This document shows, piece by piece, positions 1 to 64,000 of a stretch of 64,000 nt of DNA (positions are counted from its first letter, which is position 1; each line of letters starts with the position of its first letter). The DNA is from Anaerosolibacter sp. (GTDB lineage: Bacteria > Bacillota > Clostridia > Peptostreptococcales > Thermotaleaceae). Where the stretch lies: the NCBI RefSeq assembly GCF_029240175.1, contig NZ_JARBTM010000004.1:62001-126000 (forward strand), given 5' to 3'. Both the position numbers and the translations under genes were made by a program. The notes below the pieces were generated by a model, which saw nothing but the letters and a program-made list of their open reading frames with translations, did not search any database and was not told the origin of the DNA.

Positions 1-13
1 TAGAAAAAAAGAA

Positions 14-382
14 ATGTATAACTTAAAGCAAGAAGCTGAAAAGTTAGAGTGTAAGGAAGAACATATAGATGAAATGTTACAAAAAATAGCAGCCGAAGTT
101 ACATGTGGAGATGTGACAAATCAAATAATATGTGCAAGCTTAATGGCTGATTGGGGCACAATAGATGGAATAGAATTATGCGAACCAGATATTAGCTATA
201 TAATTGTTGAGGGACATAGGAAATATTATGTGATTTTTGATTGTCATTTATCTTGCACGCGATATTTCGAAGGTGATTTTCATTATAATGGTAGTTATGA
301 TGTTTGTGTTGGAGCAAGCGTTAGTATTAACTTAATTAATAGTGAACCAACTTTAAGTAATATTGAATTACTAATGAAATAG
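14..382 (+). CDS. unrecognised small acidic protein
   Basis: I do not recognise this 122-residue protein. It has a charged helical N-terminus (about residues 4-30), then a mixed section rich in Cys, Tyr and Asp, with no membrane segment or signal peptide. The frame stays open to the window edge and only an A-rich stretch precedes the ATG at 14, so the true start may lie upstream and the gene may be partial. It points towards the prophage right arm and is followed by a long gene-free stretch. Its place in the element is inferred from position. Confidence 0.5.
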   Translation: MYNLKQEAEKLECKEEHIDEMLQKIAAEVTCGDVTNQIICASLMADWGTIDGIELCEPDISYIIVEGHRKYYVIFDCHLSCTRYFEGDFHYNGSYDVCVGASVSINLINSEPTLSNIELLMK

Positions 383-524
383 TACCATTATGTCAACATC
401 AGATTATTTTTGACCGTAATGACGGTTTAAAACTGACCACCTGTCAGTAAGAAACACCGGACTTTACAAATTGATTATTCCTGAGTTGCTTTATCCAAGA
501 TGAGGAGAGACTATATCTAATTTT

Positions 525-682
525 GTAGGTGGGTTTCCATAATCCATTTTTCTAAGCTTATTAAAACGAGAGACTATCAAGGTTAAATTGATCGAAAAAT
601 CTGACCTTGATAGTCTCTTAATTTTTAAAGAGCTTAGTAGTTAAGAGGGTTATGGATAATTATGGTCTACCAAAAACCCATA
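525..682. repeat. long imperfect inverted repeat (hairpin of about 158 bases)
   Basis: The core is a perfect 15-bp stem: 569-583 (AGAGACTATCAAGGT) pairs with 604-618. Further out CTAAGCT near 552 pairs with AGCTTAG at 631-637, CCATAAT-CCAT around 538-546 pairs with ATGG-ATAATTATGG around 652-665, and GGGTTT near 531-536 pairs with AAACCC near 676-681. Arms of unequal length with small insertions suggest a MITE-like element or structured RNA rather than a simple terminator. Confidence 0.55.
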
Positions 683-964
683 AATTTATTTCACTTCTAT
701 CCAAGCCTACAGGATTATTCGCTTTCCTGAATAATGAGGGCTATGATCATTATGATTCTGTCTAATCTAATCTATTTCAAATAAAGTTGTGGCTATGTAG
801 CATCTGAGCTTTTAGCTTATTTGCTAATGCATCGTTGGTTTTGCTGTTTTTTTATCTGAGATTAACAAAAACTATATTGTTTTTCATACCTCATTCATAT
901 GATTTTCTAAAATCCAAGAATTTAATTTAGCTCTACATTCTTTATTACTGAAAGAATTATTTTT

Positions 965-1006
965 TCGGAAATAGGTATAGTACTATCGGAAATAGGTATA
1001 GTACTA
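965..1006. repeat. 21-bp perfect tandem duplication
   Basis: Bases 965-985 are repeated exactly at 986-1006. Each unit begins TCGGAAATAGG and ends ATAGTACTA. It lies 25 bases beyond the 3' end of the dUTPase gene. It could be a slippage product or a doubled binding site; the sequence alone does not say which. Confidence 0.8.
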
Positions 1007-1030
1007 AATGAAGCACCTAATATTAAATTA

Positions 1031-1459
1031 CTACAAGCCAGTTGATCCAAAGCCACCAGAACCTCGTTCTGAATCTGTTAGCTTTTCGACCTGTTCAACT
1101 TGCACTTTTATGATAGGTTTGATAACCATTTGAGCTATTTTCATTCCCTCAGTTACTATAAATTCATCGGTTCCATGATTTATTATTATTATACCAATTT
1201 CCCCTCTATATCCCTCATCAATAGTTCCAGGGGTATTTAAGACAGTAATCCCATTTTTTAAAGCCAATCCACTTCTAGGACGAATTTGTGCTTCTGTATT
1301 ATGTGGCAGTTGTATTTTTATCCCAGTATGAATCAGCTTGATTTCACCAGGAGTTATAGTGGTATTATCGATTGAAAATAAATCAAGTCCGGCATCTCCT
1401 GGATGCGCATAGCTAGGTAATTGAGCTTTTTCATTAATCTTCTCAATATATAGTTTCAT
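1031..1459 (-). CDS. dut: dUTP diphosphatase (dUTPase)
   Basis: Hydrolyses dUTP to dUMP and pyrophosphate, keeping uracil out of DNA and supplying the thymidylate precursor. At 142 residues it has the normal length of the trimeric family and all five motifs: [10 protein letters not shown] (20-29), [11 protein letters not shown] (60-70), [13 protein letters not shown] (78-90, catalytic Asp81), the KIAQMV region (107-112) and the glycine-rich [10 protein letters not shown] tail (132-141) that closes over the nucleotide. It starts 4 bases after the stop of the dUTPase-superfamily gene at 1464, so both are probably co-transcribed in the leftward arm. Prophage dUTPases can also have regulatory roles, but nothing here shows that. 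Confidence 0.95.
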
Positions 1460-1463
1460 ACTT

Positions 1464-2288
1464 TTATTCTCCCTTCAGATAGTTTTTTATTATTTCTTCA
1501 ATTGAAGTGATAATTGGACTAACAAATCCTACTAAAGCAATAATATAAGGCATATATTTGTCATCTAGTTTGTTTTTATAACTTAGATAAACGAAAACAC
1601 TCACAATAGCAATACTTAAGGCAATCGATATAAACTTAAGAATAAGGAAATGACCGGAGCGGTCTCTATTCTTGACATAATTTTTTACTATATCAATTAA
1701 TGACTGTTTATTAGTCCGCCATGGTTGATTCTTCCACTCTTCAATTTTTGAAATTATAGCATCTTTTGTTTCTTCAGGCAAGTCATATTTAAACTCTGTG
1801 ATGTTCATATTTGTAATATCACTTCTAAACGGTTGATTGTCATGCAATAATTTTGTAGAGCTTGGCATTTTATGAAGCATAATTGAGGCAAAAGTTTCTC
1901 CAACAGAAATATATTGATCTTGCTTTGAATGATTATGAACTGCGATTAACGATGTGCCAAAGAATAAAGGGTCTAAGGTAGTTCCAATATGTGATAATCC
2001 TTTAGAAACTAATTTGACTTTGGAATGATATGTACCACATATGTCTTTAGTAACAAAGATACTCTCTTCAGTTTGTATTAAAGCAGTTTCACCAGCAGGT
2101 ATTTGTATTTTGCCTTTTTCGTTAATGAGAAGCTCATTTTCTGAAGCGGAAAATGCATACATGCTAGCTGTTAGATTATAGGTAGAACCTTTTAAATTTT
2201 CAACATAAAAAGGATAGATGAAAATTTTCTTGCCTAGCAAACTTTTAATCTGTCTATCGCATAACACTCCAGTCTTTAACCATGGCAT
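1464..2288 (-). CDS. membrane-anchored dCTP-deaminase/dUTPase-superfamily protein
   Basis: 274 residues. Residues 1-165 follow the dCTP deaminase fold: the stretch around 88-122 aligns with the deaminase core, with an LDPLFFGT segment (105-112) in place of the usual IDPG-x-x-G. The position of the catalytic Glu is Ala116 (SLIAVHN) and the Arg-Ser-Ser signature is HSK, so deaminase activity is doubtful. Two hydrophobic segments (about 214-236 and 245-263) should place it in the membrane with the nucleotide-binding domain in the cytoplasm. The ATG at 2288 follows AAAGGA on the minus strand. A nucleotide-sensing or scaffold role is inference. It lies just upstream of dut. Confidence 0.65.
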
Positions 2289-2485
2289 GGTATCACAATC
2301 CTTTCATTCTAATTAATACTTTCAGTAGATAAATAGGTGAATACAAACATCTAGGGTATATTAGGGAAACACATAACCTACAAATTTTAGTATGAATTTG
2401 TAAAAAGACTGTTTGTTAGGCTAGTGCTAATAATTCATTTAAAATTATATATGCAAAAGGTACTAAAATCTTGAGAAATATGTCG

Positions 2486-2515
2486 AAAAATAAAAAAAGA
2501 CCAATTCTGGTCTTT
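2486..2515 (-). terminator. rho-independent terminator, leftward
   Basis: On the minus strand AAAGACCA and TGGTCTTT (2508-2515 and 2496-2503) form an 8-bp stem with a 4-base loop, followed by a run of T. It overlaps the stop codon of the repressor-like remnant by 2 bases. Confidence 0.75.
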
Positions 2516-2610
2516 AATCCTTTTTCTTCAATGTCCCATCTGGATTATATTTCTTCTTCAATAACCCAATATACTCTTCAACCTTAGCAATATTTTCATC
2601 TAATAGGTAT
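2514..2610 (-). pseudogene. 3' remnant of a second cI-like repressor gene
   Basis: The minus strand encodes a C-terminal tail ending KKKYNPDGTLKKKD before the TAA at 2514-2516. The complete repressor at 4582-4962 ends KQKYNPDGTLKKKD, and the preceding residues (DENIAKVEEYIGLL versus EEDISKVEEYIELL) also match. Only about 30 residues remain; no start or HTH part lies upstream. It is best read as the leftover tail of a duplicated or recombined repressor gene, replaced by the accessory genes now found at 2634-4485. Confidence 0.8.
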
Positions 2611-2633
2611 AAGACTACGCCGGATATAAAAAA

Positions 2634-3146
2634 TCAAAAATTATAGGTATCTTTGACTCTTTTCGAATTAATAAGATACGCATACCATACCCCGGAATAT
2701 GCAAGTGATTGTAAGACATTCTTTGTTCCAACTTTAGTTAAAACTTCTTTACTAGCTTCGGGGGACAATTTGTATGCTATTGCTACTCCATAAATTACAT
2801 CAGCAAGAACCCCAGAATTAATTAATAAAAAGTTATCTAAGCAAGTAATTAAAATCTTTAATATTAGAAAAATTTTTACGATCTTCAATGAATTTGATTT
2901 TAATCTGAACAGCAATATCCCAGCATAAATGCCTAGAATAGCAATTAGAGTGGTTAAAACAATAGCAAGTATCCCATAAGTTGTAAACTTTGGATATTGC
3001 TCACCTAGCAAATTGATCCTATTTAGAATCCAAGAAATTTTCATAAATGAACTTATAGGGTAGATAATTATAAGAGTTGCGATAAACAATAGTAGCCATC
3101 CGCCAACCTTCTTTTTATTTTTATTTATTGTTGAAGTGTCATTCAT
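2634..3146 (-). CDS. DUF2569 family membrane protein
   Basis: 170 residues with a short charged N-terminus, a GGWLLLF motif opening the first hydrophobic segment (about 15-34), three more segments (about 57-80, 86-108 and 143-160) and a C-terminal WYAYLINSKRVKDTY motif. The GGWLL start and the Y-x-x-SKRVK-T-F-like end are typical of DUF2569 membrane proteins, whose function is unknown. The ATG at 3146 has AGGAGG 8 bases upstream. It sits between a repressor remnant and the nuclease module, in the place where temperate phages carry accessory genes. Confidence 0.7.
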   Translation of the reverse strand: MNDTSTINKNKKKVGGWLLLFIATLIIIYPISSFMKISWILNRINLLGEQYPKFTTYGILAIVLTTLIAILGIYAGILLFRLKSNSLKIVKIFLILKILITCLDNFLLINSGVLADVIYGVAIAYKLSPEASKEVLTKVGTKNVLQSLAYSGVWYAYLINSKRVKDTYNF

Positions 3147-3340
3147 AGATCATTCCTCCTGATGTCAAATAAAATCCTTTAAAGTATTTTCTACATGAAC
3201 TTCACACCTATGATAGATAAATTATTACTGGTTATTTTATATATAAAATACCTGGTTCATCGATATTGTTATTTAGATCTAAATATACATATCCCTTTTT
3301 ATGAACGCATTTTCATGTACATTTGATAGAAAAGCAAAAT

Positions 3341-3940
3341 TTATAGATTTGAGCAATCAGAAGCAAATACTAAGAATTTTTTTCCAAGATCATTTTTTGA
3401 ATAAATCAAATTAGTGAGAGGGCTGTCCTGTAAGCCACTAAAAGTAAAAGCATTAAAGAAGTTTTCATCGATAAGGTTATGTGATGCCAATCGCTTTAAA
3501 GATTGTTTCACAAAACCAGAATTGATATTTTTAGTCTCAAAATATTCAATAAGTGGAGATTCAAAGCTCTCTAAATCAAATGTAGTACTATAGATTTTAT
3601 GAAGAACAGTTAAGTCAAAAACAGTTAGATCGGATAGAGTCCGTAAAAAATTATCTTTATACTCAAATTCAAGAAAATCTGTAGCTAAATGAATTACGAC
3701 ATTTTTCCATGATTCAAGTTTTTCAATATTAGCTTCCCTTGAAACTTCATCAACGATTTTGAAAAAATATCTTTGAAGTTCAGGACGTTCGCCAATGGTG
3801 GTTAGATTTTGATTACTCTTATTTAGCTTATCAAAAAAAATTTCAACATTCGATTTTTTAAATATTGAATATCCTGAAAGAACAATATTGAATACATCTA
3901 GGCCTAAACCAGTTAAGGTTGAAAGAAAATCTAAGTTCAA
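3341..3940 (-). CDS. Abi-like helical protein, partner of the nuclease
   Basis: 199 residues, mostly helical, no clear catalytic motif. It starts with TTG at 3940, 7 bases after AGGAGG. The middle (about 77-118, with WKNVVIHLATDF and LSDLTVFDLTVLHKIY) and the C-terminus (about 143-197, LKRLASHNLIDE then LGKKFLVFASD) resemble the helical plus winged-helix layout of DUF4393/Abi-alpha-type proteins. This is my pattern reading and not a firm family match. It lies 38 bases downstream of the BglII-like nuclease gene in the same direction, so it may be its sensor, immunity or regulatory partner. Confidence 0.45.
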   Translation of the reverse strand: MNLDFLSTLTGLGLDVFNIVLSGYSIFKKSNVEIFFDKLNKSNQNLTTIGERPELQRYFFKIVDEVSREANIEKLESWKNVVIHLATDFLEFEYKDNFLRTLSDLTVFDLTVLHKIYSTTFDLESFESPLIEYFETKNINSGFVKQSLKRLASHNLIDENFFNAFTFSGLQDSPLTNLIYSKNDLGKKFLVFASDCSNL

Positions 3941-3978
3941 AGTTATTCCTCCTAAATGAAATTTGTTTTTGAAAGTGT

Positions 3979-4485
3979 TTAAATATCTATACCAATCACA
4001 TAAATAGGTATCTGAATAGCACTTTTAAAATGAGGAAGATATCTGACTACTCGCTCATAAGATAAAGAGCCTGTCCAGTTTTGTTCATGACGCTTTTTCA
4101 TATGAGACTGAAAGCTCTTCGTAGTAACAATATAAATACCAACATCGATCTTATCAAGTCCAGAATATGAAGCAACCTGAAATTTTAATAGATCTATACC
4201 AATGAAAGAAGGATGACCAAATGCTACCTCAATTCCAATACGATCTTTTAAGAAGTCCATCTTTGCTGAAGGATCACCCGGTTCATCAAATACTGGAGGT
4301 TGACTTTCCCAACCTTTACTTACAAATTTCTCTTCTAATAGAGCATTAAATCCAGGTCTAGAAAGCTCACTAATGTTTATAGATGTAGATGTTAAGATAT
4401 CTTCCACTTCTTGTTTCAATGATAATTTACTATTCAATACTTGTTCAGCAAAGCGATATGAATATTTGTTTAACCTTAATGTCAT
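3979..4485 (-). CDS. BglII/BstYI-like restriction endonuclease
   Basis: 168 residues, close in layout to the PD-(D/E)xK nucleases of the BglII/BstYI family. The signature is KMDFLKDRIGIEVAFG: Asp77 and Glu86 are 9 residues apart, as are the catalytic Asp84 and Glu93 of BglII. The BglII Gln95 position is Ala88 here. The following FIGIDLLKFQ and IDVGIYIV segments fit the core strands. BglII-type enzymes cut short palindromic sites. No methyltransferase is adjacent; the nearest is the C5 enzyme at 11707. The ATG at 4485 is preceded by a G-rich stretch in place of a clean AGGAGG. Family fairly sure, specificity unknown. Confidence 0.65.
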   Translation of the reverse strand: MTLRLNKYSYRFAEQVLNSKLSLKQEVEDILTSTSINISELSRPGFNALLEEKFVSKGWESQPPVFDEPGDPSAKMDFLKDRIGIEVAFGHPSFIGIDLLKFQVASYSGLDKIDVGIYIVTTKSFQSHMKKRHEQNWTGSLSYERVVRYLPHFKSAIQIPIYVIGIDI

Positions 4486-4547
4486 AATCCCCCACCCCTA
4501 ATAATTACATGAAATACTATTATTAGAAAAATTTTCTATTATTGAGT

Positions 4548-4576
4548 AAAAATAATATAGCAGCTAGCTGCTATAT
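4548..4576 (-). terminator. terminator of the repressor gene
   Basis: ATATAGCAG and CTGCTATAT (4555-4563 and 4568-4576) form a 9-bp stem with a CTAG loop. On the minus strand the stem is followed by ATTATTTTTAC. It lies 5 bases past the repressor stop codon. Confidence 0.75.
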
Positions 4577-4581
4577 CTTAG

Positions 4582-4962
4582 TTAATCTTTCTTCTTCAAA
4601 GTTCCATCTGGATTATACTTCTGCTTCAGCAATTCAATATATTCTTCAACTTTTGAGATATCCTCTTCTGATAGCCCGCCAACATCTAAGTTATGGTAGG
4701 CCTTGGTAGCGAAGCCATACTTTTTTTCTACAGACTCTTTCTCAAAATTTTGATCTCTATAGTTAGTTCTTCCGAGGAGGTAGTCGGTCGACGTGCCCAA
4801 AGCAGCGGCAATTTTTACGATGATGTCAGCTTTAGGTTCTCTCAAATCACTTTCATATCTTGAGAGAGTTGCCTCAGTAGTTCCAGCTTTATCAGCCAAC
4901 TCTTTCTGTGTCATATTTAATTCCTTACGAAGCTTTAATATTCTATTACCGATACTTTCCAT
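4582..4962 (-). CDS. cI-like XRE-family repressor
   Basis: 126 residues. An XRE helix-turn-helix domain covers about residues 6-63 (TQKELADKAGTTEATLSRYE, then TSTDYLLGR), followed by a short helical dimerisation tail. There is no LexA-like peptidase domain, so induction is not by RecA-driven self-cleavage of the lambda type. AAGGAGGTG lies just upstream of the ATG at 4962. It diverges from the Cro-like gene at 5104 and faces the TACC-N4-GGTA operators at 5046-5087, which it probably binds to keep the rightward promoter off. A remnant of a similar gene lies at 2514-2610. Confidence 0.85.
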   Translation of the reverse strand: MESIGNRILKLRKELNMTQKELADKAGTTEATLSRYESDLREPKADIIVKIAAALGTSTDYLLGRTNYRDQNFEKESVEKKYGFATKAYHNLDVGGLSEEDISKVEEYIELLKQKYNPDGTLKKKD

Positions 4963-5039
4963 TTGGACACCTCCTTACCAATATTATAAGTCATAGGTAG
5001 AAAAAGAAAATAAAACTTACCAAAAATACAAAAATATTA

Positions 5040-5087
5040 TTGCTTATTACCAAATGGTATGCTAATATAAAATTACCAAATGGTAAT
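5040..5087 (+). promoter_or_regulatory. rightward early promoter with two repressor operators
   Basis: A -35 box TTGCTT (5040-5045) and a -10 box TAATAT (5063-5068) are separated by 17 bases. One operator, ATTACCAAATGGTATG (5046-5061), fills the spacer and the second, ATTACCAAATGGTAAT (5072-5087), covers the expected start site. Both have TACC and GGTA half-sites around AAAT, with 26 bases between centres. Weaker half-sites occur near 5017-5029 and 4974-4980. A TATAAT on the minus strand at 4983-4988 may be the -10 box of the repressor promoter. This is the lysis/lysogeny control region. Confidence 0.8.
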
Positions 5088-5103
5088 AAGCGAGGTGAGA
5101 AAA

Positions 5104-5340
5104 ATGAATCCTAATAAGCTAAAGGGCATGAGAATTGAAAAGGGATATACACAGGAGGAATTAGCAGCAAAGATGGGTATATCCTTAAAAACCTACAACC
5201 GAAAAGAACTAGGCATGATTGAATTTAGTCGAAAAGAGATATCAAACTTAGCTGAAGAATTAAACTTATCAATAGATAAAGTGAATGAAATTTTTTTTGA
5301 CAACAAACTTACCAAACGTATAAGTGAACAAATAGCATAG
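5104..5340 (+). CDS. Cro-like XRE regulator
   Basis: 78 residues forming a single XRE-type helix-turn-helix domain (MRIEKGYTQEELAAKMGISL, residues 9-28, then KTYNRKELG). The ATG at 5104 is chosen because GAGGTGA ends 6 bases upstream; a longer frame from 5080 would begin inside the operator. It is the first gene of the rightward early operon and divergent from the cI-like repressor, the usual position of Cro. It probably binds the same operators and shuts down repressor synthesis. That role follows from position and family. Confidence 0.8.
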   Translation: MNPNKLKGMRIEKGYTQEELAAKMGISLKTYNRKELGMIEFSRKEISNLAEELNLSIDKVNEIFFDNKLTKRISEQIA

Positions 5341-5349
5341 GAGGTGAAG

Positions 5350-5505
5350 ATGATGCCAAGATTACCTGACCCAAAGCTGGTTCTTGTGAAAGTAGAACCG
5401 GATGAGGACAACGAGCAACGAATGAGAGATTTTAAATCAATTCTAAGAAAGGCCGTACGCTTAAGACATACGGCAGAAATGAAAAAAGAGAAAGAGATTG
5501 GGTAG
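5350..5505 (+). CDS. small basic/acidic phage protein
   Basis: 51 residues starting MMPRLPDPK. The ATG at 5350 has GAGGTGA directly upstream; a second ATG at 5353 is equally usable. The middle is acidic and the C-terminal half is a basic helix. No family recognised. It lies 9 bases after the Cro-like gene and its stop overlaps the ribosome binding site of the next small frame, as in tight phage early operons. Confidence 0.6.
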   Translation: MMPRLPDPKLVLVKVEPDEDNEQRMRDFKSILRKAVRLRHTAEMKKEKEIG

Positions 5506-5517
5506 GAGGTGCCCTAT

Positions 5518-5613
5518 GTGGCTAAGACACCCAGGAAGATAAGACTGTATATATTCATAGGTAAGGTTAGGGATCTGAAAAGGGATTTAGAAAAGACGAT
5601 CAAGGTAAGTTGA
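5518..5613 (+). CDS. very small basic protein
   Basis: A 31-residue frame from GTG at 5518, preceded by AGGAGG at 5505-5510 with a 7-base gap. It encodes a Lys/Arg-rich helix (VAKTPRKIRLYIFIGKVRD). The ribosome binding site is better than chance would give, but an ATG at 5516 in another frame makes only 8 residues, so the GTG start is a choice. No function can be given. Confidence 0.4.
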   Translation: MAKTPRKIRLYIFIGKVRDLKRDLEKTIKVS

Positions 5614-5723
5614 TTTCTAATCTAAGTATAGCAATAAAGGCTGATATAACTCTATAGATGGGTAATACAGTTAGTTTTAAATATCAAGACATCCATAACA
5701 AATAAAAGGAGGTGAGAGAAAAA

Positions 5724-6245
5724 ATGTGTTTCGTAGAACTTATAAGGACCACCCGGATCCAGAATGGTTTATCTCAAGTAGAAATAGCAAGTCAAGTTGG
5801 GGTAACCCAGGCAGCATGGTCTAAGTATGAGAGTAAAGAAAGAAGAATACCTGATGATATAGCACAGAAGGTAGCAGAGATATTCCATAGCCCTAGACTG
5901 ATAAATGAATACTTGTATGAAAAAAGGGCAGAGTTTTTCAACGTACCAATTCTGGACAATGTAGATGATAACGTAATTGTTGTACTAGATACAGTAATCG
6001 AAGAAGCTGCAGAGCTCATAAAGCATTCACAACAGCTCAAAAGGTTATTAAAGAATAAGAAGTCAGGTGATCAGATTCCTAAACATGATTGGGAAGAAAT
6101 CATGAAGGCAGAAGAACAGATAGCAGATTTAATACCAGCAATAAAGCTGAACTTTGTGGTCATGGTTGAGAAGTTTGGAATGGATATCAAATCCTTGGAA
6201 GATAGGTTAAACAGAAAACTGAAAATGAAAGGTTACAAACGATAG
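5724..6245 (+). CDS. XRE-family regulator with helical C-terminal domain
   Basis: 173 residues from ATG 5724, after AAAGGAGGTGAG; the GTG at 5712 would overlap that site and is less likely. Residues 4-58 are an XRE helix-turn-helix (LSQVEIASQVGVTQAAWSKY). The remaining 110 residues are helical and acidic, with repeated Leu/Ile spacing that suggests a dimerisation or partner domain. It is the third HTH protein near the control region, within the early operon. It may be an antirepressor-like or second-stage regulator; the sequence does not show which. Confidence 0.65.
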   Translation: MCFVELIRTTRIQNGLSQVEIASQVGVTQAAWSKYESKERRIPDDIAQKVAEIFHSPRLINEYLYEKRAEFFNVPILDNVDDNVIVVLDTVIEEAAELIKHSQQLKRLLKNKKSGDQIPKHDWEEIMKAEEQIADLIPAIKLNFVVMVEKFGMDIKSLEDRLNRKLKMKGYKR

Positions 6246-6255
6246 GAGGTTTACA

Positions 6256-6474
6256 ATGAGTAGATTATGTAACGAATGCAGAAACCTATGGCCTGAAACC
6301 TTCGGCTGTAATATATGCCCGGTATGTCAGACTAACCCAAGCAACAATCACATTGTAAGTCCGATAGCTCATGAGAGAGATGGTATAAATAATTATCTAA
6401 GAAGTAAAAGGGAAGCACATAAGGAGTCAAAAAAGAAAGATGACTACCACATGCAGCTGTCACTGCTCGGATAG
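6256..6474 (+). CDS. zinc-ribbon small protein
   Basis: 72 residues. Cys5 and Cys8 (LCNECRN), then Cys18, Cys21 and Cys24 (CNICPVC), form a likely zinc-binding knuckle pair; the C-terminal half is charged. AGGAGG precedes the ATG by 7 bases and the gene follows the XRE regulator by 10 bases, so they are co-transcribed. Such small zinc proteins are common in phage early regions and often bind nucleic acids or host proteins. No specific family recognised. Confidence 0.6.
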   Translation: MSRLCNECRNLWPETFGCNICPVCQTNPSNNHIVSPIAHERDGINNYLRSKREAHKESKKKDDYHMQLSLLG

Positions 6475-6549
6475 TCGCCGTTCAAAAAATAATTTTGTGT
6501 AAGTTCAGTATATCAGATGAAAAATGGTAAATCAAGGAGGTCATTCACA

Positions 6550-6771
6550 ATGAAAGATTGTGTAATTACATATATGAATAATTCAATTCAAGAAAATAAC
6601 AAGGGTATAGCAGCCTGTGATTATTGTAATGGAGGAATATTACCAGGAGAGAAGATAAAATTGTGCGGTGATGGGGCTATTGTTCATATGGACTGTGTAA
6701 TTGATTATGCAGTGGAGCAACTGACACCCATAATGATGAAAATCGAAGAAGCAATTGGTAAGCCAGCATAG
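6550..6771 (+). CDS. small zinc-binding protein
   Basis: 73 residues from ATG 6550, 8 bases after AAGGAGG; a longer frame from 6517 has no ribosome binding site. Cys23 and Cys26 (ACDYCNGG) with Cys39, His46 and Cys49 look like a zinc site of the type CxxC...C...HxxC. The rest is helical. No family recognised. It belongs to the run of small early genes between the XRE regulator and the metallopeptidase. Confidence 0.55.
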   Translation: MKDCVITYMNNSIQENNKGIAACDYCNGGILPGEKIKLCGDGAIVHMDCVIDYAVEQLTPIMMKIEEAIGKPA

Positions 6772-6906
6772 TAGGAGAATTTAATGTTAGGCTAATGCAA
6801 ACGTAGAGAGATGTAGCCGCCACAAAAATGGCAGTTCTGAGGATATAGCTTAAAAATAGCACTTATAACAGGAAATTTGCTGATATAGGCATAGCATATT
6901 AAAGCA

Positions 6907-6935
6907 AGGAAGGGTTAAATTCAAATGCCCTTCCT
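6907..6935. other. hairpin upstream of the metallopeptidase gene
   Basis: AGGAAGGG (6907-6914) and CCCTTCCT (6928-6935) form an 8-bp stem with a 13-base loop. No T-run follows, so a terminator is unlikely. It may shape the leader of the gene at 6961. The rest of 6772-6960 contains no gene that I can support. Confidence 0.35.
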
Positions 6936-6960
6936 GTGAGTTATAAAGGGAGGAAGAGAT

Positions 6961-7590
6961 ATGAAGAAGCGACTAGTAATTTATGATGAAACTGGCGATG
7001 AGCCCATTGAAGACATTGTTTTTAGCGGAGGATATAACATCACCTATACAAATCTATCAGATGATGGAGCGTTGAGAAAGATACGAAAGTTGGATAACGG
7101 AAGATTTGGAGATAAGCATTGGATCAAAAATTATCTATACAGACCAATTGCTGAAAGATTGGTGGAGAAGTTTCCAGAGCTTAAACATGTTAAGCCCAAT
7201 CTAATATTGTTTCTGGAAGATGTTGATTTCGCTCCAGGATCAGCAAAAAATCTTTGGATAGCCCAAATGAAGTTAGCGAATAAGCAGCTATCTGCTATGA
7301 CTGGATATCAATACATCTTAGAAACGAGATCTTATTACATTGATAGTATGCAGCGAGAACAGTTAATTGCGCTTCTATACCATGAGTTAAGGCATATTGA
7401 CAAAGATGGTGATATCGTAAAACACGATGTGGAGGATTGGAGTAATATGGTGGCCACTCTTGGGATTGATTGGGCAACAACCCAGGCGACGATCCAAGAC
7501 TTATTATCAGATGACTTTAATCAGTGGCATGAGCTGGAGCCGATGGCAAAGCAATTGAATATGTTTAGTGGGTTAAGAGTTGTTAGATAG
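6961..7590 (+). CDS. putative phage zinc metallopeptidase
   Basis: 209 residues. The zinc-binding motif HELRH lies at 141-145 in a helix (LIALLYHELRHID), and His155 in VKHDVEDW is a good third ligand. The hydrophobic strands before it and the acidic helix after it match the putative phage metallopeptidase domain found in many Firmicutes prophages. Its substrate is unknown. GGGAGG lies upstream of the ATG. There is no signal peptide, so it acts in the cytoplasm. It lies in the early region next to small regulators, so cleavage of a host or phage regulator is possible but is inference. Confidence 0.7.
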   Translation: MKKRLVIYDETGDEPIEDIVFSGGYNITYTNLSDDGALRKIRKLDNGRFGDKHWIKNYLYRPIAERLVEKFPELKHVKPNLILFLEDVDFAPGSAKNLWIAQMKLANKQLSAMTGYQYILETRSYYIDSMQREQLIALLYHELRHIDKDGDIVKHDVEDWSNMVATLGIDWATTQATIQDLLSDDFNQWHELEPMAKQLNMFSGLRVVR

Positions 7591-7683
7591 ACATAATTAG
7601 AGTGAAGCTCGAAGGGTGTAATTGGAGATAAGGTCTCTATCAAAGGTGAGAAAGAGAACTTTTAAATATATACAGCAAGCTTA

Positions 7684-7983
7684 TTGGATTTAAAGGGAGC
7701 AAATCATCAGGTTAGTGTTAAAGCTGATGTTATGGTTGAACATTATATTTTAGTAGGTGAACAGGATCTGGAAAATGGATTGGGAACTGATTTGACCCCG
7801 ACAAGCTGCAGGAGATATATAAAGCAAGAAAACGCTCTAAATGAAACATTTATTACCGAGGAAATAGTGAAGTTTCAACATTTTAAAACAAATTTGGCAC
7901 TTCCAAAGGTAAAAATGGAAAGAAATATGAAAGGCAGGCGGGTAAATTGGAGAATCCTTTCACTAGAGCAGACTATGAACTGA
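7684..7983 (+). CDS. doubtful frame, possibly a decayed gene
   Basis: A 99-residue frame opens with TTG at 7684 and has no ribosome binding site there or at the internal ATG 7732. Its last 37 bases overlap the next gene. Other frames of 7600-7950 carry phage-like fragments broken by stops, so this region may be a decayed gene from which one frame stayed open by chance. No family recognised. Confidence 0.25.
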   Translation: MDLKGANHQVSVKADVMVEHYILVGEQDLENGLGTDLTPTSCRRYIKQENALNETFITEEIVKFQHFKTNLALPKVKMERNMKGRRVNWRILSLEQTMN

Positions 7984-8297
7984 TGGATAGCAGCGTATAT
8001 CTTGAAAAGTATAAAATACAAGAATCAATAGATAAGTGCATTCAGTCTCTCGACGGATACATGGTAACGATTCTTTATTATAACAATGCCATAGAAGTAG
8101 ACTGGTGTGAAGAAGCTCATAACGTTTACAGAAAGAATAAAGAAAATTATCTTTCTAACGCACACAAATGGTATGCAAAGCATATGGAACAACTGATTTT
8201 GTATAAAGAGCAGCTGCAAGCAGCCAATGATGTGCTTAAAAGAATTAGTGATGCTTCTTATAGTTTGAGGCTGGAGGAAAAAGAATTTAACTTTTAG
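7947..8297 (+). CDS. unrecognised helical phage protein
   Basis: 116 residues starting with TTG at 7947, preceded by GGCAGGCGGG, an imperfect but plausible ribosome binding site. The protein is highly charged and helical, with Trp and Tyr clusters (VDWCEEAHNVYRKNKENY, then AHKWYAKHMEQL) and probable coiled-coil character from about 60 to 105. No membrane segment, no catalytic motif. It lies 8 bases before the next small gene, in the early operon. Function unknown. Confidence 0.5.
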   Translation: MENPFTRADYELMDSSVYLEKYKIQESIDKCIQSLDGYMVTILYYNNAIEVDWCEEAHNVYRKNKENYLSNAHKWYAKHMEQLILYKEQLQAANDVLKRISDASYSLRLEEKEFNF

Positions 8298-8305
8298 AGG
8301 TGAAA

Positions 8306-8479
8306 ATGATGGATAAACACATTGTTGGAATGTTACAAGTTGCCCTGGCAAAATGCAAAACTAATGTGCAAGAGGTTGTCATGGAAAGTGATGATCCTAG
8401 TTTGGTGATCGGGCTAGAACTTGGCTCTGTTATGGTTATTGAAGAAATTGAAAACATTATAAAAACGTATATGGAATAG
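8306..8479 (+). CDS. small helical protein
   Basis: 57 residues from ATG 8306 (or 8309), after GAGGTGA. The sequence MMDKHIVGMLQVALAKCKTN is followed by an acidic stretch and a helix rich in Glu and Ile. It looks like one compact helical-bundle domain. The start signal is good and the frame fits tightly behind the gene at 7947, so it is probably real. No family recognised. Confidence 0.55.
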   Translation: MMDKHIVGMLQVALAKCKTNVQEVVMESDDPSLVIGLELGSVMVIEEIENIIKTYME

Positions 8480-8638
8480 CGCGGGAGTAGGAAACTTAAA
8501 GAGATAGATGCCCTCGTGGGGTCGGAGTTCTAAATATGATAAGCATTGTTATGATCTACGAGATTTAATTTATGTAACGTTATATAGAAACCTTTAAAGA
8601 TGGTTTGAATTGTTTTTCTTAATCTAGGAGGTGGAGGG

Positions 8639-8773
8639 ATGAGTATTCAGTTGGCTATGTGGTTGTATCAAAATCATAGAATTATTTCGATCGTCGAGAA
8701 AGGAACATTTATAGATTTTAACAAAGAAAAAGACCTCTCAACAGTTGCAGCTGTTAAGGGATCAGTGTGCTAA
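8639..8773 (+). CDS. small phage protein
   Basis: 44 residues beginning MSIQLAMWLYQNHRIISIVE. The ribosome binding site AGGAGGTGGAGGG is very strong and ends at the ATG at 8639. The N-terminus may be amphipathic. A 159-base stretch without a gene lies before it. Unknown function. Confidence 0.5.
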   Translation: MSIQLAMWLYQNHRIISIVEKGTFIDFNKEKDLSTVAAVKGSVC

Positions 8774-8832
8774 AAAATATGTAACTATGGCTATTTTAGC
8801 ACAGCCATTACAGGATTTCAATGGAGGATTGT

Positions 8833-8973
8833 ATGAAAAAGTCAATGATTTCTTACATAGAGCGGGGGCATACTCCGCTCAAATATAAAAAACGTTATAG
8901 AAAGTTAAAAGGAGTACTTTTCTTATTTTTAGGATTGACAGTACTTCTAAGTATTATACATATGTTTTTCTAG
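8833..8973 (+). CDS. small single-pass membrane protein
   Basis: 46 residues: a basic N-terminal half (KYKKRYRKLK) followed by one hydrophobic segment (about 28-46, GVLFLFLGLTVLLSIIHMFF) that runs to the C-terminus. GGAGG lies 5 bases before the ATG. The positive-inside rule predicts a cytoplasmic N-terminus. Such tail-anchored peptides occur in phage early regions, with no known common role. It lies 17 bases before the replication gene. Confidence 0.55.
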   Translation: MKKSMISYIERGHTPLKYKKRYRKLKGVLFLFLGLTVLLSIIHMFF

Positions 8974-8990
8974 GATGGGGGTGAGTATGA

Positions 8991-9941
8991 TTGAGCAGCA
9001 AGCATTTATTGAACAAGAAACCGATCGTGGTTGATACCGATTTAGCCACATGCTTTAGCGTGAATGAGGCTATCGTGATCCAGCAGGTTCACTACTGGTT
9101 GGAGATCAACAAAGAGACGGGCAAGAACTACATAAATGATCGGTATTGGACGTACAACTCAATTGAAAATTGGCAATCACAGAACTTTCCTTTCTGGAGT
9201 ATAGATACGGTAAAGAGGGTTTTCAGTAAACTAGAAAACAAAGGCATATTGTTAACAGATGTTCTCAATGAAATGAAAAGAGATCGAACCAAGTGGTATT
9301 CCCTCGACTATGAAAAGCTTGATGAGTTGATGGAAGCATACGCTGACCAAAAGGTGAAATCGCACAATGCATTGGTGCAATCTGCCCCAATGCCATTAGG
9401 GCAAAATGCACCAATGGATCAGGGCAATTTGCCCCAACCATTACCAGAGATTAACACAGAGATTACAAGAGAGATAAAAGATATACGTCCGACTTCCAAG
9501 AAGTCCGACGAATCTCAAGTAGATAAAAAACATCCGCCAACTATTGTTGCCCTAACGGAGCTGCTGATCAAGAAGATCACTGACAATAATCCCCGGGCCA
9601 GTGTGCCTGAGAAGGGGACGAGCAACTATAACAAGTGGGTTTCTGAGATGGAGAAGCTTCATAGGATTGGTCCTATAGGTGGAGATAGCAGCAAGGGATA
9701 TAGAATCGAGGAAATAAAGGGGTTGATCCTGTGGTGTCAGGAGGACTCCTTTTGGAAGAACAATATCCTGTCGGCAGGGAAGCTCCGAGAGAAGATCGTG
9801 ATGATGGAGAACCAGATGAAAAAGCAGCAGACCGATAGGGGTGTGCAGAAAAACAGGGCACCCAATCGGTTCCATAACTTTGAACCAACGACCTTTGAGT
9901 ATACCAATGATGAGCTTGAAAATATGTTAAGGCATAAGTAA
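8991..9941 (+). CDS. phage replication initiation protein
   Basis: 316 residues. Residues 1-105 form a winged-helix region (FSVNEAIVIQQVHYWLE, then WSIDTVKRVFSKLENKGIL) typical of replisome-organiser or DnaD-like phage initiators. A Pro/Gln-rich linker (about 125-175) follows, then a C-terminal domain (about 180-280) with the WVSEMEKLHRIGP and IKGLILWCQEDSFWKNNILS segments found in such proteins, and a basic tail. TTG at 8991 is chosen because GGGGGTGA lies 6 bases upstream. It probably loads the host helicase at a phage origin, which may be within this gene as in other phages. No separate helicase loader is evident. Confidence 0.7.
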   Translation: MSSKHLLNKKPIVVDTDLATCFSVNEAIVIQQVHYWLEINKETGKNYINDRYWTYNSIENWQSQNFPFWSIDTVKRVFSKLENKGILLTDVLNEMKRDRTKWYSLDYEKLDELMEAYADQKVKSHNALVQSAPMPLGQNAPMDQGNLPQPLPEINTEITREIKDIRPTSKKSDESQVDKKHPPTIVALTELLIKKITDNNPRASVPEKGTSNYNKWVSEMEKLHRIGPIGGDSSKGYRIEEIKGLILWCQEDSFWKNNILSAGKLREKIVMMENQMKKQQTDRGVQKNRAPNRFHNFEPTTFEYTNDELENMLRHK

Positions 9942-9970
9942 AAGAACCAATGGGGAAGGAGTGGGAAAGG

Positions 9971-10171
9971 ATGACGGATCAAGTAAGGCAATATTGTGCC
10001 CAAAGCATTGTTAGATACCTAAATGGTGATTTTGCAGAGTTCGATAGACTGGCAGCCATGGCGGAGGTTCACAATGAGCTGGAGGAAATGAAGAATCATT
10101 TGCACTTTCGGATCGGAGAAGTTATTCCACAGAAAACCATTGAAGTCATGTATATGAGGGCTGTGGCATAA
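9971..10171 (+). CDS. small helical phage protein
   Basis: 66 residues from ATG 9971, 10 bases after AAGGAG; a frame from ATG 9950 lacks a ribosome binding site. It is a helical, slightly acidic protein (MTDQVRQYCAQSIVRYLNGD, then LEEMKNHLHFRIGEVIP). It lies 29 bases after the replication gene and 13 before the next gene, within the replication region. No family recognised. Confidence 0.55.
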   Translation: MTDQVRQYCAQSIVRYLNGDFAEFDRLAAMAEVHNELEEMKNHLHFRIGEVIPQKTIEVMYMRAVA

Positions 10172-10184
10172 AGGAGGAACGGTT

Positions 10185-10814
10185 ATGAGTTTTGCATGTT
10201 GTGGCTCCTATCGGCAGTGCAGCAGAGAAGGGATGTGTGTCAGTACCCATGACCACAGGGACGAGTGTGATTACCAAAGGAAACTGGCGAAGGGGTTGAA
10301 TTTCTTTAAGGGGAAGGACCTTTATCTGGAGATCAAGGGAAGAATGTTTCACATCGGAAAGAGAAGTGACTATCACAGGGATACCCGTCCTTTAAATCAG
10401 CAGGAGCGTGAGGATTTGAAAGGGCAGTTCAAGGATGGCAGCATCCTATGGCATGAGGGAATGCTCCTTGAAAAATGCGTGGATGAAAAATTCAGCGATA
10501 CGGATCGGGCCGTGTGCAGGGTGTTTCTTTCTATCGGGCAGGAAAAGTACAACATCCATAACTACAACGGCAGGGCAGTGACGGAGAAAACCGCTTTTAC
10601 GATCAGGGATTTTCTAAGGAAATATGGGATAGGTGCAGCAGTAGAGTATGTGGGCACCAAGGTTTCTAAAGCGGTAGTTCCACAGGAGAAGACTGAACCA
10701 AAGATACCCGAAACTAGAAAGAAAATCGAAGTTCGCATCGTCCCCAAGGCAGTGCCAATGGTTGGCAAGCAGATTTCCTTTGATGAGTTTCTAGGTGGAA
10801 TGATGGTGAGTTAG
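10185..10814 (+). CDS. cysteine-rich phage protein of unknown function
   Basis: 209 residues. The N-terminus has Cys5, Cys6, Cys12, Cys18 and Cys28 with His22 and His24 (ACCGSYRQCSREGMCVSTHD), a likely zinc-binding site. The middle (about 35-145) is a mixed domain with SDTDRAVCRVFLSIGQEKYN and FTIRDFLRKYGIGAAVEYV. A Lys/Pro-rich linker (155-185) leads to the short C-terminal motif KQISFDEFLGGM, which looks like a docking peptide. AAGGAGG lies 7 bases upstream. Related hypothetical proteins occur in the replication regions of clostridial phages, but I cannot name a family. Confidence 0.55.
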   Translation: MSFACCGSYRQCSREGMCVSTHDHRDECDYQRKLAKGLNFFKGKDLYLEIKGRMFHIGKRSDYHRDTRPLNQQEREDLKGQFKDGSILWHEGMLLEKCVDEKFSDTDRAVCRVFLSIGQEKYNIHNYNGRAVTEKTAFTIRDFLRKYGIGAAVEYVGTKVSKAVVPQEKTEPKIPETRKKIEVRIVPKAVPMVGKQISFDEFLGGMMVS

Positions 10815-10826
10815 GAGGTATGTGGT

Positions 10827-10964
10827 TTGAAGAAAGATTGGGATTTTATCAGGCACATGCAAAAGTGTAGCAAGCTTCAGAAAAAAGGTGATAAGTATTA
10901 CTGCAGCTTTACCAAAGAGAAATGCAGCAAAGAAGGGTGCCACTTTTATTGTGGGAGCAAATAG
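10827..10964 (+). CDS. small zinc-ribbon protein
   Basis: 45 residues. TTG at 10827 lies 8 bases after AGGAGG. Cys14, Cys26, Cys33, Cys38 and Cys42 (spacing C-x11-C-x6-C-x4-C-x3-C) suggest one bound zinc; the rest is basic. An ATG at 10820 in another frame makes only 16 residues. The gene follows the Cys-rich protein by 12 bases, and both may bind nucleic acid. Function unknown. Confidence 0.55.
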   Translation: MKKDWDFIRHMQKCSKLQKKGDKYYCSFTKEKCSKEGCHFYCGSK

Positions 10965-11024
10965 GGAGGCAAGCTGTACTTAGAGATTTTGAGAATTCGA
11001 ATCAATTATGGAGGTTAATAAATA

Positions 11025-11426
11025 GTGGAAGGATTGAAGAACAATATAAAATCTTTTCAACAGTTTCTTTTAAATGAGTATCATCATGAAAAATGGACTA
11101 CTCAAGACGAAGGAGACTTGATTTGCGGGTTTATTCTAGCTTTGATTGACCATGTTGAAAAATTGGAAGAGAGAATGAAGACCTTAGAAAAAAAGATACT
11201 GATTAAAGCCGTGAAAGGGTTTTATGTAATGAATTGTGATAAGTCTTCTGTAGTGGCAATGGTGGAGGCTGATGCAATTTATGAAGTTTACCTAGATAAC
11301 GAGTCCGAAGAGTACTTTTCAAAAGATAAAAATGGGAGAGAATTCTATGTTGGAGAATTGGACTTCAATGGAAAGTTAATATTAGAGGATGGCTTTGTGG
11401 AATTAACAAAGAAAATAGATAGCTAA
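11025..11426 (+). CDS. unrecognised phage protein with coiled coil
   Basis: 133 residues from GTG 11025, about 11 bases after GGAGG. The N-terminal half (about 1-65) is helical with a coiled coil around VEKLEERMKTLEKKILIKAV. The C-terminal half (about 65-130) is an acidic beta-rich domain with several aromatic residues (YEVYLDNESEEYF, then FYVGELDFNGK). No family recognised. It sits between two small genes upstream of the methyltransferase. Confidence 0.5.
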   Translation: MEGLKNNIKSFQQFLLNEYHHEKWTTQDEGDLICGFILALIDHVEKLEERMKTLEKKILIKAVKGFYVMNCDKSSVVAMVEADAIYEVYLDNESEEYFSKDKNGREFYVGELDFNGKLILEDGFVELTKKIDS

Positions 11427-11440
11427 GTGAGGTGATATGA

Positions 11441-11599
11441 ATGGATTATAAACAAATTTTAGAAGAACAGATAGAAAGACTGCAGGAGGCACAGCAAAAA
11501 TGTTTAACAAAAGGAGCGATTGATCTTGTCGCGCCAATTTCAAAGCAGATATTCGAAATCACCATGGCCTTATCAAATAGAAAACTACTTGGTAGTTAA
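11441..11599 (+). CDS. small helical protein
   Basis: 52 residues from ATG 11441, which follows GAGGTGA. The sequence begins MDYKQILEEQIERLQEAQQK and is a probable helical hairpin, similar in character to the small anti-repressor-like or structural helper proteins of phages. An ATG at 11437 in another frame stops after 4 codons. No function can be given. It lies 108 bases upstream of the methyltransferase gene. Confidence 0.5.
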   Translation: MDYKQILEEQIERLQEAQQKCLTKGAIDLVAPISKQIFEITMALSNRKLLGS

Positions 11600-11706
11600 T
11601 TAAAAAAGTTGATTTAAAAGCAGCATCACATAAGAAAGAGAAGGGATTTTTACTATAATTACGGCTTCGAATAATAAATATTCATTGACGTAAAGGGGTG
11701 GACAAA

Positions 11707-13350
11707 TTGAGAGAGATCATCGTAGATAACTTTGCTGGAGGTGGTGGAGCATCTACAGGAATAGAACTGGCAACAGGTAGGAGTGTAGACATAGCTATCA
11801 ATCATGATCCTGCTGCTATCGCAATGCATAAGGCGAATCATCCCACAACTGAGCATTATTGTGAATCAGTTTGGGAAGTTGATCCCAGGGAAGCAGTTAG
11901 GAGTAGGCCAGTAGCATTGGCTTGGTTTTCTCCAGACTGCAAGCACTTTAGCAAAGCAAAGGGTGGCAAGCCTGTAGATAAAAATATCCGGGGACTGGCT
12001 TGGGTAGCTGTGAAGTGGGCCAAGCAGGTAAAACCTCGTGTGATCATGTTAGAGAATGTTGAGGAATTTAAATCATGGGGACCACTAAAAGAAGATGACC
12101 AAGGAAATCTATACCCAGACCCTGAGAGAAAGGGAGAAACCTTTGAACTATTTATCAAGGCATTAGAAAAGCAAGGATATAGAGTAGATTTCAGGGAATT
12201 AAGAGCCTGTGATTATGGCGCGCCAACAATTAGAAAGAGATTCTTCATGATAGCACGGCGTGATGGTAAGCCGATTGTCTGGCCGGAGCCAACCCATGGA
12301 GATCCTGAAAGACTTGAGGTAAGATGCGGATTATTGAAACCATGGAGAACAGCTGCTGAGATTATCGATTGGTCCATTCCTTGCCCTTCAATATTTGAGA
12401 GGAAAAAGCCGTTAGCAGAAAATACGTTGAGACGGATCGCTCGAGGGATTCAAAAATTTGTGATTGATAATCCAAATCCATTTATTTTGAGATATAAGTT
12501 TGAGAACGAGCCTGAAAGTGCATTCAAACCATTGAGCACAATTACATCGGTAAATGGTCACTATGTTGTTACACCTTACATTGCACGCATAGGCCAGACT
12601 GGTTTTGGAGGGGATAGGATTTCTTATTCATTAGAGAATGTATTGACTACCATTACGACTAAGGCTGAACATTGTCTAGTCACACCATTTCTAACAAGCT
12701 ACCACTCTGAAACTACCGAAGATGAAGTACGGGGACTAAGCGTAAATTCACCAATACATACATTGGATACATCGAATAGATTCGGGCTTGTAGCAACATT
12801 TATTTCAAAGTACTATGACGGATGCAGCAGATCAGTTGCTTCGGGATTACATGAAGCATTACACACGATTACAGCTAGGCCAGTACATTCGCTCGTTACA
12901 AGTCACTTGATACAAATGAATAAGAATTGTGATGGGCAAAAGGCAACGGAGCCCTTAAGGACGATTGTCGCAAGTCCAGGTCATTTTGGAGAAGTAAGAA
13001 CATTCCTCATGACATACTACGGCAATGGTGATGATGCTGGGCAGCGTGTTGATGGACCATTAAGGACTATAACATCCAGAGATAGATTTGGGATAGTAAC
13101 CATCCATGGACAGGATTATCAAATCGTAGATATCGGGATGAGGATGCTTGAGCCCCATGAACTATTTAGAGCCCAAGGGTTTCCGGAAGATTACATCATA
13201 GATAGGGACCACAAAGGAAATAAGTATCCAAAGACAGCTCAGGTGGCTAGATGTGGCAATGCGGTACCACCGCCTTTTGCAGAACACCTAGTAAGGGCAA
13301 ATCTTCCAGAATTATGTGATGTTGTGGAGGATGAGAGACAAATCGGTTAA
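11707..13350 (+). CDS. DNA (cytosine-5-)-methyltransferase with repeated target domain
   Basis: Transfers a methyl group from S-adenosylmethionine to C5 of cytosine in DNA. Motif I is DNFAGGGGASTGIELA, motif IV FSPDCKHFSK carries the catalytic Cys with the usual Pro-Pro changed to Pro-Asp, motif VI is ENVEEF, motif VIII RKRFFMIAR, and motif X ARCGNAVPPP is near the C-terminus. TTG at 11707 gives the best spacing from AAGGGG; GTG at 11698 is the alternative. At about 547 residues it is long because the target-recognition section holds six related repeats (units start at 12529, 12640, 12751, 12856, 12952 and 13057). The radical SAM gene follows directly. The nearest restriction enzyme is 7 kb away, so self-protection or base modification is more likely than a classical pair. 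Confidence 0.9.
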   Translation: MREIIVDNFAGGGGASTGIELATGRSVDIAINHDPAAIAMHKANHPTTEHYCESVWEVDPREAVRSRPVALAWFSPDCKHFSKAKGGKPVDKNIRGLAWVAVKWAKQVKPRVIMLENVEEFKSWGPLKEDDQGNLYPDPERKGETFELFIKALEKQGYRVDFRELRACDYGAPTIRKRFFMIARRDGKPIVWPEPTHGDPERLEVRCGLLKPWRTAAEIIDWSIPCPSIFERKKPLAENTLRRIARGIQKFVIDNPNPFILRYKFENEPESAFKPLSTITSVNGHYVVTPYIARIGQTGFGGDRISYSLENVLTTITTKAEHCLVTPFLTSYHSETTEDEVRGLSVNSPIHTLDTSNRFGLVATFISKYYDGCSRSVASGLHEALHTITARPVHSLVTSHLIQMNKNCDGQKATEPLRTIVASPGHFGEVRTFLMTYYGNGDDAGQRVDGPLRTITSRDRFGIVTIHGQDYQIVDIGMRMLEPHELFRAQGFPEDYIIDRDHKGNKYPKTAQVARCGNAVPPPFAEHLVRANLPELCDVVEDERQIG

Positions 13351-13368
13351 ATGAAAGAAGGTGAAGGC

Positions 13369-14358
13369 TTGAAAGTAGGATTAATAGACTTTGACGGGAA
13401 GATACCTAATCTGGCACTGATGAAGCTAAGCACCTACTATAAACAGCATGGGGCAGAGATATTCTTAAATAACGTACCAAAAGATGCAGATAAAGTTTTC
13501 TGCTCTGTGTTGTTCACCTGGAGCAAAAGAAAAGCTGAACAGCTGCAGCAGGTATATCCAAATATTGAATATGGCGGTACAGGATGGGATATACATAAGC
13601 GACTTCCTGCTGAAGTTGAAAATTGTAATCCTGATTATGAGCTTTACATGATCGAAGATATTCTCCCAAGGATCAATGGTGGGATCGCAAGCAAGGAAAG
13701 TAAGGTAAAGAAGGCCCAGACAATCATAGATGCAGGTATCGGATTTACATCAAGAGGTTGCGTAAGAAAATGCGGATTCTGTTTTGTACCACCCAAGGAA
13801 GGAGAATTCCGACAGGTTGCTACCATAGAGGATTTGATCAATCCAGAGAGTAATGTTGTGATTCTCTTGGACAATAACATCACTGCTGACCCACTGGCGG
13901 TTGATAAGCTCCATGAGATACGGGACAGGGGACTTGTAGTTGATATCTCCCAAGGTATAGATGTTAGACTCATAACCCCAGAGATTGCCCAAGCATTGTC
14001 AGAGGTTAAGCATCTAAGATCAATACATTATGCATGGGATCTAATGGGGTTTGAAAAACAAATCATCGAAGGGATCAATATTCTCTCTGAAAGAGCAAAG
14101 AAATGGCGTCACATGTGCTTTATGCTCATCGGATACAATACAACATTCGAAGAAGACATGTATCGATATAGAAAGCTTACAGAACTAGGTATCAAGCCAT
14201 ATGTCATGCCATATAACAAGCAATATCCATCTAAGAAACACCACTGTTTTGCAGGATGGATAAACGGAAGGTACCATACGGTGTGTGAGTTTGAAGAGTA
14301 TGAACCCTGGGTGAAAGCTCAAAGAGAATGCAGTGAGCAGATAAGCATGGTGATATGA
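13369..14358 (+). CDS. radical SAM protein of phage type
   Basis: 329 residues from TTG 13369, preceded by AAGGTGA; ATG at 13351, touching the methyltransferase stop, is the alternative. The cluster motif is SRGCVRKCGFCFVP (C-x3-C-x2-C, residues 131, 135 and 138 from the TTG), which binds a 4Fe-4S cluster and SAM. The N-terminal 100 residues (LKVGLIDFDGKIPNLALMKL) form a Rossmann-like domain like the cobalamin-binding domain of class B methylases but without the DxHxxG cobalamin motif. The half-barrel strands follow (NVVILLDNNITADP, LVVDISQGIDVRL). Direct coupling to a cytosine C5-methyltransferase and an ASCH gene suggests it acts on the methylated base or a nucleotide precursor; that is inference. 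Confidence 0.75.
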   Translation: MKVGLIDFDGKIPNLALMKLSTYYKQHGAEIFLNNVPKDADKVFCSVLFTWSKRKAEQLQQVYPNIEYGGTGWDIHKRLPAEVENCNPDYELYMIEDILPRINGGIASKESKVKKAQTIIDAGIGFTSRGCVRKCGFCFVPPKEGEFRQVATIEDLINPESNVVILLDNNITADPLAVDKLHEIRDRGLVVDISQGIDVRLITPEIAQALSEVKHLRSIHYAWDLMGFEKQIIEGINILSERAKKWRHMCFMLIGYNTTFEEDMYRYRKLTELGIKPYVMPYNKQYPSKKHHCFAGWINGRYHTVCEFEEYEPWVKAQRECSEQISMVI

Positions 14359-14394
14359 CGCTAAAATAAGATTGAATGAAAGTGAGGGATAAAG

Positions 14395-14904
14395 ATGGGA
14401 AATGACATTATTGAAAAAGCAAAAAATGCATTGGATAGATTACTTGAAGGAAAAAGTTCTATCAACCAAATACGAAATGAGTTTGGATTAAAGTCCATAG
14501 ATGATAAATTGCTGAATGAATGCTGCAGACGGGTGCTTGTAGAAAGTAATTGTGGAAGAATGAAAGGTTTAAAAGTTGATCATTCAAAGGGCGTAAGAGA
14601 TGTACTGTTATTGCTAGAGGTTCAAGGTGTAGAAATCAATGGAAACTACATAGAAATAGAAGAAGAACTCGTTAGAAGGCTAAACGAATACGATGAGCTG
14701 ATGGAGCAGCTTGATACATTATCAGATACAGTAAATATCCTTTCTCCTTTGATGATGAAATGTCATGATCTAAAAGCATTAAATCGTGATTTTGTGCAAT
14801 TATTGAAAGAGTGTCATGATAAGTTGAATGGTTGGAATAGAGAAGATCATCAACTTCAAAATAGAATTATGGCAGCCATAGAAAAAGCAAAGGTAGTGGA
14901 ATGA
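14395..14904 (+). CDS. unrecognised helical protein
   Basis: 169 residues. GAGGGAT lies 6 bases before the ATG. The N-terminal part (about 1-70) is helical with a small-domain look (ALDRLLEGKSSINQIRNEF). The section 80-165 is a predicted coiled coil with heptad-like Leu spacing (LVRRLNEYDELMEQLDTLSD). Its last 4 bases overlap the start of the ASCH gene (ATGA), so the two are translationally coupled. It lies inside the modification-type cluster, so it could be a partner or scaffold. No family recognised. Confidence 0.5.
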   Translation: MGNDIIEKAKNALDRLLEGKSSINQIRNEFGLKSIDDKLLNECCRRVLVESNCGRMKGLKVDHSKGVRDVLLLLEVQGVEINGNYIEIEEELVRRLNEYDELMEQLDTLSDTVNILSPLMMKCHDLKALNRDFVQLLKECHDKLNGWNREDHQLQNRIMAAIEKAKVVE

Positions 14905-15362
14905 TGAAAACTTTATCTATAATTCAACCATGGGCCACATTGATAGCCACTGGTGAAAAGAGAATTGAGACTAGATCCTGGGCAACCAAATATAGGGGAC
15001 CGTTACTGATCCATTCGAGCAAGAAGATTGAAAAGTTCATATGTGATAAAGAACCATTTTATTCAACCTTGCATAGTAACGGCATAGATTCCTTTGAAAA
15101 ATTGCCGATAGGAGCCATCATTGCAAGGTGTAACTTGGTTGACTGTCTTAAAATTATAGATTGGGAACTAGGAGATAATCTCAGAATTATAGGAGCAACA
15201 TTGGAAAACGATCAGAAAGTTTCAGGCAATGAAGTGGAGTTTGGAAATTACTGCTTAGAAAGATATGCATGGATATTGGAGGATGTTGAAATTCTTAAGG
15301 AACCTATACCAGCTAAAGGGAAGTTAAATTTATGGAACTTTAGGGGCGAAATTGAGACTTAG
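14901..15362 (+). CDS. ASCH-domain protein
   Basis: 153 residues. The N-terminus MKTLSIIQPWATLIATGEKR with GEKRIETRSW (GxKxxExR) and YRGPLLIHSSKK is the ASCH signature, a PUA-like fold related to EVE and YTH domains. Relatives bind RNA or modified bases, and some (YqfB type) hydrolyse N4-acetylcytidine. The domain spans about residues 3-120; the C-terminus ends in KGKLNLWNF. The ATG at 14901 or 14904 overlaps the upstream gene. Near a C5-methyltransferase and a radical SAM enzyme, a reader or editor of a modified base is a reasonable guess, not shown by the sequence. Confidence 0.8.
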   Translation: MMKTLSIIQPWATLIATGEKRIETRSWATKYRGPLLIHSSKKIEKFICDKEPFYSTLHSNGIDSFEKLPIGAIIARCNLVDCLKIIDWELGDNLRIIGATLENDQKVSGNEVEFGNYCLERYAWILEDVEILKEPIPAKGKLNLWNFRGEIET

Positions 15363-15382
15363 AGAAGAAAGGTGGATGAAAT

Positions 15383-15616
15383 ATGTTAGAAGAACTATTA
15401 CTCAAATACAAAGGATATAGTCCATTGCTAAATTATTTTGATGAATCAGATTATGAAGTGGAGACAGGATATCATCCAATGGGATGGCATTGCAAAATTA
15501 ATACAGAACCTTTCAAGGATAAAGATTTAGAAAAAACTCATGTATACGGATGCAAAACACCTTTGGAAGCTTTGCAACAAGCAATAAAAGATATAAAAGT
15601 TATAAGCAGTCTGTGA
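15383..15616 (+). CDS. unrecognised small protein
   Basis: 77 residues; GAAAGGTGG lies 9 bases before the ATG. The sequence has an aromatic, acidic middle (YHPMGWHCKINTEPF) and a short C-terminal helix (TPLEALQQAIKDIKV). This layout occurs in small phage-encoded domains of unknown role. It follows the ASCH gene by 20 bases and closes the tight gene cluster; the next 524 bases contain nothing I can support. Confidence 0.5.
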   Translation: MLEELLLKYKGYSPLLNYFDESDYEVETGYHPMGWHCKINTEPFKDKDLEKTHVYGCKTPLEALQQAIKDIKVISSL

Positions 15617-16140
15617 TTTTACATTATGAAACGTGAGTATTGTTGTAATATTTGTTTATCTTAGGAGTATCCAGCAAACAGTAAATTAATCCTCCACTAA
15701 TGATTTTTAGAGATGGCTAAAATATAAGTTTCCCTCAACCCCACACAGATTTATCTTAAGTACTTTTTAAGCAAATAAATCTTTAGTATATCTAGGTCTT
15801 ATCTTTAGTAAATGGATATTACTTCACTAGTGATATCAAGTAGCTTAAAATCATTATGACAGTGTGATTATCTAACTTGATATGAATGTTCAGTTCCATC
15901 CATTCACCGCCTTCAATAGGTTTTTAAAAACTATTATCTGGGTAGAGTCGAAGGATTACCTTAATTATGATCAAAGAAAATCATGTTTATACACAATAAG
16001 GAAATTAAAAATACGACTCAAAATAATTACCATTAGTTTAAAAATTCTGGAGGATTCACATACTACATAAATCTATGGCTTAAATAATGAACTAGGTAGG
16101 ATGGGAATCAGGTGAAAGCAGGCCTATTGAAAAATAAATT
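15617..16140. other. gene-free stretch
   Basis: No gene with a usable start signal lies here. A 62-codon frame at 15882-16070 has no ribosome binding site and unusual composition, and I reject it. ATATCAAGT near 15833 and ACTTGATAT near 15875 could pair over a loop of about 33 bases. The stretch is more AT-rich than the cluster before it. Confidence 0.4.
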
Positions 16141-16311
16141 GTGAAAGTGTTGAAGTTAATGAGGTTGATAATTGGGAGTATGGACATAATGATCGCGTTA
16201 GTCTTACTTAATGGATTTAGGAAAAATGCCTATGGTGACGGTCATGGAAACTTAGGGGCAGGAACTGGAATTGCATTGTTTCTTGTATCAGGTGTGCTAC
16301 TTGTATCTTAA
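16141..16311 (+). CDS. small membrane protein
   Basis: 56 residues from GTG 16141; ATG at 16159 (50 residues) is a good alternative. Two hydrophobic segments flank a glycine-rich loop (NAYGDGHGNLGAGTGIALF). No clear ribosome binding site is seen, so the start is uncertain. Short membrane proteins with this layout are found in phage genomes. Function unknown. Confidence 0.45.
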   Translation: MKVLKLMRLIIGSMDIMIALVLLNGFRKNAYGDGHGNLGAGTGIALFLVSGVLLVS

Positions 16312-16336
16312 ACTAAGATTGAGTGGAGGGTGATAT

Positions 16337-16498
16337 ATGAGATTTCATTTTCACAAATGGGAATTTATCAAACACTGTGGGGCGTACAATAAGTACAGAT
16401 GCACAAAATGTGGAAAAGAAGAAATGAGGTATATAGGTGATTATGCTGTAAGGAAACTTGATAATGAACGTATCAGGATATTAAGAAATAAAAATTAA
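16337..16498 (+). CDS. small zinc-ribbon protein
   Basis: 53 residues from ATG 16337, 6 bases after GGAGGGTG. His4, His6, Cys14, Cys22 and Cys25 (KHCGAYNKYRCTKCGKEE) make a small zinc ribbon; the rest is basic (VRKLDNERIRILRNKN). It resembles phage zinc-finger proteins close to late-control genes. Nucleic-acid binding is likely, without specific proof. Confidence 0.55.
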   Translation: MRFHFHKWEFIKHCGAYNKYRCTKCGKEEMRYIGDYAVRKLDNERIRILRNKN

Positions 16499-16600
16499 TG
16501 GATTTAAATAGGGGATGATGTGTATGGATACCTCCAATAATGATAGGAAAGAGTATATATTGAAAAAGGCAGCAGTATAGGACGAGGATGGTGGGACATA

Positions 16601-16744
16601 ATGACAGAAATTAGATGTATTGCTTGTAAGAAGGTGTTGGGAAAGATTCCCGAGGGAACAGAGGTAGAGATCGAGATCAAATGCCCGAAGTGTAAGACGA
16701 CACATACATATAAGATAGAGGCTCAAGAAGCCCAGGTAGGATAA
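16601..16744 (+). CDS. Mu Com-like zinc-finger protein
   Basis: 47 residues with IRCIACKKVLGKIPEG (Cys6, Cys9) and IEIKCPKCKTTHTYK (Cys28, Cys31), the pattern of the Mu Com family. In phage Mu, Com binds the mom mRNA and activates translation of the DNA-modification gene mom. Here the protein lies 2.2 kb downstream of the methyltransferase/radical SAM/ASCH cluster. Start is ATG 16601, after GGTGGG. The last bases of the gene form the left arm of the terminator at 16724. Family likely; role in modification control is inference. Confidence 0.7.
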   Translation: MTEIRCIACKKVLGKIPEGTEVEIEIKCPKCKTTHTYKIEAQEAQVG

Positions 16745-16764
16745 ACCTGGGCTTCTTGTTTTTT
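16724..16764 (+). terminator. rho-independent terminator overlapping the com-like gene
   Basis: CAAGAAGCCCAGGT (16724-16737) pairs perfectly with ACCTGGGCTTCTTG (16745-16758), a 14-bp stem with a 7-base loop, followed by TTTTTT. The left arm is coding sequence and the stop codon is in the loop. It should end the early/middle transcript just before the late regulator. Confidence 0.9.
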
Positions 16765-16791
16765 ATAGAAGATGGGAAGGTGGAGAGAAGG

Positions 16792-17238
16792 ATGAGGTTA
16801 AGTGATTCATACATGGATTTGTGCAATTCCATTGATGCATGGAAAGCAAGGCTGGAAGGATATAAAGGAGAGTTGAAGGTTTTAACCAGATTGGCAAGAT
16901 TAGATGGACCTAGCGATATTAAGGCAGTGAACTATTCTGAGGTGCGTTCAGGTGGTTTTGTTCAGATGCCTTTTCTGGAGGCCCTTGAAAGAATTCAGAA
17001 AATAAAAAGCCATATTTTACTCCATGAGGAGGCCATTGCACATCTGGAGGAGACTAAAAGAAAGATGGAAGAAAAGGTTTCACAACTAAGTGGGATTGAA
17101 AATCAGGTGGTTTACATGAGGGACTTTCAAAAGAAAAAGCTTATAGAGATCGCCGATGAACTGGGGTATTCCTATGACTATATCCGTGAAATATCAGCTA
17201 AGACGAGAAGAAAAGCTGCACAGGAAAAGAAAAAATAG
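16792..17238 (+). CDS. late-operon transcriptional regulator (sigma-like HTH)
   Basis: 148 residues from ATG 16792, about 9 bases after AAGGTGG; a longer frame from 16756 begins inside the terminator. The N-terminal 100 residues are helical and partly coiled. The C-terminus (about 108-142, FQKKKLIEIADELGYSYDYIREISAKT) is a sigma region 4-like helix-turn-helix as in ArpU/RinA-type late activators. The gene lies just upstream of terS, the usual place for the activator of packaging and structural genes. Specific binding sites are not known. Confidence 0.65.
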   Translation: MRLSDSYMDLCNSIDAWKARLEGYKGELKVLTRLARLDGPSDIKAVNYSEVRSGGFVQMPFLEALERIQKIKSHILLHEEAIAHLEETKRKMEEKVSQLSGIENQVVYMRDFQKKKLIEIADELGYSYDYIREISAKTRRKAAQEKKK

Positions 17239-17278
17239 GTAAGGACAATGAGTAAAGAAAAAGGGGGACTAAAATAAC

Positions 17279-17387
17279 GAAAGTCGGATTTTTTAACAGT
17301 TCGACATTGGAGGGTCAAAAAACGATGATATATAATGTAAGAAAAAAATTTTTTGAAAGCATGATTTACCATATAAACCCGACTTTC
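17279..17387. repeat. 109-bp segment closed by 9-bp inverted repeats
   Basis: GAAAGTCGG (17279-17287) and CCGACTTTC (17379-17387) are perfect inverted repeats enclosing about 90 AT-rich bases. No gene lies inside. It could be a structured RNA or part of a packaging recognition site. See the adjacent segment at 17475-17589. Confidence 0.5.
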
Positions 17388-17474
17388 ATTTTTGGGACAA
17401 AAAAGTGGTTCTAGCCATTGAATTTAAAGGTTAGAAGCTAATTCCATGTAAAAACACGATAAGGAGAACATTTT

Positions 17475-17589
17475 ATAACTCGTATTTTGGAAGGTGAAAA
17501 ATTGAATGGAACTGACAACTAAACTAATTCAAATGACGATAAGAAAACATTATATAGCAATTGTATCCCTAGCTAAAAATACGAGTTAT
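17475..17589. repeat. 115-bp segment closed by 14-bp inverted repeats
   Basis: ATAACTCGTATTTT (17475-17488) and AAAATACGAGTTAT (17576-17589) are perfect inverted repeats. The right arm ends 16 bases before the terS start and just before its ribosome binding site. Size and layout match the preceding segment although the sequences differ. Confidence 0.6.
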
Positions 17590-17605
17590 TCTGATAGGAG
17601 GAAGT

Positions 17606-18373
17606 ATGGCAAGAAATCGAAATCCTAATAGAGAAAAAGCATTTAAAATATACAGAGAGCATCAAGGTAAAATAACAACCAAAGAATTAGCACGACTACT
17701 TGATGAGAAAGAGAAAAACGTTGAGTATTGGAGAAATGCAGATGATTGGAAGAGAAAATACAATCCAAAAGGTGGGGCTCCGTTAGGTAATAAAAATGCT
17801 ACTGGAGCTCCAGAAGCAAATCAATACGCAAGAAAGCATGGATGGTATTCAAAATATCTTCCAACAGAGGTGAGAAATCTAGTCAAAGAGGCAGAGGAAG
17901 CTGGAGGGTCGCCGTTAGACATCCAATGGGCAATGATTATGACCAAATGGATCAATATACTTAGGTCTCAGAAAATCATGTATGTTAAAGATGAACATGA
18001 TAAATCAAAAGAGCTTAAGAAATTTAAAAGCCAACAAGATCTAAAAGGCCCAAAAGATGCAAAGATGCTTGTTGAAACATATAGGGAAGAAGAATATGAG
18101 ATTCAGCAAGCATGGGATAGACAAGCAAACCTGCTAAATTCCCAATCCAGAGCAATGGCTACATTATCCAGGTTGATTAAAGACTATAATGAAATGCTTC
18201 ATGCTAATTGGGATACAGCTACTGAGGAACAAAAGCTGAGAGTTGAAAGATTGAGGATGCAAATTCAGAATCCAGAGCTGCAGCATAGGAAAGAGCTTAG
18301 CGAGAAAAAGCTTGAACTTGAAAGAGAACGGTTCGAGCATACCAAGGAAATGGATAAGACAAAGATGTGGTAA
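17606..18373 (+). CDS. terS: phage terminase small subunit
   Basis: 255 residues. AGGAGG lies 6 bases before the ATG. The N-terminus (about 1-60) is a helix-turn-helix for DNA recognition (KITTKELARLLDEKEKNVEYWRN), followed by the GGAPLGNKNATG linker and KHGWYSKYLP, common in clostridial small terminases. The rest is helical, ending in a Glu/Lys-rich coil (EKKLELERERFEHTKEM). The protein selects phage DNA and passes it to the large subunit. No large subunit follows, so it cannot package alone; it could act with a helper phage or be left over after a deletion. Confidence 0.8.
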   Translation: MARNRNPNREKAFKIYREHQGKITTKELARLLDEKEKNVEYWRNADDWKRKYNPKGGAPLGNKNATGAPEANQYARKHGWYSKYLPTEVRNLVKEAEEAGGSPLDIQWAMIMTKWINILRSQKIMYVKDEHDKSKELKKFKSQQDLKGPKDAKMLVETYREEEYEIQQAWDRQANLLNSQSRAMATLSRLIKDYNEMLHANWDTATEEQKLRVERLRMQIQNPELQHRKELSEKKLELERERFEHTKEMDKTKMW

Positions 18374-18764
18374 AGCATACAGGGAACAAATGATGCAAGT
18401 ATGTAAAGATTTAAAAGGAAGACATATTGGGGAGTGGTTTTAAGTGAATCATGGATAAGTTCCACTCCCCCCCCACCCTGGCGAAAAAAATACGAATTCA
18501 AAAGACCGGAGGGTATCCCTAATTTTCACACACACTAAAAAAATGACTTTTTCCTTGAAAACTTTTGAAAAAAGTTGAAAATGGATGATAATATTCGAAA
18601 ATAGGTGAGAACTCAAGCTATTTGAGTCGATGAAAGGCGCATGACCAAATAAATTGAACCAATGTTCAAGATCAATATTGGAGCTGAACGGCTTATGAAG
18701 ATAGGGAGACTAACAGCTAAGAAGTACCTATAGAACTACTAACCAAAGATTAGAATGTAGGTGA
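18374..18764. other. gene-free stretch after terS
   Basis: This is where an HNH gene and the terminase large subunit usually lie, but no frame longer than about 30 codons has a start signal and none has terminase motifs. The cos-like repeat is inside it. The rest looks like unselected phage DNA. Confidence 0.5.
18429..18470. other. cos-like hairpin region
   Basis: GGGGAGTGG (18429-18437) and CCACTCCCC (18462-18470) are perfect 9-bp inverted repeats with a 24-base gap, followed by a run of C and then CCCACCCTGGCG. GC-rich palindromic stretches right after terS are typical of cos sites in Firmicutes phages. The cleavage position cannot be read from sequence. It lies in a gene-free part of an otherwise AT-rich region. 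Confidence 0.4.
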
Positions 18765-18941
18765 TATGGGAATAGCCCTGGCGAACTGAAATATCATATG
18801 GTAGTTGAAAGAATCTATGAATTACTACCATGGATTCCAAGACTGTAGTATAGCAAGAACCAAATTGATCATATAATTGATGAAGTAGTTGAATGTTTTC
18901 AACGATATTTTTCCGATGAGGAAGAATTTGCTAGGACATAG
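18765..18941 (+). pseudogene. broken small phage gene
   Basis: One frame reads GNSPGELKYHMVVERIYELL then WIPRL, a TAG at 18846-18848, and continues YSKNQIDHIIDEVVECFQRY to the TAG at 18939-18941. The two halves look like one helical protein of about 58 residues. The ATG at 18766 is one base out of frame, so a single-base loss next to the start and a nonsense change both appear to have hit the gene. No family assigned. Confidence 0.6.
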
Positions 18942-19826
18942 TGAAGATGCTGGGGCATGCATAATGCTCTGGCTTTTTTTATTTTGCACAGAAATCTAGG
19001 TAGAAGAAATCCTCTACAGAATAATGAGTATGCGTAGTGAAATTTCACATATTGCAGAGCAGGGTTCTCACTTGTAAACATTTTGTTAATGAATTTCTGA
19101 TGGTTCTATTCACATAGATGTTAAAAGATTAATAATAGAACCCTATAAATATAATACCAGAGATTAAACGCAAAGATAATTATAAAAATAGCCTTTGCAT
19201 TTTATGGTCCAACTGCACTTGAAGACGATGAATTTCTACAGGCTATTTAAGAAGATAGACATGAAATTCGGAAATTGTTTTCATCTAAAAAAGCAATGTA
19301 ACAAAAACAAAGAACATTACATTCAGGTGGCGTTTTCTGATGATATATAAAGAAGAGAAAATTCTATTTGAATGTAATAGAATACCACATATATTACATT
19401 GAGAGAGGGCAAAAAACAAAAGGTACTTTGGGAGGTCCATGAACGCTGCGGGTCTAGCGAAGCCCAAGGTTCCGCTAGATACAAAAAAATTTTCATTGCC
19501 CTTTCCGTTTCCAAAACCTAAGGCATAAAGGAGACAATTTCGAAAGGCATTAGAAGTAAAATTTTTAATCAACTAAATACAAACTTAATCTAAATCTATT
19601 TTCTACGACAAAACGATAGGTTGCCATCAACCCTATTACATCGTATTAGCTTTAATGTATCTTTGAAATTTAAATAATTTTTAAAAGGATTTTGAAGGAA
19701 ATTGGAATCTGTCAAGAAATTGGTGTAAACATTCTGAAGTTCATATATATGATTAAGAACGAGGGGGGATTAGAATCTCCCCTCGAAATGTATGCTTAAC
19801 TGGCCAATATCGACGATAAGGGGACT
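18942..19826. other. non-coding debris at the presumed deletion
   Basis: No supported gene. Minus-strand frames near 18899-19081 and 19285-19572 have no ribosome binding sites and low-complexity composition. A GC-richer island at about 19420-19470 stands out from the AT-rich surroundings and may be part of a former packaging or structural gene. CGAGGGG and CCCCTCG near 19759-19785 form an imperfect hairpin just before the truncated amidase. Capsid and tail genes would normally lie across this point. Confidence 0.45.
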
Positions 19827-20219
19827 ATGACAGAGGCTACATATAATACTTTGGTGCACCGCTGTGCAGACCTCAGTAAAGAATGGGATCTTGATCCAAA
19901 GCCATTGGGCGATCTATGGCTGCACCAGGAAGTAGTAGGATGGAAGGATTGTCATCGATGGTTTGTACAGAATCCTTTGAGTTGGCATAAATTCCAGGAA
20001 GAAGTCTTTGAAGTGATGAAAGGGGGAAATATATTGGGTAAAGTATTTAGAGATGTAGCTGATGATCGTTGGTCAGCAAAGGATATAGAAAAAGCAAAGG
20101 CACTTGGTCTAATTGCTGGAGATTCAAATGGTAATTTCAATCCTACGGGGCAACTAACTAGGGAGCAGGCGGCAGTTATTATGGTAAGGCTATATGAAGT
20201 CATTAAGGAGGGAAAATAA
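19827..20219 (+). pseudogene. 5'-truncated N-acetylmuramoyl-L-alanine amidase with SLH domain
   Basis: Endolysins of this kind cut the bond between N-acetylmuramic acid and L-alanine in peptidoglycan. Only the C-terminal half of an amidase_2-like domain remains (residues 1-65, with LGDLWLHQEVVGWKDCHRWF and NPLSWHKFQEEV), followed by an SLH domain (about 72-125, FRDVADDRWSAKDIEKAKAL, then QLTREQAAVIMVRLYEV) for cell-wall anchoring. The N-terminal zinc-ligand half is missing, and the frame upstream of ATG 19827 reads on for a few plausible residues before a stop. A weak AAGGGG could start translation, but the product would be inactive. It marks the right side of the deletion and touches the holin gene. 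Confidence 0.7.
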
Positions 20220-20462
20220 ATGACAAAAATTGATTGGATGAGGAAATTAAGCTCACGGAAGTTCTGGAGTTTACTTATGGCGCTTATTGCTGCCGGTTTG
20301 GTGTTGGTGAAAGTAGAGGCAACTGTAATTTCCCAAGTATCCGCAGTTATCGGTGCATTTTCTTCGGTTGTTATATATATTCTAGCTGAAGCCAATGTAG
20401 ATGGAAAAAGAGTTGAAACACCGAAAGTTGAGCTTATTGATAATGATGATACCAGAGCCTAG
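20220..20462 (+). CDS. phage holin-like protein
   Basis: 80 residues. WMRKLSSRKFWSLLMALIAA opens the first membrane segment (about 14-33), and a second runs about 37-57 (VISQVSAVIGAFSSVVIYIL), followed by a charged tail. This is the layout of a common clostridial holin group that follows the amidase gene. Holins form membrane lesions that release or activate the endolysin. It starts right after the amidase stop, with GGAGGG as ribosome binding site, so translation is coupled. The gene looks intact although its partner is not. Confidence 0.65.
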   Translation: MTKIDWMRKLSSRKFWSLLMALIAAGLVLVKVEATVISQVSAVIGAFSSVVIYILAEANVDGKRVETPKVELIDNDDTRA

Positions 20463-20556
20463 TGCTTTGGCATTTTTCATTTTTTGACAAGATTATTAAA
20501 GGATTTCTATAATTTTTGTAAAATATATACATTTAAAAGTATTTGGGGGTAACACC

Positions 20557-20838
20557 ATGTACGAATTGATTCTTTTTTCTTCATTCGTTTTAATACTAAT
20601 CATTACTTTCTTTCTACAGCATAGTTTAATAAAATCGAGATATAAGTATGGCTGGATAAAGGTATTCATACCATCAGTTACTTTCATAGTTGTTCAACAA
20701 TACTTTTTCTTAGAAGCAGATTCAGTGGGATGGGAAAGAGCACTAGGGTACTTTGTTTGTACTTTTGCTTTCGGAACGATGAGTGTTGTAAGTACCTTGC
20801 ACGGTTTGTGGTTAAGGTTTAGGAAGAAAGAAATATAG
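20557..20838 (+). CDS. unrecognised membrane protein
   Basis: 93 residues with three hydrophobic segments (about 1-21, 32-52 and 60-80), ending in a basic tail RFRKKEI. GGGGGT lies 8 bases before the ATG. Not similar to holin families that I know. It opens the cargo section after the lysis remnant and may be a lysogenic-conversion or defence-type membrane protein; there is no direct evidence for either. Confidence 0.5.
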   Translation: MYELILFSSFVLILIITFFLQHSLIKSRYKYGWIKVFIPSVTFIVVQQYFFLEADSVGWERALGYFVCTFAFGTMSVVSTLHGLWLRFRKKEI

Positions 20839-20934
20839 TATTAGTAATTGAAGTCACAAGAAATTATTCTCTTGTGAAGTTACGGATAATACTAACATTT
20901 GTGTTTTTTAAGTCTAAAGTGAGGAGTGTTTTAT

Positions 20935-21474
20935 TTGAAAATTCCTTTACAGGTGCATAGTGGTGACCCTATAGAATACGGAGATTTTATTTCGGTTAAG
21001 AATACTAATTACCCAGGGAGCTACAGACCAATCTGGGGATACTGGTTAAGCGATTATACACCAGGGTCAAAATATCCGTCTGTATGGCTAGAATATGTAT
21101 ATAATGACCCAGAAATGGTCGAATGCCACAGCAGGCCCTACTACTTGGTCTATGAGGTTAAAGATACTAGCAGAGTATATTTTATTAATTGCTATGAGGA
21201 TTTTATAAAATTAATAGATAGATATCCATTAGAAGTTGATAATTATATTGAGATTGATTTTGAAAAGATGGCATTGGATTGGGATGGTATATACTTAACT
21301 AGTTCAGGCTTTATAAGCTGTTGTAATCCAGATATTGATATTCTTGAAATGTATGGAATGAAAAGTACTAAGTATCCTTCATTAGAATCTTGGGCGATCC
21401 CTTCCTTGTTAGTTTTTAACCTACAGATCCTAAAGTTCTGTAGGGAAGAAAAAAATATATTTTATAGAGACTAA
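20935..21474 (+). CDS. unrecognised cytoplasmic protein
   Basis: 179 residues from TTG 20935, 9 bases after AGGAG; a GTG at 20926 would place the ribosome binding site badly. The protein is rich in Tyr, Trp, Pro and Asp (YPGSYRPIWGYWLSDYTPGS), with no signal peptide or membrane segment. It looks like a globular beta-rich domain followed by a C-terminal helix. It precedes the GIY-YIG gene by 22 bases in the same direction. No family recognised. Confidence 0.5.
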   Translation: MKIPLQVHSGDPIEYGDFISVKNTNYPGSYRPIWGYWLSDYTPGSKYPSVWLEYVYNDPEMVECHSRPYYLVYEVKDTSRVYFINCYEDFIKLIDRYPLEVDNYIEIDFEKMALDWDGIYLTSSGFISCCNPDIDILEMYGMKSTKYPSLESWAIPSLLVFNLQILKFCREEKNIFYRD

Positions 21475-21496
21475 TAAAACATGCGGGGTAAATAAT

Positions 21497-21919
21497 GTGA
21501 AACAAAAATTTATAGATTTATTAATCGAGAATAAGATAATCCCAGTACAAGAACCATATTGGAATTCATTCGAAATATATCATAATACACCAGGATGTTC
21601 AAAAGAGGTAGATGATATTAGAGATTATATAAGATCGCAGACAAAAAATGTTAACGGAATTTATGTGTATGAAAGAGATAATAAATTTATTTATATAGGA
21701 AAAGGAAAACCTATCAGTTATAGGCTCTTTAGCCATTTTAGGGAAAGCTATGAACAAGTTTCTGGTGATAGAACTGGAAAATGGCATCGGTTTTTCAAAC
21801 AGTATCACGGCAAGCTGAAAGTTTATTGGTTTGAACTAGAAGATGAAAGTGTTCGCTTATTTGTTGAAGAAACGCTTCAAAGAAAATACCAGCCTGAATT
21901 TCTCAGTTTTGAAAAGTGA
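21497..21919 (+). CDS. GIY-YIG nuclease domain protein
   Basis: 140 residues from GTG 21497. The core runs from NGIYVYERDNKFIYIGKGKP (GIY and YIG motifs, residues 52-71) through RLFSHFRES (Arg and His) to VEETLQRKYQPEF (catalytic Glu in the helix LFVEETLQ). This covers one complete GIY-YIG catalytic domain of about 85 residues. The first 45 residues may be a small recognition region. Such domains occur in homing endonucleases, DNA repair and anti-phage nucleases. In this cargo section, with an unknown partner upstream, defence or mobility is possible. Confidence 0.75.
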   Translation: MKQKFIDLLIENKIIPVQEPYWNSFEIYHNTPGCSKEVDDIRDYIRSQTKNVNGIYVYERDNKFIYIGKGKPISYRLFSHFRESYEQVSGDRTGKWHRFFKQYHGKLKVYWFELEDESVRLFVEETLQRKYQPEFLSFEK

Positions 21920-22073
21920 ACATGTAAGTTATTTGATAAGCACATACATTTATTAGTAAAATCTTATAAAATTCGACAATCTTTTATATAGTTGTTTAGT
22001 ATGATAAATATTATAGTGGTGTATAAAGCTATCTTCTTTTTATATTGAATTCTCAAATTAAGGGGGAAAACTA

Positions 22074-22733
22074 ATGCAAAACACAGTATGGAAACAGATC
22101 ATAAAATGGTTTGTAAAAAAGGTATGGCCACTTATTCAAAAGTTATTAATTGAGTTCATTGTAAGTGTAGTAAAGTGGATATTTGATAAAATTCGCGAAA
22201 TATTAATTACTAGAAGCGAAAGATGGACTCAAAATGCTGAAGAAAAGGCTAGAAGTGCAGAAGAAAGTGCAAATAGAACAACGGATGAACAAGAAAGAGA
22301 AAAATATAAAAGGGAAGCTGAGATATGGCGAAAAGTTGCAGATGACTACCGTTGTGAAAACGAAAATCTTAAATCTGAGATTTCAGACTTTAAAGAGTTT
22401 GCAAAATCTACTATAAAGGAAAAAGTAAATGATTTAAAAGTAGATGATGTTTTCAATACAGAAAGAGACATACGATTAAAAGAATATAACTTTTCGAATT
22501 CCTTACCTTTAATTACCTCGTCGCAAAATACATCGGATTTACAAAATACGGAAGATAAAGATGAAAATGATGAAGTAGCAAAACTTAAAGCGGAATTAGA
22601 AAGTATTAGGAAAGAACTTGAAGAGCAAAGAAATCTTACTAATGTTTGGAGAAATACTGTGAATCAAATACAAGCTGAGAATGAGGAATTGAAAGAGAAA
22701 CTATCAAGTGTTAGGAAAGTATTTAACGAATAA
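22074..22733 (+). CDS. membrane-associated coiled-coil protein
   Basis: 219 residues. GGGGGAAAA lies 5 bases before the ATG. Residues 3-45 form a Trp/Lys/Ile-rich amphipathic or membrane-associated segment (IIKWFVKKVWPLIQKLLIEF). Two long coiled coils follow (about 50-120 and 165-218), separated by a Ser/Thr/Asp-rich linker. No catalytic motif. The layout suggests a membrane-tethered filament or spacer. It is the last gene of the GIY-YIG-containing cargo run, before a strong hairpin. Confidence 0.5.
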   Translation: MQNTVWKQIIKWFVKKVWPLIQKLLIEFIVSVVKWIFDKIREILITRSERWTQNAEEKARSAEESANRTTDEQEREKYKREAEIWRKVADDYRCENENLKSEISDFKEFAKSTIKEKVNDLKVDDVFNTERDIRLKEYNFSNSLPLITSSQNTSDLQNTEDKDENDEVAKLKAELESIRKELEEQRNLTNVWRNTVNQIQAENEELKEKLSSVRKVFNE

Positions 22734-22778
22734 ATAGTAAATAAAAATTATCCAAAGAGAAAATTACATAATTATAGG

Positions 22779-22825
22779 GTTTTGCTTGTTAGACAATAGC
22801 TGGTTAAACCGGGCTATGCAAAAAC
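22779..22825. other. nested hairpin structure
   Basis: GTTTTGC (22779-22785) can pair with GCAAAAAC (22818-22825), ATAGC (22796-22800) with GCTAT (22813-22817), and GGTT (22802-22805) with AACC (22807-22810), giving stacked stems with a one-sided 10-base bulge. It is followed directly by the long hairpin at 22834. I considered preQ1 and c-di-GMP riboswitches and it fits neither. Confidence 0.35.
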
Positions 22826-22833
22826 TAAATTTT

Positions 22834-22877
22834 AAATATGATACAGGGCAGAATCTCTTCTGCCCTGTATCATATTT
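22834..22877. terminator. perfect 20-bp inverted repeat, likely bidirectional terminator
   Basis: Bases 22834-22853 pair perfectly with 22858-22877 around a TCTC loop; the core is ATACAGGGCAGAA. The AT-rich ends give A-runs and T-runs on both sides, so it could end transcription both ways. It separates the coiled-coil gene from the secreted metallo-beta-lactamase gene. Confidence 0.75.
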
Positions 22878-22949
22878 CTAACATCATAAAAGGAATTTAC
22901 TGTAAAATATAGAATGTAATAACCAATAAGAAAAGTTAGGGGGAAGACC

Positions 22950-24485
22950 ATGAGAAGAGGGTTATCGTTGTTATTAACTATAATGTTGCTATTATGCATG
23001 CCTGTGATGATAGTAGCTCAGGAGGACACTAGAGTTACTGTGGATGGAAAGCTGCTAAGTTTTGATGTAGCACCCGCATTGGTTCAAGGGAGAACGCTGG
23101 TACCTTTACGAACTATATTTGAATCTCTTGGAGCAAAGATAGAATGGGACGGTGTCACAAAAACCGTTACAGGAACCAAGGGTGACACAAAGGTGATACT
23201 GACTGTTGATAAGAAAACAGCAACAGTGAATGGAAAGACTGTTGAACTTGAGGTGCCAGGAACTATTATCGATAATAGAACTCTAGTGCCAGCACGGTTT
23301 ATAGCTGAAGCTTTAGGAGCAAATGTTGTTTGGGATGCAGGGACAAGAACAGCACGAATTACAAGTGCTACAGAACTAAAAGTGCATTTTATTGATGTAG
23401 GGCAGGCAGATGCAATTTTTATCGACTTCGGGAACTATGATATTTTAATAGATGGTGGTAACAATGAGGATGGGCAGCTAGTCGTAGATTATCTAAAGAA
23501 GTTGAAAACTGATGATATAGAGATTCTAATTGCTACACATCCTCATGAAGATCATATTGGTGGGCTTGATGATGTAATAAAGGCATATAAAGTTAAGACA
23601 ATAGTAGATAGTGGATATGTACATTCATCTAAGACATATGAGGATTATCTGGATGCTGCATTGGAAGAAAAGGAAAATGGAGCAGAGGTTCTTAAAGACA
23701 CCGACATGTCCTTTGAACTTGGTGGTGGAGCAAAATTCGATGTAATTGAAACTGGAGATGACTTTGGAGACAACATTAATAATTATTCTGTGCTTACTAA
23801 GCTTACATACAAAGATGTAAAGTTCTTATTTACTGGCGATATGGAGAAAGATGTTGAATCAAAAATATTAAATAAAGATATCCAAGCGGATATTTTGAAA
23901 GTTGGGCATCATGGATCAAGCACCTCATCAGGAAGAGAATTTTTAGATAAGGTGGGCGCTAAAATAGCCGTTATAAGTGCCGGGCAAGATAATGAATACG
24001 GACATCCACACCTAGAAACATTAGTAGCAATAGGTAGATCTGGGGGTAATATCTATAGTACTACGAAAGGCGGTCCTGTGGTTATTACCACCAATGGAGT
24101 GGACTATCAGGTTCAAGCAGGACAAGAACAGGTTGAAGTAATAGAGCAGAATTTGCCGGGACAGACAACAAGCCCAAATATTAACGCAGGCGGATCCGGT
24201 GTAATAATTAAGGTTATAGATCTTAAAAATGAGACTGTGATTATTGAAAATACATCAGATAAAGATGTTGATATGACAGGATGGAAGTTAGTTTCTGTAG
24301 AGGGAAATCAGACTTATAATTTTCCGGATGGATTTGTTCTAAAAGCTAAGAAAACAGTGAAAATAGCTAGCGGTGGAGGTACTTCTGAACTTAATTGGAC
24401 AAAAGCAAATATATGGAACAATAGTGGTGATCCAGGAGAACTCTATAATAGCAATGGTGACTTAGTATCTAAGTATCCTAGGTAA
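22950..24485 (+). CDS. secreted ComEC-like metallo-beta-lactamase protein with stalk and lamin-tail domains
   Basis: 511 residues. A signal peptide (1-24) is followed by a copper-amine-oxidase N-terminal-like stalk repeat (about 28-138, with GRTLVPLRTIFESLGAKIEW and NRTLVPARFIAEALGANVVW). The metallo-beta-lactamase domain (144-390) carries FIDVGQADA, the metal motif THPHEDHIGG (His197, His199, Asp201, His202), FTGDME (Asp297) and VGHHGSS (His320), the pattern of the ComEC/Rec2 C-terminal domain, thought to be nucleolytic. A lamin-tail domain (about 415-505) ends the protein. It should act outside the cell, perhaps on DNA or nucleotides. Start ATG has AGGGGGAAG upstream. Confidence 0.85.
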   Translation: MRRGLSLLLTIMLLLCMPVMIVAQEDTRVTVDGKLLSFDVAPALVQGRTLVPLRTIFESLGAKIEWDGVTKTVTGTKGDTKVILTVDKKTATVNGKTVELEVPGTIIDNRTLVPARFIAEALGANVVWDAGTRTARITSATELKVHFIDVGQADAIFIDFGNYDILIDGGNNEDGQLVVDYLKKLKTDDIEILIATHPHEDHIGGLDDVIKAYKVKTIVDSGYVHSSKTYEDYLDAALEEKENGAEVLKDTDMSFELGGGAKFDVIETGDDFGDNINNYSVLTKLTYKDVKFLFTGDMEKDVESKILNKDIQADILKVGHHGSSTSSGREFLDKVGAKIAVISAGQDNEYGHPHLETLVAIGRSGGNIYSTTKGGPVVITTNGVDYQVQAGQEQVEVIEQNLPGQTTSPNINAGGSGVIIKVIDLKNETVIIENTSDKDVDMTGWKLVSVEGNQTYNFPDGFVLKAKKTVKIASGGGTSELNWTKANIWNNSGDPGELYNSNGDLVSKYPR

Positions 24486-24490
24486 AAAAT

Positions 24491-24525
24491 AAAGGCAGTT
24501 CATGTTGAACTGCTTTTATTTTTTT
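24491..24525 (+). terminator. terminator after the secreted protein gene
   Basis: GCAGTTC (24495-24501) and GAACTGC (24507-24513) form a 7-bp stem, extended by A-T pairs at the base, with an ATGTT loop and a following TTTTATTTTTTTA run. Confidence 0.85.
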
Positions 24526-24613
24526 AAGACTAAATAGAAGTTCAAAAAGTAATTATTAATAGTAAAAATTAAAGAAGCACTCAAATTCATGAATGCTTCC
24601 TTATATAATTGAC

Positions 24614-24643
24614 TTTACAAAATACAACAATATTTGTTAAAAT
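24614..24643 (+). promoter_or_regulatory. possible promoter of the small peptide gene
   Basis: TTTACA (24614-24619) and TAAAAT (24638-24643) are 18 bases apart. They lie 28 bases upstream of the small gene at 24671. Confidence 0.4.
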
Positions 24644-24670
24644 GTACAAGGCTTAAGAAAGGGTGAAAGA

Positions 24671-24808
24671 ATGAAACTACTTAAAAAGATTTTTTCAAAT
24701 TTATTAATAAAGAAGGATACCCCACAAAGAGATTTATCTACATATCTATTAATATCAAATGCTGCTAAAACAACAACGGCTAGAAGATCGCGTTCAGTTT
24801 CCTTTTAA
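24671..24808 (+). CDS. small cationic peptide with its own terminator
   Basis: 45 residues starting MKLLKKIFSNLLIKKDTPQR and ending ARRSRSVSF. The ATG follows AAAGGGTGA by 3 bases. Net charge is strongly positive, with an amphipathic N-terminal helix and a Ser/Thr/Arg-rich tail. The left arm of a strong terminator begins inside the last codons. A short gene with its own promoter and terminator could be a regulatory RNA that also codes, a toxin-like peptide, or a mobile-element peptide. No family recognised. Confidence 0.45.
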   Translation: MKLLKKIFSNLLIKKDTPQRDLSTYLLISNAAKTTTARRSRSVSF

Positions 24809-24829
24809 GTTATCTTAAAAGGATTTTTT
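24801..24829 (+). terminator. terminator of the small peptide gene
   Basis: CCTTTTAAG (24801-24809) pairs with CTTAAAAGG (24814-24822) around TTAT, followed by ATTTTTT. Confidence 0.85.
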
Positions 24830-24920
24830 ATGTCCATCTAAAATTCGATAAGAATATTAAAAATATTTCACATATTTTGACAAATTAAGAATCTTGTAGT
24901 ATAACTAGATGTATAGGAAA

Positions 24921-24984
24921 ATATACCTATTCAAGTGTTCTTTTATAAATATTTGCCTTTTTATACATTCTTGAGTAGGTATAT
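24921..24984. repeat. 15-bp inverted repeat pair near the right end of the element
   Basis: ATATACCTATTCAAG (24921-24935) and CTTGAGTAGGTATAT (24970-24984) are inverted repeats with one mismatch, 34 bases apart. They lie 40 bases beyond the 3' end of the leftward regulator gene. They may be its terminator, or binding sites of the element's recombination directionality factor or regulator. Confidence 0.5.
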
Positions 24985-25023
24985 TATAATAGGAAGAAAC
25001 TCAAATTCTTTAGGACTATTTCC

Positions 25024-25539
25024 CTATTTGGCTGTATAATCGAGTGCTTTATACACTGCTTCTAAGGTAGGCCCGTTGCAACATTTAATTCTTCCATCTT
25101 CATAATCTTTAATGGTTGACTGATGGAGATTACAAAGTTTTGCGAGTTCGTGCTGACTTAAACCTTTCAATAGTCTAAATTTTTTTATTATCTGACTAGG
25201 CGTATCTTCGGGCCAGTTATCTATTTGCAACAAATATTTAATTGATACGTCAAATACTTCAGATAGCTTTTTTACAGTACTAATATTTGGATAAGTAAGT
25301 CCCGACTCGATATTTTTAACCGTAAAGGGGGAAATATTACAGAGTTTAGCCAACTCTTTCATATTTAATTTCATATTTTTCCTGCATTTTAACACTCTTT
25401 GTCCAAGGGTTTCTTCAGGTAGCTCTTGGATTAAATTTTCGTCTATGTTCCATGTAAAAGTTATTGTTTTGTGCTTTGTTCCTGCATGCTTGTCCTTGTG
25501 GCTATTATGGTGATAGTACCCATCAATGCACTTGTTCAC
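25024..25539 (-). CDS. double XRE-type regulator whose frame starts in host comM
   Basis: 171 residues. Two XRE helix-turn-helix domains: about 47-103 (LGQRVLKCRKNMKLNMKELA, then NISPFTVKNIESG) and about 112-168 (IIKKFRLLKGLSQHELAKLC, then HQSTIKDYEDG). The only standard start codon before the first HTH helix is GTG 25539, and the first 16 codons are antisense to the comM remnant. A stop lies 4 codons further upstream. So the annotated N-terminus exists only when the element is integrated; in a circular form another sequence would precede it. GAGGCG near the GTG is a poor ribosome binding site. Regulatory target unknown; near the element end, control of excision is possible. Confidence 0.6.
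   Translation of the reverse strand: MNKCIDGYYHHNSHKDKHAGTKHKTITFTWNIDENLIQELPEETLGQRVLKCRKNMKLNMKELAKLCNISPFTVKNIESGLTYPNISTVKKLSEVFDVSIKYLLQIDNWPEDTPSQIIKKFRLLKGLSQHELAKLCNLHQSTIKDYEDGRIKCCNGPTLEAVYKALDYTAK
25485..25495. other. right attachment junction (attR) of the element
   Basis: The comM reading frame matches the conserved CPCGYYGD block from about 25491 rightwards, but residues before it (FCALFLHA) do not match the expected ASMNP. The crossover must lie at or within a few bases of 25488-25491, in the bases GCTTGTCCTTG. The left partner, attL, and the 5' part of comM are not in this window. Confidence 0.75.
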
Positions 25540-25973
25540 CGCCTCAGATCAAAAAATACCTATCAAAGATATCAGGGCCCCTTTTAGACCGAATAGATAT
25601 GCACATTGAAGTATTTCCAGTCCAATGTAGTGAGTTACAGGCTGAACAGGGATCAAAGAGTAGTTTAGAGTTAAAACAGAATGTGAATGCAGCTCGGATG
25701 ATACAACTTCAGCGATATGAAAAAGAAGGTATCCTTTTTAATTCTCAGTTGAAGCCTAAATTAATGAAGAAATATTGTAAAATAGGGAATGCGGAGAAAG
25801 AACTTTTAGAAACAGCATTTAATAAGCTTGGTCTTAGCGCAAGGGCATATAACAGGATTATCAAACTAAGCAGAACAATTGCGGATTTAAATGGTTGTGA
25901 GAGAATACAGGTTTCCCATATTGCAGAGGCAATACAGTATAGGAACTTGGACAGAAAATTTTGGAATCCATAG
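25491..25973 (+). pseudogene. comM: 3' fragment of comM/yifB (Mg-chelatase-like AAA ATPase)
   Basis: About 160 residues remain: CPCGYYGDSTHQCTCSPPQI, then YLSKISGPLLDRIDMHIEV, and the C-terminal helical part (LGLSARAYNRIIKLSRTIADL). This is the C-terminal third of the ComM/YifB family, AAA+ helicases that help branch migration during natural transformation. The N-terminal ATPase core is missing from this side because the prophage-like element has inserted in the CPCG block. The frame has no stop until 25971. A TTG at 25464 could open it, but without the Walker motifs no activity is expected. Excision would restore the gene. dprA follows 18 bases downstream. Confidence 0.9.
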
Positions 25974-25991
25974 GAATAAGGGTGATGATTC

Positions 25992-27074
25992 ATGGAGGAA
26001 AAATACTATCTTGCTTGGTTAAATCATGTAAACGGCGTAGGGCTAAAAACTGTTGAAGCACTCATGCACCGATTCGGAGATGCTCAGAAAGTTTTCACCG
26101 CATCTGCCAGTGAATTATTAGGGGTTAAAGGAATAAATGAGAACACAACTCATAACATAATACAGAACAGAAAAAAAGAAAGTGTCGAATCGTTAAGAAT
26201 AATTATTGAAAAATTAGGTATAGATATATTATCAAGAAACGATATGGAATACCCTAGTAATCTGAAAAATATTTATGATCCACCATATCTACTCTATAAA
26301 ATTGGAAACATCTGCAGTAAGGATGAAAATGCCGTAGCGATTGTTGGTGCAAGAAAGGCAACACCCTATGGAAAATGGGCAGCTTATAAATTGGCGGGAG
26401 ATTTGGCTAAAAGAGGAATTACTATTGTCAGTGGTATGGCTTATGGCATCGATACAGCAGCACATAGAGGCGCATTAGATAGTGGAGGAAGAACAATCGC
26501 AGTATTAGGTTCTGGTGTGGATGTTTGTTATCCAAAATCAAACTATTCACTCATGAAGGAAATTGAAAAAAATGGTGCTGTAGTCTCAGAATATGCTATT
26601 GGAACTCCGCCTGCACCCAACCATTTCCCACCTCGAAATCGTATCATTAGTGGGTTGGCAAAAGGTGTTGTCGTCATTGAAGCAAATGCGAAAAGCGGGT
26701 CTTTGATAACTGTTGAATTTGCCCTAGAACAAGGTCGTGAGGTACTTGCTGTTCCAGGCAATATCAACAGTGGACTTAGTATGGGTACAAATCAGCTAAT
26801 CAAAGATGGTGCTAAAATAGTGACCTGTGTAGAAGATATTATAGAAGAGTTGGGAATCAGAGAATCAAAGACAATAGAGAGGCAAGTAACAGAACTAAGC
26901 GCTAGTGAAAATGAGATTTACAATATAATTAGAGAGTACCAGCCAATACACATGGAAATTTTATCCTTGAAAACAAAGCAAAGTATTGATAATATAAACA
27001 GTATTGTTACTATTTTGCAATTAAAAGGATTAGTAGATCTTTTACCGGGAAAAATATTGATAGTAAATAATTGA
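25992..27074 (+). CDS. dprA: DNA-processing protein DprA (Smf)
   Basis: 360 residues, full length. DprA binds incoming single-stranded DNA during transformation and loads RecA. A SAM/HhH-like N-terminus (about 1-70, WLNHVNGVGLKTVEALMHRF) precedes the Rossmann-type domain (about 75-290) with the typical AIVGARKATPYG, SGMAYGIDTAAHRGAL, GSGVDVCYP, NHFPPRNRIISGL and GSLITVEFALEQGREV motifs. A winged-helix tail (about 300-360) follows. AAGGGTGATG lies near the ATG. It is 18 bases after the comM fragment, so its transcription may depend on what is left of the comM operon. Confidence 0.95.
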   Translation: MEEKYYLAWLNHVNGVGLKTVEALMHRFGDAQKVFTASASELLGVKGINENTTHNIIQNRKKESVESLRIIIEKLGIDILSRNDMEYPSNLKNIYDPPYLLYKIGNICSKDENAVAIVGARKATPYGKWAAYKLAGDLAKRGITIVSGMAYGIDTAAHRGALDSGGRTIAVLGSGVDVCYPKSNYSLMKEIEKNGAVVSEYAIGTPPAPNHFPPRNRIISGLAKGVVVIEANAKSGSLITVEFALEQGREVLAVPGNINSGLSMGTNQLIKDGAKIVTCVEDIIEELGIRESKTIERQVTELSASENEIYNIIREYQPIHMEILSLKTKQSIDNINSIVTILQLKGLVDLLPGKILIVNN

Positions 27075-27086
27075 GGCGGAAGTGTT

Positions 27087-27115
27087 TTGAAATAACAATA
27101 GGTTTCTGATATAAT
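27087..27115 (+). promoter_or_regulatory. sigma-A type promoter of topA
   Basis: TTGAAA (27087-27092) and TATAAT (27110-27115) with 17 bases between them, 31 bases upstream of the topA start. It lets topA be expressed independently of the interrupted comM-dprA unit. Confidence 0.85.
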
Positions 27116-27146
27116 AGCTATTGTTTTATTATTTGGAGGTGAAAAA

Positions 27147-29219
27147 GTGGCAAAATCTTTAGTAATCGTAGAGTCGCCTGCGAAAGCAAAGACAATAGGA
27201 AAATTCTTAGGAAAAAATTATAAAATAACAGCCTCCGTTGGACATGTTAGGGATCTTCCTAAAAGTAAAATGGGTATTGATGTTGAACATGAATATGAGC
27301 CTAATTATATTACCATAAGAGGAAAAGGGCCTGTTATACAAGAATTAAAAAAAGAGGCGAAGAAAGCAAAAAAAATATTACTTGCAACAGACCCCGATAG
27401 AGAAGGAGAGGCCATATCATGGCATTTGGCCCATATTTTATCTATTGAAGATAATGAAAAATGTAGAATTGAGTTCAATGAGATTACAGAGAGTGCGATT
27501 AAAAACGCTGTAAAAAAACCTAGAAAAATAAACAAGAGTCTTGTAGATGCACAGCAGGCTAGAAGGGTACTAGATCGATTAGTTGGTTATAGTATAAGTC
27601 CTCTTCTGTGGAGAAAAGTGCGAAAGGGGCTAAGTGCAGGAAGAGTCCAATCTGTTGCAACCAAATTAATATGTGATAGAGAAAAGGAAATAAATGAGTT
27701 TATCCCTCAAGAATATTGGAGTATTTCTGCATTTCTTCAAAAAAGAAGTTCTAAAGAAGTAATAGAGGCTAAATTTTATGGATCTGATCAAGAGAAAATG
27801 GAAGTCCATTCAAAAGATGAAGTAGAAAAAATTTTGGGCAGAATAAACGAAAATGAATATGTTGTTTCCGATGTTAAGCGAAGGGAAAAGAAAAGAAATC
27901 CTTATCCACCCTTTACTACCAGCAGTTTACAGCAGGAAGCTGCAAATCGGCTGGGTTTTACCACGAAGAAAACAATGATTGTAGCGCAGCAGCTTTATGA
28001 GGGGATCGAACTTAAGGATGAAGGGTCTGTGGGATTAGTTACCTATATTAGAACAGATTCTACGAGAATATCCGATGAGGCAAAAGAAAAAGCACGGAGA
28101 TATATCATTAATAATTTCTCAGAAGAATATCTTCCTGAAGTGGATAAGCAATACAAGACGAAGAAGGAAGCGCAGGATGCTCATGAAGCTATTAGACCAA
28201 CGGATATCGAAAGAACGCCAGATCATATTAGAGAATCTTTAAGTAATGATCAGTATAAGCTCTATAAGCTGATATGGGAACGATTTGTGGCGAGCCAAAT
28301 GAAGAATGCCCTTTATGATACATATTCAGTTGATATTACAAACAATGGATATATTTTCAAGGCATCAGGTTCCAAATTAGTATTTGAGGGGTTTTTGCGT
28401 GTATATACCTATGCTACTGTTTCAGATACGGAAATTCCCGAGGTTGAAATAAATAATAAACTACTACAAGATAGAATTGAACCCAAGCAGCATTTTACTC
28501 AGCCGCCACCTCGATTTACAGAAGCTACTTTAGTAAAAGAACTGGAAGAGAAAGGAATTGGTAGACCTAGTACCTATGCCCCTATTATTACAACAATTCT
28601 TAGTCGTGGATATGTTGAAAAGGAGAGCAAAGCATTAAGGCCTACTGAACTTGGCCTTATCGTGACAGAATTGCTTGAAGAATACTTTAGCGATGTTATT
28701 GATCAACATTTCACGGCTGATCTGGAAATAAAGCTCGATGAAGTTGAAGCAGGCCAACTAGATTGGATCAGAGTCATTGATGATTTCTATAAGCCTTTTA
28801 GCCGTGTGCTAAAACATGCAGAGGAAGAAATTGAAAAGATTGAAATCGTTGAAGAAGTGACTGACGAAGTTTGTGATGTTTGTGGAAAACATATGGTTGT
28901 GAAGTATGGAAAATTCGGAAAATTTCTTGCTTGTTCGGGATATCCAGAATGTGAACATACAAGGCCGTTTGTTCATAAAATTGGGGTTCCTTGTCCTCAA
29001 TGCCAAGGGGAGATTGTAGAAAGAAGGTCGAAGAAAGGTCGATTATTTTATGGGTGTATAAATTTTCCTAAATGCAATTTTGTTACATGGAGTAAGCCAA
29101 TTCATGAAAATTGTCCAACTTGTGGAACGCTTCTTGTTGAAAAGAAAACAAAAAAAGGAACGATTATTCAATGCTCGAATAAAGAATGTAAATATAAACG
29201 GCAAGGTGAAGACGATTAG
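27147..29219 (+). CDS. topA: DNA topoisomerase I
   Basis: 690 residues. Type IA topoisomerase that relaxes negative supercoils by single-strand passage. The Toprim domain (residues 3-115) begins KSLVIVESPAKAKTIGKFLG and carries TDPDREGEAISWHL. The catalytic Tyr300 lies in LVTYIRTDSTR. The C-terminus has three four-cysteine zinc fingers (CDVCGKH...CSGYPEC, CPQCQGE...CINFPKC, CPTCGT...CSNKEC) that bind single-stranded DNA. GTG start after GGAGGTG. In most Firmicutes trmFO, xerC and hslVU follow; here they do not. Confidence 0.97.
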   Translation: MAKSLVIVESPAKAKTIGKFLGKNYKITASVGHVRDLPKSKMGIDVEHEYEPNYITIRGKGPVIQELKKEAKKAKKILLATDPDREGEAISWHLAHILSIEDNEKCRIEFNEITESAIKNAVKKPRKINKSLVDAQQARRVLDRLVGYSISPLLWRKVRKGLSAGRVQSVATKLICDREKEINEFIPQEYWSISAFLQKRSSKEVIEAKFYGSDQEKMEVHSKDEVEKILGRINENEYVVSDVKRREKKRNPYPPFTTSSLQQEAANRLGFTTKKTMIVAQQLYEGIELKDEGSVGLVTYIRTDSTRISDEAKEKARRYIINNFSEEYLPEVDKQYKTKKEAQDAHEAIRPTDIERTPDHIRESLSNDQYKLYKLIWERFVASQMKNALYDTYSVDITNNGYIFKASGSKLVFEGFLRVYTYATVSDTEIPEVEINNKLLQDRIEPKQHFTQPPPRFTEATLVKELEEKGIGRPSTYAPIITTILSRGYVEKESKALRPTELGLIVTELLEEYFSDVIDQHFTADLEIKLDEVEAGQLDWIRVIDDFYKPFSRVLKHAEEEIEKIEIVEEVTDEVCDVCGKHMVVKYGKFGKFLACSGYPECEHTRPFVHKIGVPCPQCQGEIVERRSKKGRLFYGCINFPKCNFVTWSKPIHENCPTCGTLLVEKKTKKGTIIQCSNKECKYKRQGEDD

Positions 29220-29679
29220 TGTTTGTCATTCTATTATGAAAATTTTAACTTTTGTGTTGCAAATTATGACAAAATGTGCTAACATTCTTGTAGTTTCTCA
29301 TAATGTGTCCTTCACATTAAAACAATGCTTAAAATTCATGACAGCTTGCAAACTAGAGATTAGATAAATAATTCTTGAGAGAAACTTTTAAAAAATAAGT
29401 TGGATTTAAAATGCTCTAATATGATTTGAATGCTATTCGAAAAGCCAGAAGGAATAAAAAACCAGCCTACTGAAAAAGATATGAATATAATAGAAAACTT
29501 TGACGTTTTCTACGTTCATCATCAAATATTTTTTTGGTAGTCTCTGTTGAGGAATATTGGTATCTATTTTGAAAATAGTGTTTTGATAACAAATTGGAGC
29601 AAGCGTTTAGGGAGACGGACTCCCAATTTATAATTTGAATAGATTTATCGTATAGTGGATAAAGCGAAGGAGGATAAAA
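29220..29679. other. gene-free stretch between topA and codY
   Basis: 460 bases without a supported gene. A frame reaching 29367 is an out-of-frame extension from within topA. TTGGAG near 29594 and CTCCCAA near 29620 could form a weak hairpin. TATAAT at 29629-29634 may be a -10 box for codY, but I see no good -35. In related genomes trmFO, xerC, hslV and hslU commonly occupy this place; no recognisable fragment is left. Confidence 0.5.
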
Positions 29680-30459
29680 ATGGCAAGTACATTATTAGAA
29701 AAAACGAGACGACTGAATAAAATCCTACAACAAACTGGGAATGCTCCAGTATCATTTTCCCAGATGTGCAAAACATTGAGCGAGATTTTAGACGCCAATG
29801 TATATGTGGCGAGCAAGAAAGGAAAAGTGCTAGGTGTAAGCCTCGCTGATGCTTCGGATTGCCCAATCATTGTAGATCCAGAAACGGGAGAGGACAAGTT
29901 TCCTGATGAATACAATGAAGAGCTGCTAAAAGTCTTAGAAACAAAACATAACATTACTGGTGATCAACTATTAGAGATTTTTAAGTATGACGTAGAGAGT
30001 TACAATAAGCTTGTAACCATTGTACCTGTTAATGGGAGCGGTCAAAGATTAGGGACTGTGATACTGGCAAGACATGAGAAGAGTTTTAATGATGAAGATT
30101 TGATACTGGCAGAATATAGTGCTACTGTAGTTGGGATGGAAATTCTTCGTGCAAAGAGCGAGGAAATAGAAGAGGACGCAAGAAGAAAAGCTGTTGTGCA
30201 GATGGCGATTGGAACCCTCTCTTATTCTGAGTTAGAAGCTGTAGAACATATATTTGATGAATTGGAAGGAAATGAAGGTCTATTGGTAGCAAGTAAAATT
30301 GCTGATAGAGTAGGAATTACAAGATCTGTTATTGTAAATGCTTTGAGAAAGTTTGAAAGTGCTGGAGTGATTGAATCTAGATCATTAGGCATGAAAGGGA
30401 CACATATTAAGATTCTAAATGATAAATTAATGGATGAGTTGAAAAAGCTGAAAAGATAA
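29680..30459 (+). CDS. codY: global regulator CodY
   Basis: 259 residues, full length. CodY senses branched-chain amino acids and GTP and represses many genes during growth. The N-terminal GAF domain (about 1-155) includes [14 protein letters not shown] and [15 protein letters not shown]. The winged-helix DNA-binding domain (about 185-259) has the conserved [20 protein letters not shown] with [24 protein letters not shown] lies 8 bases upstream of the ATG. A terminator follows, so codY is separate from the flagellar operon, but the gene lies next to it as in many Firmicutes, and CodY commonly represses motility genes. Confidence 0.97.
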
Positions 30460-30476
30460 GGATTATCGTTAATCAT

Positions 30477-30511
30477 AAAAAGCAGCCAGAGTAACAGGCT
30501 GCTTTTTATTT
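30477..30511 (+). terminator. terminator of codY
   Basis: AAAAGCAGCC (30478-30487) pairs with GGCTGCTTTT (30497-30506), a 10-bp stem with a 9-base loop, followed by TTTATTTTT. Confidence 0.92.
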
Positions 30512-30864
30512 TTGCAAATATCGAAAGTAAATATATTCCAAATAGTAGTCTCGATCTCTAAAATAGATAGGGTTGAGATGTTTGAAAAATAAAGATTACA
30601 ATCATGTTAAATTATTTCCAAGATTGTTGCAAAGATATCTTTTTAGGGGTTTGTGTAGTATAATATAAAATAATTATGTAAACTTACAAGGTCTTAAGAA
30701 CTATTTGACGAAAAAACTCATATTATTGCATCTTTTTTGTAAGATTTATTGTATGATAATAGTGGGAAAAAGAAGGAAAATGAAATATTTTGTTGAATAT
30801 TAGTACATAAATAATGTCGAATTTTCGTATATTATAGTTTTTACTTTAGGAGGCGTTTTAATCG
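30512..30864 (+). promoter_or_regulatory. upstream region of the fla/che operon
   Basis: About 350 AT-rich bases between the codY terminator and flgB. TATAAT at 30659-30664 and TATGAT at 30752-30757 are possible -10 boxes, but no -35 has the right spacing, and I see no sigma-28 site. GAATTTTCGTATATTA near 30819 is only loosely like a CodY box. No c-di-GMP riboswitch could be drawn here. The operon start signal must be in this stretch. Confidence 0.45.
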
Positions 30865-31272
30865 ATGTTAGATAAGTCTTTTGGAAATATAAAATATCTT
30901 GAAAAATCTTTAAATGCATCATGGCTTAGAAATGAGACAATCTCAAACAACATTTCGAACGTAAACACGCCCGGTTACAAGCGTGAAAGCGTTGCGTTCG
31001 AATCCATACTGAAAGCTAGTATGCAAAACATTGGTATTGAAGGAAAAGTGACCCATGAAAAGCATTTGCCGATAGGAAACGTTGGTATTGATCATATAGA
31101 ACCTAGTATAAGTAAAGATTTTAACAGTAAGTATCGGCGGGATGGCAATAACGTAAACATAGATGTAGAGATGGCTAACTTAGCAAAAAACACAATTCAG
31201 TATAACATGATGACTCAGAGAGTTTCAGGAAAGTTAAGTAAGTTAAAGAGTATCATAAGAGATGGGAGGTAA
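30865..31272 (+). CDS. flgB: flagellar basal-body rod protein FlgB
   Basis: 135 residues, the proximal rod subunit exported by the flagellar type III system and built onto the MS ring. The N-terminus carries the rod signature NNISNVNTPGYKRESVAFES, and the C-terminus ends in the coiled segment VNIDVEMANLAKNTIQYNMM. AGGAGG lies 12 bases before the ATG. First gene of the fla/che operon, 6 bases before flgC. Confidence 0.95.
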   Translation: MLDKSFGNIKYLEKSLNASWLRNETISNNISNVNTPGYKRESVAFESILKASMQNIGIEGKVTHEKHLPIGNVGIDHIEPSISKDFNSKYRRDGNNVNIDVEMANLAKNTIQYNMMTQRVSGKLSKLKSIIRDGR

Positions 31273-31278
31273 TAGGTA

Positions 31279-31722
31279 ATGAGTATGTTTAAAGCGATTG
31301 ATGTTAGTGCTACAGGTCTTACAGCAGAAAGATTGAGGATGGATATTATATCTAAAAACATTGCCAATGCTAATACCACCCGAACCAGCAGTGGTACCCC
31401 ATATAGAAGACAAGTGCCTATCTTTAAAGAATCATCAACGAATCTATCCTTTCAACAACACTTAGATGCAGCAAAAAGTGGCATTGTCGGTGGCAGCGGC
31501 GTTGAAGTTACTGCTGTAAAAGAAGATAAATCACCATTTAAGAAAGTGTATGATCCTGGACACCCAGATGCGGATAAAGATGGATATGTACAAATGCCTA
31601 ATGTAGATATCGTAGCTGAGATGATCAATATGATTTCATCGACTAGAGCCTATGAGGCAAATGTTACTTGTATTAATTCAGCAAAGAGTATGGCGATGAA
31701 AGCATTAGAAATTGGCCGTTAA
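31279..31722 (+). CDS. flgC: flagellar basal-body rod protein FlgC
   Basis: 147 residues, a second proximal rod subunit. The N-terminal rod helix is followed by SKNIANANTTRTSSGTPYRR. The C-terminal part has GYVQMPNVDIVAEMINMISS and TRAYEANVTCINSAKSMAMK, both typical of FlgC. Start ATG follows GGGAGG. FlgC assembles with FlgB and FliE beneath the distal rod. The gene is 18 bases before fliE. Confidence 0.96.
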   Translation: MSMFKAIDVSATGLTAERLRMDIISKNIANANTTRTSSGTPYRRQVPIFKESSTNLSFQQHLDAAKSGIVGGSGVEVTAVKEDKSPFKKVYDPGHPDADKDGYVQMPNVDIVAEMINMISSTRAYEANVTCINSAKSMAMKALEIGR

Positions 31723-31740
31723 AGTCAAGGAGGATTCTAA

Positions 31741-32025
31741 ATGAGAATTAATAATGTAGTTGGTTTAGGCAGTAATGATCTTCAAATAAAAGAGAATAAG
31801 CCCCAGATTGACTTTGGCGGTTACTTGAAAGATGCAATCGGGAAGGTAAATGAGCTGGAGCTCCAATCCCAACAAGCAGATGAGATGTTAGCAATTGGGG
31901 AGACGGAAAATATTCACGAAGTGATGATTGCTGCACAAAAGGCTGAAATCGCCCTACAGTTCACTATGGAAGTTAAGAATAAAATTATGGAGGCTTATAA
32001 AGAAATTATGAGGCTTCCGATCTAA
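31741..32025 (+). CDS. fliE: flagellar hook-basal body protein FliE
   Basis: 94 residues. FliE joins the MS ring to the rod. The C-terminal helix IHEVMIAAQKAEIALQFTME, followed by KNKIMEAYKEIMRLPI, is the family signature, and the length is usual. AAGGAGG lies 8 bases upstream. Third gene of the operon, between flgC and fliF. Confidence 0.95.
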   Translation: MRINNVVGLGSNDLQIKENKPQIDFGGYLKDAIGKVNELELQSQQADEMLAIGETENIHEVMIAAQKAEIALQFTMEVKNKIMEAYKEIMRLPI

Positions 32026-32059
32026 TAGAATTTGTATGATTATGAAATGAGGTGGCTTA

Positions 32060-33619
32060 ATGGGGGACACAATACAGCAAATGAAGCAGCAGCTTAATGA
32101 ATTCTACCAATCCTTGAATACTTCCCAAAAAATTAAAATCGGTGTCAGTGGGTTACTTGTTGTTACTGCAATTGCACTAATGGTATTTTTTACTTCAAGG
32201 CCTGAATACACACCTTTGTATAACAATCTTACTACAGCAGATGCTGGAGAGATGACAGAAAAGCTAGACGAATTGAAAATACCTTGGAAGAATATTGAAG
32301 GTAGTGAAGAGGGCAAAACAACCCTTATGGTTCCAAAGGAATACTATGATAAAGCAAAAATGAATCTAGCGATTGAAGGTTTTCCAAAAGAAGGCTTCTC
32401 TTATGAAGATATGATGAATACGAGCAGTTTAACGATGACAAATGACGAACGTACAAAACGTTTTATCATAGCTCAGCAGAATTCATTAGCCAAAACAATT
32501 GAGGAAATTGATGGTGTTAAAAATGCTATTGTAAATCTTAGTGTTGCTGATGATAATGCGTTTCTCATCGATCCTCAGCGATCGAAAGCTTCTGTATTCG
32601 TGAATTTGGATAAAGGTAAAGAACTTACAAAAGAGCAGATCGATGGCGTAGTAATGCTGGTTTCTAACGCTGTGAAAGGATTAGAGCCTGAGAATATCTC
32701 AGTGGTGGACAACCAAGGCAGATTGTTAAACAAAAAAAACAATGAGAATTTTGACGCTACAACACAGATGGGTTTACAGCAACAAGTACAAAATGACCTA
32801 AAAGAGAGTATCGAAGAATTTTTGTCAACAGTATATGGGATTGGAAACGTGGCTGCTATGGTGAATGTGAAATTGGACTTCGATAGCGAAGTAACTGAAA
32901 TCCAAGAATTCGCACCGCCAATTGAAGGCGAAACCAACGGAATCATCCGCAGCATGAGTGAATTAAATGAACAGGTTATTAATGGACAAGCAGGTGGTGC
33001 ACCAGGTACAGATTCAAATTCGGAAGACATCACTCAATACGTTGAAGGGAGCAATGAAGCTTCTAAATACGATAAAGCGAATAAGACGATTAATTATGAG
33101 ATCAATGAATTAAATAAAAAGATTGTTAAAGCCCAAGGGCAAATAAAAGATATTACGGTGGCTGTTTTAGTAAATCAAAAAGCCTTGGTGAACCAAGAAC
33201 TTACAGATGAGGATAAGCAAGAGATTATCAATTTAGTTTCAGCTTCAGCAGGTTTAGATACAAAGGTAGTTCAGGTAATGGCCAGGGATTTTGACAATAC
33301 ACTTAGCCAACAGTTTGCTGATGCGAATGCAGAGAATGGAAACACAGGGTTATTCGGTAACATTCCCTTATGGTCTATAGGTATATTGCTGGCACTATTC
33401 TTAGGTGGCGCTGGATATGCCGTGTACAGGGTAAGGCAAAGAAAGAACATTGTTAATGATGTATTGCAGAATCAACCGATGACTGTAGAAGACGTTATAG
33501 ATGAAATTGATCTAGAAGGCAGTGAAAAGTCAGGATATAAGAAAGAAATTGATAAATTTGTGGACAAGAAGCCGGAAGCAGTGGCGCAGCTGTTAAAAAC
33601 ATGGCTAAATGAAGAGTAG
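32060..33619 (+). CDS. fliF: flagellar MS-ring protein FliF
   Basis: 519 residues. FliF forms the membrane ring that houses the export gate. Two membrane segments (about 25-46, VSGLLVVTAIALMVFF, and about 433-453, PLWSIGILLALFLGGAGYAV) enclose the periplasmic YscJ-like ring-building domains (SRPEYTPLYNNLTTADAGEM, then ERTKRFIIAQQNSLAKTIEE). The C-terminal tail (DKKPEAVAQLLKTWLNEE) binds FliG. GAGGTGG lies before the ATG. Normal size for Firmicutes. Confidence 0.97.
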   Translation: MGDTIQQMKQQLNEFYQSLNTSQKIKIGVSGLLVVTAIALMVFFTSRPEYTPLYNNLTTADAGEMTEKLDELKIPWKNIEGSEEGKTTLMVPKEYYDKAKMNLAIEGFPKEGFSYEDMMNTSSLTMTNDERTKRFIIAQQNSLAKTIEEIDGVKNAIVNLSVADDNAFLIDPQRSKASVFVNLDKGKELTKEQIDGVVMLVSNAVKGLEPENISVVDNQGRLLNKKNNENFDATTQMGLQQQVQNDLKESIEEFLSTVYGIGNVAAMVNVKLDFDSEVTEIQEFAPPIEGETNGIIRSMSELNEQVINGQAGGAPGTDSNSEDITQYVEGSNEASKYDKANKTINYEINELNKKIVKAQGQIKDITVAVLVNQKALVNQELTDEDKQEIINLVSASAGLDTKVVQVMARDFDNTLSQQFADANAENGNTGLFGNIPLWSIGILLALFLGGAGYAVYRVRQRKNIVNDVLQNQPMTVEDVIDEIDLEGSEKSGYKKEIDKFVDKKPEAVAQLLKTWLNEE

Positions 33620-33630
33620 GAGTGTAATTT

Positions 33631-34641
33631 ATGGCTCGTAAAGCAGGAATCAGTGGAAAAGAAAAAGCAGCAATATTGTTAATTGCTTTAGGACCTGATA
33701 AATCAGCAAAAATATTTAAACATCTTCAAGAGGAAGAAATTGAAGAACTGACGCTAGAGATAGCCAATATGAGGAAGATTTCTCCAGAAGAAAAAGAAAA
33801 AGTCCTAGAGGAGTTTTATCAGATATGCTTAGCCCAAGACTATATTTCAGAGGGTGGAATTAATTACGCTAAGGAAATTCTAGAAAAGGCATTGGGGTCC
33901 CAAAAAGCTTTTGACATTGTCAATAAACTTACAGCATCCTTGCAGGTAAGACCATTTGACTTTGTCAGAAAGGCTGATGCGGGACAGTTGCTAAACTTTA
34001 TTCAGAACGAGCATGCTCAAACGATATCTCTAATTTTAGCATATTTGAATCCACTTCAGGCAGGGCAGATTTTATCGGCCCTTCCTCAAGCAAAGCAAGC
34101 TGAAGTCGCGCAGAGAATAGCAACCATGGATCGAACTTCTCCAGAAATCATCAAAGAGATTGAATCAGTATTGGAGAGAAAGCTATCTGCCATGGTGACT
34201 CAAGATTATACTACAGCCGGTGGGATTCAATCCATTGTAGATATTTTAAATGCCGTTGATAGAGGTACTGAGAAATTTATTATGGAAACCCTTGAAATTC
34301 AAGATGTTGAATTAGCAGAAGAAATTAAGAAGCGTATGTTTGTATTTGAAGACATTGTTAACCTTGATAATACTTCTATTCAGAGATTTATCCGTGAAGT
34401 TGAGAATAACGAATTGGCAGTTGCTTTGAAGGGTGCTACTGAAGAAGTAAAAGAGCTTATATTCAGTAATATGTCTAAGCGAATGGCAGAGATGATCAAA
34501 GAGGACATGGACTTTATGGGTCCAGTGCGCCTACGCGATGTAGAAGAAGCTCAACAGAAAATTGTTAATATTATACGTAAATTAGAAGAAGCAGGTGAAA
34601 TTATCATTTCACGCGGTGGAGGAGATGAAATAATTGTCTAG
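33631..34641 (+). CDS. fliG: flagellar motor switch protein FliG
   Basis: 336 residues. FliG links FliF to the rest of the C ring and is the site of torque generation against MotA. The N-terminal domain binds FliF (EKAAILLIALGPDKSAKIFK). The middle domain has NEHAQTISLILAYLNPLQAG, in place of the classical EHPQ. The C-terminal domain holds the charged torque helix (VKELIFSNMSKRMAEMIKED). The stop overlaps the start of fliH by 8 bases. Confidence 0.97.
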   Translation: MARKAGISGKEKAAILLIALGPDKSAKIFKHLQEEEIEELTLEIANMRKISPEEKEKVLEEFYQICLAQDYISEGGINYAKEILEKALGSQKAFDIVNKLTASLQVRPFDFVRKADAGQLLNFIQNEHAQTISLILAYLNPLQAGQILSALPQAKQAEVAQRIATMDRTSPEIIKEIESVLERKLSAMVTQDYTTAGGIQSIVDILNAVDRGTEKFIMETLEIQDVELAEEIKKRMFVFEDIVNLDNTSIQRFIREVENNELAVALKGATEEVKELIFSNMSKRMAEMIKEDMDFMGPVRLRDVEEAQQKIVNIIRKLEEAGEIIISRGGGDEIIV

Positions 34642-35383
34642 GATTTTCAAATCATCCTACGTGAACATGGGAGAAATAAAAGAGATTCATGCTAATAAGG
34701 TAATTCAACCTACTGATATACAACTAATAGAGGAATCAGAAGGACATGAAACAATTGATTTGGATGCATTGTATGAAGAAAAATTAAAAGAAGCAGAGTT
34801 GCAAATTCAACTCAAATTAGTAGAGGCTCAAAAACAAGCTGAAGATATTATTCAACTAGCACATAATAAAGCAACCGAAGTACTAGAAAATGCAAAAAAT
34901 GAAGGTTATAGAGAAGGCAAAGAACTTGGATTTACAGAGGGGAAGCTCTCTGCCAATACCCTTATCGAAGAGGCGTTACAGATTAAGGAATATGTTCACT
35001 CAAAAAAGATATCTCTAACCAAGGAAGTTGAAAAGGATGTAAATGCCTTAATTATTCAGATCGTTGAAAGTATTCTAAATACGAAAATAGATGATTGTGA
35101 AGATATTATTATAGGGCTAGTGAAGCTTGGATTGGATAAATGCACGTATACAGATCATCTGATTATTCGAGTGAGCCCTGAAGATTATGGTTTTACTATA
35201 TCATCTAAAGATAAGATCCTTTGTCTCGCCGAAAATATTAGTGATCTAGAAATTAGGCAGGATGCTTCGCTGAAAAAAGGAAGCTGTGTGATTGATACGA
35301 TTTCGGGAAGCGTGGATTCAAGCATAGAGACTCAGCTGCAACATGTTAAGGAAATTTTTCTAGAACTGCTTGAAAGTGAGTGA
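34634..35383 (+). CDS. fliH: flagellar assembly protein FliH
   Basis: 249 residues. FliH is the regulator and stator-like partner of the FliI ATPase. It starts with TTG at 34634, with GGAGGAG inside the fliG end as ribosome binding site. The middle is a long Glu/Lys/Ala-rich coil (about 48-105), followed by the conserved C-terminal domain ([20 protein letters not shown] to RVSPEDYGF). The [14 protein letters not shown] stretch resembles the GxxxG-type repeats of FliH. Confidence 0.9.
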
Positions 35384-35387
35384 TAGC

Positions 35388-36701
35388 TTGGAAACGATAA
35401 ATTTAAACAAGTATAAATCAGCATTCGAAGGCGCAAATCTTATAAAGTATATTGGTAGAGTATCCCAAGTAATTGGATTAACGATAGAATCTAATGGGCC
35501 CGCGGTGAAACTAGGAGAATTATGTTTTATCTATCCATTAAAAGGCAATCTGCCTATTAAAGCTGAAGTTGTAGGCTTTAAAGACAGCAAAGTGTTACTA
35601 ATGCCCTTAGGTGAGATGGATGGAATTGGACCTGGAAGCAGAGTCGTAGCTACTGGTGATGCCTTATACGTAAATGTAGGGGATGAGCTTCTAGGAAGGG
35701 TATTAGATGGGTTAGGAAATCCCATTGATGGAAAAAACAATATCCTCTTAAACAGAAAATATCCCATTAACAACCAACCGCCTGATCCATTAAAGCGTAA
35801 AAAGATTAATGATGTTTTATCTTTAGGTGTAAAGTCGATTGATGGGTTGTTAACTTGTGGAATAGGGCAAAGAATAGGGATTTTTGCTGGAAGCGGCGTG
35901 GGGAAAAGTACGTTGCTTGGAATGATTGCTAGAAACACCATGGCAGATGTGAACGTCATTGCTTTAATTGGTGAACGAGGCAGGGAAGTCCGTGAGTTTA
36001 TTGAAAATGACCTTCAAGAAGAAGGACTTCGTCGATCTGTTCTTGTTGTTGCTACATCAGACCAACCTGCTCTAGTAAGGATGAAAGGCGCATTATTGGC
36101 AACAGCTATCGCCGAGTACTTTCGTGATAAAGGAAAAAATGTAATGCTTCTTATGGATTCACTCACCAGATTCTCAATGGCGCAACGGGAAGTAGGATTA
36201 GCTGTAGGTGAACCCCCGGTTACCCGAGGATATACACCATCGGTATTTGCCGCCCTTCCTAAATTACTTGAGCGATCTGGTAATTCAGATAAAGGCTCAA
36301 TAACCGGACTTTATACGGTCCTTGTAGATGGTGATGATTTAAATGAACCAATTACTGATGCCGTAAGAGGGATTTTGGATGGTCATATCGTGTTGTCTAG
36401 AAAAATGGCAAATAAAAATCATTATCCAGCAATCGATATTTTAGCAAGCGTAAGCCGGGTTATGCCTAATATCGTTGGAGACGAACATAAAACCTTGGCA
36501 AATCGATTTAAGAATCTCCTGGCTGTTTATAAAGATGCTGAAGATTTAATCAATATTGGTGCATATGTAAAGGGCAGCAACAAGGAAATTGATTATGCTA
36601 TCGCGATGATTGACAGATTAAATGATTATTTAAAACAAAATACCCATGATAAGTTTGACTATAATGATGCTCTGCAAATGCTAACGGAGCTAATGGTTTA
36701 G
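35388..36701 (+). CDS. fliI: flagellum-specific ATPase FliI
   Basis: 437 residues from TTG 35388. FliI is the hexameric ATPase that delivers export substrates to the gate. Walker A is [15 protein letters not shown], followed by [15 protein letters not shown] and the Walker B strand [32 protein letters not shown] is typical of F1-like export ATPases. The TTG at 35388 gives the usual [10 protein letters not shown]-type start; TTG at 35370 inside the fliH end has no ribosome binding site. It is 4 bases after fliH. Confidence 0.95.
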
Positions 36702-36712
36702 GGGTGTAGACG

Positions 36713-37156
36713 ATGAGTAAATTCAATTTCAAATATCAAAATCTTCTAGGTGTAAAAGAAAAAATCGAAGAACGCATTCAAGGCAAGCTAACTTCAGCTC
36801 AAAAAAAATTAGATGATGAAAAGCAAAAGTTATGCACTTATGAAAAGTCAAAAGAGTCCTACATGAGCATGATTCACGCTAAAATGCAAGAAGGAACTGA
36901 TTTATCAGTAATTCGAATATGGGATGTTTATATTAGGAGTCTAGAGAAAAAAATCACTTATCAATTACAGATCATTGAGCGATGTAACCGGGATGTAGAT
37001 GAAATAAGAAAGAACTTGGTAAAGGCATCTCAAGAACGAAAAACCTTTGAAAAGTTAAAAGAGATTGATTTTGACGATTTTACTTATATTGCAAAAAAAG
37101 AAGAAGAAAAATTCGTTGATCAATTGGTTACATTTAAGAATTTTAAAAGTATTTAG
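36713..37156 (+). CDS. fliJ: flagellar export chaperone-like protein FliJ
   Basis: 147 residues, a coiled coil along nearly its whole length, as in FliJ, the central stalk of the FliI ATPase ring. Starts MSKFNFKYQNLLGVKEKIEE, matching the F-x-Y/F-x-LL-x-x-K start of FliJ. It ends in charged, Lys-rich segments. GGGGTGTAGACG precedes the ATG. It lies between fliI and the ylxF-like gene, the normal position. Confidence 0.92.
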   Translation: MSKFNFKYQNLLGVKEKIEERIQGKLTSAQKKLDDEKQKLCTYEKSKESYMSMIHAKMQEGTDLSVIRIWDVYIRSLEKKITYQLQIIERCNRDVDEIRKNLVKASQERKTFEKLKEIDFDDFTYIAKKEEEKFVDQLVTFKNFKSI

Positions 37157-37165
37157 GGGGAAAAA

Positions 37166-38428
37166 ATGGCAAAATCAAAACCGCTCGAGAATGAGAGCCA
37201 AGGACTTAGTATTGGAAAAATTATCGTCATTGTCATCCTTGTTTTCACATTTGTTCCCATAAGTGTTTTAGGCATCCTATATTTTACAAATGAGAACTTT
37301 AAATATATAGCGAATGGACATTTAAGTGGTGCACCAGGATCATTAGGAAAGTACTTTCAGAGCTTCCCCACAAGAGATGAAAGGGAGACTCAAAAGAAAA
37401 ATGTAGCCAATTATTTACTAGATATGGATGTAGCTAGGGCTGCTGATAAATTGGTGCTGATCAAAAAAGAGGATGAAGTACTGTTTTCCGATCTGAGTAA
37501 AATCATGACTGAAAAGAATGTAAAGAAAACAGAAGCGATCTTAGAATTAATACGGGATAATTCAATCAAAAAAGATATTCTCGTTTCGACCATTGAGCAG
37601 ATTGACAATGAAAAAAAGTTAAGTTTATCAGAGCAAGCAAAATATTATGAATCACTTTCAGTGGCTAGCTTGGTACAAGAAATCAATAAGGCCCTCATGA
37701 ATGGAACGGTCTCTTTTCGTGATATGGGATTGATGATTGAACAGATGAATGAAAAGGTTGCAGTCAGTGTATTAAATAATCTGGATGGAGAAATGACCCT
37801 TAAAATCCTGTCAAATTTTGATTCCATAGAAAAAGGGAAGAAACTGCAAGAAATAGTGGCCCAGATGAAGGACAAAGAAAGAAGCCTAATAAGTACTGCT
37901 CAGATCTATGATACAGAGTTGCCAGATAAGTTAAACGTAGACTTGGGGCAGATAAAAAAGTACAAACTGGAAGAGCTTTCTGTCATCTACAGAAATATGA
38001 GCATATTGCAAGGCGCAAAAATACTATCACAAGTAGAAGACAAAGAATTTGTCTTAAATCTATTAAACAGAATCAAAGAAGATGAAGTTTTAAGAGAAGG
38101 AAATGATTTTATAACTTCAGACCTGATAAAGGCAACAAAGATTTTAGAAGAGTACAATCGTAAAATTTTTGACTTGGTAAATGTCTATAAAAAAATGGAA
38201 CCTCAACAAATTGCGGATATGATTTCTAAACTTTACAACAACAAGAATGGAATTGCAAAGTATTCTTTTGAAAACGGGGAAAGCTTTACGATTACAGATA
38301 AAGATATGGCGATAGAAGTATTGAAAAAATTATCTGTTAAGGTAACGGCTGATGTACTTGCAAGTTTAGATGCGGACTTGGCATCCGAGATTTCAAAATC
38401 ATTGGCACTGCCCAAAGAAAATCTTTAA
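37166..38428 (+). CDS. MotE/YlxF-like flagellar protein with MgtE-N-like domain
   Basis: 420 residues, longer than YlxF of Bacillus. One membrane segment (about 17-38, IIVIVILVFTFVPISVLGIL) is followed by an extended region with MgtE-N-like helical repeats. The last 80 residues (VYKKMEPQQIADMISKLYNN, and VLKKLSVKVTADVLASLDAD) resemble the MotE/YlxF C-terminus. MotE in proteobacteria is a chaperone for MotC, and YlxF of Bacillus has an unclear motility role. The gene lies between fliJ and fliK, the ylxF position. GGGGGGAAAAA is the ribosome binding site. Confidence 0.75.
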   Translation: MAKSKPLENESQGLSIGKIIVIVILVFTFVPISVLGILYFTNENFKYIANGHLSGAPGSLGKYFQSFPTRDERETQKKNVANYLLDMDVARAADKLVLIKKEDEVLFSDLSKIMTEKNVKKTEAILELIRDNSIKKDILVSTIEQIDNEKKLSLSEQAKYYESLSVASLVQEINKALMNGTVSFRDMGLMIEQMNEKVAVSVLNNLDGEMTLKILSNFDSIEKGKKLQEIVAQMKDKERSLISTAQIYDTELPDKLNVDLGQIKKYKLEELSVIYRNMSILQGAKILSQVEDKEFVLNLLNRIKEDEVLREGNDFITSDLIKATKILEEYNRKIFDLVNVYKKMEPQQIADMISKLYNNKNGIAKYSFENGESFTITDKDMAIEVLKKLSVKVTADVLASLDADLASEISKSLALPKENL

Positions 38429-38458
38429 ATCATTACAACTTGAAAGGAGGTGAGAGAG

Positions 38459-39868
38459 ATGGGACAAGTAGCTTTAAATGTACATGCAGCGCTCATGCAG
38501 AATAGTCAAACAAACAGAAAACCCTATAATGCATCTAAGGATGGAAGCAATAGCTTTGATAGAATTTTGGCGGATAAGTTTAATGAAAGTACAACTCAAC
38601 GAGCCAGCAAAAATAATTCAGTGACGAATAAATCAATACAAAACTCCTCCGGCAATACAAATAGAACAAATCAGGATACGATTGATGCTGAGGAAGATAT
38701 AAAAACGAAAAAAGATTTAAACGGAAAAGATCAAAATTTTGAAGCTGAGATTTCGTTAATGATGCAGTCAATGGAAGAAATAATGCAGCTGATTCATACT
38801 GCCAATTCGAATCCTGGAGAGTTTAATATTGAAGATTTCCAGGGTATGCTGGATGACTTAAAGATTCAACTCAATGAATTGTTGGCTCAAGTTGAGCAAT
38901 TTGGTTTATCCAATAGTATGGGCAAAGAGATCGAAGGATTAGATTTAAAAAGCTTACAGGGAATGATGCTAGATGCTATTGGTGCTTTAGAGGATATGAA
39001 CCATTCTAACCAAGACAATATAAAAACAGCTGAACTTGATGCAATGCTGACTAAACTACAAGATGTCGTTGGCAAACAACTGGAGAACCTTAAAAGTGTT
39101 ACGGAAACCTCAACAGAAGGAGACCAAAATGGCCTTATAAATCATATGAAGCTAGGTGACGAAGCAGACCGAGGAAAGGGTCTTAATCAATTAAAGGAAC
39201 AGACTGTTGACTTAACAGAATCACTTAGCGGTAGTAGCATCAAGAATGATGAAACTGAGGAAAACAGTAACGAAAATTCAGAGCAAGGTTCAGAAAAACA
39301 AGACGGCCTTTTTTCAGGTTTGAAATCAAATGTAGACGGCACAAATTCACAGCAGCAAGTTGAAACACAATTTGCTAAATTTGACCAAGTAAACATTGTG
39401 GAACAAGTAAAGTCAGAGACAACTGTAACACAAACTGTAAAGCTAAACAATATCATCGATCAAGTGGCGAATAAAGTTATGGTCCATGTTGGAGAAGATG
39501 GTTCAGAGATGTCATTACAATTAAAACCTGAACACCTTGGAAAGTTGACCATGAAGGTATCCATCGAAAGAGGCATCGTTGTTGCGAACTTTGTTGCTGA
39601 GAGCCAAATGGTGAAGGAGGTATTGGAATCAAACTTCAATATTCTCAAAGATGCGCTCCAAGAAAAAGGTTTAGCTATTCAAGAATTAAATGTTTTTGTA
39701 GGAAGTGACTCAAACTTTCAAAATCAAAAAAACTTTATGACTTTTAAACGAAAAATGAATAAGGGAAGCAACTCTTACAATGATAGCAGTTATGGAAATG
39801 CAGTTGAGGAAATTACCCAAATGGCACCCAAATCCCTAAATTCATCAAAATTAGATTTCTTTGCTTAG
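38459..39868 (+). CDS. fliK: flagellar hook-length control protein FliK
   Basis: 469 residues from ATG 38459, 5 bases after AAAGGAGGTGAG. FliK measures hook length and switches the export gate to late substrates. The N-terminal 350 residues are low-complexity and rich in Asn, Ser, Gln and Glu, as usual. The conserved C-terminal hook domain (about 345-425) has MSLQLKPEHLGKLTMKVSIE, then VVANFVAESQMVKEVLESN and LQEKGLAIQELNVFVG. Gene order fliK-flgD-flgE agrees with the role. Confidence 0.93.
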   Translation: MGQVALNVHAALMQNSQTNRKPYNASKDGSNSFDRILADKFNESTTQRASKNNSVTNKSIQNSSGNTNRTNQDTIDAEEDIKTKKDLNGKDQNFEAEISLMMQSMEEIMQLIHTANSNPGEFNIEDFQGMLDDLKIQLNELLAQVEQFGLSNSMGKEIEGLDLKSLQGMMLDAIGALEDMNHSNQDNIKTAELDAMLTKLQDVVGKQLENLKSVTETSTEGDQNGLINHMKLGDEADRGKGLNQLKEQTVDLTESLSGSSIKNDETEENSNENSEQGSEKQDGLFSGLKSNVDGTNSQQQVETQFAKFDQVNIVEQVKSETTVTQTVKLNNIIDQVANKVMVHVGEDGSEMSLQLKPEHLGKLTMKVSIERGIVVANFVAESQMVKEVLESNFNILKDALQEKGLAIQELNVFVGSDSNFQNQKNFMTFKRKMNKGSNSYNDSSYGNAVEEITQMAPKSLNSSKLDFFA

Positions 39869-39880
39869 GAGGTGAATGGT

Positions 39881-40258
39881 ATGTCAAATGAATTAATCTA
39901 CAAAATTGGAGACAATCAGTACAATACAACACCGAATACAAAAACTGAAAACTCTGCCCTTGATAAGGATGCTTTCTTGAAGTTATTGGTAACCCAGCTA
40001 AAGCATCAGGATCCGTTAAATCCTGTGGAAGATAAGGAATTTATTGCTCAGATGGCACAATTTACAACTTTAGAGCAAATACAAAACATGAACAAGACCA
40101 TGGGAGAAACAAAAGAGCTAATGGAAGATGTTGCTACAGTAGTGGTAACGCAGATGAAAGACTCAAACGATAAGCTTCTAGAAAGCAATCAGCAAATCAT
40201 AAAAGAATTGGTCAATCTAAGCAAGGCTATCAAGGAATACGGTTTAAAAGTAGAATAG
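39881..40258 (+). CDS. flgD: flagellar hook capping protein FlgD
   Basis: 125 residues from ATG 39881, 8 bases after AGGAGG. FlgD is the scaffold cap for hook assembly. The conserved N-terminal part is complete: [20 protein letters not shown] and [20 protein letters not shown]. The C-terminal FlnD-like/Ig-like domain of enterobacterial FlgD is absent, as in several Firmicutes. It lies 12 bases after fliK. Confidence 0.94.
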
Positions 40259-40285
40259 TACATAACGTGATAAGGAGGCGTGGGA

Positions 40286-40666
40286 ATGAACAAAGTGTGG
40301 ATCCATAATACAAGACCCATTAATCCAGGCATAAGCAGTGTAAAACCATCTACAAGTGAAATCATTGAAAAAAAACCTTTTGCCCAAGTCCTTGATACCA
40401 TTATAAACAATCAGGATGTAAAGTTTTCTAAGCATGCGCTGCAGCGTCTAGAAGCCAGAAATATACATCTGGATCATCAAGAAATTAATAGGATCAATAA
40501 TGGATTGAGAAAAGCAAGTCAAAAGGGAATCAAAGAAACACTCATTCTAATGGATAATAAGGCTTTTGTAGCCAGTGTCACCAATAAAACCATTATTACA
40601 GCTGCGCTGGATGAACAATTAAAGGAAAATGCATTTACAAATATCGATGGTGCTGTGATCGTATAG
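40286..40666 (+). CDS. flagellar operon protein (TIGR02530 family)
   Basis: 126 residues from ATG 40286, 7 bases after AAGGAGG. The conserved part is VKFSKHALQRLEARNIHLDH, then IKETLILMDNKAFVASVTNK. This family is found between flgD and flgE in many Firmicutes (also called FlgJ-like or flagellar operon protein). Its role is unproven; a hook assembly or chaperone task is usually assumed from its location. Confidence 0.9.
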   Translation: MNKVWIHNTRPINPGISSVKPSTSEIIEKKPFAQVLDTIINNQDVKFSKHALQRLEARNIHLDHQEINRINNGLRKASQKGIKETLILMDNKAFVASVTNKTIITAALDEQLKENAFTNIDGAVIV

Positions 40667-40748
40667 CTGGACCTTATGCAGGAAGCTAAGATGATTTCTG
40701 AATGACAGAGGAAATCAGCCGCACCAAATTGAAGGAGGTCATGTACAA

Positions 40749-42122
40749 ATGATGAGATCAATGTTTTCAGCCGTATCGGGGTTAAGCTCCCATCAGGCGA
40801 AAATGGATGTAATCGGTAACAATATCGCAAATGTAAATACTGTAGGCTATAAAGCAGGCCGAGTTACTTTCCAAGAAGTATTCAGCCAAACAATCAAAGG
40901 TGCCTCTGCTGCCCAAGGCGGCAGGGGTGGTACGAACCCACACCAAATCGGACTGGGAATCAGCGTCGCTTCTATTGATACCATTCACACAAGAGGATCT
41001 GTAGAAAGAACAGATGTTCCAACGGACGTAATGATCAATGGAGATGGGTTCTTCATGGTTTCTAATGATCCTAACTTTCTAAATAGAAGCTATACGAGGG
41101 CTGGAAACTTCTATGTAGATGCAGCAGGAAACTTGAATACTGCTGAAGGATATAGGGTATTAGGATACAGAGTAGATGAAAGCACATATGGAGAGAATCC
41201 AATTTTTAAAAGTAACTTAGAGGGACTAGTCATTAATAGAGCAGCAAGTGTACCAGCACAATCAACTGCTAAAGTGGATTTTGAAGGGATACTTAATAGT
41301 GAAACTAAATTATTTCCAGATACAAGCGGTCATGGTGTTGTAGGTGGCGCAGATTCAGTTTATCTAGCTGTAGGAGATAAATTCGAGTTGAACCCAGCTT
41401 ATGCAGACACAGTAGCAAGAGAAAACACATTCGAGGTTTATGACGCACTTGGTGGTGTGCATAAGATTAAGCAATGTTTTGTAAAGATTGCTGACAATAA
41501 ATTTCAAGTAGAAACATTCTATATGGCTAACGATGGTAAGATGTATCATGCAACAAATGGTGGAACTGAGGTAGATTCTGATACTGAGCCTTTTGAAGTT
41601 GACTTTGTAGATGGTAAATCTACTACAACTGCTAAACTGAATATTACTATTGCTGATACCATGACAAATGGAGCTGGCCCTTTATCGTTTAATATAAGCT
41701 ATGATAAATTAACATCTTTTGCTAATGACTCAAAGGTTTCAACTACTTCTGACGGATACAAGCAGGGGACATTGGATGGGTTCAGTATCGGTCCAGATGG
41801 TACTATTGAAGGTATCTTTAGTAATGGCTTAAAATCACCATTAGGTAGAATTGCGTTGGCAAACTTTAAGAATCCAGCTGGTTTGTTAAAAACACAAGCC
41901 AATATGTTTGTGAATACGGCAAACTCAGGTACGCCTATGATTGGACAACCTGGCGAAAGTGGTTTTGCAACCTTGAATCCTGGTGCTTTGGAAATGTCTA
42001 ATGTGGACTTATCTAAAGAGTTTACCACAATGATTACTACCCAAAGAGGGTTCCAAGCCAATTCAAGAGTCATCACGACGACTGACCAAATGTTAGAGGA
42101 ACTGGTGAATCTGAAAAGATAA
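40749..42122 (+). CDS. flgE: flagellar hook protein FlgE
   Basis: 457 residues. FlgE builds the curved hook that links the rod to the filament. The N-terminus MMRSMFSAVSGLSSHQAKMD with NNIANVNTVGYKAGRVTFQE and the C-terminus SNVDLSKEFTTMITTQRGFQ with ANSRVITTTDQMLEELVNLKR are the conserved terminal helices. The middle is a variable D1-D2 domain rich in Thr, Gly and Asp. GGAGG lies 10 bases upstream of the first ATG; a second ATG follows at 40752. A hairpin lies after the gene. Confidence 0.96.
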   Translation: MMRSMFSAVSGLSSHQAKMDVIGNNIANVNTVGYKAGRVTFQEVFSQTIKGASAAQGGRGGTNPHQIGLGISVASIDTIHTRGSVERTDVPTDVMINGDGFFMVSNDPNFLNRSYTRAGNFYVDAAGNLNTAEGYRVLGYRVDESTYGENPIFKSNLEGLVINRAASVPAQSTAKVDFEGILNSETKLFPDTSGHGVVGGADSVYLAVGDKFELNPAYADTVARENTFEVYDALGGVHKIKQCFVKIADNKFQVETFYMANDGKMYHATNGGTEVDSDTEPFEVDFVDGKSTTTAKLNITIADTMTNGAGPLSFNISYDKLTSFANDSKVSTTSDGYKQGTLDGFSIGPDGTIEGIFSNGLKSPLGRIALANFKNPAGLLKTQANMFVNTANSGTPMIGQPGESGFATLNPGALEMSNVDLSKEFTTMITTQRGFQANSRVITTTDQMLEELVNLKR

Positions 42123-42133
42123 TCTATAAAATT

Positions 42134-42167
42134 GGAATTATAATCCCAATTTTGGGATTATAATTCC
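42134..42167 (+). terminator. intra-operon hairpin between flgE and flbD
   Basis: GGAATTATAATCCC (42134-42147) pairs perfectly with GGGATTATAATTCC (42154-42167) around AATTTTG. Only CTTTT follows, so it is probably a partial terminator or an mRNA-stabilising structure. It would favour the flgE part of the transcript over the downstream genes. Confidence 0.65.
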
Positions 42168-42187
42168 CTTTTAAAAAGGATGATAAG

Positions 42188-42409
42188 ATGATCAAGGTAA
42201 CGAGATTAAGCGGAGATAGTTATATCATCAATAGTGAACTCATTGAGTTTATAGAGGCAACACCCGACACAGTAATCACCCTGACAACAGGGAAAAAAGT
42301 AGTTGTGAAGGAAGCTGTTGAGGTAATTGTGCAACGAACCATACAATACAAACAAAAAATTTTCACAAAAGAAACAATCATGAAATGCATTTCGGGAAAT
42401 GAGGTGTAG
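42188..42409 (+). CDS. flbD: flagellar protein FlbD
   Basis: 73 residues. The sequence MIKVTRLSGDSYIINSELIE with ATPDTVITLTTGKKVVVKEA is the short FlbD/SwrD family, found before motA in Firmicutes. In Bacillus subtilis SwrD raises motor torque by supporting stator function. AAAAGGATG lies 6 bases before the ATG, and motA starts 3 bases after the stop. Length and position are usual. Confidence 0.92.
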   Translation: MIKVTRLSGDSYIINSELIEFIEATPDTVITLTTGKKVVVKEAVEVIVQRTIQYKQKIFTKETIMKCISGNEV

Positions 42410-42412
42410 CTA

Positions 42413-43201
42413 TTGGATTTAGCAACTTTAATTGGAATATTACTAGGGTTTGGTTTTATGATATGGGGGATCATGCTTGGTGGGTCTATTTCCTCCTTCT
42501 GGGATACACCCTCTGTGGTTATTGTTCTTGGAGGAACCATGGCAGGCACATTGGTAGCCTTTCCATTAAACAAGATGAAGCAAGCTATACCTGTACTAAA
42601 GAAAGCATTTTCTTCAAAGGAACTAGAGCCTGGAGAAACGATAAGCAAAATCATTGACTTGGCCAATACAGCAAGACGAGAAGGGTTATTGGCATTGGAA
42701 GAGGCATCTGAAAACTTAGATGACGATTTCCTTCAAAAGGGTGTAATGCTGATTGTGGATGGAACTGATCCAGAATTGGTTAGAAATATCCTCGAGACAG
42801 AGCTTGCTTTCCTTGAAACGAGACATGGATCAGGTAGAGGGCTGTTTGAAATGATGGGAAGCCTCGCACCTGCCTTTGGTATGATAGGTACCCTCATAGG
42901 ACTGGTACAGATGCTTCAAAAACTAGACGATCCAACAACGATTGGACCAAGTATGGCAGTCGCTTTGATTACAACTTTTTATGGATCAGTATTGGCCAAC
43001 CTAATCTTTATTCCCATAGCTGCAAAATTAAAGGTTCGAAGTGGTGAGGAAATATTGATCAAAGAAATCATGGTTGAAGGACTTTTATCCATACAAGCTG
43101 GAGAAAATCCAAGGATTATTGAAGAAAAGCTAAAAGCGTTCCTACCACCAACGACTAGAAAAAGCCTTCAAAATGGCAAAGGGGAAGGTGCTGAGGCGTA
43201 A
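42413..43201 (+). CDS. motA: flagellar motor stator protein MotA
   Basis: 262 residues, TTG start after GAGGTG. MotA and MotB form the ion-driven stator. Four membrane segments are seen: about 3-22, 32-52, 147-170 and 180-202 (LAPAFGMIGTLIGLVQMLQK holds the conserved Pro and Gly positions). The cytoplasmic loop (about 70-140) carries the charged residues facing FliG (LETELAFLETRHGSGRGL). MotB starts in the stop codon (TAATG). Confidence 0.95.
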   Translation: MDLATLIGILLGFGFMIWGIMLGGSISSFWDTPSVVIVLGGTMAGTLVAFPLNKMKQAIPVLKKAFSSKELEPGETISKIIDLANTARREGLLALEEASENLDDDFLQKGVMLIVDGTDPELVRNILETELAFLETRHGSGRGLFEMMGSLAPAFGMIGTLIGLVQMLQKLDDPTTIGPSMAVALITTFYGSVLANLIFIPIAAKLKVRSGEEILIKEIMVEGLLSIQAGENPRIIEEKLKAFLPPTTRKSLQNGKGEGAEA

Positions 43202-43953
43202 TGGGTAAAAAAAGAGGTCAGGAAGAATCCAAGAGTGGTGCTCCAGAATGGATGACTACATATGGTGACTTAGTTACCTTATTACTTTGCTTTTTCGTTC
43301 TTTTGTTTTCGTTTTCCACAATCGACGCTCAGAAATTTCAAGCGATCATGCAATCGGTTCAAGGTTCTCTTGGTGCATTGAAAGGTGGAAAAACCATACA
43401 AGAAACATTTTACGTAAACGAGGCTTTAAATGAGGAACAAACAACCAAGGAATTAGAAGAATTGGAGGATTTTAAAAAGTTACAAGAAATGATTGAAAAC
43501 TACCTAGAACAAAATGGTTTTCAAAATGAGATTCTTGTAGACTTAGAACACAGAGGACTGCTCTTAAGGTTTAAGGATAATGTATTGTTTGATTCAGGAA
43601 AGGCTGATTTGAAAGGGAATGCCAATGAAACCTTGGTATTCTTGGCAGATCTTCTGAAGCAAGAGGAGTTTATAGACAAATATATACGGATAGAAGGTCA
43701 TACTGATTCTGACCCGATCATCAACATACGAAAATATCCTACCAACTGGGAATTATCAGTGGCTAGGGCATCCAACGTTGTAAGATTTCTAATTGAACAA
43801 GCTGGTTTACAACCAGACCGGTTATCGGCATCTGGATATAGTCAATATCATCCCATTGCACCCAATGATTCAGAAGGAAATAAAGGAAAGAATCGTAGGG
43901 TAGACATTGTGATTCTTCGGTCAGAGTTTGTTAAATCAGAACCATATTATTAG
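43201..43953 (+). CDS. motB: flagellar motor stator protein MotB
   Basis: 250 residues. The single membrane segment (about 20-42) contains Asp23 in TTYGDLVTLLLCFFVLL, the ion-binding residue, and is followed by a plug region. The C-terminal OmpA-like domain (about 108-240) has the peptidoglycan-binding signatures RIEGHTDSDP and WELSVARASNVVRFLI, with NRRVDIVIL. The Tyr/Gly-Asp-Leu context does not settle whether protons or sodium ions are used. Coupled to motA. Confidence 0.96.
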   Translation: MGKKRGQEESKSGAPEWMTTYGDLVTLLLCFFVLLFSFSTIDAQKFQAIMQSVQGSLGALKGGKTIQETFYVNEALNEEQTTKELEELEDFKKLQEMIENYLEQNGFQNEILVDLEHRGLLLRFKDNVLFDSGKADLKGNANETLVFLADLLKQEEFIDKYIRIEGHTDSDPIINIRKYPTNWELSVARASNVVRFLIEQAGLQPDRLSASGYSQYHPIAPNDSEGNKGKNRRVDIVILRSEFVKSEPYY

Positions 43954-43976
43954 GATTTCAAAAGGGGCGTGGCAAT

Positions 43977-44393
43977 ATGACTGTAAAAAAAGTAATGATA
44001 TTCAGTATTGTAGGTTTTTTGGTAACAGCAATTGTTTTCGGCGGGGTCTTTTACTTTGCAGTTTACAAAGCACCTGAAAAAACGGTAAAGGAAGTAAAAA
44101 CCTTTAGCTTTCCTATAGGGGAACTCTACTCTAATGTAAAAGACAGCAGGAAAATTTTAAAAACCAACATCGTGATTGAAATGATTGATGAGAAGATCCA
44201 GGAAAAGCTGGAGACCAATAAATCAAAGATCACAAATAACATCATGGAAGTACTTAGAAGTAAAGATGAAAGCAGCTTAGCTGGCGAGAAAGGGCAACAA
44301 GCATTAAGGACTGAAGTTTTGGAAGCGATTAAGCAGGTTGTAGACTCTGACAAGATTACAAATGTTTACTTTGTTGAGTTTATCGTCCAATAA
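43977..44393 (+). CDS. fliL: flagellar basal-body associated protein FliL
   Basis: 138 residues. One membrane segment near the N-terminus (about 7-29, MIFSIVGFLVTAIVFGGVFY) precedes a periplasmic domain ending KITNVYFVEFIVQ, the typical FliL end. FliL forms a ring around the stator and stabilises it at high load. GGGGCG lies near the ATG. The gene lies between motB and fliM. Confidence 0.93.
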   Translation: MTVKKVMIFSIVGFLVTAIVFGGVFYFAVYKAPEKTVKEVKTFSFPIGELYSNVKDSRKILKTNIVIEMIDEKIQEKLETNKSKITNNIMEVLRSKDESSLAGEKGQQALRTEVLEAIKQVVDSDKITNVYFVEFIVQ

Positions 44394-44407
44394 AGGAGGT
44401 GACGTAA

Positions 44408-45394
44408 TTGTCCGATGTATTGTCACAAAGTGAGATAGATGCTCTGCTTCAGGCGCTGAGTACAGGTGAGGTAGATGTACAGGAGATTCAAGAGGATACA
44501 AAAGAAAAGAAAATTAAAAAGTATGATTTTAGACGACCTGATAAATTTGCTAAGGATCAATTACGTACGCTTCAAGTTATTCACGAGAATTTTTCTCGAT
44601 TGTTAAATACCTACTTGTCAGGATATCTAAGATGCTTAGTGAATATTGATGTTTTTACAGTAGAGCAGCTAACTTATCATGAGTTTAGTAATTCTATTTC
44701 AAATCCTGCAGTTTTAGGAATCGTTGATTTTTCGCCATTATCTGGACAAATCATATTCGATATTACACCAGATATTGCGTTTACCCTCATAGACCGTATA
44801 TTAGGTGGCAGCGGTAAGCCAATGGATGAAAATAGAAATTTCACAGAAATAGAAATTACACTGTTAAAATCAGTATTAAAGCAAATGATTCGGTTACTAA
44901 ATGAACCGTGGGAGAATGTCTTGGACTTAGAGCCAAGACTTGAAAAAGTAGAGACCAATTCACAGTTTGCACAATTAATTTCTCCTAATGAAACCATTGC
45001 ACTTATTACATTGAATATTAAAATAGGAGAAGTTGAAGGGATGCTCAATATTTGTATTCCACATCTAGTGATTGAGCCTATATTATCCCAATTGAGTACA
45101 AAATATTGGTTTAATAGCACAACAAAAGAATCTACTCCAGATGATCAGAAAATGATAGAAAATCGTATCAATAAAGCAAGTATTCCTGTGAGAGCTGTGA
45201 TCGGTAAGACCAATATTACTGTAAATGAATTCCTAGATCTACAGGTTGGCGATGTAGTCCAGCTAGATACAACGATTGATGAGGATATGAAAATTTATGT
45301 TGGTAACGAATTAAAGTATAGAGGAAAACCAGGAACTAAAAAGAAAAAATTAGCTGTACAAATTGTAAGTGTCGTTGGAAAGGAGGAAATCTAA
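44408..45394 (+). CDS. fliM: flagellar motor switch protein FliM
   Basis: 328 residues, TTG start 6 bases after AAAGGAGGTGA. FliM is the middle part of the C ring and binds CheY-P. The N-terminal CheY-binding peptide is SDVLSQSEIDALLQALS, followed by the CheC-like domain (YDFRRPDKFAKDQLRTLQVI) and a C-terminal SpoA domain (VRAVIGKTNITVNEFLDLQV). It lies 1 base before fliY. Confidence 0.96.
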   Translation: MSDVLSQSEIDALLQALSTGEVDVQEIQEDTKEKKIKKYDFRRPDKFAKDQLRTLQVIHENFSRLLNTYLSGYLRCLVNIDVFTVEQLTYHEFSNSISNPAVLGIVDFSPLSGQIIFDITPDIAFTLIDRILGGSGKPMDENRNFTEIEITLLKSVLKQMIRLLNEPWENVLDLEPRLEKVETNSQFAQLISPNETIALITLNIKIGEVEGMLNICIPHLVIEPILSQLSTKYWFNSTTKESTPDDQKMIENRINKASIPVRAVIGKTNITVNEFLDLQVGDVVQLDTTIDEDMKIYVGNELKYRGKPGTKKKKLAVQIVSVVGKEEI

Positions 45395-45395
45395 T

Positions 45396-46559
45396 ATGGG
45401 TGATATGCTTTCTCAAGAAGAAATAGATGCTTTGTTAAAAGGCACATCAAATACCAGCAATACAACAGAAGAAACTTTAGATGAGAATGAAAAGGATGCC
45501 CTCGGAGAAATTGGTAATATAAGCATGGGGACTTCAGCAACAACCTTATTTACCTTGTTGGGACAAAAAGTTACTATTACCACTCCGAAAGTATCTATAC
45601 TAACTGTGAATGAGCTTAGAGAAAATTATCCGATTCCTTTTGTCGTTGTGGAGGTAAAATATCGTGAAGGATTAGAAGGCACGAATTTACTTGTACTAAA
45701 AGAAGATGATGTAAAAATTATTACAGATCTTATGATGGGCGGGGATGGAACAAACTTTACAGGTGAGTTAACAGAACTGCATCTCAGCGCCATCAGTGAA
45801 GCGATGAATCAAATGATTGGTTCAGCATCTACCTCTTTAGCAGAAATGTTCCACAAAAAGATTGATATATCGCCGCCAAAGGCCTTTGCAGTAAACTTTT
45901 CAAATAACCCTCTGAGTTTTGATTTATTTCAGCCTGAGGATAAAATTGTTAAAATTGCATTTCGGATGGTGATTGGAAGTCTTATAGATAGTGAGATTAT
46001 GCAGATTATTCCTATCGATTTCGCCAAAACTTTGGTGAACAATCTTTTCCAAGGAAATGATGAAGCGGTTGTTGAAAACAAAAATATGAATCCTGTTCAA
46101 GCATCGCCAATCAAGACTGTAAAGCAACCAGAATATCATACTGAGCAAGTCGAATATGAGCCTCAAAATAGTCAATCGTACTATACAGAGGAGTATGACA
46201 CAGCACCGATCTCAACACCTATGACAAATCGACAAGCACCTGTTAATGTGCAGCCCATACAGTTCCAGTCCTTTGATGAACCACGAACTAGGAGTGACAG
46301 GGAGCATATTGCTTTGCTTCGAGATGTGCCACTGGAAATTACTGTTGAGTTAGGACGAACATCGAGAAGAATTAGTGAAATCTTAGAATTAACACCTGGA
46401 TCAGTTATTGAGTTGGACCGCCTGGTAGGCGAACCTTTAGACATTTTAGTAAATGGACAGCACATTGCAAAGGGTGAAGTTGTTGTCATCGATGAGAACT
46501 ATGGTATAAGGGTAACGGATATTTTAAATTACGACAAAAAATTGAACAAGTTAAAATAA
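45396..46559 (+). CDS. fliY: flagellar motor switch phosphatase FliY
   Basis: 387 residues from ATG 45396, after AAGGAGG; a GTG start at 45369 would run through fliM. FliY combines a FliM-like N-terminal peptide (MLSQEEIDALLKG), a CheC-like phosphatase domain (about 30-205, with DALGEIGNISMGTSATTLFT and LSAISEAMNQMIGSASTSLA) and a C-terminal SpoA/FliN domain (about 305-385, LLRDVPLEITVELGRTSRRI). It both completes the C ring and dephosphorylates CheY-P at the switch. The central Pro/Gln-rich linker is normal. Confidence 0.94.
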   Translation: MGDMLSQEEIDALLKGTSNTSNTTEETLDENEKDALGEIGNISMGTSATTLFTLLGQKVTITTPKVSILTVNELRENYPIPFVVVEVKYREGLEGTNLLVLKEDDVKIITDLMMGGDGTNFTGELTELHLSAISEAMNQMIGSASTSLAEMFHKKIDISPPKAFAVNFSNNPLSFDLFQPEDKIVKIAFRMVIGSLIDSEIMQIIPIDFAKTLVNNLFQGNDEAVVENKNMNPVQASPIKTVKQPEYHTEQVEYEPQNSQSYYTEEYDTAPISTPMTNRQAPVNVQPIQFQSFDEPRTRSDREHIALLRDVPLEITVELGRTSRRISEILELTPGSVIELDRLVGEPLDILVNGQHIAKGEVVVIDENYGIRVTDILNYDKKLNKLK

Positions 46560-46574
46560 CAAGGAGGAACACAA

Positions 46575-46937
46575 ATGTCAAAAGGAATTTTAATAGTTGA
46601 TGATGCTGCATTTATGAGAATGATGATTAAGGATGTTCTAACGAAAAATGGGTTACAGGTTGTAGGAGAAGCTGAGAATGGCGCAAAAGCCATAGAAAAA
46701 TATAAAGAATTGCAACCGAATCTTGTGATCATGGATATTACTATGCCTGAGGTTGATGGGATACAAGCTGTTAAGGAAATAAAAAAAATTGATAGTAATG
46801 CGAAAGTAATTATGTGCTCAGCAATGGGACAGCAAGCAATGGTTATCGAAGCGATTCAAGCTGGTGCTAGGGACTTTATCGTGAAACCTTTCCAGGCTGA
46901 TCGTGTGATTGAAGCAGTTAGAAAGGTTCTTGGTTAA
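46575..46937 (+). CDS. cheY: chemotaxis response regulator CheY
   Basis: 120 residues, one receiver domain. Asp9, Asp10 and the phosphorylation site Asp54 (LVIMDITMPEVDG) are present, as are Ser82 (VIMCSAMG) and Lys104 (FIVKPFQADR). Phosphorylated by CheA, it binds FliM and changes motor rotation; FliY, CheC and probably CheX-like proteins remove the phosphate. AAGGAGG precedes the ATG. Placed between fliY and fliO, as in Bacillus. Confidence 0.97.
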   Translation: MSKGILIVDDAAFMRMMIKDVLTKNGLQVVGEAENGAKAIEKYKELQPNLVIMDITMPEVDGIQAVKEIKKIDSNAKVIMCSAMGQQAMVIEAIQAGARDFIVKPFQADRVIEAVRKVLG

Positions 46938-46959
46938 TTAGAAAGGAGACATATTCAAT

Positions 46960-47514
46960 ATGTTTCATATACTACAATTTCCAGTGTATGCCATGGTTGA
47001 AGCCAAAGAACCTAGTACCTTACGGATGATTGGACAACTATTCTCACTGATAATCATGTTTATGCTTATCGTAGCAGCAGCATACTTAACTTCGAGATAC
47101 ATTGCGAAGAAAGGTGCTGTAATGGTTGGCAATAGAAATTTAAAAATTATTGAAAGAATGAATTTGGGCATGGACAAAGCATTATATATAGTCAGTGTAG
47201 GTGATTGTTTTTATCTTATAGCCGTAGGCAAGCATACATTTCAATTGATTGATAAGCTAGGGAAACAACAGGTACAGGTTTTTCAGAATGAGATGGCAAC
47301 TGGCGTATCAAGTAAGGTATTTGATACCTATTTAGAAAAGTTTATGAGAAAAGGTAAAAATGATATGAATGACCCGTATAATCAATTTGAAGAAATGAAT
47401 TCATCTGATTTCACTTATAGTAAGAAGGATTTGATGAATACATTGAACAGGGTAAAGAATCGAAGTGAAGAACTCAACAAGCATAGAGATAAGGATGAAA
47501 ATGATGAAATTTAA
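46960..47514 (+). CDS. fliO: flagellar biosynthetic protein FliO
   Basis: 184 residues. One membrane segment (about 22-44, GQLFSLIIMFMLIVAAAYLT) is followed by a cytoplasmic FliO domain (about 60-108, ERMNLGMDKALYIVSVGDCF) and a charged tail. FliO helps assemble the FliP-FliQ-FliR export gate. AAAGGAG lies before the ATG. Its end overlaps the fliP start by 14 bases, as the tight order fliO-fliP requires. Family call rests on the domain layout and on position. Confidence 0.88.
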   Translation: MFHILQFPVYAMVEAKEPSTLRMIGQLFSLIIMFMLIVAAAYLTSRYIAKKGAVMVGNRNLKIIERMNLGMDKALYIVSVGDCFYLIAVGKHTFQLIDKLGKQQVQVFQNEMATGVSSKVFDTYLEKFMRKGKNDMNDPYNQFEEMNSSDFTYSKKDLMNTLNRVKNRSEELNKHRDKDENDEI

Positions 47515-48277
47515 CAAATATAAAAAAATACCTACAATTATTATGTTGATAGTATTCGTTTTTGTCTTTTCCTTTTTAAGTGTTTCTGCAGATCAGGGTT
47601 TACCAATACCCAAAATTGGATTGAGCTTAGATGAAGCGAATTCTCCCAGGGAAGTAGCCAATAGTATAGAAATACTTTTTATGCTTACTGTCTTAGCTTT
47701 GGCACCATCTATCCTTATGATGATGACCTGTTTTACGCGGATCATAATCGTATTATCCTTTGTAAGAAAAGCAATATCAACTCAAACTACCCCGCCAAAT
47801 CAGGTGCTTATTGGTTTGGCACTATTTCTCACTTTCTTTATTATGGCACCTATAGGGGCTGAAATTAATAATAATGCGATTCAACCATATCTGGCTGAGG
47901 AAATATCACAAGAAGAAGCCTTAAATGAGGCCATGGAGCCTATACGTGAGTTTATGTTCAAACAGACAAGAGAAAAGGACTTGGCATTATTCATTAATAT
48001 TTCAGGAAGTGAAAAGCCTAATAAGGTTGAAGATGTACCTACAAAGGCCTTGATTCCTGCGTTTATTATCAGTGAATTGAAAACTGGTTTCCAAATTGGG
48101 TTTGTTTTGTTTATTCCCTTTATTGTCATAGATATGGTTGTGGCGAGTACATTAATGTCTATGGGAATGATGATGCTGCCGCCTGTAATGATTTCGTTAC
48201 CCTTTAAAATATTATTATTTATTATGGTAGACGGTTGGAACCTGATTATTAAGTCTCTTATTATGGGATTTAAATAG
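47501..48277 (+). CDS. fliP: flagellar export gate protein FliP
   Basis: 258 residues from ATG 47501, 5 bases after AAGGAT; an earlier frame from GTG 47465 is less likely. FliP is the core of the export gate. It has a cleavable signal peptide (about 1-29), then LMMMTCFTRIIIVLSFVRKA, PPNQVLIGLALFLTFFIMAP and the C-terminal FIPFIVIDMVVASTLMSMGM. It forms the gate with FliQ and FliR. Confidence 0.95.
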   Translation: MMKFNKYKKIPTIIMLIVFVFVFSFLSVSADQGLPIPKIGLSLDEANSPREVANSIEILFMLTVLALAPSILMMMTCFTRIIIVLSFVRKAISTQTTPPNQVLIGLALFLTFFIMAPIGAEINNNAIQPYLAEEISQEEALNEAMEPIREFMFKQTREKDLALFINISGSEKPNKVEDVPTKALIPAFIISELKTGFQIGFVLFIPFIVIDMVVASTLMSMGMMMLPPVMISLPFKILLFIMVDGWNLIIKSLIMGFK

Positions 48278-48290
48278 GAGTGTATAGAGA

Positions 48291-48560
48291 ATGAGTGAAG
48301 GTGTAATTATTGAATTATTTCAACAGGCAATGTTTCATGTTATTATTCTATCAGCTCCCATGCTATTACTCGGACTTGTAGTAGGCTTGGCTGTAAGTAT
48401 CTTCCAAGCAACTACGCAAATACAAGAGGCTACCCTAGCCTTTGTACCTAAAATTCTGGCTGTACTGTTGGCATTTATCGTATTTGGACCTTGGCTATTG
48501 GCCACAGCGGTAGACTATACCCAGGAGCTCTTTTTAAACTTGAATAAGTTTATACAGTAG
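48291..48560 (+). CDS. fliQ: flagellar export gate protein FliQ
   Basis: 89 residues with two membrane helices (about 16-38, FHVIILSAPMLLLGLVVGLA, and 52-72, VPKILAVLLAFIVFGPWLLA) joined by the conserved FQATTQIQEATLAFVPK loop. AGGAGTG precedes the ATG. FliQ surrounds the FliP/FliR core of the export gate. Length and position are normal. Confidence 0.96.
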   Translation: MSEGVIIELFQQAMFHVIILSAPMLLLGLVVGLAVSIFQATTQIQEATLAFVPKILAVLLAFIVFGPWLLATAVDYTQELFLNLNKFIQ

Positions 48561-48575
48561 ATAGGATGAGATCAT

Positions 48576-49364
48576 TTGGAAATTATTGAATTGTTGTTGG
48601 ATCAAATGGGTATATTGCTTTTGATTTTTGCAAGGATTGTTGGCATGCTTATGACTGCACCAATATTTAATCAGAATAATATACCTGCATATGTGAAACT
48701 TGGATTTTCTTTAATTCTTGCATTTATTTTGTTACCTATTCTTGCAGTACCAACAAATCTGCAGCTAGAGAATTTTTTTCAGCTTATGCTATTAGGGACT
48801 AAGGAGCTGGCCTTAGGCATAATGATTGGATTTATCTGCTATCTTTTTTTTAGCATTGTTTATATTGCAGGACATTTGATTGATATGGAAATAGGGTTTT
48901 CAATTGCTAGTGTGTTAAATCCCATGGATGAGAATGAAGAAATTGCCCTTAGTGCAAATCTCATATTTGTCATGGCGATCCTTGTTTTTTTATCCGTTAA
49001 TGGTCACCATAAGCTGATACAAGTTCTAAAACAAAGTTTTGATATCATACCCATTGGCGGACTCACGATTAATGGACTTATGATTGAGAAACTGATATCT
49101 ATATTTATTTCAATATTTGTTATTGCCTTTAAATTTTCCGCACCCATTATTGTGGCCATATTTTTGACAAATGTTTTGCTTGGAATACTAGCCAGAACAA
49201 TGCCTCAAATGAACGTTTTTGTCGTAGGTATGCCGATTAAGATTCTATTAGGAATGATGGTTCTATTTATAGTTTTTCCTCTTTATATTGGATTTTTTGA
49301 GTATATTTTTGATACAATGTTTGAACATTTATGGCAGTTACTCCATGCAATAGTAAAAGGATGA
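48576..49364 (+). CDS. fliR: flagellar export gate protein FliR
   Basis: 262 residues, TTG start after the weak AGGATGAG. Six hydrophobic segments; conserved features include LLLIFARIVGMLMTAPIFNQ, IDMEIGFSIASVLNP and LARTMPQMNVFVVGMPIKIL. FliR is the single gate subunit that caps the FliP pentamer. It lies 4 bases before flhB. Confidence 0.95.
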   Translation: MEIIELLLDQMGILLLIFARIVGMLMTAPIFNQNNIPAYVKLGFSLILAFILLPILAVPTNLQLENFFQLMLLGTKELALGIMIGFICYLFFSIVYIAGHLIDMEIGFSIASVLNPMDENEEIALSANLIFVMAILVFLSVNGHHKLIQVLKQSFDIIPIGGLTINGLMIEKLISIFISIFVIAFKFSAPIIVAIFLTNVLLGILARTMPQMNVFVVGMPIKILLGMMVLFIVFPLYIGFFEYIFDTMFEHLWQLLHAIVKG

Positions 49365-49368
49365 TAAA

Positions 49369-50457
49369 ATGTATCTTTTTGAGATAAATCTACAGCTCTT
49401 CACGGGAGAAAAAACTGAAAAAGCTACACCAAAGCGGAAAAAAGAAGCAAGAGAAAAGGGACAAGTTTTACAAAGTAAAGAAATAAACTCCGCGCTGATT
49501 TTACTATTTACTTTCTTGGCGCTGCAGTTGTCAGGGAAATATATTTATAGTAATTTATCTGTTTATATGAAAAATCTATATATGAACACGTTAAATGATG
49601 AAACAATTTTCACTGTGAATGGTATCCATAAGATTTTTATTGTAATGATAGGAGAAGCAGTAAAGGTTGTAATACCTGTATTAGGCTGTGCGTTTATTGT
49701 AGGATTATTAAGCAGTTATATGCAAGTTGGATTTTTATTTACAACGAAATCTTTGAGCTTTAAATTGGATCGTCTTAATCCGATAAATGGATTCAAAAAA
49801 ATATTCTCCAAGAAATCGATCGTTGAATTTCTAAAATCACTAGCTAAAATTGCTATTGTAGGGTATGTCACATTTAGTTATGTGTTGAGTCAATCGAAAA
49901 ATGTTGTGAACATTCTTGATATGGAAATAAGCAGTATTATTGGATTTTGGGGTAAGGCAACGATCAATGTGGCATTTCGAGCCGCCATTGTACTCATTAT
50001 TTTGGCAGTATTGGATTATTTTTATCAGAAATGGGAGTATGAGAATGAATTGAAAATGTCCAAACAGGAAATTAAGGAAGAATATAAACAGACTGAAGGA
50101 GATCCACAGATTAAATCAAAAATTAAAGAAAAGCAGCGACAGATGGCCATGAGAAGAATGATGCAAGATGTCCCTAAAGCAGATGTTATCATAACAAATC
50201 CAACGCATTTTGCAGTAGCAGTTCGATATGATCAGGAACAAGATAATGCACCTATCGTATTGGCTAAGGGACAAGATTTAATTGCACGAAACATTCGAGA
50301 ATTGGCTGAGAAGCATGAAGTTCCTATTATTGAAAACAAGCCTCTAGCGAGGGCATTATATAGTACTGTTGAGATTGGAGAATACATTCCTCCAGATTTA
50401 TATCAAGCTGTAGCAGAAGTATTAGCCTATGTATATAAACTTAAAAATATGATTTAG
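49369..50457 (+). CDS. flhB: flagellar export gate protein FlhB
   Basis: 362 residues. FlhB switches export specificity from hook to filament by self-cleavage at NPTH, present here in IITNPTHFAVAVRYD. The N-terminal part has TEKATPKRKKEAREKGQVLQ and four membrane segments (about 30-50, 85-110, 145-165 and 185-210). The C-terminal cytoplasmic domain is complete (AKGQDLIARNIRELAEKHEV). AAAGGATG precedes the ATG, and flhA starts 11 bases after the stop. Confidence 0.96.
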   Translation: MYLFEINLQLFTGEKTEKATPKRKKEAREKGQVLQSKEINSALILLFTFLALQLSGKYIYSNLSVYMKNLYMNTLNDETIFTVNGIHKIFIVMIGEAVKVVIPVLGCAFIVGLLSSYMQVGFLFTTKSLSFKLDRLNPINGFKKIFSKKSIVEFLKSLAKIAIVGYVTFSYVLSQSKNVVNILDMEISSIIGFWGKATINVAFRAAIVLIILAVLDYFYQKWEYENELKMSKQEIKEEYKQTEGDPQIKSKIKEKQRQMAMRRMMQDVPKADVIITNPTHFAVAVRYDQEQDNAPIVLAKGQDLIARNIRELAEKHEVPIIENKPLARALYSTVEIGEYIPPDLYQAVAEVLAYVYKLKNMI

Positions 50458-50468
50458 GAGGAAAGCAA

Positions 50469-52496
50469 ATGAAGTTTGGCGATATAGTGGTATCCCTTGG
50501 AATTATTTCTATCGTACTAATCATCATCATACCTATACCACTGTTTTTATTGGATGTATTGTTAAGTTTAAATATATCCTTATCTTTATTGATTCTTTTA
50601 ATATCTGTATATAACAAAGAGCCTTTACAGTTTTCTGTTTTTCCATCGATGCTTTTGATTACAACATTGTTTCGACTCTCTTTGAATATTTCTACCACTA
50701 GAAATATCCTCTCTAATGGATATGGTGGGTCTGTGATCGAAGCTTTTGGAGATTTTGTAATAGGAAGTAACGCCATTGTTGGATTCATTATTTTCTTAAT
50801 CATTACAATTATCCAGTTCCTTGTTATCACCAAGGGGTCTGAGAGAGTTTCTGAAGTAGCAGCAAGATTTACTTTGGATGCTATGCCAGGTAAACAGATG
50901 GCTATAGATGCGGATCTTAATTCTGGGCTAATCAGTGAAGATGAAGCTAGGGAGAGACGTAAGCGCATACAAAAAGAAGCAGATTTTTATGGAGCAATGG
51001 ATGGAGCGAGTAAGTTTGTTAAGGGGGATGCTATAGCCGGGATTATTATAACCATTATAAATATCACAGCGGGATTTGCCCTGGGCATGATTGGTGGTGG
51101 TTTAACATTGACTGAAGCCCTATCAAAGTATACGCTTTTAACGGTTGGTGATGGGTTAGTAGGACAAATTCCGGCCCTTTTAATTTCTACAGGCACAGGT
51201 ATCGTTGTAACGAGAGCTGCGTCTGACTCAGATCTAGGAAAGGATGTTCTATCTCAGTTATTTAATCAACCGAAAATCATGTTCATAATTTCTGGCGTAC
51301 TTGCCCTATTGGGATTAACGCCTCTCCCCAAAGTACCTTTTTTTACACTGAGTGCTGTATTTTTATATTTAGGGTTTAGCTTGAGAAAGTCCATACAAGA
51401 AAGCAAAATGGAGGAGCAGGAAATTGCTCAAGATAGTGAAGTTGAAGAAATCAGAAAGCCTGAAAATGTAATTCCATTATTGCAGGTAGATCCTATTGAG
51501 TTAGAATTCGGGTATGGGATTATACCTTTGGCAGATCCGAATCAAGGTGGAGACTTGTTTGATCGTTTAGTGATGATTAGAAGACAGTGCGCATTGGAAT
51601 TAGGTATTATTGTACCAATGATCCGACTAAGGGATAATATCCAGCTCGAGCCTAATCAGTATGTCATAAAAATAAAAGGGGTAGAAGTTTCTGATGGCAA
51701 TATAGTCTTTGACCATTATTTGGCGATGAATCCAGGGACGGCTGAAGGAGATATCATAGGTATTGATGCCATTGAACCTGCCTTTGGATTACCTGCAAAA
51801 TGGATTTCAGATGATGAAAGGGAAAAGGCGGAAATTTTTGGTTATACAGTTGTAGATCCATCGTCTGTTATATCAACCCATCTAACAGAAATTGTAAAAA
51901 GACATTCATGTGAGCTCCTAGGCAGACAAGAAGTAAAAACTTTGCTGGACAATGTGAAGGAGCACCATGGGGCGCTTGTGGAAGAATTAGTACCAAAGAT
52001 ACTTTCAATTGGAGAAATCCAAAAGGTGTTATCAAATCTACTACGGGAAGGCATCTCTATTCGGGATATGGTCACAATTCTTGAAACACTTGCAGACTAT
52101 GGCCCTATAACAAGGGATAGTGATATGCTGACGGAATATGTAAGACAATCCCTTGCAAGAGCGATTACGAAACAATTTATTGATGGCAAGCGGGCGAAAG
52201 TGATAACCTTAGAACCAGCCTTAGAGCATATTATTATGGAATCTATTCAACAATCGGAGCATGGGTCTTATTTGAACTTAGATCCGATGGTTTCACAAAC
52301 CATATTAGCCAATTTATCTCAACAAGTGCAAAAACTGATGTCTATAGGAGAACAGCCGATTATTCTTACTTCACCCATTGTGAGATTTTACTTTAAACGG
52401 CTATCGGAACAATTAGCACCAGAGTTGATTGTTCTTTCCTATAATGAGGTCGATGCGAAGATTGAGGTCCAATCTGTAGGGGTGGTGAGTGCGTAA
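50469..52496 (+). CDS. flhA: flagellar export gate protein FlhA
   Basis: 675 residues. The N-terminal 300 residues contain about eight membrane segments and the conserved FLVITKGSERVSEVAARFTL, TLDAMPGKQMAIDADLNSGL and RERRKRIQKEADFYGAMDGA. The C-terminal cytoplasmic domain (about 320-675) docks substrates and chaperones (LDNVKEHHGALVEELVPKIL). FlhA forms the nonameric export ring. AGGAGG lies 7 bases before the ATG. Confidence 0.97.
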   Translation: MKFGDIVVSLGIISIVLIIIIPIPLFLLDVLLSLNISLSLLILLISVYNKEPLQFSVFPSMLLITTLFRLSLNISTTRNILSNGYGGSVIEAFGDFVIGSNAIVGFIIFLIITIIQFLVITKGSERVSEVAARFTLDAMPGKQMAIDADLNSGLISEDEARERRKRIQKEADFYGAMDGASKFVKGDAIAGIIITIINITAGFALGMIGGGLTLTEALSKYTLLTVGDGLVGQIPALLISTGTGIVVTRAASDSDLGKDVLSQLFNQPKIMFIISGVLALLGLTPLPKVPFFTLSAVFLYLGFSLRKSIQESKMEEQEIAQDSEVEEIRKPENVIPLLQVDPIELEFGYGIIPLADPNQGGDLFDRLVMIRRQCALELGIIVPMIRLRDNIQLEPNQYVIKIKGVEVSDGNIVFDHYLAMNPGTAEGDIIGIDAIEPAFGLPAKWISDDEREKAEIFGYTVVDPSSVISTHLTEIVKRHSCELLGRQEVKTLLDNVKEHHGALVEELVPKILSIGEIQKVLSNLLREGISIRDMVTILETLADYGPITRDSDMLTEYVRQSLARAITKQFIDGKRAKVITLEPALEHIIMESIQQSEHGSYLNLDPMVSQTILANLSQQVQKLMSIGEQPIILTSPIVRFYFKRLSEQLAPELIVLSYNEVDAKIEVQSVGVVSA

Positions 52497-52497
52497 A

Positions 52498-53640
52498 ATG
52501 AAGGTAAAAAGATATATAGCCGGAGATGCCCAAGAGGCTATGCTGAAAGTTAAATCGGAATTAGGCAATAATGCTGTAATCTTGCATTCTAGGAAGATAA
52601 GACGCCCAGGTTTATTCGGTATATTCAAAAAACCACTTATTGAGATGGTTGCAGCTATTGAAGAAAGTAATGAGAAAAAGGTAAATAGTTACAGCGATCA
52701 AGTCCCTAAAACAGGAAAAATCCATCCTACTGAGGCTAATAAGATTGATGAGCTTCAGCATCAAGTGGGGAGTATTCATAACTTATTAAACAATGTATTA
52801 AGCAGGATCGATTCTATCGAACCAATTCAAGAGGGACATGGTCAGAAAAAGGATGAGATATATGAAAAGTATTTAAATCTGCTTTTACAGAATGATGTAG
52901 AACCTAGTATCTCAGAGAAAATATTATCTATTGTAAGAAAACAAATGAGTTTTACAAGAGAAAATGAAGAGGCAATCAAAAATGCAATACGAATTAAAAT
53001 TCGAGAATATCTTGGACAACCTTCACCGGTAGAAGAGGGGAAGACTCAACAGAGGACAATTGTGTTGATAGGACCAACAGGTGTGGGGAAAACAACTACT
53101 TTAGCAAAATTAGCAGCGAAGTTATCAATAAATGGGATGAAGTCTGTTGGGGTTATTACTGCAGATACCTATAGGATTGCTGCTGTAGACCAACTTCGAA
53201 CCTATAGCGAAATATTGGGTATTCCGTTGAAAGTTGTCTATGAACCGCAGGAAATGAAAGATGCTTTATCGAATTTTAATAATAAAGATATCGTTTTGAT
53301 AGATACCGCGGGAAGAAATCATAAAAACAGTGAACAGCTTGAAGAGGTAAAACGATTAATTGAAACTGTTGAAAACCCTGAAATATTCTTAGTGATAAGT
53401 GCTACGACCGGATATAAAGACATAAAAAACATTGTTAGCTCCTATGAATTTATTAAAGAATATAAGCTGCTTTTTACAAAACTAGATGAGTCCAGTACAA
53501 AGGGGAACATATTGAATACAAAAATACTAACAGGCAAGAGTTTATCTTATCTTACGATTGGACAAAGCGTACCTGATGATATAGAAATTGCAAATTCTGA
53601 TAGGATTGCAAATAGCATTGTAGGTGAAAAATATGAATGA
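52498..53640 (+). CDS. flhF: flagellar placement GTPase FlhF
   Basis: 380 residues from ATG 52498, 1 base after the flhA stop. An SRP-type GTPase that sets flagellar number and position. The N-terminal B domain contains KVKRYIAGDAQEAMLKVKSE; a variable helical part follows. The NG domain (about 165-380) carries IVLIGPTGVGKTTTLAKLAA (G1), ADTYRIAAVDQLRTYSEILG (G2), IDTAGRNHKN (G3) and FTKLDES (G4). FlhG follows with an 8-base overlap. Confidence 0.95.
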   Translation: MKVKRYIAGDAQEAMLKVKSELGNNAVILHSRKIRRPGLFGIFKKPLIEMVAAIEESNEKKVNSYSDQVPKTGKIHPTEANKIDELQHQVGSIHNLLNNVLSRIDSIEPIQEGHGQKKDEIYEKYLNLLLQNDVEPSISEKILSIVRKQMSFTRENEEAIKNAIRIKIREYLGQPSPVEEGKTQQRTIVLIGPTGVGKTTTLAKLAAKLSINGMKSVGVITADTYRIAAVDQLRTYSEILGIPLKVVYEPQEMKDALSNFNNKDIVLIDTAGRNHKNSEQLEEVKRLIETVENPEIFLVISATTGYKDIKNIVSSYEFIKEYKLLFTKLDESSTKGNILNTKILTGKSLSYLTIGQSVPDDIEIANSDRIANSIVGEKYE

Positions 53641-54553
53641 TCAAGCCCAGAAATTAAGAGAAATTATTAATAGTTTAAAGAGAAATAATCAGGATGCAGT
53701 TACAGACCAGGAAAAGATAACCGTCATAAATGAGAGAGATGCTAGAGTGATTACGATTACCAGTGGAAAAGGCGGCGTGGGTAAATCTAATTTTACCCTT
53801 AATCTTGGACTTGCATTAAGAAATTTAGGATTTAGTGTTACAATCTTAGATGCAGATTTGGGATTAGCCAATATTGATGTCATCATTGGATTGATTCCTA
53901 AATACTCTTTAGCCCATGTCATTAGAAAAGAAAAAAGCATAGAAGAGGTCATGGTTGAAGGTCCACAGGGAATTAAAATTATATCTGGAGGTTCTGGTTT
54001 ACGCGAACTGGTTAATCTTACAGAAGAACAGATTAATCACCTGATTGAGAATCTAAAAACTATTGGTAGAGAAACAGATTTCATTTTGATTGATACTGGT
54101 GCAGGAATTAATCATTCTGTACTTTCCTTTGTAAATGCCACTGATGAAATAATCATCGTTACAACACCGGAACCAACATCGATCACAGATGCCTACGCTA
54201 TGATTAAAAACATAGTAGCTGAAGGTGTTGATAAAAGAATTCGCCTTTTGATTAATAGAGTAGATAATAATCAAGAAGGTCTTGATATTTATAATAAATT
54301 GAATACTGCTGCCCAAAGATTTTTAAATATTACTTTAGAACAATTAGGATATCTATATGATGATACAGCTGTTTCGAAATCTGTAAAGGCACAGAGACCA
54401 TTTATTCTGAATTATCCTAACAGCTTAGTCAGTCAAGGGATACATTCAATTGCTTCAAGAATTATCAATGAGCAAACATCCGAAGTATTTGAAGTAAGCG
54501 GCCTAAAGAAATTTATAAACAAATTTTTTTATGGCCAAAGAAAATCAATATAA
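53633..54553 (+). CDS. flhG: flagellar number regulator FlhG (MinD-like ATPase)
   Basis: 306 residues from ATG 53633, after TAGGTGA. A deviant Walker A motif, SGKGGVGKSNFTLNLGLAL, and DADLGLANIDVIIGLIPKYS identify the MinD/FlhG family. LIDTGAGINHSVLSFVNATD is the switch II strand. The C-terminus (KKFINKFFYGQRKSI) may be the amphipathic membrane-targeting helix. It stimulates FlhF GTPase and limits flagellar number. The N-terminal section (QAQKLREIINSLKR) matches the FlhF-activating peptide. Confidence 0.93.
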   Translation: MNDQAQKLREIINSLKRNNQDAVTDQEKITVINERDARVITITSGKGGVGKSNFTLNLGLALRNLGFSVTILDADLGLANIDVIIGLIPKYSLAHVIRKEKSIEEVMVEGPQGIKIISGGSGLRELVNLTEEQINHLIENLKTIGRETDFILIDTGAGINHSVLSFVNATDEIIIVTTPEPTSITDAYAMIKNIVAEGVDKRIRLLINRVDNNQEGLDIYNKLNTAAQRFLNITLEQLGYLYDDTAVSKSVKAQRPFILNYPNSLVSQGIHSIASRIINEQTSEVFEVSGLKKFINKFFYGQRKSI

Positions 54554-54610
54554 TTCATCTATCTTTGTTAGAGGACAATCTACTGCTGAAGGGGGAAGGG
54601 TCTTAGTCGT

Positions 54611-55273
54611 ATGAATGATTATAATTTACTCTCTATTGGGGATAAAATTGAAATTGATAACAGAACGATTATGAAAAATGATAGTAAGCTCATAAGTCAG
54701 GTGTTAGATATGATAGATGATAAACATATGTTCGTAGCTATGCCGATTGTAAATAGCGTAGTGGTTCCTATACCTGTGGGTGAGATTATACAGATTAAAT
54801 ATTCTAAGAAAAGTATAGGAGTATTTGCCTTTAGTGCCCGTGTGTTGGCGCGAAAGCATTCAGATCATCTATCTTATATGAAGATAGAGAGGTTGAGTGA
54901 TGTTAAGAAGGTTCAACGTAGAGACTACTTTCGTCTTGATATTGTACTAGATGTAAAAATGACAGTAGCTGATAATGGATTAGGAGAGTGCAACAGCTTT
55001 AATGCGCTGACAAAAGATATTAGCGGTGGTGGGTTAAGAATTATTTCAAAAACCAAGGTGAACCCCAATAACATCGTAGATATTGAGTTGAAAACAGATG
55101 ACGGCATCATCCATGCGAGGGGACGTATAATACGCTGTGTGCCCTATGAAGGTTCAGGAAATGATTATGATATTGCTGTGATTTTCGACAGCATACAGGA
55201 ACAGTCGCGAACCCAAATTATATCCTTTATATTTAATTATCAGAGAAAAATGAAAAAAAAGGGATTGGTATAG
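54611..55273 (+). CDS. PilZ/YcgR-type c-di-GMP receptor
   Basis: 220 residues. The N-terminal YcgR-like domain (about 1-95, LSIGDKIEIDNRTIMKNDSK) is followed by a PilZ domain (about 100-205) with the c-di-GMP-binding motifs QRRDYFR (RxxxR, 103-109) and DISGGGLRI (D-x-S-x-x-G). Members such as YpfA/MotI of Bacillus act as molecular clutches on the stator when c-di-GMP is high. The gene lies 57 bases after flhG in a slightly wider gap, still within the operon, and directly before cheB. Start ATG follows AAGGGTC. Confidence 0.88.
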   Translation: MNDYNLLSIGDKIEIDNRTIMKNDSKLISQVLDMIDDKHMFVAMPIVNSVVVPIPVGEIIQIKYSKKSIGVFAFSARVLARKHSDHLSYMKIERLSDVKKVQRRDYFRLDIVLDVKMTVADNGLGECNSFNALTKDISGGGLRIISKTKVNPNNIVDIELKTDDGIIHARGRIIRCVPYEGSGNDYDIAVIFDSIQEQSRTQIISFIFNYQRKMKKKGLV

Positions 55274-56326
55274 ATGAAAAAACTCAACGTTTTGGTCGTC
55301 GATGATTCAGCCTTTATGCGAAAGGTGATTACAGATATAATAGAGGATAATTCAGATCTAAGAGTAGTCGGGACAGCCAAAAATGGGCAGGAAGCCATCG
55401 AAAAAATCAAAGAATTATCACCAACCATAGTAACAATGGATGTTGAAATGCCTATCATGGATGGAATTACAGCACTAAAGGTCATAATGAAAGAGATGCC
55501 ATTACCTGTATTAATGCTAAGCAGTTTAACAAAAGAGGGAGCAGATGCTACAGTAAGGGCGCTGGAATTAGGGGCTGTTGACTTTATTGCAAAGCCCTCT
55601 AGCATCTTCAAAATGAATACAGAAGATATGAAGCTGCAGCTTCATGAGAAACTTAAAATGGCGTCGAAAGCCAATGTGAAATCAAAACATGTTTTTAAAC
55701 CGGAATTAACAGCTTCAGATAAAAAAGTGTTCAACTTTAAGACAGATGCAAATGTAAATAATATTGTAGCCATAGGCACTTCTACCGGTGGACCAAGAGC
55801 ATTACAAAGCATCATACCATTTCTGCCTAAGAATATTCCAGCTAGCATTCTTATTGTACAACATATGCCTCCTGGATTCACAAAATCTCTTGCAGAAAGG
55901 CTGAATAGTTTATCTGAAATTACCGTAAAAGAGGCAGAAGAGGATGATATCCTTCTTCCAGCACATGCGTATGTCGCTCCAGGAGACAGACATATGAAGG
56001 TTATAAAAAATGGCAATGTTTTTAGAATCAAATTAACAACAGATCAACCTATGACAGGACATCGCCCGTCTGTAGACTATATGATGAACTCTCTTGCACA
56101 ACTACAAATAAAAAATCTAACGGGGGTTATTATGACAGGGATGGGTTCAGACGGAGCGGAAGGCATGAGAAACATTAAACTTAGTGGTGGTGTTACAATT
56201 GCTCAGAGTGAAGAATCATGCGTCGTCTATGGCATGCCTAAGTCTGCAGTCAACTTAGGTTGTGTGGATATTCTTGTTTCACTTGAAGGTATTGCAGAAT
56301 CAATAATAAAAGCTGTGGGGGTGTAA
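55274..56326 (+). CDS. cheB: chemotaxis response regulator protein-glutamate methylesterase CheB
   Basis: 350 residues. CheB removes methyl groups from chemoreceptors and deamidates them. The receiver domain (1-120) has Asp10, Asp11 and the phosphorylation site Asp56 (VTMDVEMPIMDG). The methylesterase domain (about 160-350) has the catalytic Ser in AIGTSTGGPRALQSI, His in VQHMPPGFTKSLAERLN and Asp in MTGMGSDGAEGM. It starts right after the PilZ gene stop. A cheR gene is not in this window. Confidence 0.96.
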   Translation: MKKLNVLVVDDSAFMRKVITDIIEDNSDLRVVGTAKNGQEAIEKIKELSPTIVTMDVEMPIMDGITALKVIMKEMPLPVLMLSSLTKEGADATVRALELGAVDFIAKPSSIFKMNTEDMKLQLHEKLKMASKANVKSKHVFKPELTASDKKVFNFKTDANVNNIVAIGTSTGGPRALQSIIPFLPKNIPASILIVQHMPPGFTKSLAERLNSLSEITVKEAEEDDILLPAHAYVAPGDRHMKVIKNGNVFRIKLTTDQPMTGHRPSVDYMMNSLAQLQIKNLTGVIMTGMGSDGAEGMRNIKLSGGVTIAQSEESCVVYGMPKSAVNLGCVDILVSLEGIAESIIKAVGV

Positions 56327-56330
56327 AGCT

Positions 56331-58355
56331 ATGGATATGAGTCAATATTTAGAGATATTTATTGAAGAGTCCAAGGAACATTTACAAAATATGAATCAGA
56401 GCTTATTAGAATTAGAAAATGATAATAATGAGCTAGGCCTTCTAAATGATATTTTTAGGGTTGCCCATACATTAAAAGGTATGTCTGGTACCATGGGATA
56501 CAGCAGGTTGGCAAGCCTAACCCATGAAATGGAAAACGTACTTCAATCCCTTCGAAGTAACGAGTTGAAAATTAACGGAGGTATTATTGACATCCTTTTC
56601 GAGTGTTTAGATACATTGGAAGGATACATCAGTGAAATTGAAAAAACAGGGGATGAAGGAAGTAACGACTCCCAGGGATTGATTGTCAAATTAAATGGGA
56701 TTATGGCAAGTGATGTGGACTTGAAAGATCAGGTTATATTATCCAATGAAGTATTACCTAGTCTACATGAGGAAGCCATCAACATTGAGATTGAGGATTT
56801 TTCAAAAAATGCTATTGAGAAGGCATCCCTTGAGGGTCACAATTGTTTTAAATTAAAGATCGTTTTAAGTCCGAACTGCATGCTTAAGTCAGCAAGGGCA
56901 TTTATTATTTTCAATACATTGGAAAGAGATTGTGAAATCATTAAGTCTAATCCATCTGTTGAGGATATCGAGGATGAGAATTTCGATTTATCATTTGATT
57001 TAATTCTTATTTCAAAGTTGTCGTTGGAAGATATTAAGAAAGAAATAGATTCTATTTCAGAGATTGATGAAGTACATATTCAACCTGTTACAATCAATGG
57101 ACCCGCCTTTAGAATGGAATCTGTACAGCAAGAAGAAAGTACTGGAAATCAAGAAGAACAAGAAAGACCAGGGGATGAAAAAAGATCATCGAAATCTAAA
57201 AAACCAACTGTTGGCAAAACGGTCAGAGTTGATATTGACAGGCTTGACAATCTAATGAATTTAGTAAGTGAATTAATTATTATTAAAACAAGATTAGAAG
57301 ATATTGATGATTCAGGCAAAAAAAATAATATGAATGAGGCAATAGAATATTTAGAGAGAATTACTACCAGTCTTCATGATGCTGTTATGAAGGTACGAAT
57401 GGTTCCCATCGAGAGAGTATTTAACAGATTCCCTCGGATGGTTAGAGATTTATCAAAAGAGTTAGGTAAGGATATTGAGCTTTTTATGTCTGGAGAGGAA
57501 ACAGAGGTAGATAGGACTGTAATCGATGAAATAGGAGATCCACTTATACACTGTATAAGAAACTCAATTGACCATGGGATTGAAGATCCTGAAACACGAA
57601 GAACTCTTGGCAAGCGTGAATTCGGTACAGTTAAGCTTGTAGCATATCCCGATGGAAATAGTGTAGTTATTGAGGTTGAGGATGATGGACAAGGCATTAA
57701 TATTGAGAAAGTAAAGAGTAAAGCCGTTCAGAATGGACTTCTAAAGAAGGAAGAAGCTGAAATTCTAGATGATAAAGAAGCGGTGAACCTATTGTTTCAT
57801 CCAGGATTTAGTACAGCTGATAAGATATCTGATATATCGGGAAGAGGCGTTGGCTTAGATGTCGTAAAGACAAAAATTGAATCCCTTGGAGGCGTAGTAG
57901 AAGTACAAACTGCCAAGTCTAAAGGAAGTAAATTCGTTATTCGATTACCTTTGACACTGGCAATCATTCAGGCGTTATTGGTCAATGTCGGTTCTGAGAA
58001 ATATGCTATTCCTTTAAGCTCGATAAAAGAGATTGTTACAATAAAGGCATCAACGATTAGAAAGGTACAAAATCAAGAAGTGGTATTATATAGAAATACT
58101 ACACTGCCAATATTAAGGATGAATCAAATATTGCAAGTTGTAGATTCAAATCAAGGGAAAGAAGACTTGACCGTTGTTGTAGTTCGTAAAGGGGAGAAAA
58201 CAGCAGGATTTATTGTTGACAACCTCATCGGGCAACAAGAGATCGTCATTAAATCCCTAGGAAAATTCCTTTCTGGTATAAAGGTAATTGCGGGTGCAAC
58301 GATCTTGGGCAATGGACAGGTTGCATTGATTGTAGATACGAACTCCTTGTTGTAA
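56331..58355 (+). CDS. cheA: chemotaxis histidine kinase CheA
   Basis: 674 residues. The P1 domain holds the phosphorylated His46 (IFRVAHTLKGMSGTMG). P2 (about 155-265) binds CheY and CheB. P3 dimerises (TVRVDIDRLDNLMNLVSELI). P4 is the ATP-binding domain with HCIRNSIDHGIEDPETR, VEVEDDGQGIN and ISGRGVGLDVVKTKIE. P5 (about 540-674) binds CheW and receptors (LPLTLAIIQALLVNVG). GGGGGTG lies before the ATG. It phosphorylates CheY and CheB in receptor arrays at the cell pole. Confidence 0.97.
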   Translation: MDMSQYLEIFIEESKEHLQNMNQSLLELENDNNELGLLNDIFRVAHTLKGMSGTMGYSRLASLTHEMENVLQSLRSNELKINGGIIDILFECLDTLEGYISEIEKTGDEGSNDSQGLIVKLNGIMASDVDLKDQVILSNEVLPSLHEEAINIEIEDFSKNAIEKASLEGHNCFKLKIVLSPNCMLKSARAFIIFNTLERDCEIIKSNPSVEDIEDENFDLSFDLILISKLSLEDIKKEIDSISEIDEVHIQPVTINGPAFRMESVQQEESTGNQEEQERPGDEKRSSKSKKPTVGKTVRVDIDRLDNLMNLVSELIIIKTRLEDIDDSGKKNNMNEAIEYLERITTSLHDAVMKVRMVPIERVFNRFPRMVRDLSKELGKDIELFMSGEETEVDRTVIDEIGDPLIHCIRNSIDHGIEDPETRRTLGKREFGTVKLVAYPDGNSVVIEVEDDGQGINIEKVKSKAVQNGLLKKEEAEILDDKEAVNLLFHPGFSTADKISDISGRGVGLDVVKTKIESLGGVVEVQTAKSKGSKFVIRLPLTLAIIQALLVNVGSEKYAIPLSSIKEIVTIKASTIRKVQNQEVVLYRNTTLPILRMNQILQVVDSNQGKEDLTVVVVRKGEKTAGFIVDNLIGQQEIVIKSLGKFLSGIKVIAGATILGNGQVALIVDTNSLL

Positions 58356-58385
58356 AAAGCAGTCCTATAGAGAGGGGAGAAATAT

Positions 58386-58850
58386 ATGGAGAACAAAATG
58401 GTTGCCACAGAAAATCAATATGTTTTATTTAAATTAGATAATGAGTTTTATGGTATCGATATACTCCAAGTAGAAACAATCGAAAGGGTAATGGATATAA
58501 CGAGAGTTCCCCACGCCCTACATTATGTACAGGGTGTTATAAATCTAAGGGGTGAAGTAGTACCAGTAGTAAATCTTAGAAAACGATTCAGTTTGCCTGA
58601 GATGCCTTTCGACGATGAGTCAAGAATCATTATCGTTTCGGTAGAAGAAATTGTCGTTGGAATAATAGTAGATTCTTCTTCAGAAGTATTACAGTTAAAT
58701 AGTGATGAGATTGAAGACGCAGCGAATATAACAAATAATACTGGCAATGAGTTCATCAAAGGTATTGGTAAGCATGAAGATCGGATTATTATTTTACTTG
58801 ATTTAAAGAAGGTTTTAGATATTAAAGATGCCAATGATGACGTAGAGTAG
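58386..58850 (+). CDS. cheW: chemotaxis adaptor protein CheW
   Basis: 154 residues. One CheW domain, with YVLFKLDNEFYGIDILQVET, PHALHYVQGVINLRGEVVPV and VNLRKRF. It bridges chemoreceptors and CheA. AGAGGGGAG lies before the ATG. It lies 30 bases after cheA and 12 before cheC. Confidence 0.96.
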   Translation: MENKMVATENQYVLFKLDNEFYGIDILQVETIERVMDITRVPHALHYVQGVINLRGEVVPVVNLRKRFSLPEMPFDDESRIIIVSVEEIVVGIIVDSSSEVLQLNSDEIEDAANITNNTGNEFIKGIGKHEDRIIILLDLKKVLDIKDANDDVE

Positions 58851-58862
58851 GGGGTGTGCCAT

Positions 58863-59480
58863 ATGGGAATTTCCATCGAGGAGCTCGATAGTCAACAAAT
58901 CGATGTATTAAAAGAAATCGGCAACATCGGAGCTGGGAATGCTGCTACTGCTTTAGCAAAGATGATTGATCGAAAGATTGATATGAACGTACCTAAGGTT
59001 GAGATACTAGAGTTTAAAGAAGTTGCAGAATTATTGGGGGGACCAGAGGTACCGGTTTGTGGTATATATTTTCGTGTAGACGGAGATATCAGCGGAAGTA
59101 TTATGTTCTTGCTTACCCTAAGGTCTTCAACAACACTTACCAATATGATCATGCCTTCTAATGATGGTTTAGAAATTCCAGATGAAATTGGACAATCAGC
59201 CCTTCAGGAAATTGGGAATATTCTATCTGGCTCCTACATTTCTTCCTTGTCTGCTCTAACTGGGCTCGATATAAAAATTTCAGTGCCATCATTGGCCATT
59301 GACATGTCAGGTGCTATACTCAGCGTTCCAATTATTCAGTTTGGGCAAGTAGGAGATCATGTGTTGTTAATTGAAACAGAGTTCAATGAAGGAAATAATG
59401 AAGTAAAAGGCTTCTTCTTCCTCATACCGGATGAAGATTCATTCGAAATTTTATTGAAAAGTTTAGGTGTTTTACAATGA
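58863..59480 (+). CDS. cheC: CheY-P phosphatase CheC
   Basis: 205 residues from ATG 58863, after GGGGGTG; the frame from GTG 58854 overlaps that site. CheC dephosphorylates CheY-P and binds CheD. Both active-site helices are present: VLKEIGNIGAGNAATALAKM and ALQEIGNILSGSYISSLSAL (E-x-x-N in each), as in the two-site CheC of Bacillus. The cheD start overlaps the stop (ATGA). Confidence 0.95.
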   Translation: MGISIEELDSQQIDVLKEIGNIGAGNAATALAKMIDRKIDMNVPKVEILEFKEVAELLGGPEVPVCGIYFRVDGDISGSIMFLLTLRSSTTLTNMIMPSNDGLEIPDEIGQSALQEIGNILSGSYISSLSALTGLDIKISVPSLAIDMSGAILSVPIIQFGQVGDHVLLIETEFNEGNNEVKGFFFLIPDEDSFEILLKSLGVLQ

Positions 59481-59965
59481 CTGGAGAAATCATAAAAGTA
59501 GGGATGGCCGATTTAAATGTAATAAAGCATCCAGGAACATTAACCACGTTAGGACTAGGATCCTGTGTTGGAATTACTCTTTATGATCCCGTAACCAAAA
59601 TATCAGGTCTTGCTCATATCATGCTGCCCTCAAGTAAAACAATCCGAAATAACAGTAATACAGCTAAATTTGCTGATACAGGGATTGCTCAACTTCTAGA
59701 GGATGTCTTAAAGATTGGGGCCAATAGGCATAGACTAGTTAGCAAAATAGCTGGTGGTGCACAAATGTTTTCGTTTTCTAACAAAAATGACATCATGAAA
59801 ATTGGGGAACGAAATGTGGCAGCTACCAAAGAAATTTTAGAAGGGCTAAGAATTCCACTTATCGCTGAAGATACTGGGGGGAATTTCGGTAGGACAATAG
59901 AACTCTATTCTGATACTGGAATCCTTATGATAAAGACCATTGGACATGGAACGAAACAAATATGA
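59477..59965 (+). CDS. cheD: chemoreceptor glutamine deamidase CheD
   Basis: 162 residues. CheD deamidates receptor glutamines, activating receptors, and stimulates CheC. The catalytic Cys lies in TLGLGSCVGITLYDP and the catalytic His in ISGLAHIMLPSS; SKIAGGAQMFSFSNKNDIMK and EDTGGNFGRTIELYSDTG are family blocks. Overlaps cheC by 4 bases, consistent with the CheC-CheD complex. Confidence 0.96.
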   Translation: MTGEIIKVGMADLNVIKHPGTLTTLGLGSCVGITLYDPVTKISGLAHIMLPSSKTIRNNSNTAKFADTGIAQLLEDVLKIGANRHRLVSKIAGGAQMFSFSNKNDIMKIGERNVAATKEILEGLRIPLIAEDTGGNFGRTIELYSDTGILMIKTIGHGTKQI

Positions 59966-59978
59966 ATGGAGTTTTTAT

Positions 59979-60329
59979 ATGGAAAAGCTAAAAAAACTAC
60001 CATATGTACTACTTTTGACATCTATTTTGGTCGGAACAATTATTGGGATGTTCTCAAATATTAGTTTTGCAACCTATTTGAAGAGAACTTTGATTTTTTA
60101 CGCCATTATATTCTTTGGGTCTCACTTATGTGTTTCTTCCATCGCTAGGGTAAAAGTTAAACAAGAGAAATCTAATCCTAGCAATATTGACATTGTTATT
60201 CCCCCAGGAGAATCAGAATTATTCGATAACCCTGAAGATGAAGATCAGAACTTTATGCCCTTAGACTTTAAGAATTATAGCAATAAGAATCAATCATCAA
60301 AAGTCTTAGAGCAAATTAACGAGTCTTAG
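59979..60329 (+). CDS. unrecognised membrane protein in the chemotaxis cluster
   Basis: 116 residues from ATG 59979, after TGGAG; a longer TTG frame from 59940 overlaps cheD. Two hydrophobic segments (about 8-26 and 34-56, with LPYVLLLTSILVGTIIGMFS) are followed by a charged tail rich in Pro, Asp and Asn. Small membrane proteins at this place, between cheD and fliA, occur in other clostridial fla/che clusters, but I cannot name a family. Possibly linked to sigma-28 or flagellar assembly through position only. Confidence 0.6.
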   Translation: MEKLKKLPYVLLLTSILVGTIIGMFSNISFATYLKRTLIFYAIIFFGSHLCVSSIARVKVKQEKSNPSNIDIVIPPGESELFDNPEDEDQNFMPLDFKNYSNKNQSSKVLEQINES

Positions 60330-60342
60330 GGGAGGTATAGCC

Positions 60343-61077
60343 ATGCAAAATAACATTCTGTGGGATAAATATATAAAGACTAGGGACAAACAAATAAAGG
60401 ATCAGCTTATTATCGAATATATTGACTTGGTCAAAATTATTGCTGGTAGACTGTATAATAATTATGGAAACCATATTGAATTTGATGACTTAGTAAGCTA
60501 TGGTATATTTGGTTTATTGGATGCCATCGATAAGTTTGATCCAAAGAAAAATGTTAAATTTGAAACCTATGCACATATTCGTGTAAGAGGTGCGATTATC
60601 GATCAATTAAGAAACTTAGATTGGATCCCCCGCTCTGTCAGACAAAAATATAAGAAACTTGAAGAAGCATATCAGGTCATTGAAAATAAAAGCGGACGGA
60701 GTGCAAATGATGAAGACGTGGCAATGGCACTAGGCATCTCAGTAGATGAGCTAAATAACATACTATCTGATGTACATTCTTTTACGGTAGTTTCTTTAGA
60801 AGAAAAAATTATAAATAATGCAAATTTTGCCATCATAGATGACGATATTAATAATGAACCCCAACAATACTTTGAACAAGAGGAAATGAAAGAAATTTTA
60901 ATTGATTCTGTAAACAATCTTCCGGAAAGGGAGAAAAAGATTATTAGCTTGTATTACTACTCTGAGCTGACATATAAGGAAATATCGGCAATAATGGGTA
61001 TATCTGAATCTAGAATATCTCAACTTCATACCAAGGCGATGATGAGGTTAAAGAGTCGGTTAGAAAAGATTAGCTAA
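60343..61077 (+). CDS. fliA: RNA polymerase sigma factor FliA (sigma-28, WhiG/FliA family)
   Basis: 244 residues. Directs transcription of late flagellar and chemotaxis genes such as flagellin. Region 2 contains LVSYGIFGLLDAIDKFDPKK and FETYAHIRVRGAIIDQLRNL with DWIPRSVRQK, typical of sigma-28. Region 3 follows (about 88-150), and region 4 (about 180-240) has LTYKEISAIMGISESRISQL. GGGGAGG lies 6 bases upstream of the ATG. The partner anti-sigma FlgM is not in this window. In Bacillus the same gene (sigD) ends the fla/che operon. Confidence 0.96.
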   Translation: MQNNILWDKYIKTRDKQIKDQLIIEYIDLVKIIAGRLYNNYGNHIEFDDLVSYGIFGLLDAIDKFDPKKNVKFETYAHIRVRGAIIDQLRNLDWIPRSVRQKYKKLEEAYQVIENKSGRSANDEDVAMALGISVDELNNILSDVHSFTVVSLEEKIINNANFAIIDDDINNEPQQYFEQEEMKEILIDSVNNLPEREKKIISLYYYSELTYKEISAIMGISESRISQLHTKAMMRLKSRLEKIS

Positions 61078-61100
61078 TCTATTAAGGGTGGTGATTGCAA

Positions 61101-62906
61101 TTGACAAAGGAATATGTTATTGCACAGGGAAAAACTTATGAAGAAGCTCTAGGAAATGCTTTAAAAGAGTTAAATACCACTGCTGAGTATGTTCACGTTG
61201 AAGTAATTGAGGAAGGAAAATCAATTTTCAATCTATCTGTAAAGAATTGCAAGGTAAAGGCGACGCTAAAAAAAGTTGCAGATGAGAATAATACTCTTTA
61301 TAAAGATGAAAATCAAAATGGTCACTATGAACTTAAACTTGAAGGAAACAGTAAAGTCCTAATGATATATCCACCTAGAGGCATGGGCAAAGCTGTTAGT
61401 TATGAGGAAATTACATCATTTTTAAAACTCCAGGGTATTATAAGCTACGATATACAGGAAATAAAGAACGCCTTAGCTTCAAAAGAAATATCAACAATCA
61501 ATATTGAAAATCCTAGTGAAAATGATATGAGAGACGCAGAGGTTATCGTAGAAGTCAGCAAGGATGAAATGAAAGCGTTTGTAACGATCATACCACCCTA
61601 TGGGGGAAAGATGGTTACAAAAGAAAACGTGATAGAATCACTGAATGCAGCAGGTGTCAATTATGGAATAGATTCTATTGCTATAGAAAATCTACTGATT
61701 GAAAGTAGTTTCAACAGAAAAGTTGAAGTGGCCAGGGGCAAAGATGCAATCTACGGATTAGATGGAACATTGCAATACATGTTTGATACTCATTCAAAAA
61801 TAAGACCAGAGCTGTTAGAAGATGGCTCTGTGAATCTAAAAGAGCTTCATCTGATTCATAATGTCAAAAAAGGTGATGTATTAGCTGTTAAAACATTGCC
61901 AACAGATGGTGTAGAAGGTACAACGGTAAAAGGGAGAGTCATAACTCCAAAGCCTGGAAAACATGCACAATTCAAAAAGGGAAAGAATGTAATAGAAAGC
62001 GATAATGAACTGCAATTGGTCGCTGACATCAATGGACAAGTAAAATTAATTGATGATAAAGTAACTGTTCTACAGGTATATGAAATCAATGGCAATGTTG
62101 ATAATTCCACGGGGAATATTAACTTTAATGGGAAAGTTGTTGTAAAAGGAAACGTTGCAACTGGATTTGAAATCCACTGTGATGGTGATGTGGAAGTCCA
62201 TGGCGTAGTGGAAGGTGCTATTATTGAAGCTGAAGGAACTATCCTATTACATAAAGGAATTCAAGGAAATAATCATGGCAGGTTAGTTAGCAAACAGGAT
62301 ATTATTGCTCGATATATGGAGAATTGTTATGCAAAAGCGTTTGGAAATATTCAAGCAGACGTTGTCATGCACTGCAAGTTAGAGTCTAAAGGTGAGATTA
62401 AGATTGATGGGAAGAAAGGACTTATTGTGGGTGGAGAGATTAGAGCCAACAATGATATTTATGCAAGGACTATAGGTTCTCATATGGCTACAGCCACAAA
62501 ATTAGAAGTAGGGATTGATCCCGAAATAAAGGAACGCTATGATGGATTGAAAGAAGAATTAGATAGTTTAATGAAAAATATGGATAGTGTGAGCAAAGCC
62601 ATAGATTTATTGTCTAAGATGGCTAAAGTTACCACGTTACCACCTGATAAACAAGAAATACTTACGAAATCTACAAATACAAAACAGTATCTAGAAACAA
62701 AGATTGATAGCGTGAATAATGAATTAATGCATCTAAAGCAAATATTACAGTCATTGTCTAATGGAAGAATACATGCAGAAAGCATTATATATCCAGGTGT
62801 AAAGATTTCTATTGGTAACTCCTTTTATTTTGTAAGAGATCAGATCCAGCGCTCCACTGTCGTACGTGAGAGCGGAGAAATTAAAATTATTCCTTATATG
62901 GGATAA
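61101..62906 (+). CDS. FapA (DUF342) family protein
   Basis: 601 residues from TTG 61101, 8 bases after GGTGG; TTG at 61095 is possible too. The N-terminal 60 residues (ITKEYVIAQGKTYEEALGNA-like) resemble a Jag-N domain. Residues about 75-255 are the FapA N-terminal part, the middle (about 275-480) is a right-handed beta-helix-like section (GKVVVKGNVATGFEIHCDGD), and the end (about 480-560) is a coiled coil. DUF342/FapA proteins are proposed polymerising or bactofilin-like scaffolds; in flagellar clusters of Clostridia they are common and their role is unknown. Confidence 0.85.
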   Translation: MTKEYVIAQGKTYEEALGNALKELNTTAEYVHVEVIEEGKSIFNLSVKNCKVKATLKKVADENNTLYKDENQNGHYELKLEGNSKVLMIYPPRGMGKAVSYEEITSFLKLQGIISYDIQEIKNALASKEISTINIENPSENDMRDAEVIVEVSKDEMKAFVTIIPPYGGKMVTKENVIESLNAAGVNYGIDSIAIENLLIESSFNRKVEVARGKDAIYGLDGTLQYMFDTHSKIRPELLEDGSVNLKELHLIHNVKKGDVLAVKTLPTDGVEGTTVKGRVITPKPGKHAQFKKGKNVIESDNELQLVADINGQVKLIDDKVTVLQVYEINGNVDNSTGNINFNGKVVVKGNVATGFEIHCDGDVEVHGVVEGAIIEAEGTILLHKGIQGNNHGRLVSKQDIIARYMENCYAKAFGNIQADVVMHCKLESKGEIKIDGKKGLIVGGEIRANNDIYARTIGSHMATATKLEVGIDPEIKERYDGLKEELDSLMKNMDSVSKAIDLLSKMAKVTTLPPDKQEILTKSTNTKQYLETKIDSVNNELMHLKQILQSLSNGRIHAESIIYPGVKISIGNSFYFVRDQIQRSTVVRESGEIKIIPYMG

Positions 62907-62922
62907 CAAGCGGGTGATGGAA

Positions 62923-63252
62923 GTGTCAATAAGGCCAATTGATTTTCAATCCATGATTCCTAAAAATATTAAAATGTCACAAGAAAACCAGACTTTAAAT
63001 AATAAAGAGCGAATGGAACATCAGACCCTCGTGATACAAGATCAGAAAAATATTGAGAAACAAATGAGTCGTGTAAATGCCTTTGACCAGAAAACACATC
63101 CAAATATAAACAATCAAAATCATCATAAAAATGGGCAAGGAAATAACCAAAGTTTTCAAGAAGGTAAAAAAGAAGAAAAAGAAAATGCTGAGGTGAAAAA
63201 TAAGGAAAAGCTTGCAACTGGTAAAGGTGTTAGAATCGATATAATGATTTAA
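62923..63252 (+). CDS. unrecognised low-complexity protein
   Basis: 109 residues from GTG 62923, after GGGTGATGG; ATG at 62917 is the other candidate, and the frame extends back to 62866 inside fapA. The start VSIRPIDFQSMIPKNIKMSQ is a short conserved motif seen in small proteins of clostridial fla/che clusters. The rest is rich in Asn, Gln, Lys and His (about 25-105) and probably unstructured. It lies between fapA and the DUF6115 gene, 16 and 15 bases away. Confidence 0.65.
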   Translation: MSIRPIDFQSMIPKNIKMSQENQTLNNKERMEHQTLVIQDQKNIEKQMSRVNAFDQKTHPNINNQNHHKNGQGNNQSFQEGKKEEKENAEVKNKEKLATGKGVRIDIMI

Positions 63253-63267
63253 TTTTTGAGGGGAGCA

Positions 63268-63786
63268 ATGACCAATAGTATGATGAATTATTTAGTCTTT
63301 TTTATAGGTGTAATGATGGTGCTCTTGTCGTACTTTGTGCTTCGAAGGCACCAGAGTCCCTTTCTTACATCGGAGAATCAAACTTTAAAAGAAAGAGAAA
63401 AAAAGTTAGCAGAGTATATTGATCTTGCGGAGGAAATCATCGAGGAATTAAATACTGTCAGCGAACAAATCATCCAAAGCATTGATGCTCGGACCGCTGA
63501 AATGAGCCAGATGATTGAGGATATTGACAATAAAATTAAAAAATATAAAGATGAAATACATAAAAATCATTACGATGCTATTGGTGATAAGGTACTAAAT
63601 TGTGAAGATGATAAAGCTTTAATACAAAGTGAGACAGCTCGAGACTTAAAAGAAGAGACCAATCCATTCATAAACAGCGAAATATTAAGATTATATGATG
63701 AAGGATACAATCCAGCTCAGATTGCAAGACGTTTGAATAAAGGGATTGGAGAAGTACAGCTTATAGTGAATCTTCATAAAAAATAG
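63268..63786 (+). CDS. DUF6115 membrane protein in the swrB position
   Basis: 172 residues from ATG 63268, after GAGGGGAG. One N-terminal membrane helix (about 7-26, YLVFFIGVMMVLLSYFVL) leads to a cytoplasmic coiled coil (about 40-105) and a C-terminal helix-turn-helix-like block (LRLYDEGYNPAQIARRLNKG). That tail is the mark of DUF6115. In Bacillus the gene after sigD is swrB (ylxL), a membrane-anchored activator of the FliM/FliN export switch. Same position and architecture suggest, but do not prove, a similar role. Last gene of the operon. Confidence 0.75.
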   Translation: MTNSMMNYLVFFIGVMMVLLSYFVLRRHQSPFLTSENQTLKEREKKLAEYIDLAEEIIEELNTVSEQIIQSIDARTAEMSQMIEDIDNKIKKYKDEIHKNHYDAIGDKVLNCEDDKALIQSETARDLKEETNPFINSEILRLYDEGYNPAQIARRLNKGIGEVQLIVNLHKK

Positions 63787-64000
63787 ACTCATCAAAGTAG
63801 AATGTTTTCTTAAGAATTGCTTTGTACTGCTTAGTTTCTATTTTGTTGAATTTTATGGTAGTTATGGTATATTTGTATAGGCAGTAGGAAAGAATGATAA
63901 TAAATTAAATATGTAAATAATTATTGCCAAATCCATTTGTGTTATGTTATACTACATAAGGTGATTTAAATACACACTCTCTGGAATCTTCAAATGGTTG
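63787..64000 (+). promoter_or_regulatory. promoter and leader of the next gene, probably rpsB
   Basis: TTGCCA (63924-63929) and TATACT (63948-63953) with 18 bases between them form a good promoter. The transcript would start near 63960 and run off the window. In Firmicutes rpsB commonly follows the fla/che operon, so this may be its leader; no coding sequence is visible here. Confidence 0.6.

Follow-up and report, generated by a model that had tools for sequence, protein, structure and literature searches.

Results

An element inserted in comM

The window, that is, the whole stretch of DNA analysed here (64,000 bp of an Anaerosolibacter sp. genome), contains the right-hand part of a 51,708-bp element (G000:C9:35781-87493) inserted in comM, a gene involved in natural transformation. 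A serine integrase at the left end of the element and a double helix-turn-helix (HTH) open reading frame (ORF) at its right end are both read leftwards. The features of the locus are:

1-25493: right-hand part of the comM-inserted element; the left part and the serine integrase lie outside the window
25024-25539, minus strand: ORF with two HTHs, 171 aa in the integrated state when read from GTG 25539
25475-25489: element-side arm of attP, TTTGTTCCTGCATGC
25489-25493: attR crossover core CTTGT, common to attL (L010:1782-1786)
25494-25539, minus strand: host-derived codons, antisense to comM and with GTG 25539 among them, that encode the N-terminus of the ORF in the integrated state
25489-25973, plus strand: comM 3' fragment (Mg_chelatase_C); the 5' fragment lies outside the window
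25992-27074: dprA, downstream of the comM 3' part
27147-29219: topA, after dprA
L010:722-1786: comM 5' fragment, 51.7 kb upstream in the same genome
L010:1770-3446, minus strand: serine integrase at the left end of the element, outside the window

The bases to the right of 25489-25493 are comM in the sense orientation, which puts the boundary at most 5 bp from the element-host junction near 25490 proposed in an earlier reading of this DNA (hereafter the sequence-only reading). When the 5' and 3' parts of comM are joined at CTTGT they give a complete 514-aa ComM with the motif MNPCPCGYYGD, corresponding to attB, and an uninterrupted comM, 88% identical, is present in one genome of the same genus. 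The attL arm GCATGCGGGAACAAA and the attR-side arm form a 34-bp inverted repeat with 14 of the 15 arm positions paired, and joining the element ends gives a near-palindromic attP, TTTGTTCCTGCATGC-TTGT-GCATGCGGGAACAAA. The longest string shared by the two ends, TGCATGC, was also considered as the core and was rejected, because it shifts the comM frame and CTTGT restores MNPCPCGYYGD. comM is disrupted by the element, and in genome G015 it has a second insertion, near codon 220, besides that at the MNPCPC site.

The double-HTH ORF in the integrated state

The minus-strand ORF 25024-25539 encodes two Cro/C1-type HTH domains (HTH_3) that resemble in sequence SinR and the repressors of phages and of the ICEBs1 XRE type. 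As the sequence-only reading had noted, no standard start codon lies between the first HTH helix and GTG 25539-25537, which is the sole one ahead of that helix; the next in-frame starts are a GTG at codon 50, within the first helix, and an ATG seven codons further. The same reading had this GTG and 16 codons antisense to the CPCGYYGD block of comM, and we likewise find that the first 15-16 codons of the ORF are host antisense sequence. AlphaFold2 gave residues 1-22, mostly host-derived, a pLDDT below 50 and the HTHs one above 90, and the host-coded N-terminus is thus predicted to be disordered. To judge from the sequence, the supply of GTG 25539 by the host looks incidental.

A joined integrase-HTH gene in the circle

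The integrase ORF (L010:1770-3446) encodes Resolvase, Recombinase and zinc-ribbon domains (PF00239, PF07508, PF13408), in that order, and matches the phrog_95 integrase (E 2.8e-121); this domain order, the 5-bp core CTTGT and the 34-bp imperfect palindromic attP are those of a large serine recombinase. No directionality factor was identified for the element. In the prophage, the integrase ends in ...CSRMHK-GSY-stop, the last three residues and the stop being read from comM antisense, and the catalytic and DNA-binding domains remain together. When attL and attR are joined, which is how the circle of the window's clade was inferred, the integrase frame crosses attP into the HTH frame, giving 709 codons from the integrase ATG with no stop. 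Both halves of this integrase-HTH (Int-HTH) gene are intact in the window's element, and close copies of the fusion were found in none of the phage or plasmid records searched.

The joined frame reverses the central claim of the sequence-only reading, namely that the full-length regulator can be made only in the integrated state and that excision removes its N-terminus or replaces it with another: the rejoined attP puts the HTH frame in phase with the integrase ORF. That reading had named an attP that supplies the same N-terminus as the finding that would count against it, and on rejoining it is the integrase that attP supplies. Its broader idea, integration status as a switch for the regulator, survives insofar as the product of the frame changes with the state of the element, but the direction is the opposite one.

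Conservation among seven comM-inserted elements

A search of 98 related genomes gave five further relatives that cover the whole HTH part, each at a comM junction, and Clostridium sp. Cult2 was added from a scan of 84,980 species genomes. This makes seven elements in all, with Geosporobacter ferrireducens IRF9 and Maledivibacter halophilus M1 among their hosts. The HTH parts are 35-55% identical, and the other ends of the five relatives carry the comM 5' part and a homologous integrase (53-73% identical). In every one of the seven, the core that restores comM also puts the integrase and the HTH in one frame, and chance in-frame joining was rejected on this conservation. The distance from the LYF motif of the integrase to the LGQR motif of the HTH takes the values 42, 43, 44, 45 and 50 residues. 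Five linker lengths imply at least four length changes, all of them phase-keeping, for which we reckon a chance probability of about (1/3)^4. The ratio of third- to second-position substitutions is 1.81 in the linker (20 columns), 1.93 in the HTH and 2.1 in the integrase tail; since the linker is short, its third-position excess is supportive evidence only of selection on coding. On these grounds, attP very probably lies inside one Int-HTH ORF, at a domain boundary, in an anatomy that selection has conserved.

Translation and promoter signals

A strong Shine-Dalgarno sequence (AAGGGGG, AAGGAGG, AGGAGG and the like) precedes all six integrase starts that were read. The candidate starts of the HTH half have one at a usable distance in none of the seven prophages, and their positions are not conserved among these. 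In genome G013, the frame ahead of the first HTH contains no ATG, GTG or TTG back to the last stop, and in the window the minus strand between the HTH and position 26000 has no sigma-70-like site. Thus, the HTH half of the prophages looks untranslated or poorly translated and, as it has no start signals there, the HTH would seem to be properly encoded only in the free state, as the C-terminal domain of the integrase; in some prophages, a weak or host-supplied start may nonetheless give translation of the HTH half. The Int-HTH fusion itself is presumably translated.

Both states in a second integrase lineage

In the viral contigs L074-L077, a 703-aa integrase is encoded intact and ends in the same pair of HTH domains. 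In two further contigs, G766 and G767, the Int-HTH protein is in two pieces at opposite contig ends, the integrase running to residue 547-548 and the HTH from 564-591. These were called split from the contig ends, the attR flank being hidden by IMG/VR trimming, and there is a slight possibility that G766 is a circular contig that was cut at that place without overlap. The integrase tail of G767, RTARDSYWL-stop, is encoded over AGGGATTCATACTGGCTATAA; on the opposite strand this is comM sequence that codes for ...ASMNP, so this second lineage also uses comM.

The free form is seen directly in G770, a viral genome of 63,707 bp whose 115-bp identical ends make it circular. It contains an intact Int-HTH ORF of 697 codons with a Shine-Dalgarno sequence and, within that ORF, a 32-bp attP palindrome, TATTATCTACACGGACAAGGGTTCAGATAATA, the centre of which is antisense to comM MNPCPC. 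The assembler cut G770 (L115:1-115, end of L116) at attP, as expected if attP, attL and attR coexisted in the sample. Paenibacillus phage Harrison gp44 (YP_009193857), an intact Int-HTH protein of 695 aa that is 54% identical to that of L074, also belongs to this lineage. In an ungapped palindrome scan of the fused genes of the lineage and of Harrison gp44, symmetry by itself did not identify attP, which was placed by the split contigs and G770 instead. The AlphaFold2 model of the 703-aa natural fusion was poor (mean pLDDT 40) and was set aside. A tree that also included 11 HTH-less integrases places the two Int-HTH groups apart, each with full support; the architecture would therefore have been acquired twice, exchanged, or lost in other lines.

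Other genes of the element

The window's element may be defective, as genes for a large terminase, capsid or tail could not be recognised in it and it has received an IS21-type insertion (a transposase and ATP-binding helper pair at L011:2070-4225, judged from sequence). At 17606-20462, a terminase small subunit gene is followed by a stretch nearly without long ORFs and then by lysis-type genes; no large terminase, portal or capsid-sized ORF was recognised in the element, suggesting that the morphogenesis module has been deleted. Directly upstream of int lies a gene for an M78 (ImmA/IrrE-like) peptidase (L010:3467-3979); similar-looking ORFs stand beside int in G011 and G015 and, in the second lineage, two genes ahead of Int-HTH on its upstream side (L074:2706-3152). 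Adjoining the HTH, 22950-24485 encodes a protein with Cu_amine_oxidN1, metallo-beta-lactamase and Lamin Tail Domain parts, and related metallo-beta-lactamase genes at the ends of the G042 and G098 elements (L015:3-1373; L084:1-732) raise the possibility of a shared cargo. At L010:7565-11261, an HNH-type protein is followed by an 875-aa UvrD-like helicase, a pair that is possibly defence-type cargo. Between two element genes, 22834-22877 holds a perfect 20-bp inverted repeat with a 4-base loop.

Discussion

An integrase gene severed by integration

Our results point to a family of bacterial viruses and related elements in which attP lies in the middle of an Int-HTH gene, so that insertion into comM would sever the gene and excision would rejoin it. 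The comparison of genomes demonstrates the anatomy and the conserved reading frame, the existence of a free form that is intact, and the occurrence of both states in the second lineage. As we envisage the cycle, the promoter and ribosome site of the integrase would drive, from the free circle, a 709-aa Int-HTH protein; integration into comM would then cut the gene at attP. The left end of the prophage would keep the catalytic, recombinase, zinc-ribbon and coiled-coil parts, closed by a three-residue host tail and a host stop, and the HTH half would be left at the right end, preceded by host antisense sequence and lacking a proper start, until excision rejoined the two.

From this anatomy we infer that the HTH makes the activity or the direction of the integrase depend on the integration state. 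By binding element DNA, the HTH could cause int expression or the direction of the reaction to differ between the free and the integrated element: either the HTH of the free form would regulate int expression and recombination, or the prophage would be left with an HTH-less integrase that behaves differently. It is quite possible, if still short of probable, that integration in this way switches between two forms of the enzyme, one with the HTH that comes from the circle only and one without it that comes from the prophage only. ImmA-type peptidases cleave XRE repressors, and proteolytic control of the HTH by the M78 peptidase would therefore be a further possibility.

A more specific version of this two-form proposal, which we regard as somewhat more doubtful, makes the HTH a built-in directionality control: only the free Int-HTH protein would integrate well, and the HTH-less prophage integrase would be locked, or would excise only with the help of a separate directionality factor. 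The HTH follows a serine integrase that is complete in all other respects, but serine integrases without any HTH already integrate efficiently; and while the prophage always encodes the shortened integrase, the HTH that is removed could equally regulate transcription. For the archaeal integrases that split their own genes, an all-in-one design with the directionality factor built in has been described (PMC8371274), which is in keeping with this version.

It is unlikely that the HTH is a stand-alone prophage regulator that takes its start from comM and forms an integration-dependent immunity switch, as does the repressor of mycobacteriophage BPs, in whose gene attP lies (PMC4557955). The window does offer an in-frame GTG in host sequence, but the N-terminus coded from it is predicted to be disordered and no promoter-like site lies upstream; the second lineage has an internal ATG before its HTHs, where a provirus contig begins, yet the candidate starts of the seven comM elements vary in position and lack a Shine-Dalgarno sequence, and G013 has no start codon at all before the HTH. 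Moreover, the HTH frame is not lost on excision, since it is joined to int in the circle. Finally, it is highly improbable that the two frames join in phase by chance or as a relic of history, the HTH being a decaying repressor next to attP and the fusion functionless: the window's element looks defective and an in-frame join in one element alone has a sizeable chance probability, but all seven are in frame in spite of their divergence and the whole-codon length changes between them, there are no stops, there is third-position bias, and the same architecture recurs in the second lineage, where a circular genome and an isolated phage both show it.

Serine integrases are widely used as genome-engineering tools, and the control of their direction is a central question. 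An HTH that is added at each excision and removed at each integration would be a natural, ready-made directional control and, if our two-form proposal is true, the integrase would have a built-in latch on direction or expression with no need of a separate directionality gene. The finding would also bring bacterial serine recombinases into the class of self-splitting integrases, alongside the archaeal tyrosine recombinases. In addition, it exposes an annotation trap: in a prophage, the two halves lie tens of kilobases from each other and pass for an ordinary integrase and a regulator unrelated to it, the latter given a false start in host DNA by gene callers.

Comparison with known systems

Among the serine integrases, that of Listeria phage A118, which inserts in comK, is similar to the one described here in its Resolvase, Recombinase and zinc-ribbon domains, its short core, its palindromic attP and its protein-coding target; however, it has no appended HTH, and the tblastn match to it ends at query residue 534, before the attP region. 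Harrison gp44, annotated only as integrase, resembles the fusions of its lineage: the genome of this free phage encodes an intact serine integrase with a double HTH at its C-terminus. Myxophage Mx8 reportedly carries attP within its gene for a tyrosine integrase. In the literature that we searched, which included few subscription journals, neither a serine integrase with attP in its own ORF nor the splitting of an Int-HTH protein is described.

Two systems come closer. In the integration-dependent immunity of mycobacteriophage BPs and its relatives (clusters G, I, N and P), a tyrosine integrase acts at a tRNA attB, and integration trims a 33-residue C-terminal segment from the product of a separate repressor gene, giving the active repressor (PMC4557955, PMC9262239). 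As in those phages, attP lies in a regulatory ORF associated with int (here at the start of the regulator part of the joined Int-HTH ORF), integration alters the encoded protein and the state of the element would be the switch. In contrast to them, the enzyme is a serine integrase that forms a single ORF with the HTH, attP falls between the domains of that ORF and attB is in comM; furthermore, the HTH half is left without a start and, judged by translation signals only, none of the seven prophages appears to produce an active stand-alone repressor. The archaeal 'suicidal' integrases of SSV1, pTN3 and pT26-2 are tyrosine recombinases whose catalytic domain is severed by integration, and a 2021 review considered recombinases that disrupt their own gene to be exclusive to archaea (PMC8371274). 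The Int-HTH elements resemble them in that attP lies in the gene of the integrase itself, so that integration splits it and excision restores it, a partition found in all seven comM elements and in the intact and split forms of the second lineage; unlike them, the bacterial enzyme is a serine integrase that keeps all its recombinase domains together and loses only the C-terminal HTH pair. The system is thus set apart by its enzyme family, by the part that is cut off and by the fate of that part: it shares one feature with the BPs-type switch and one with the suicidal integrases, and is a member of neither.
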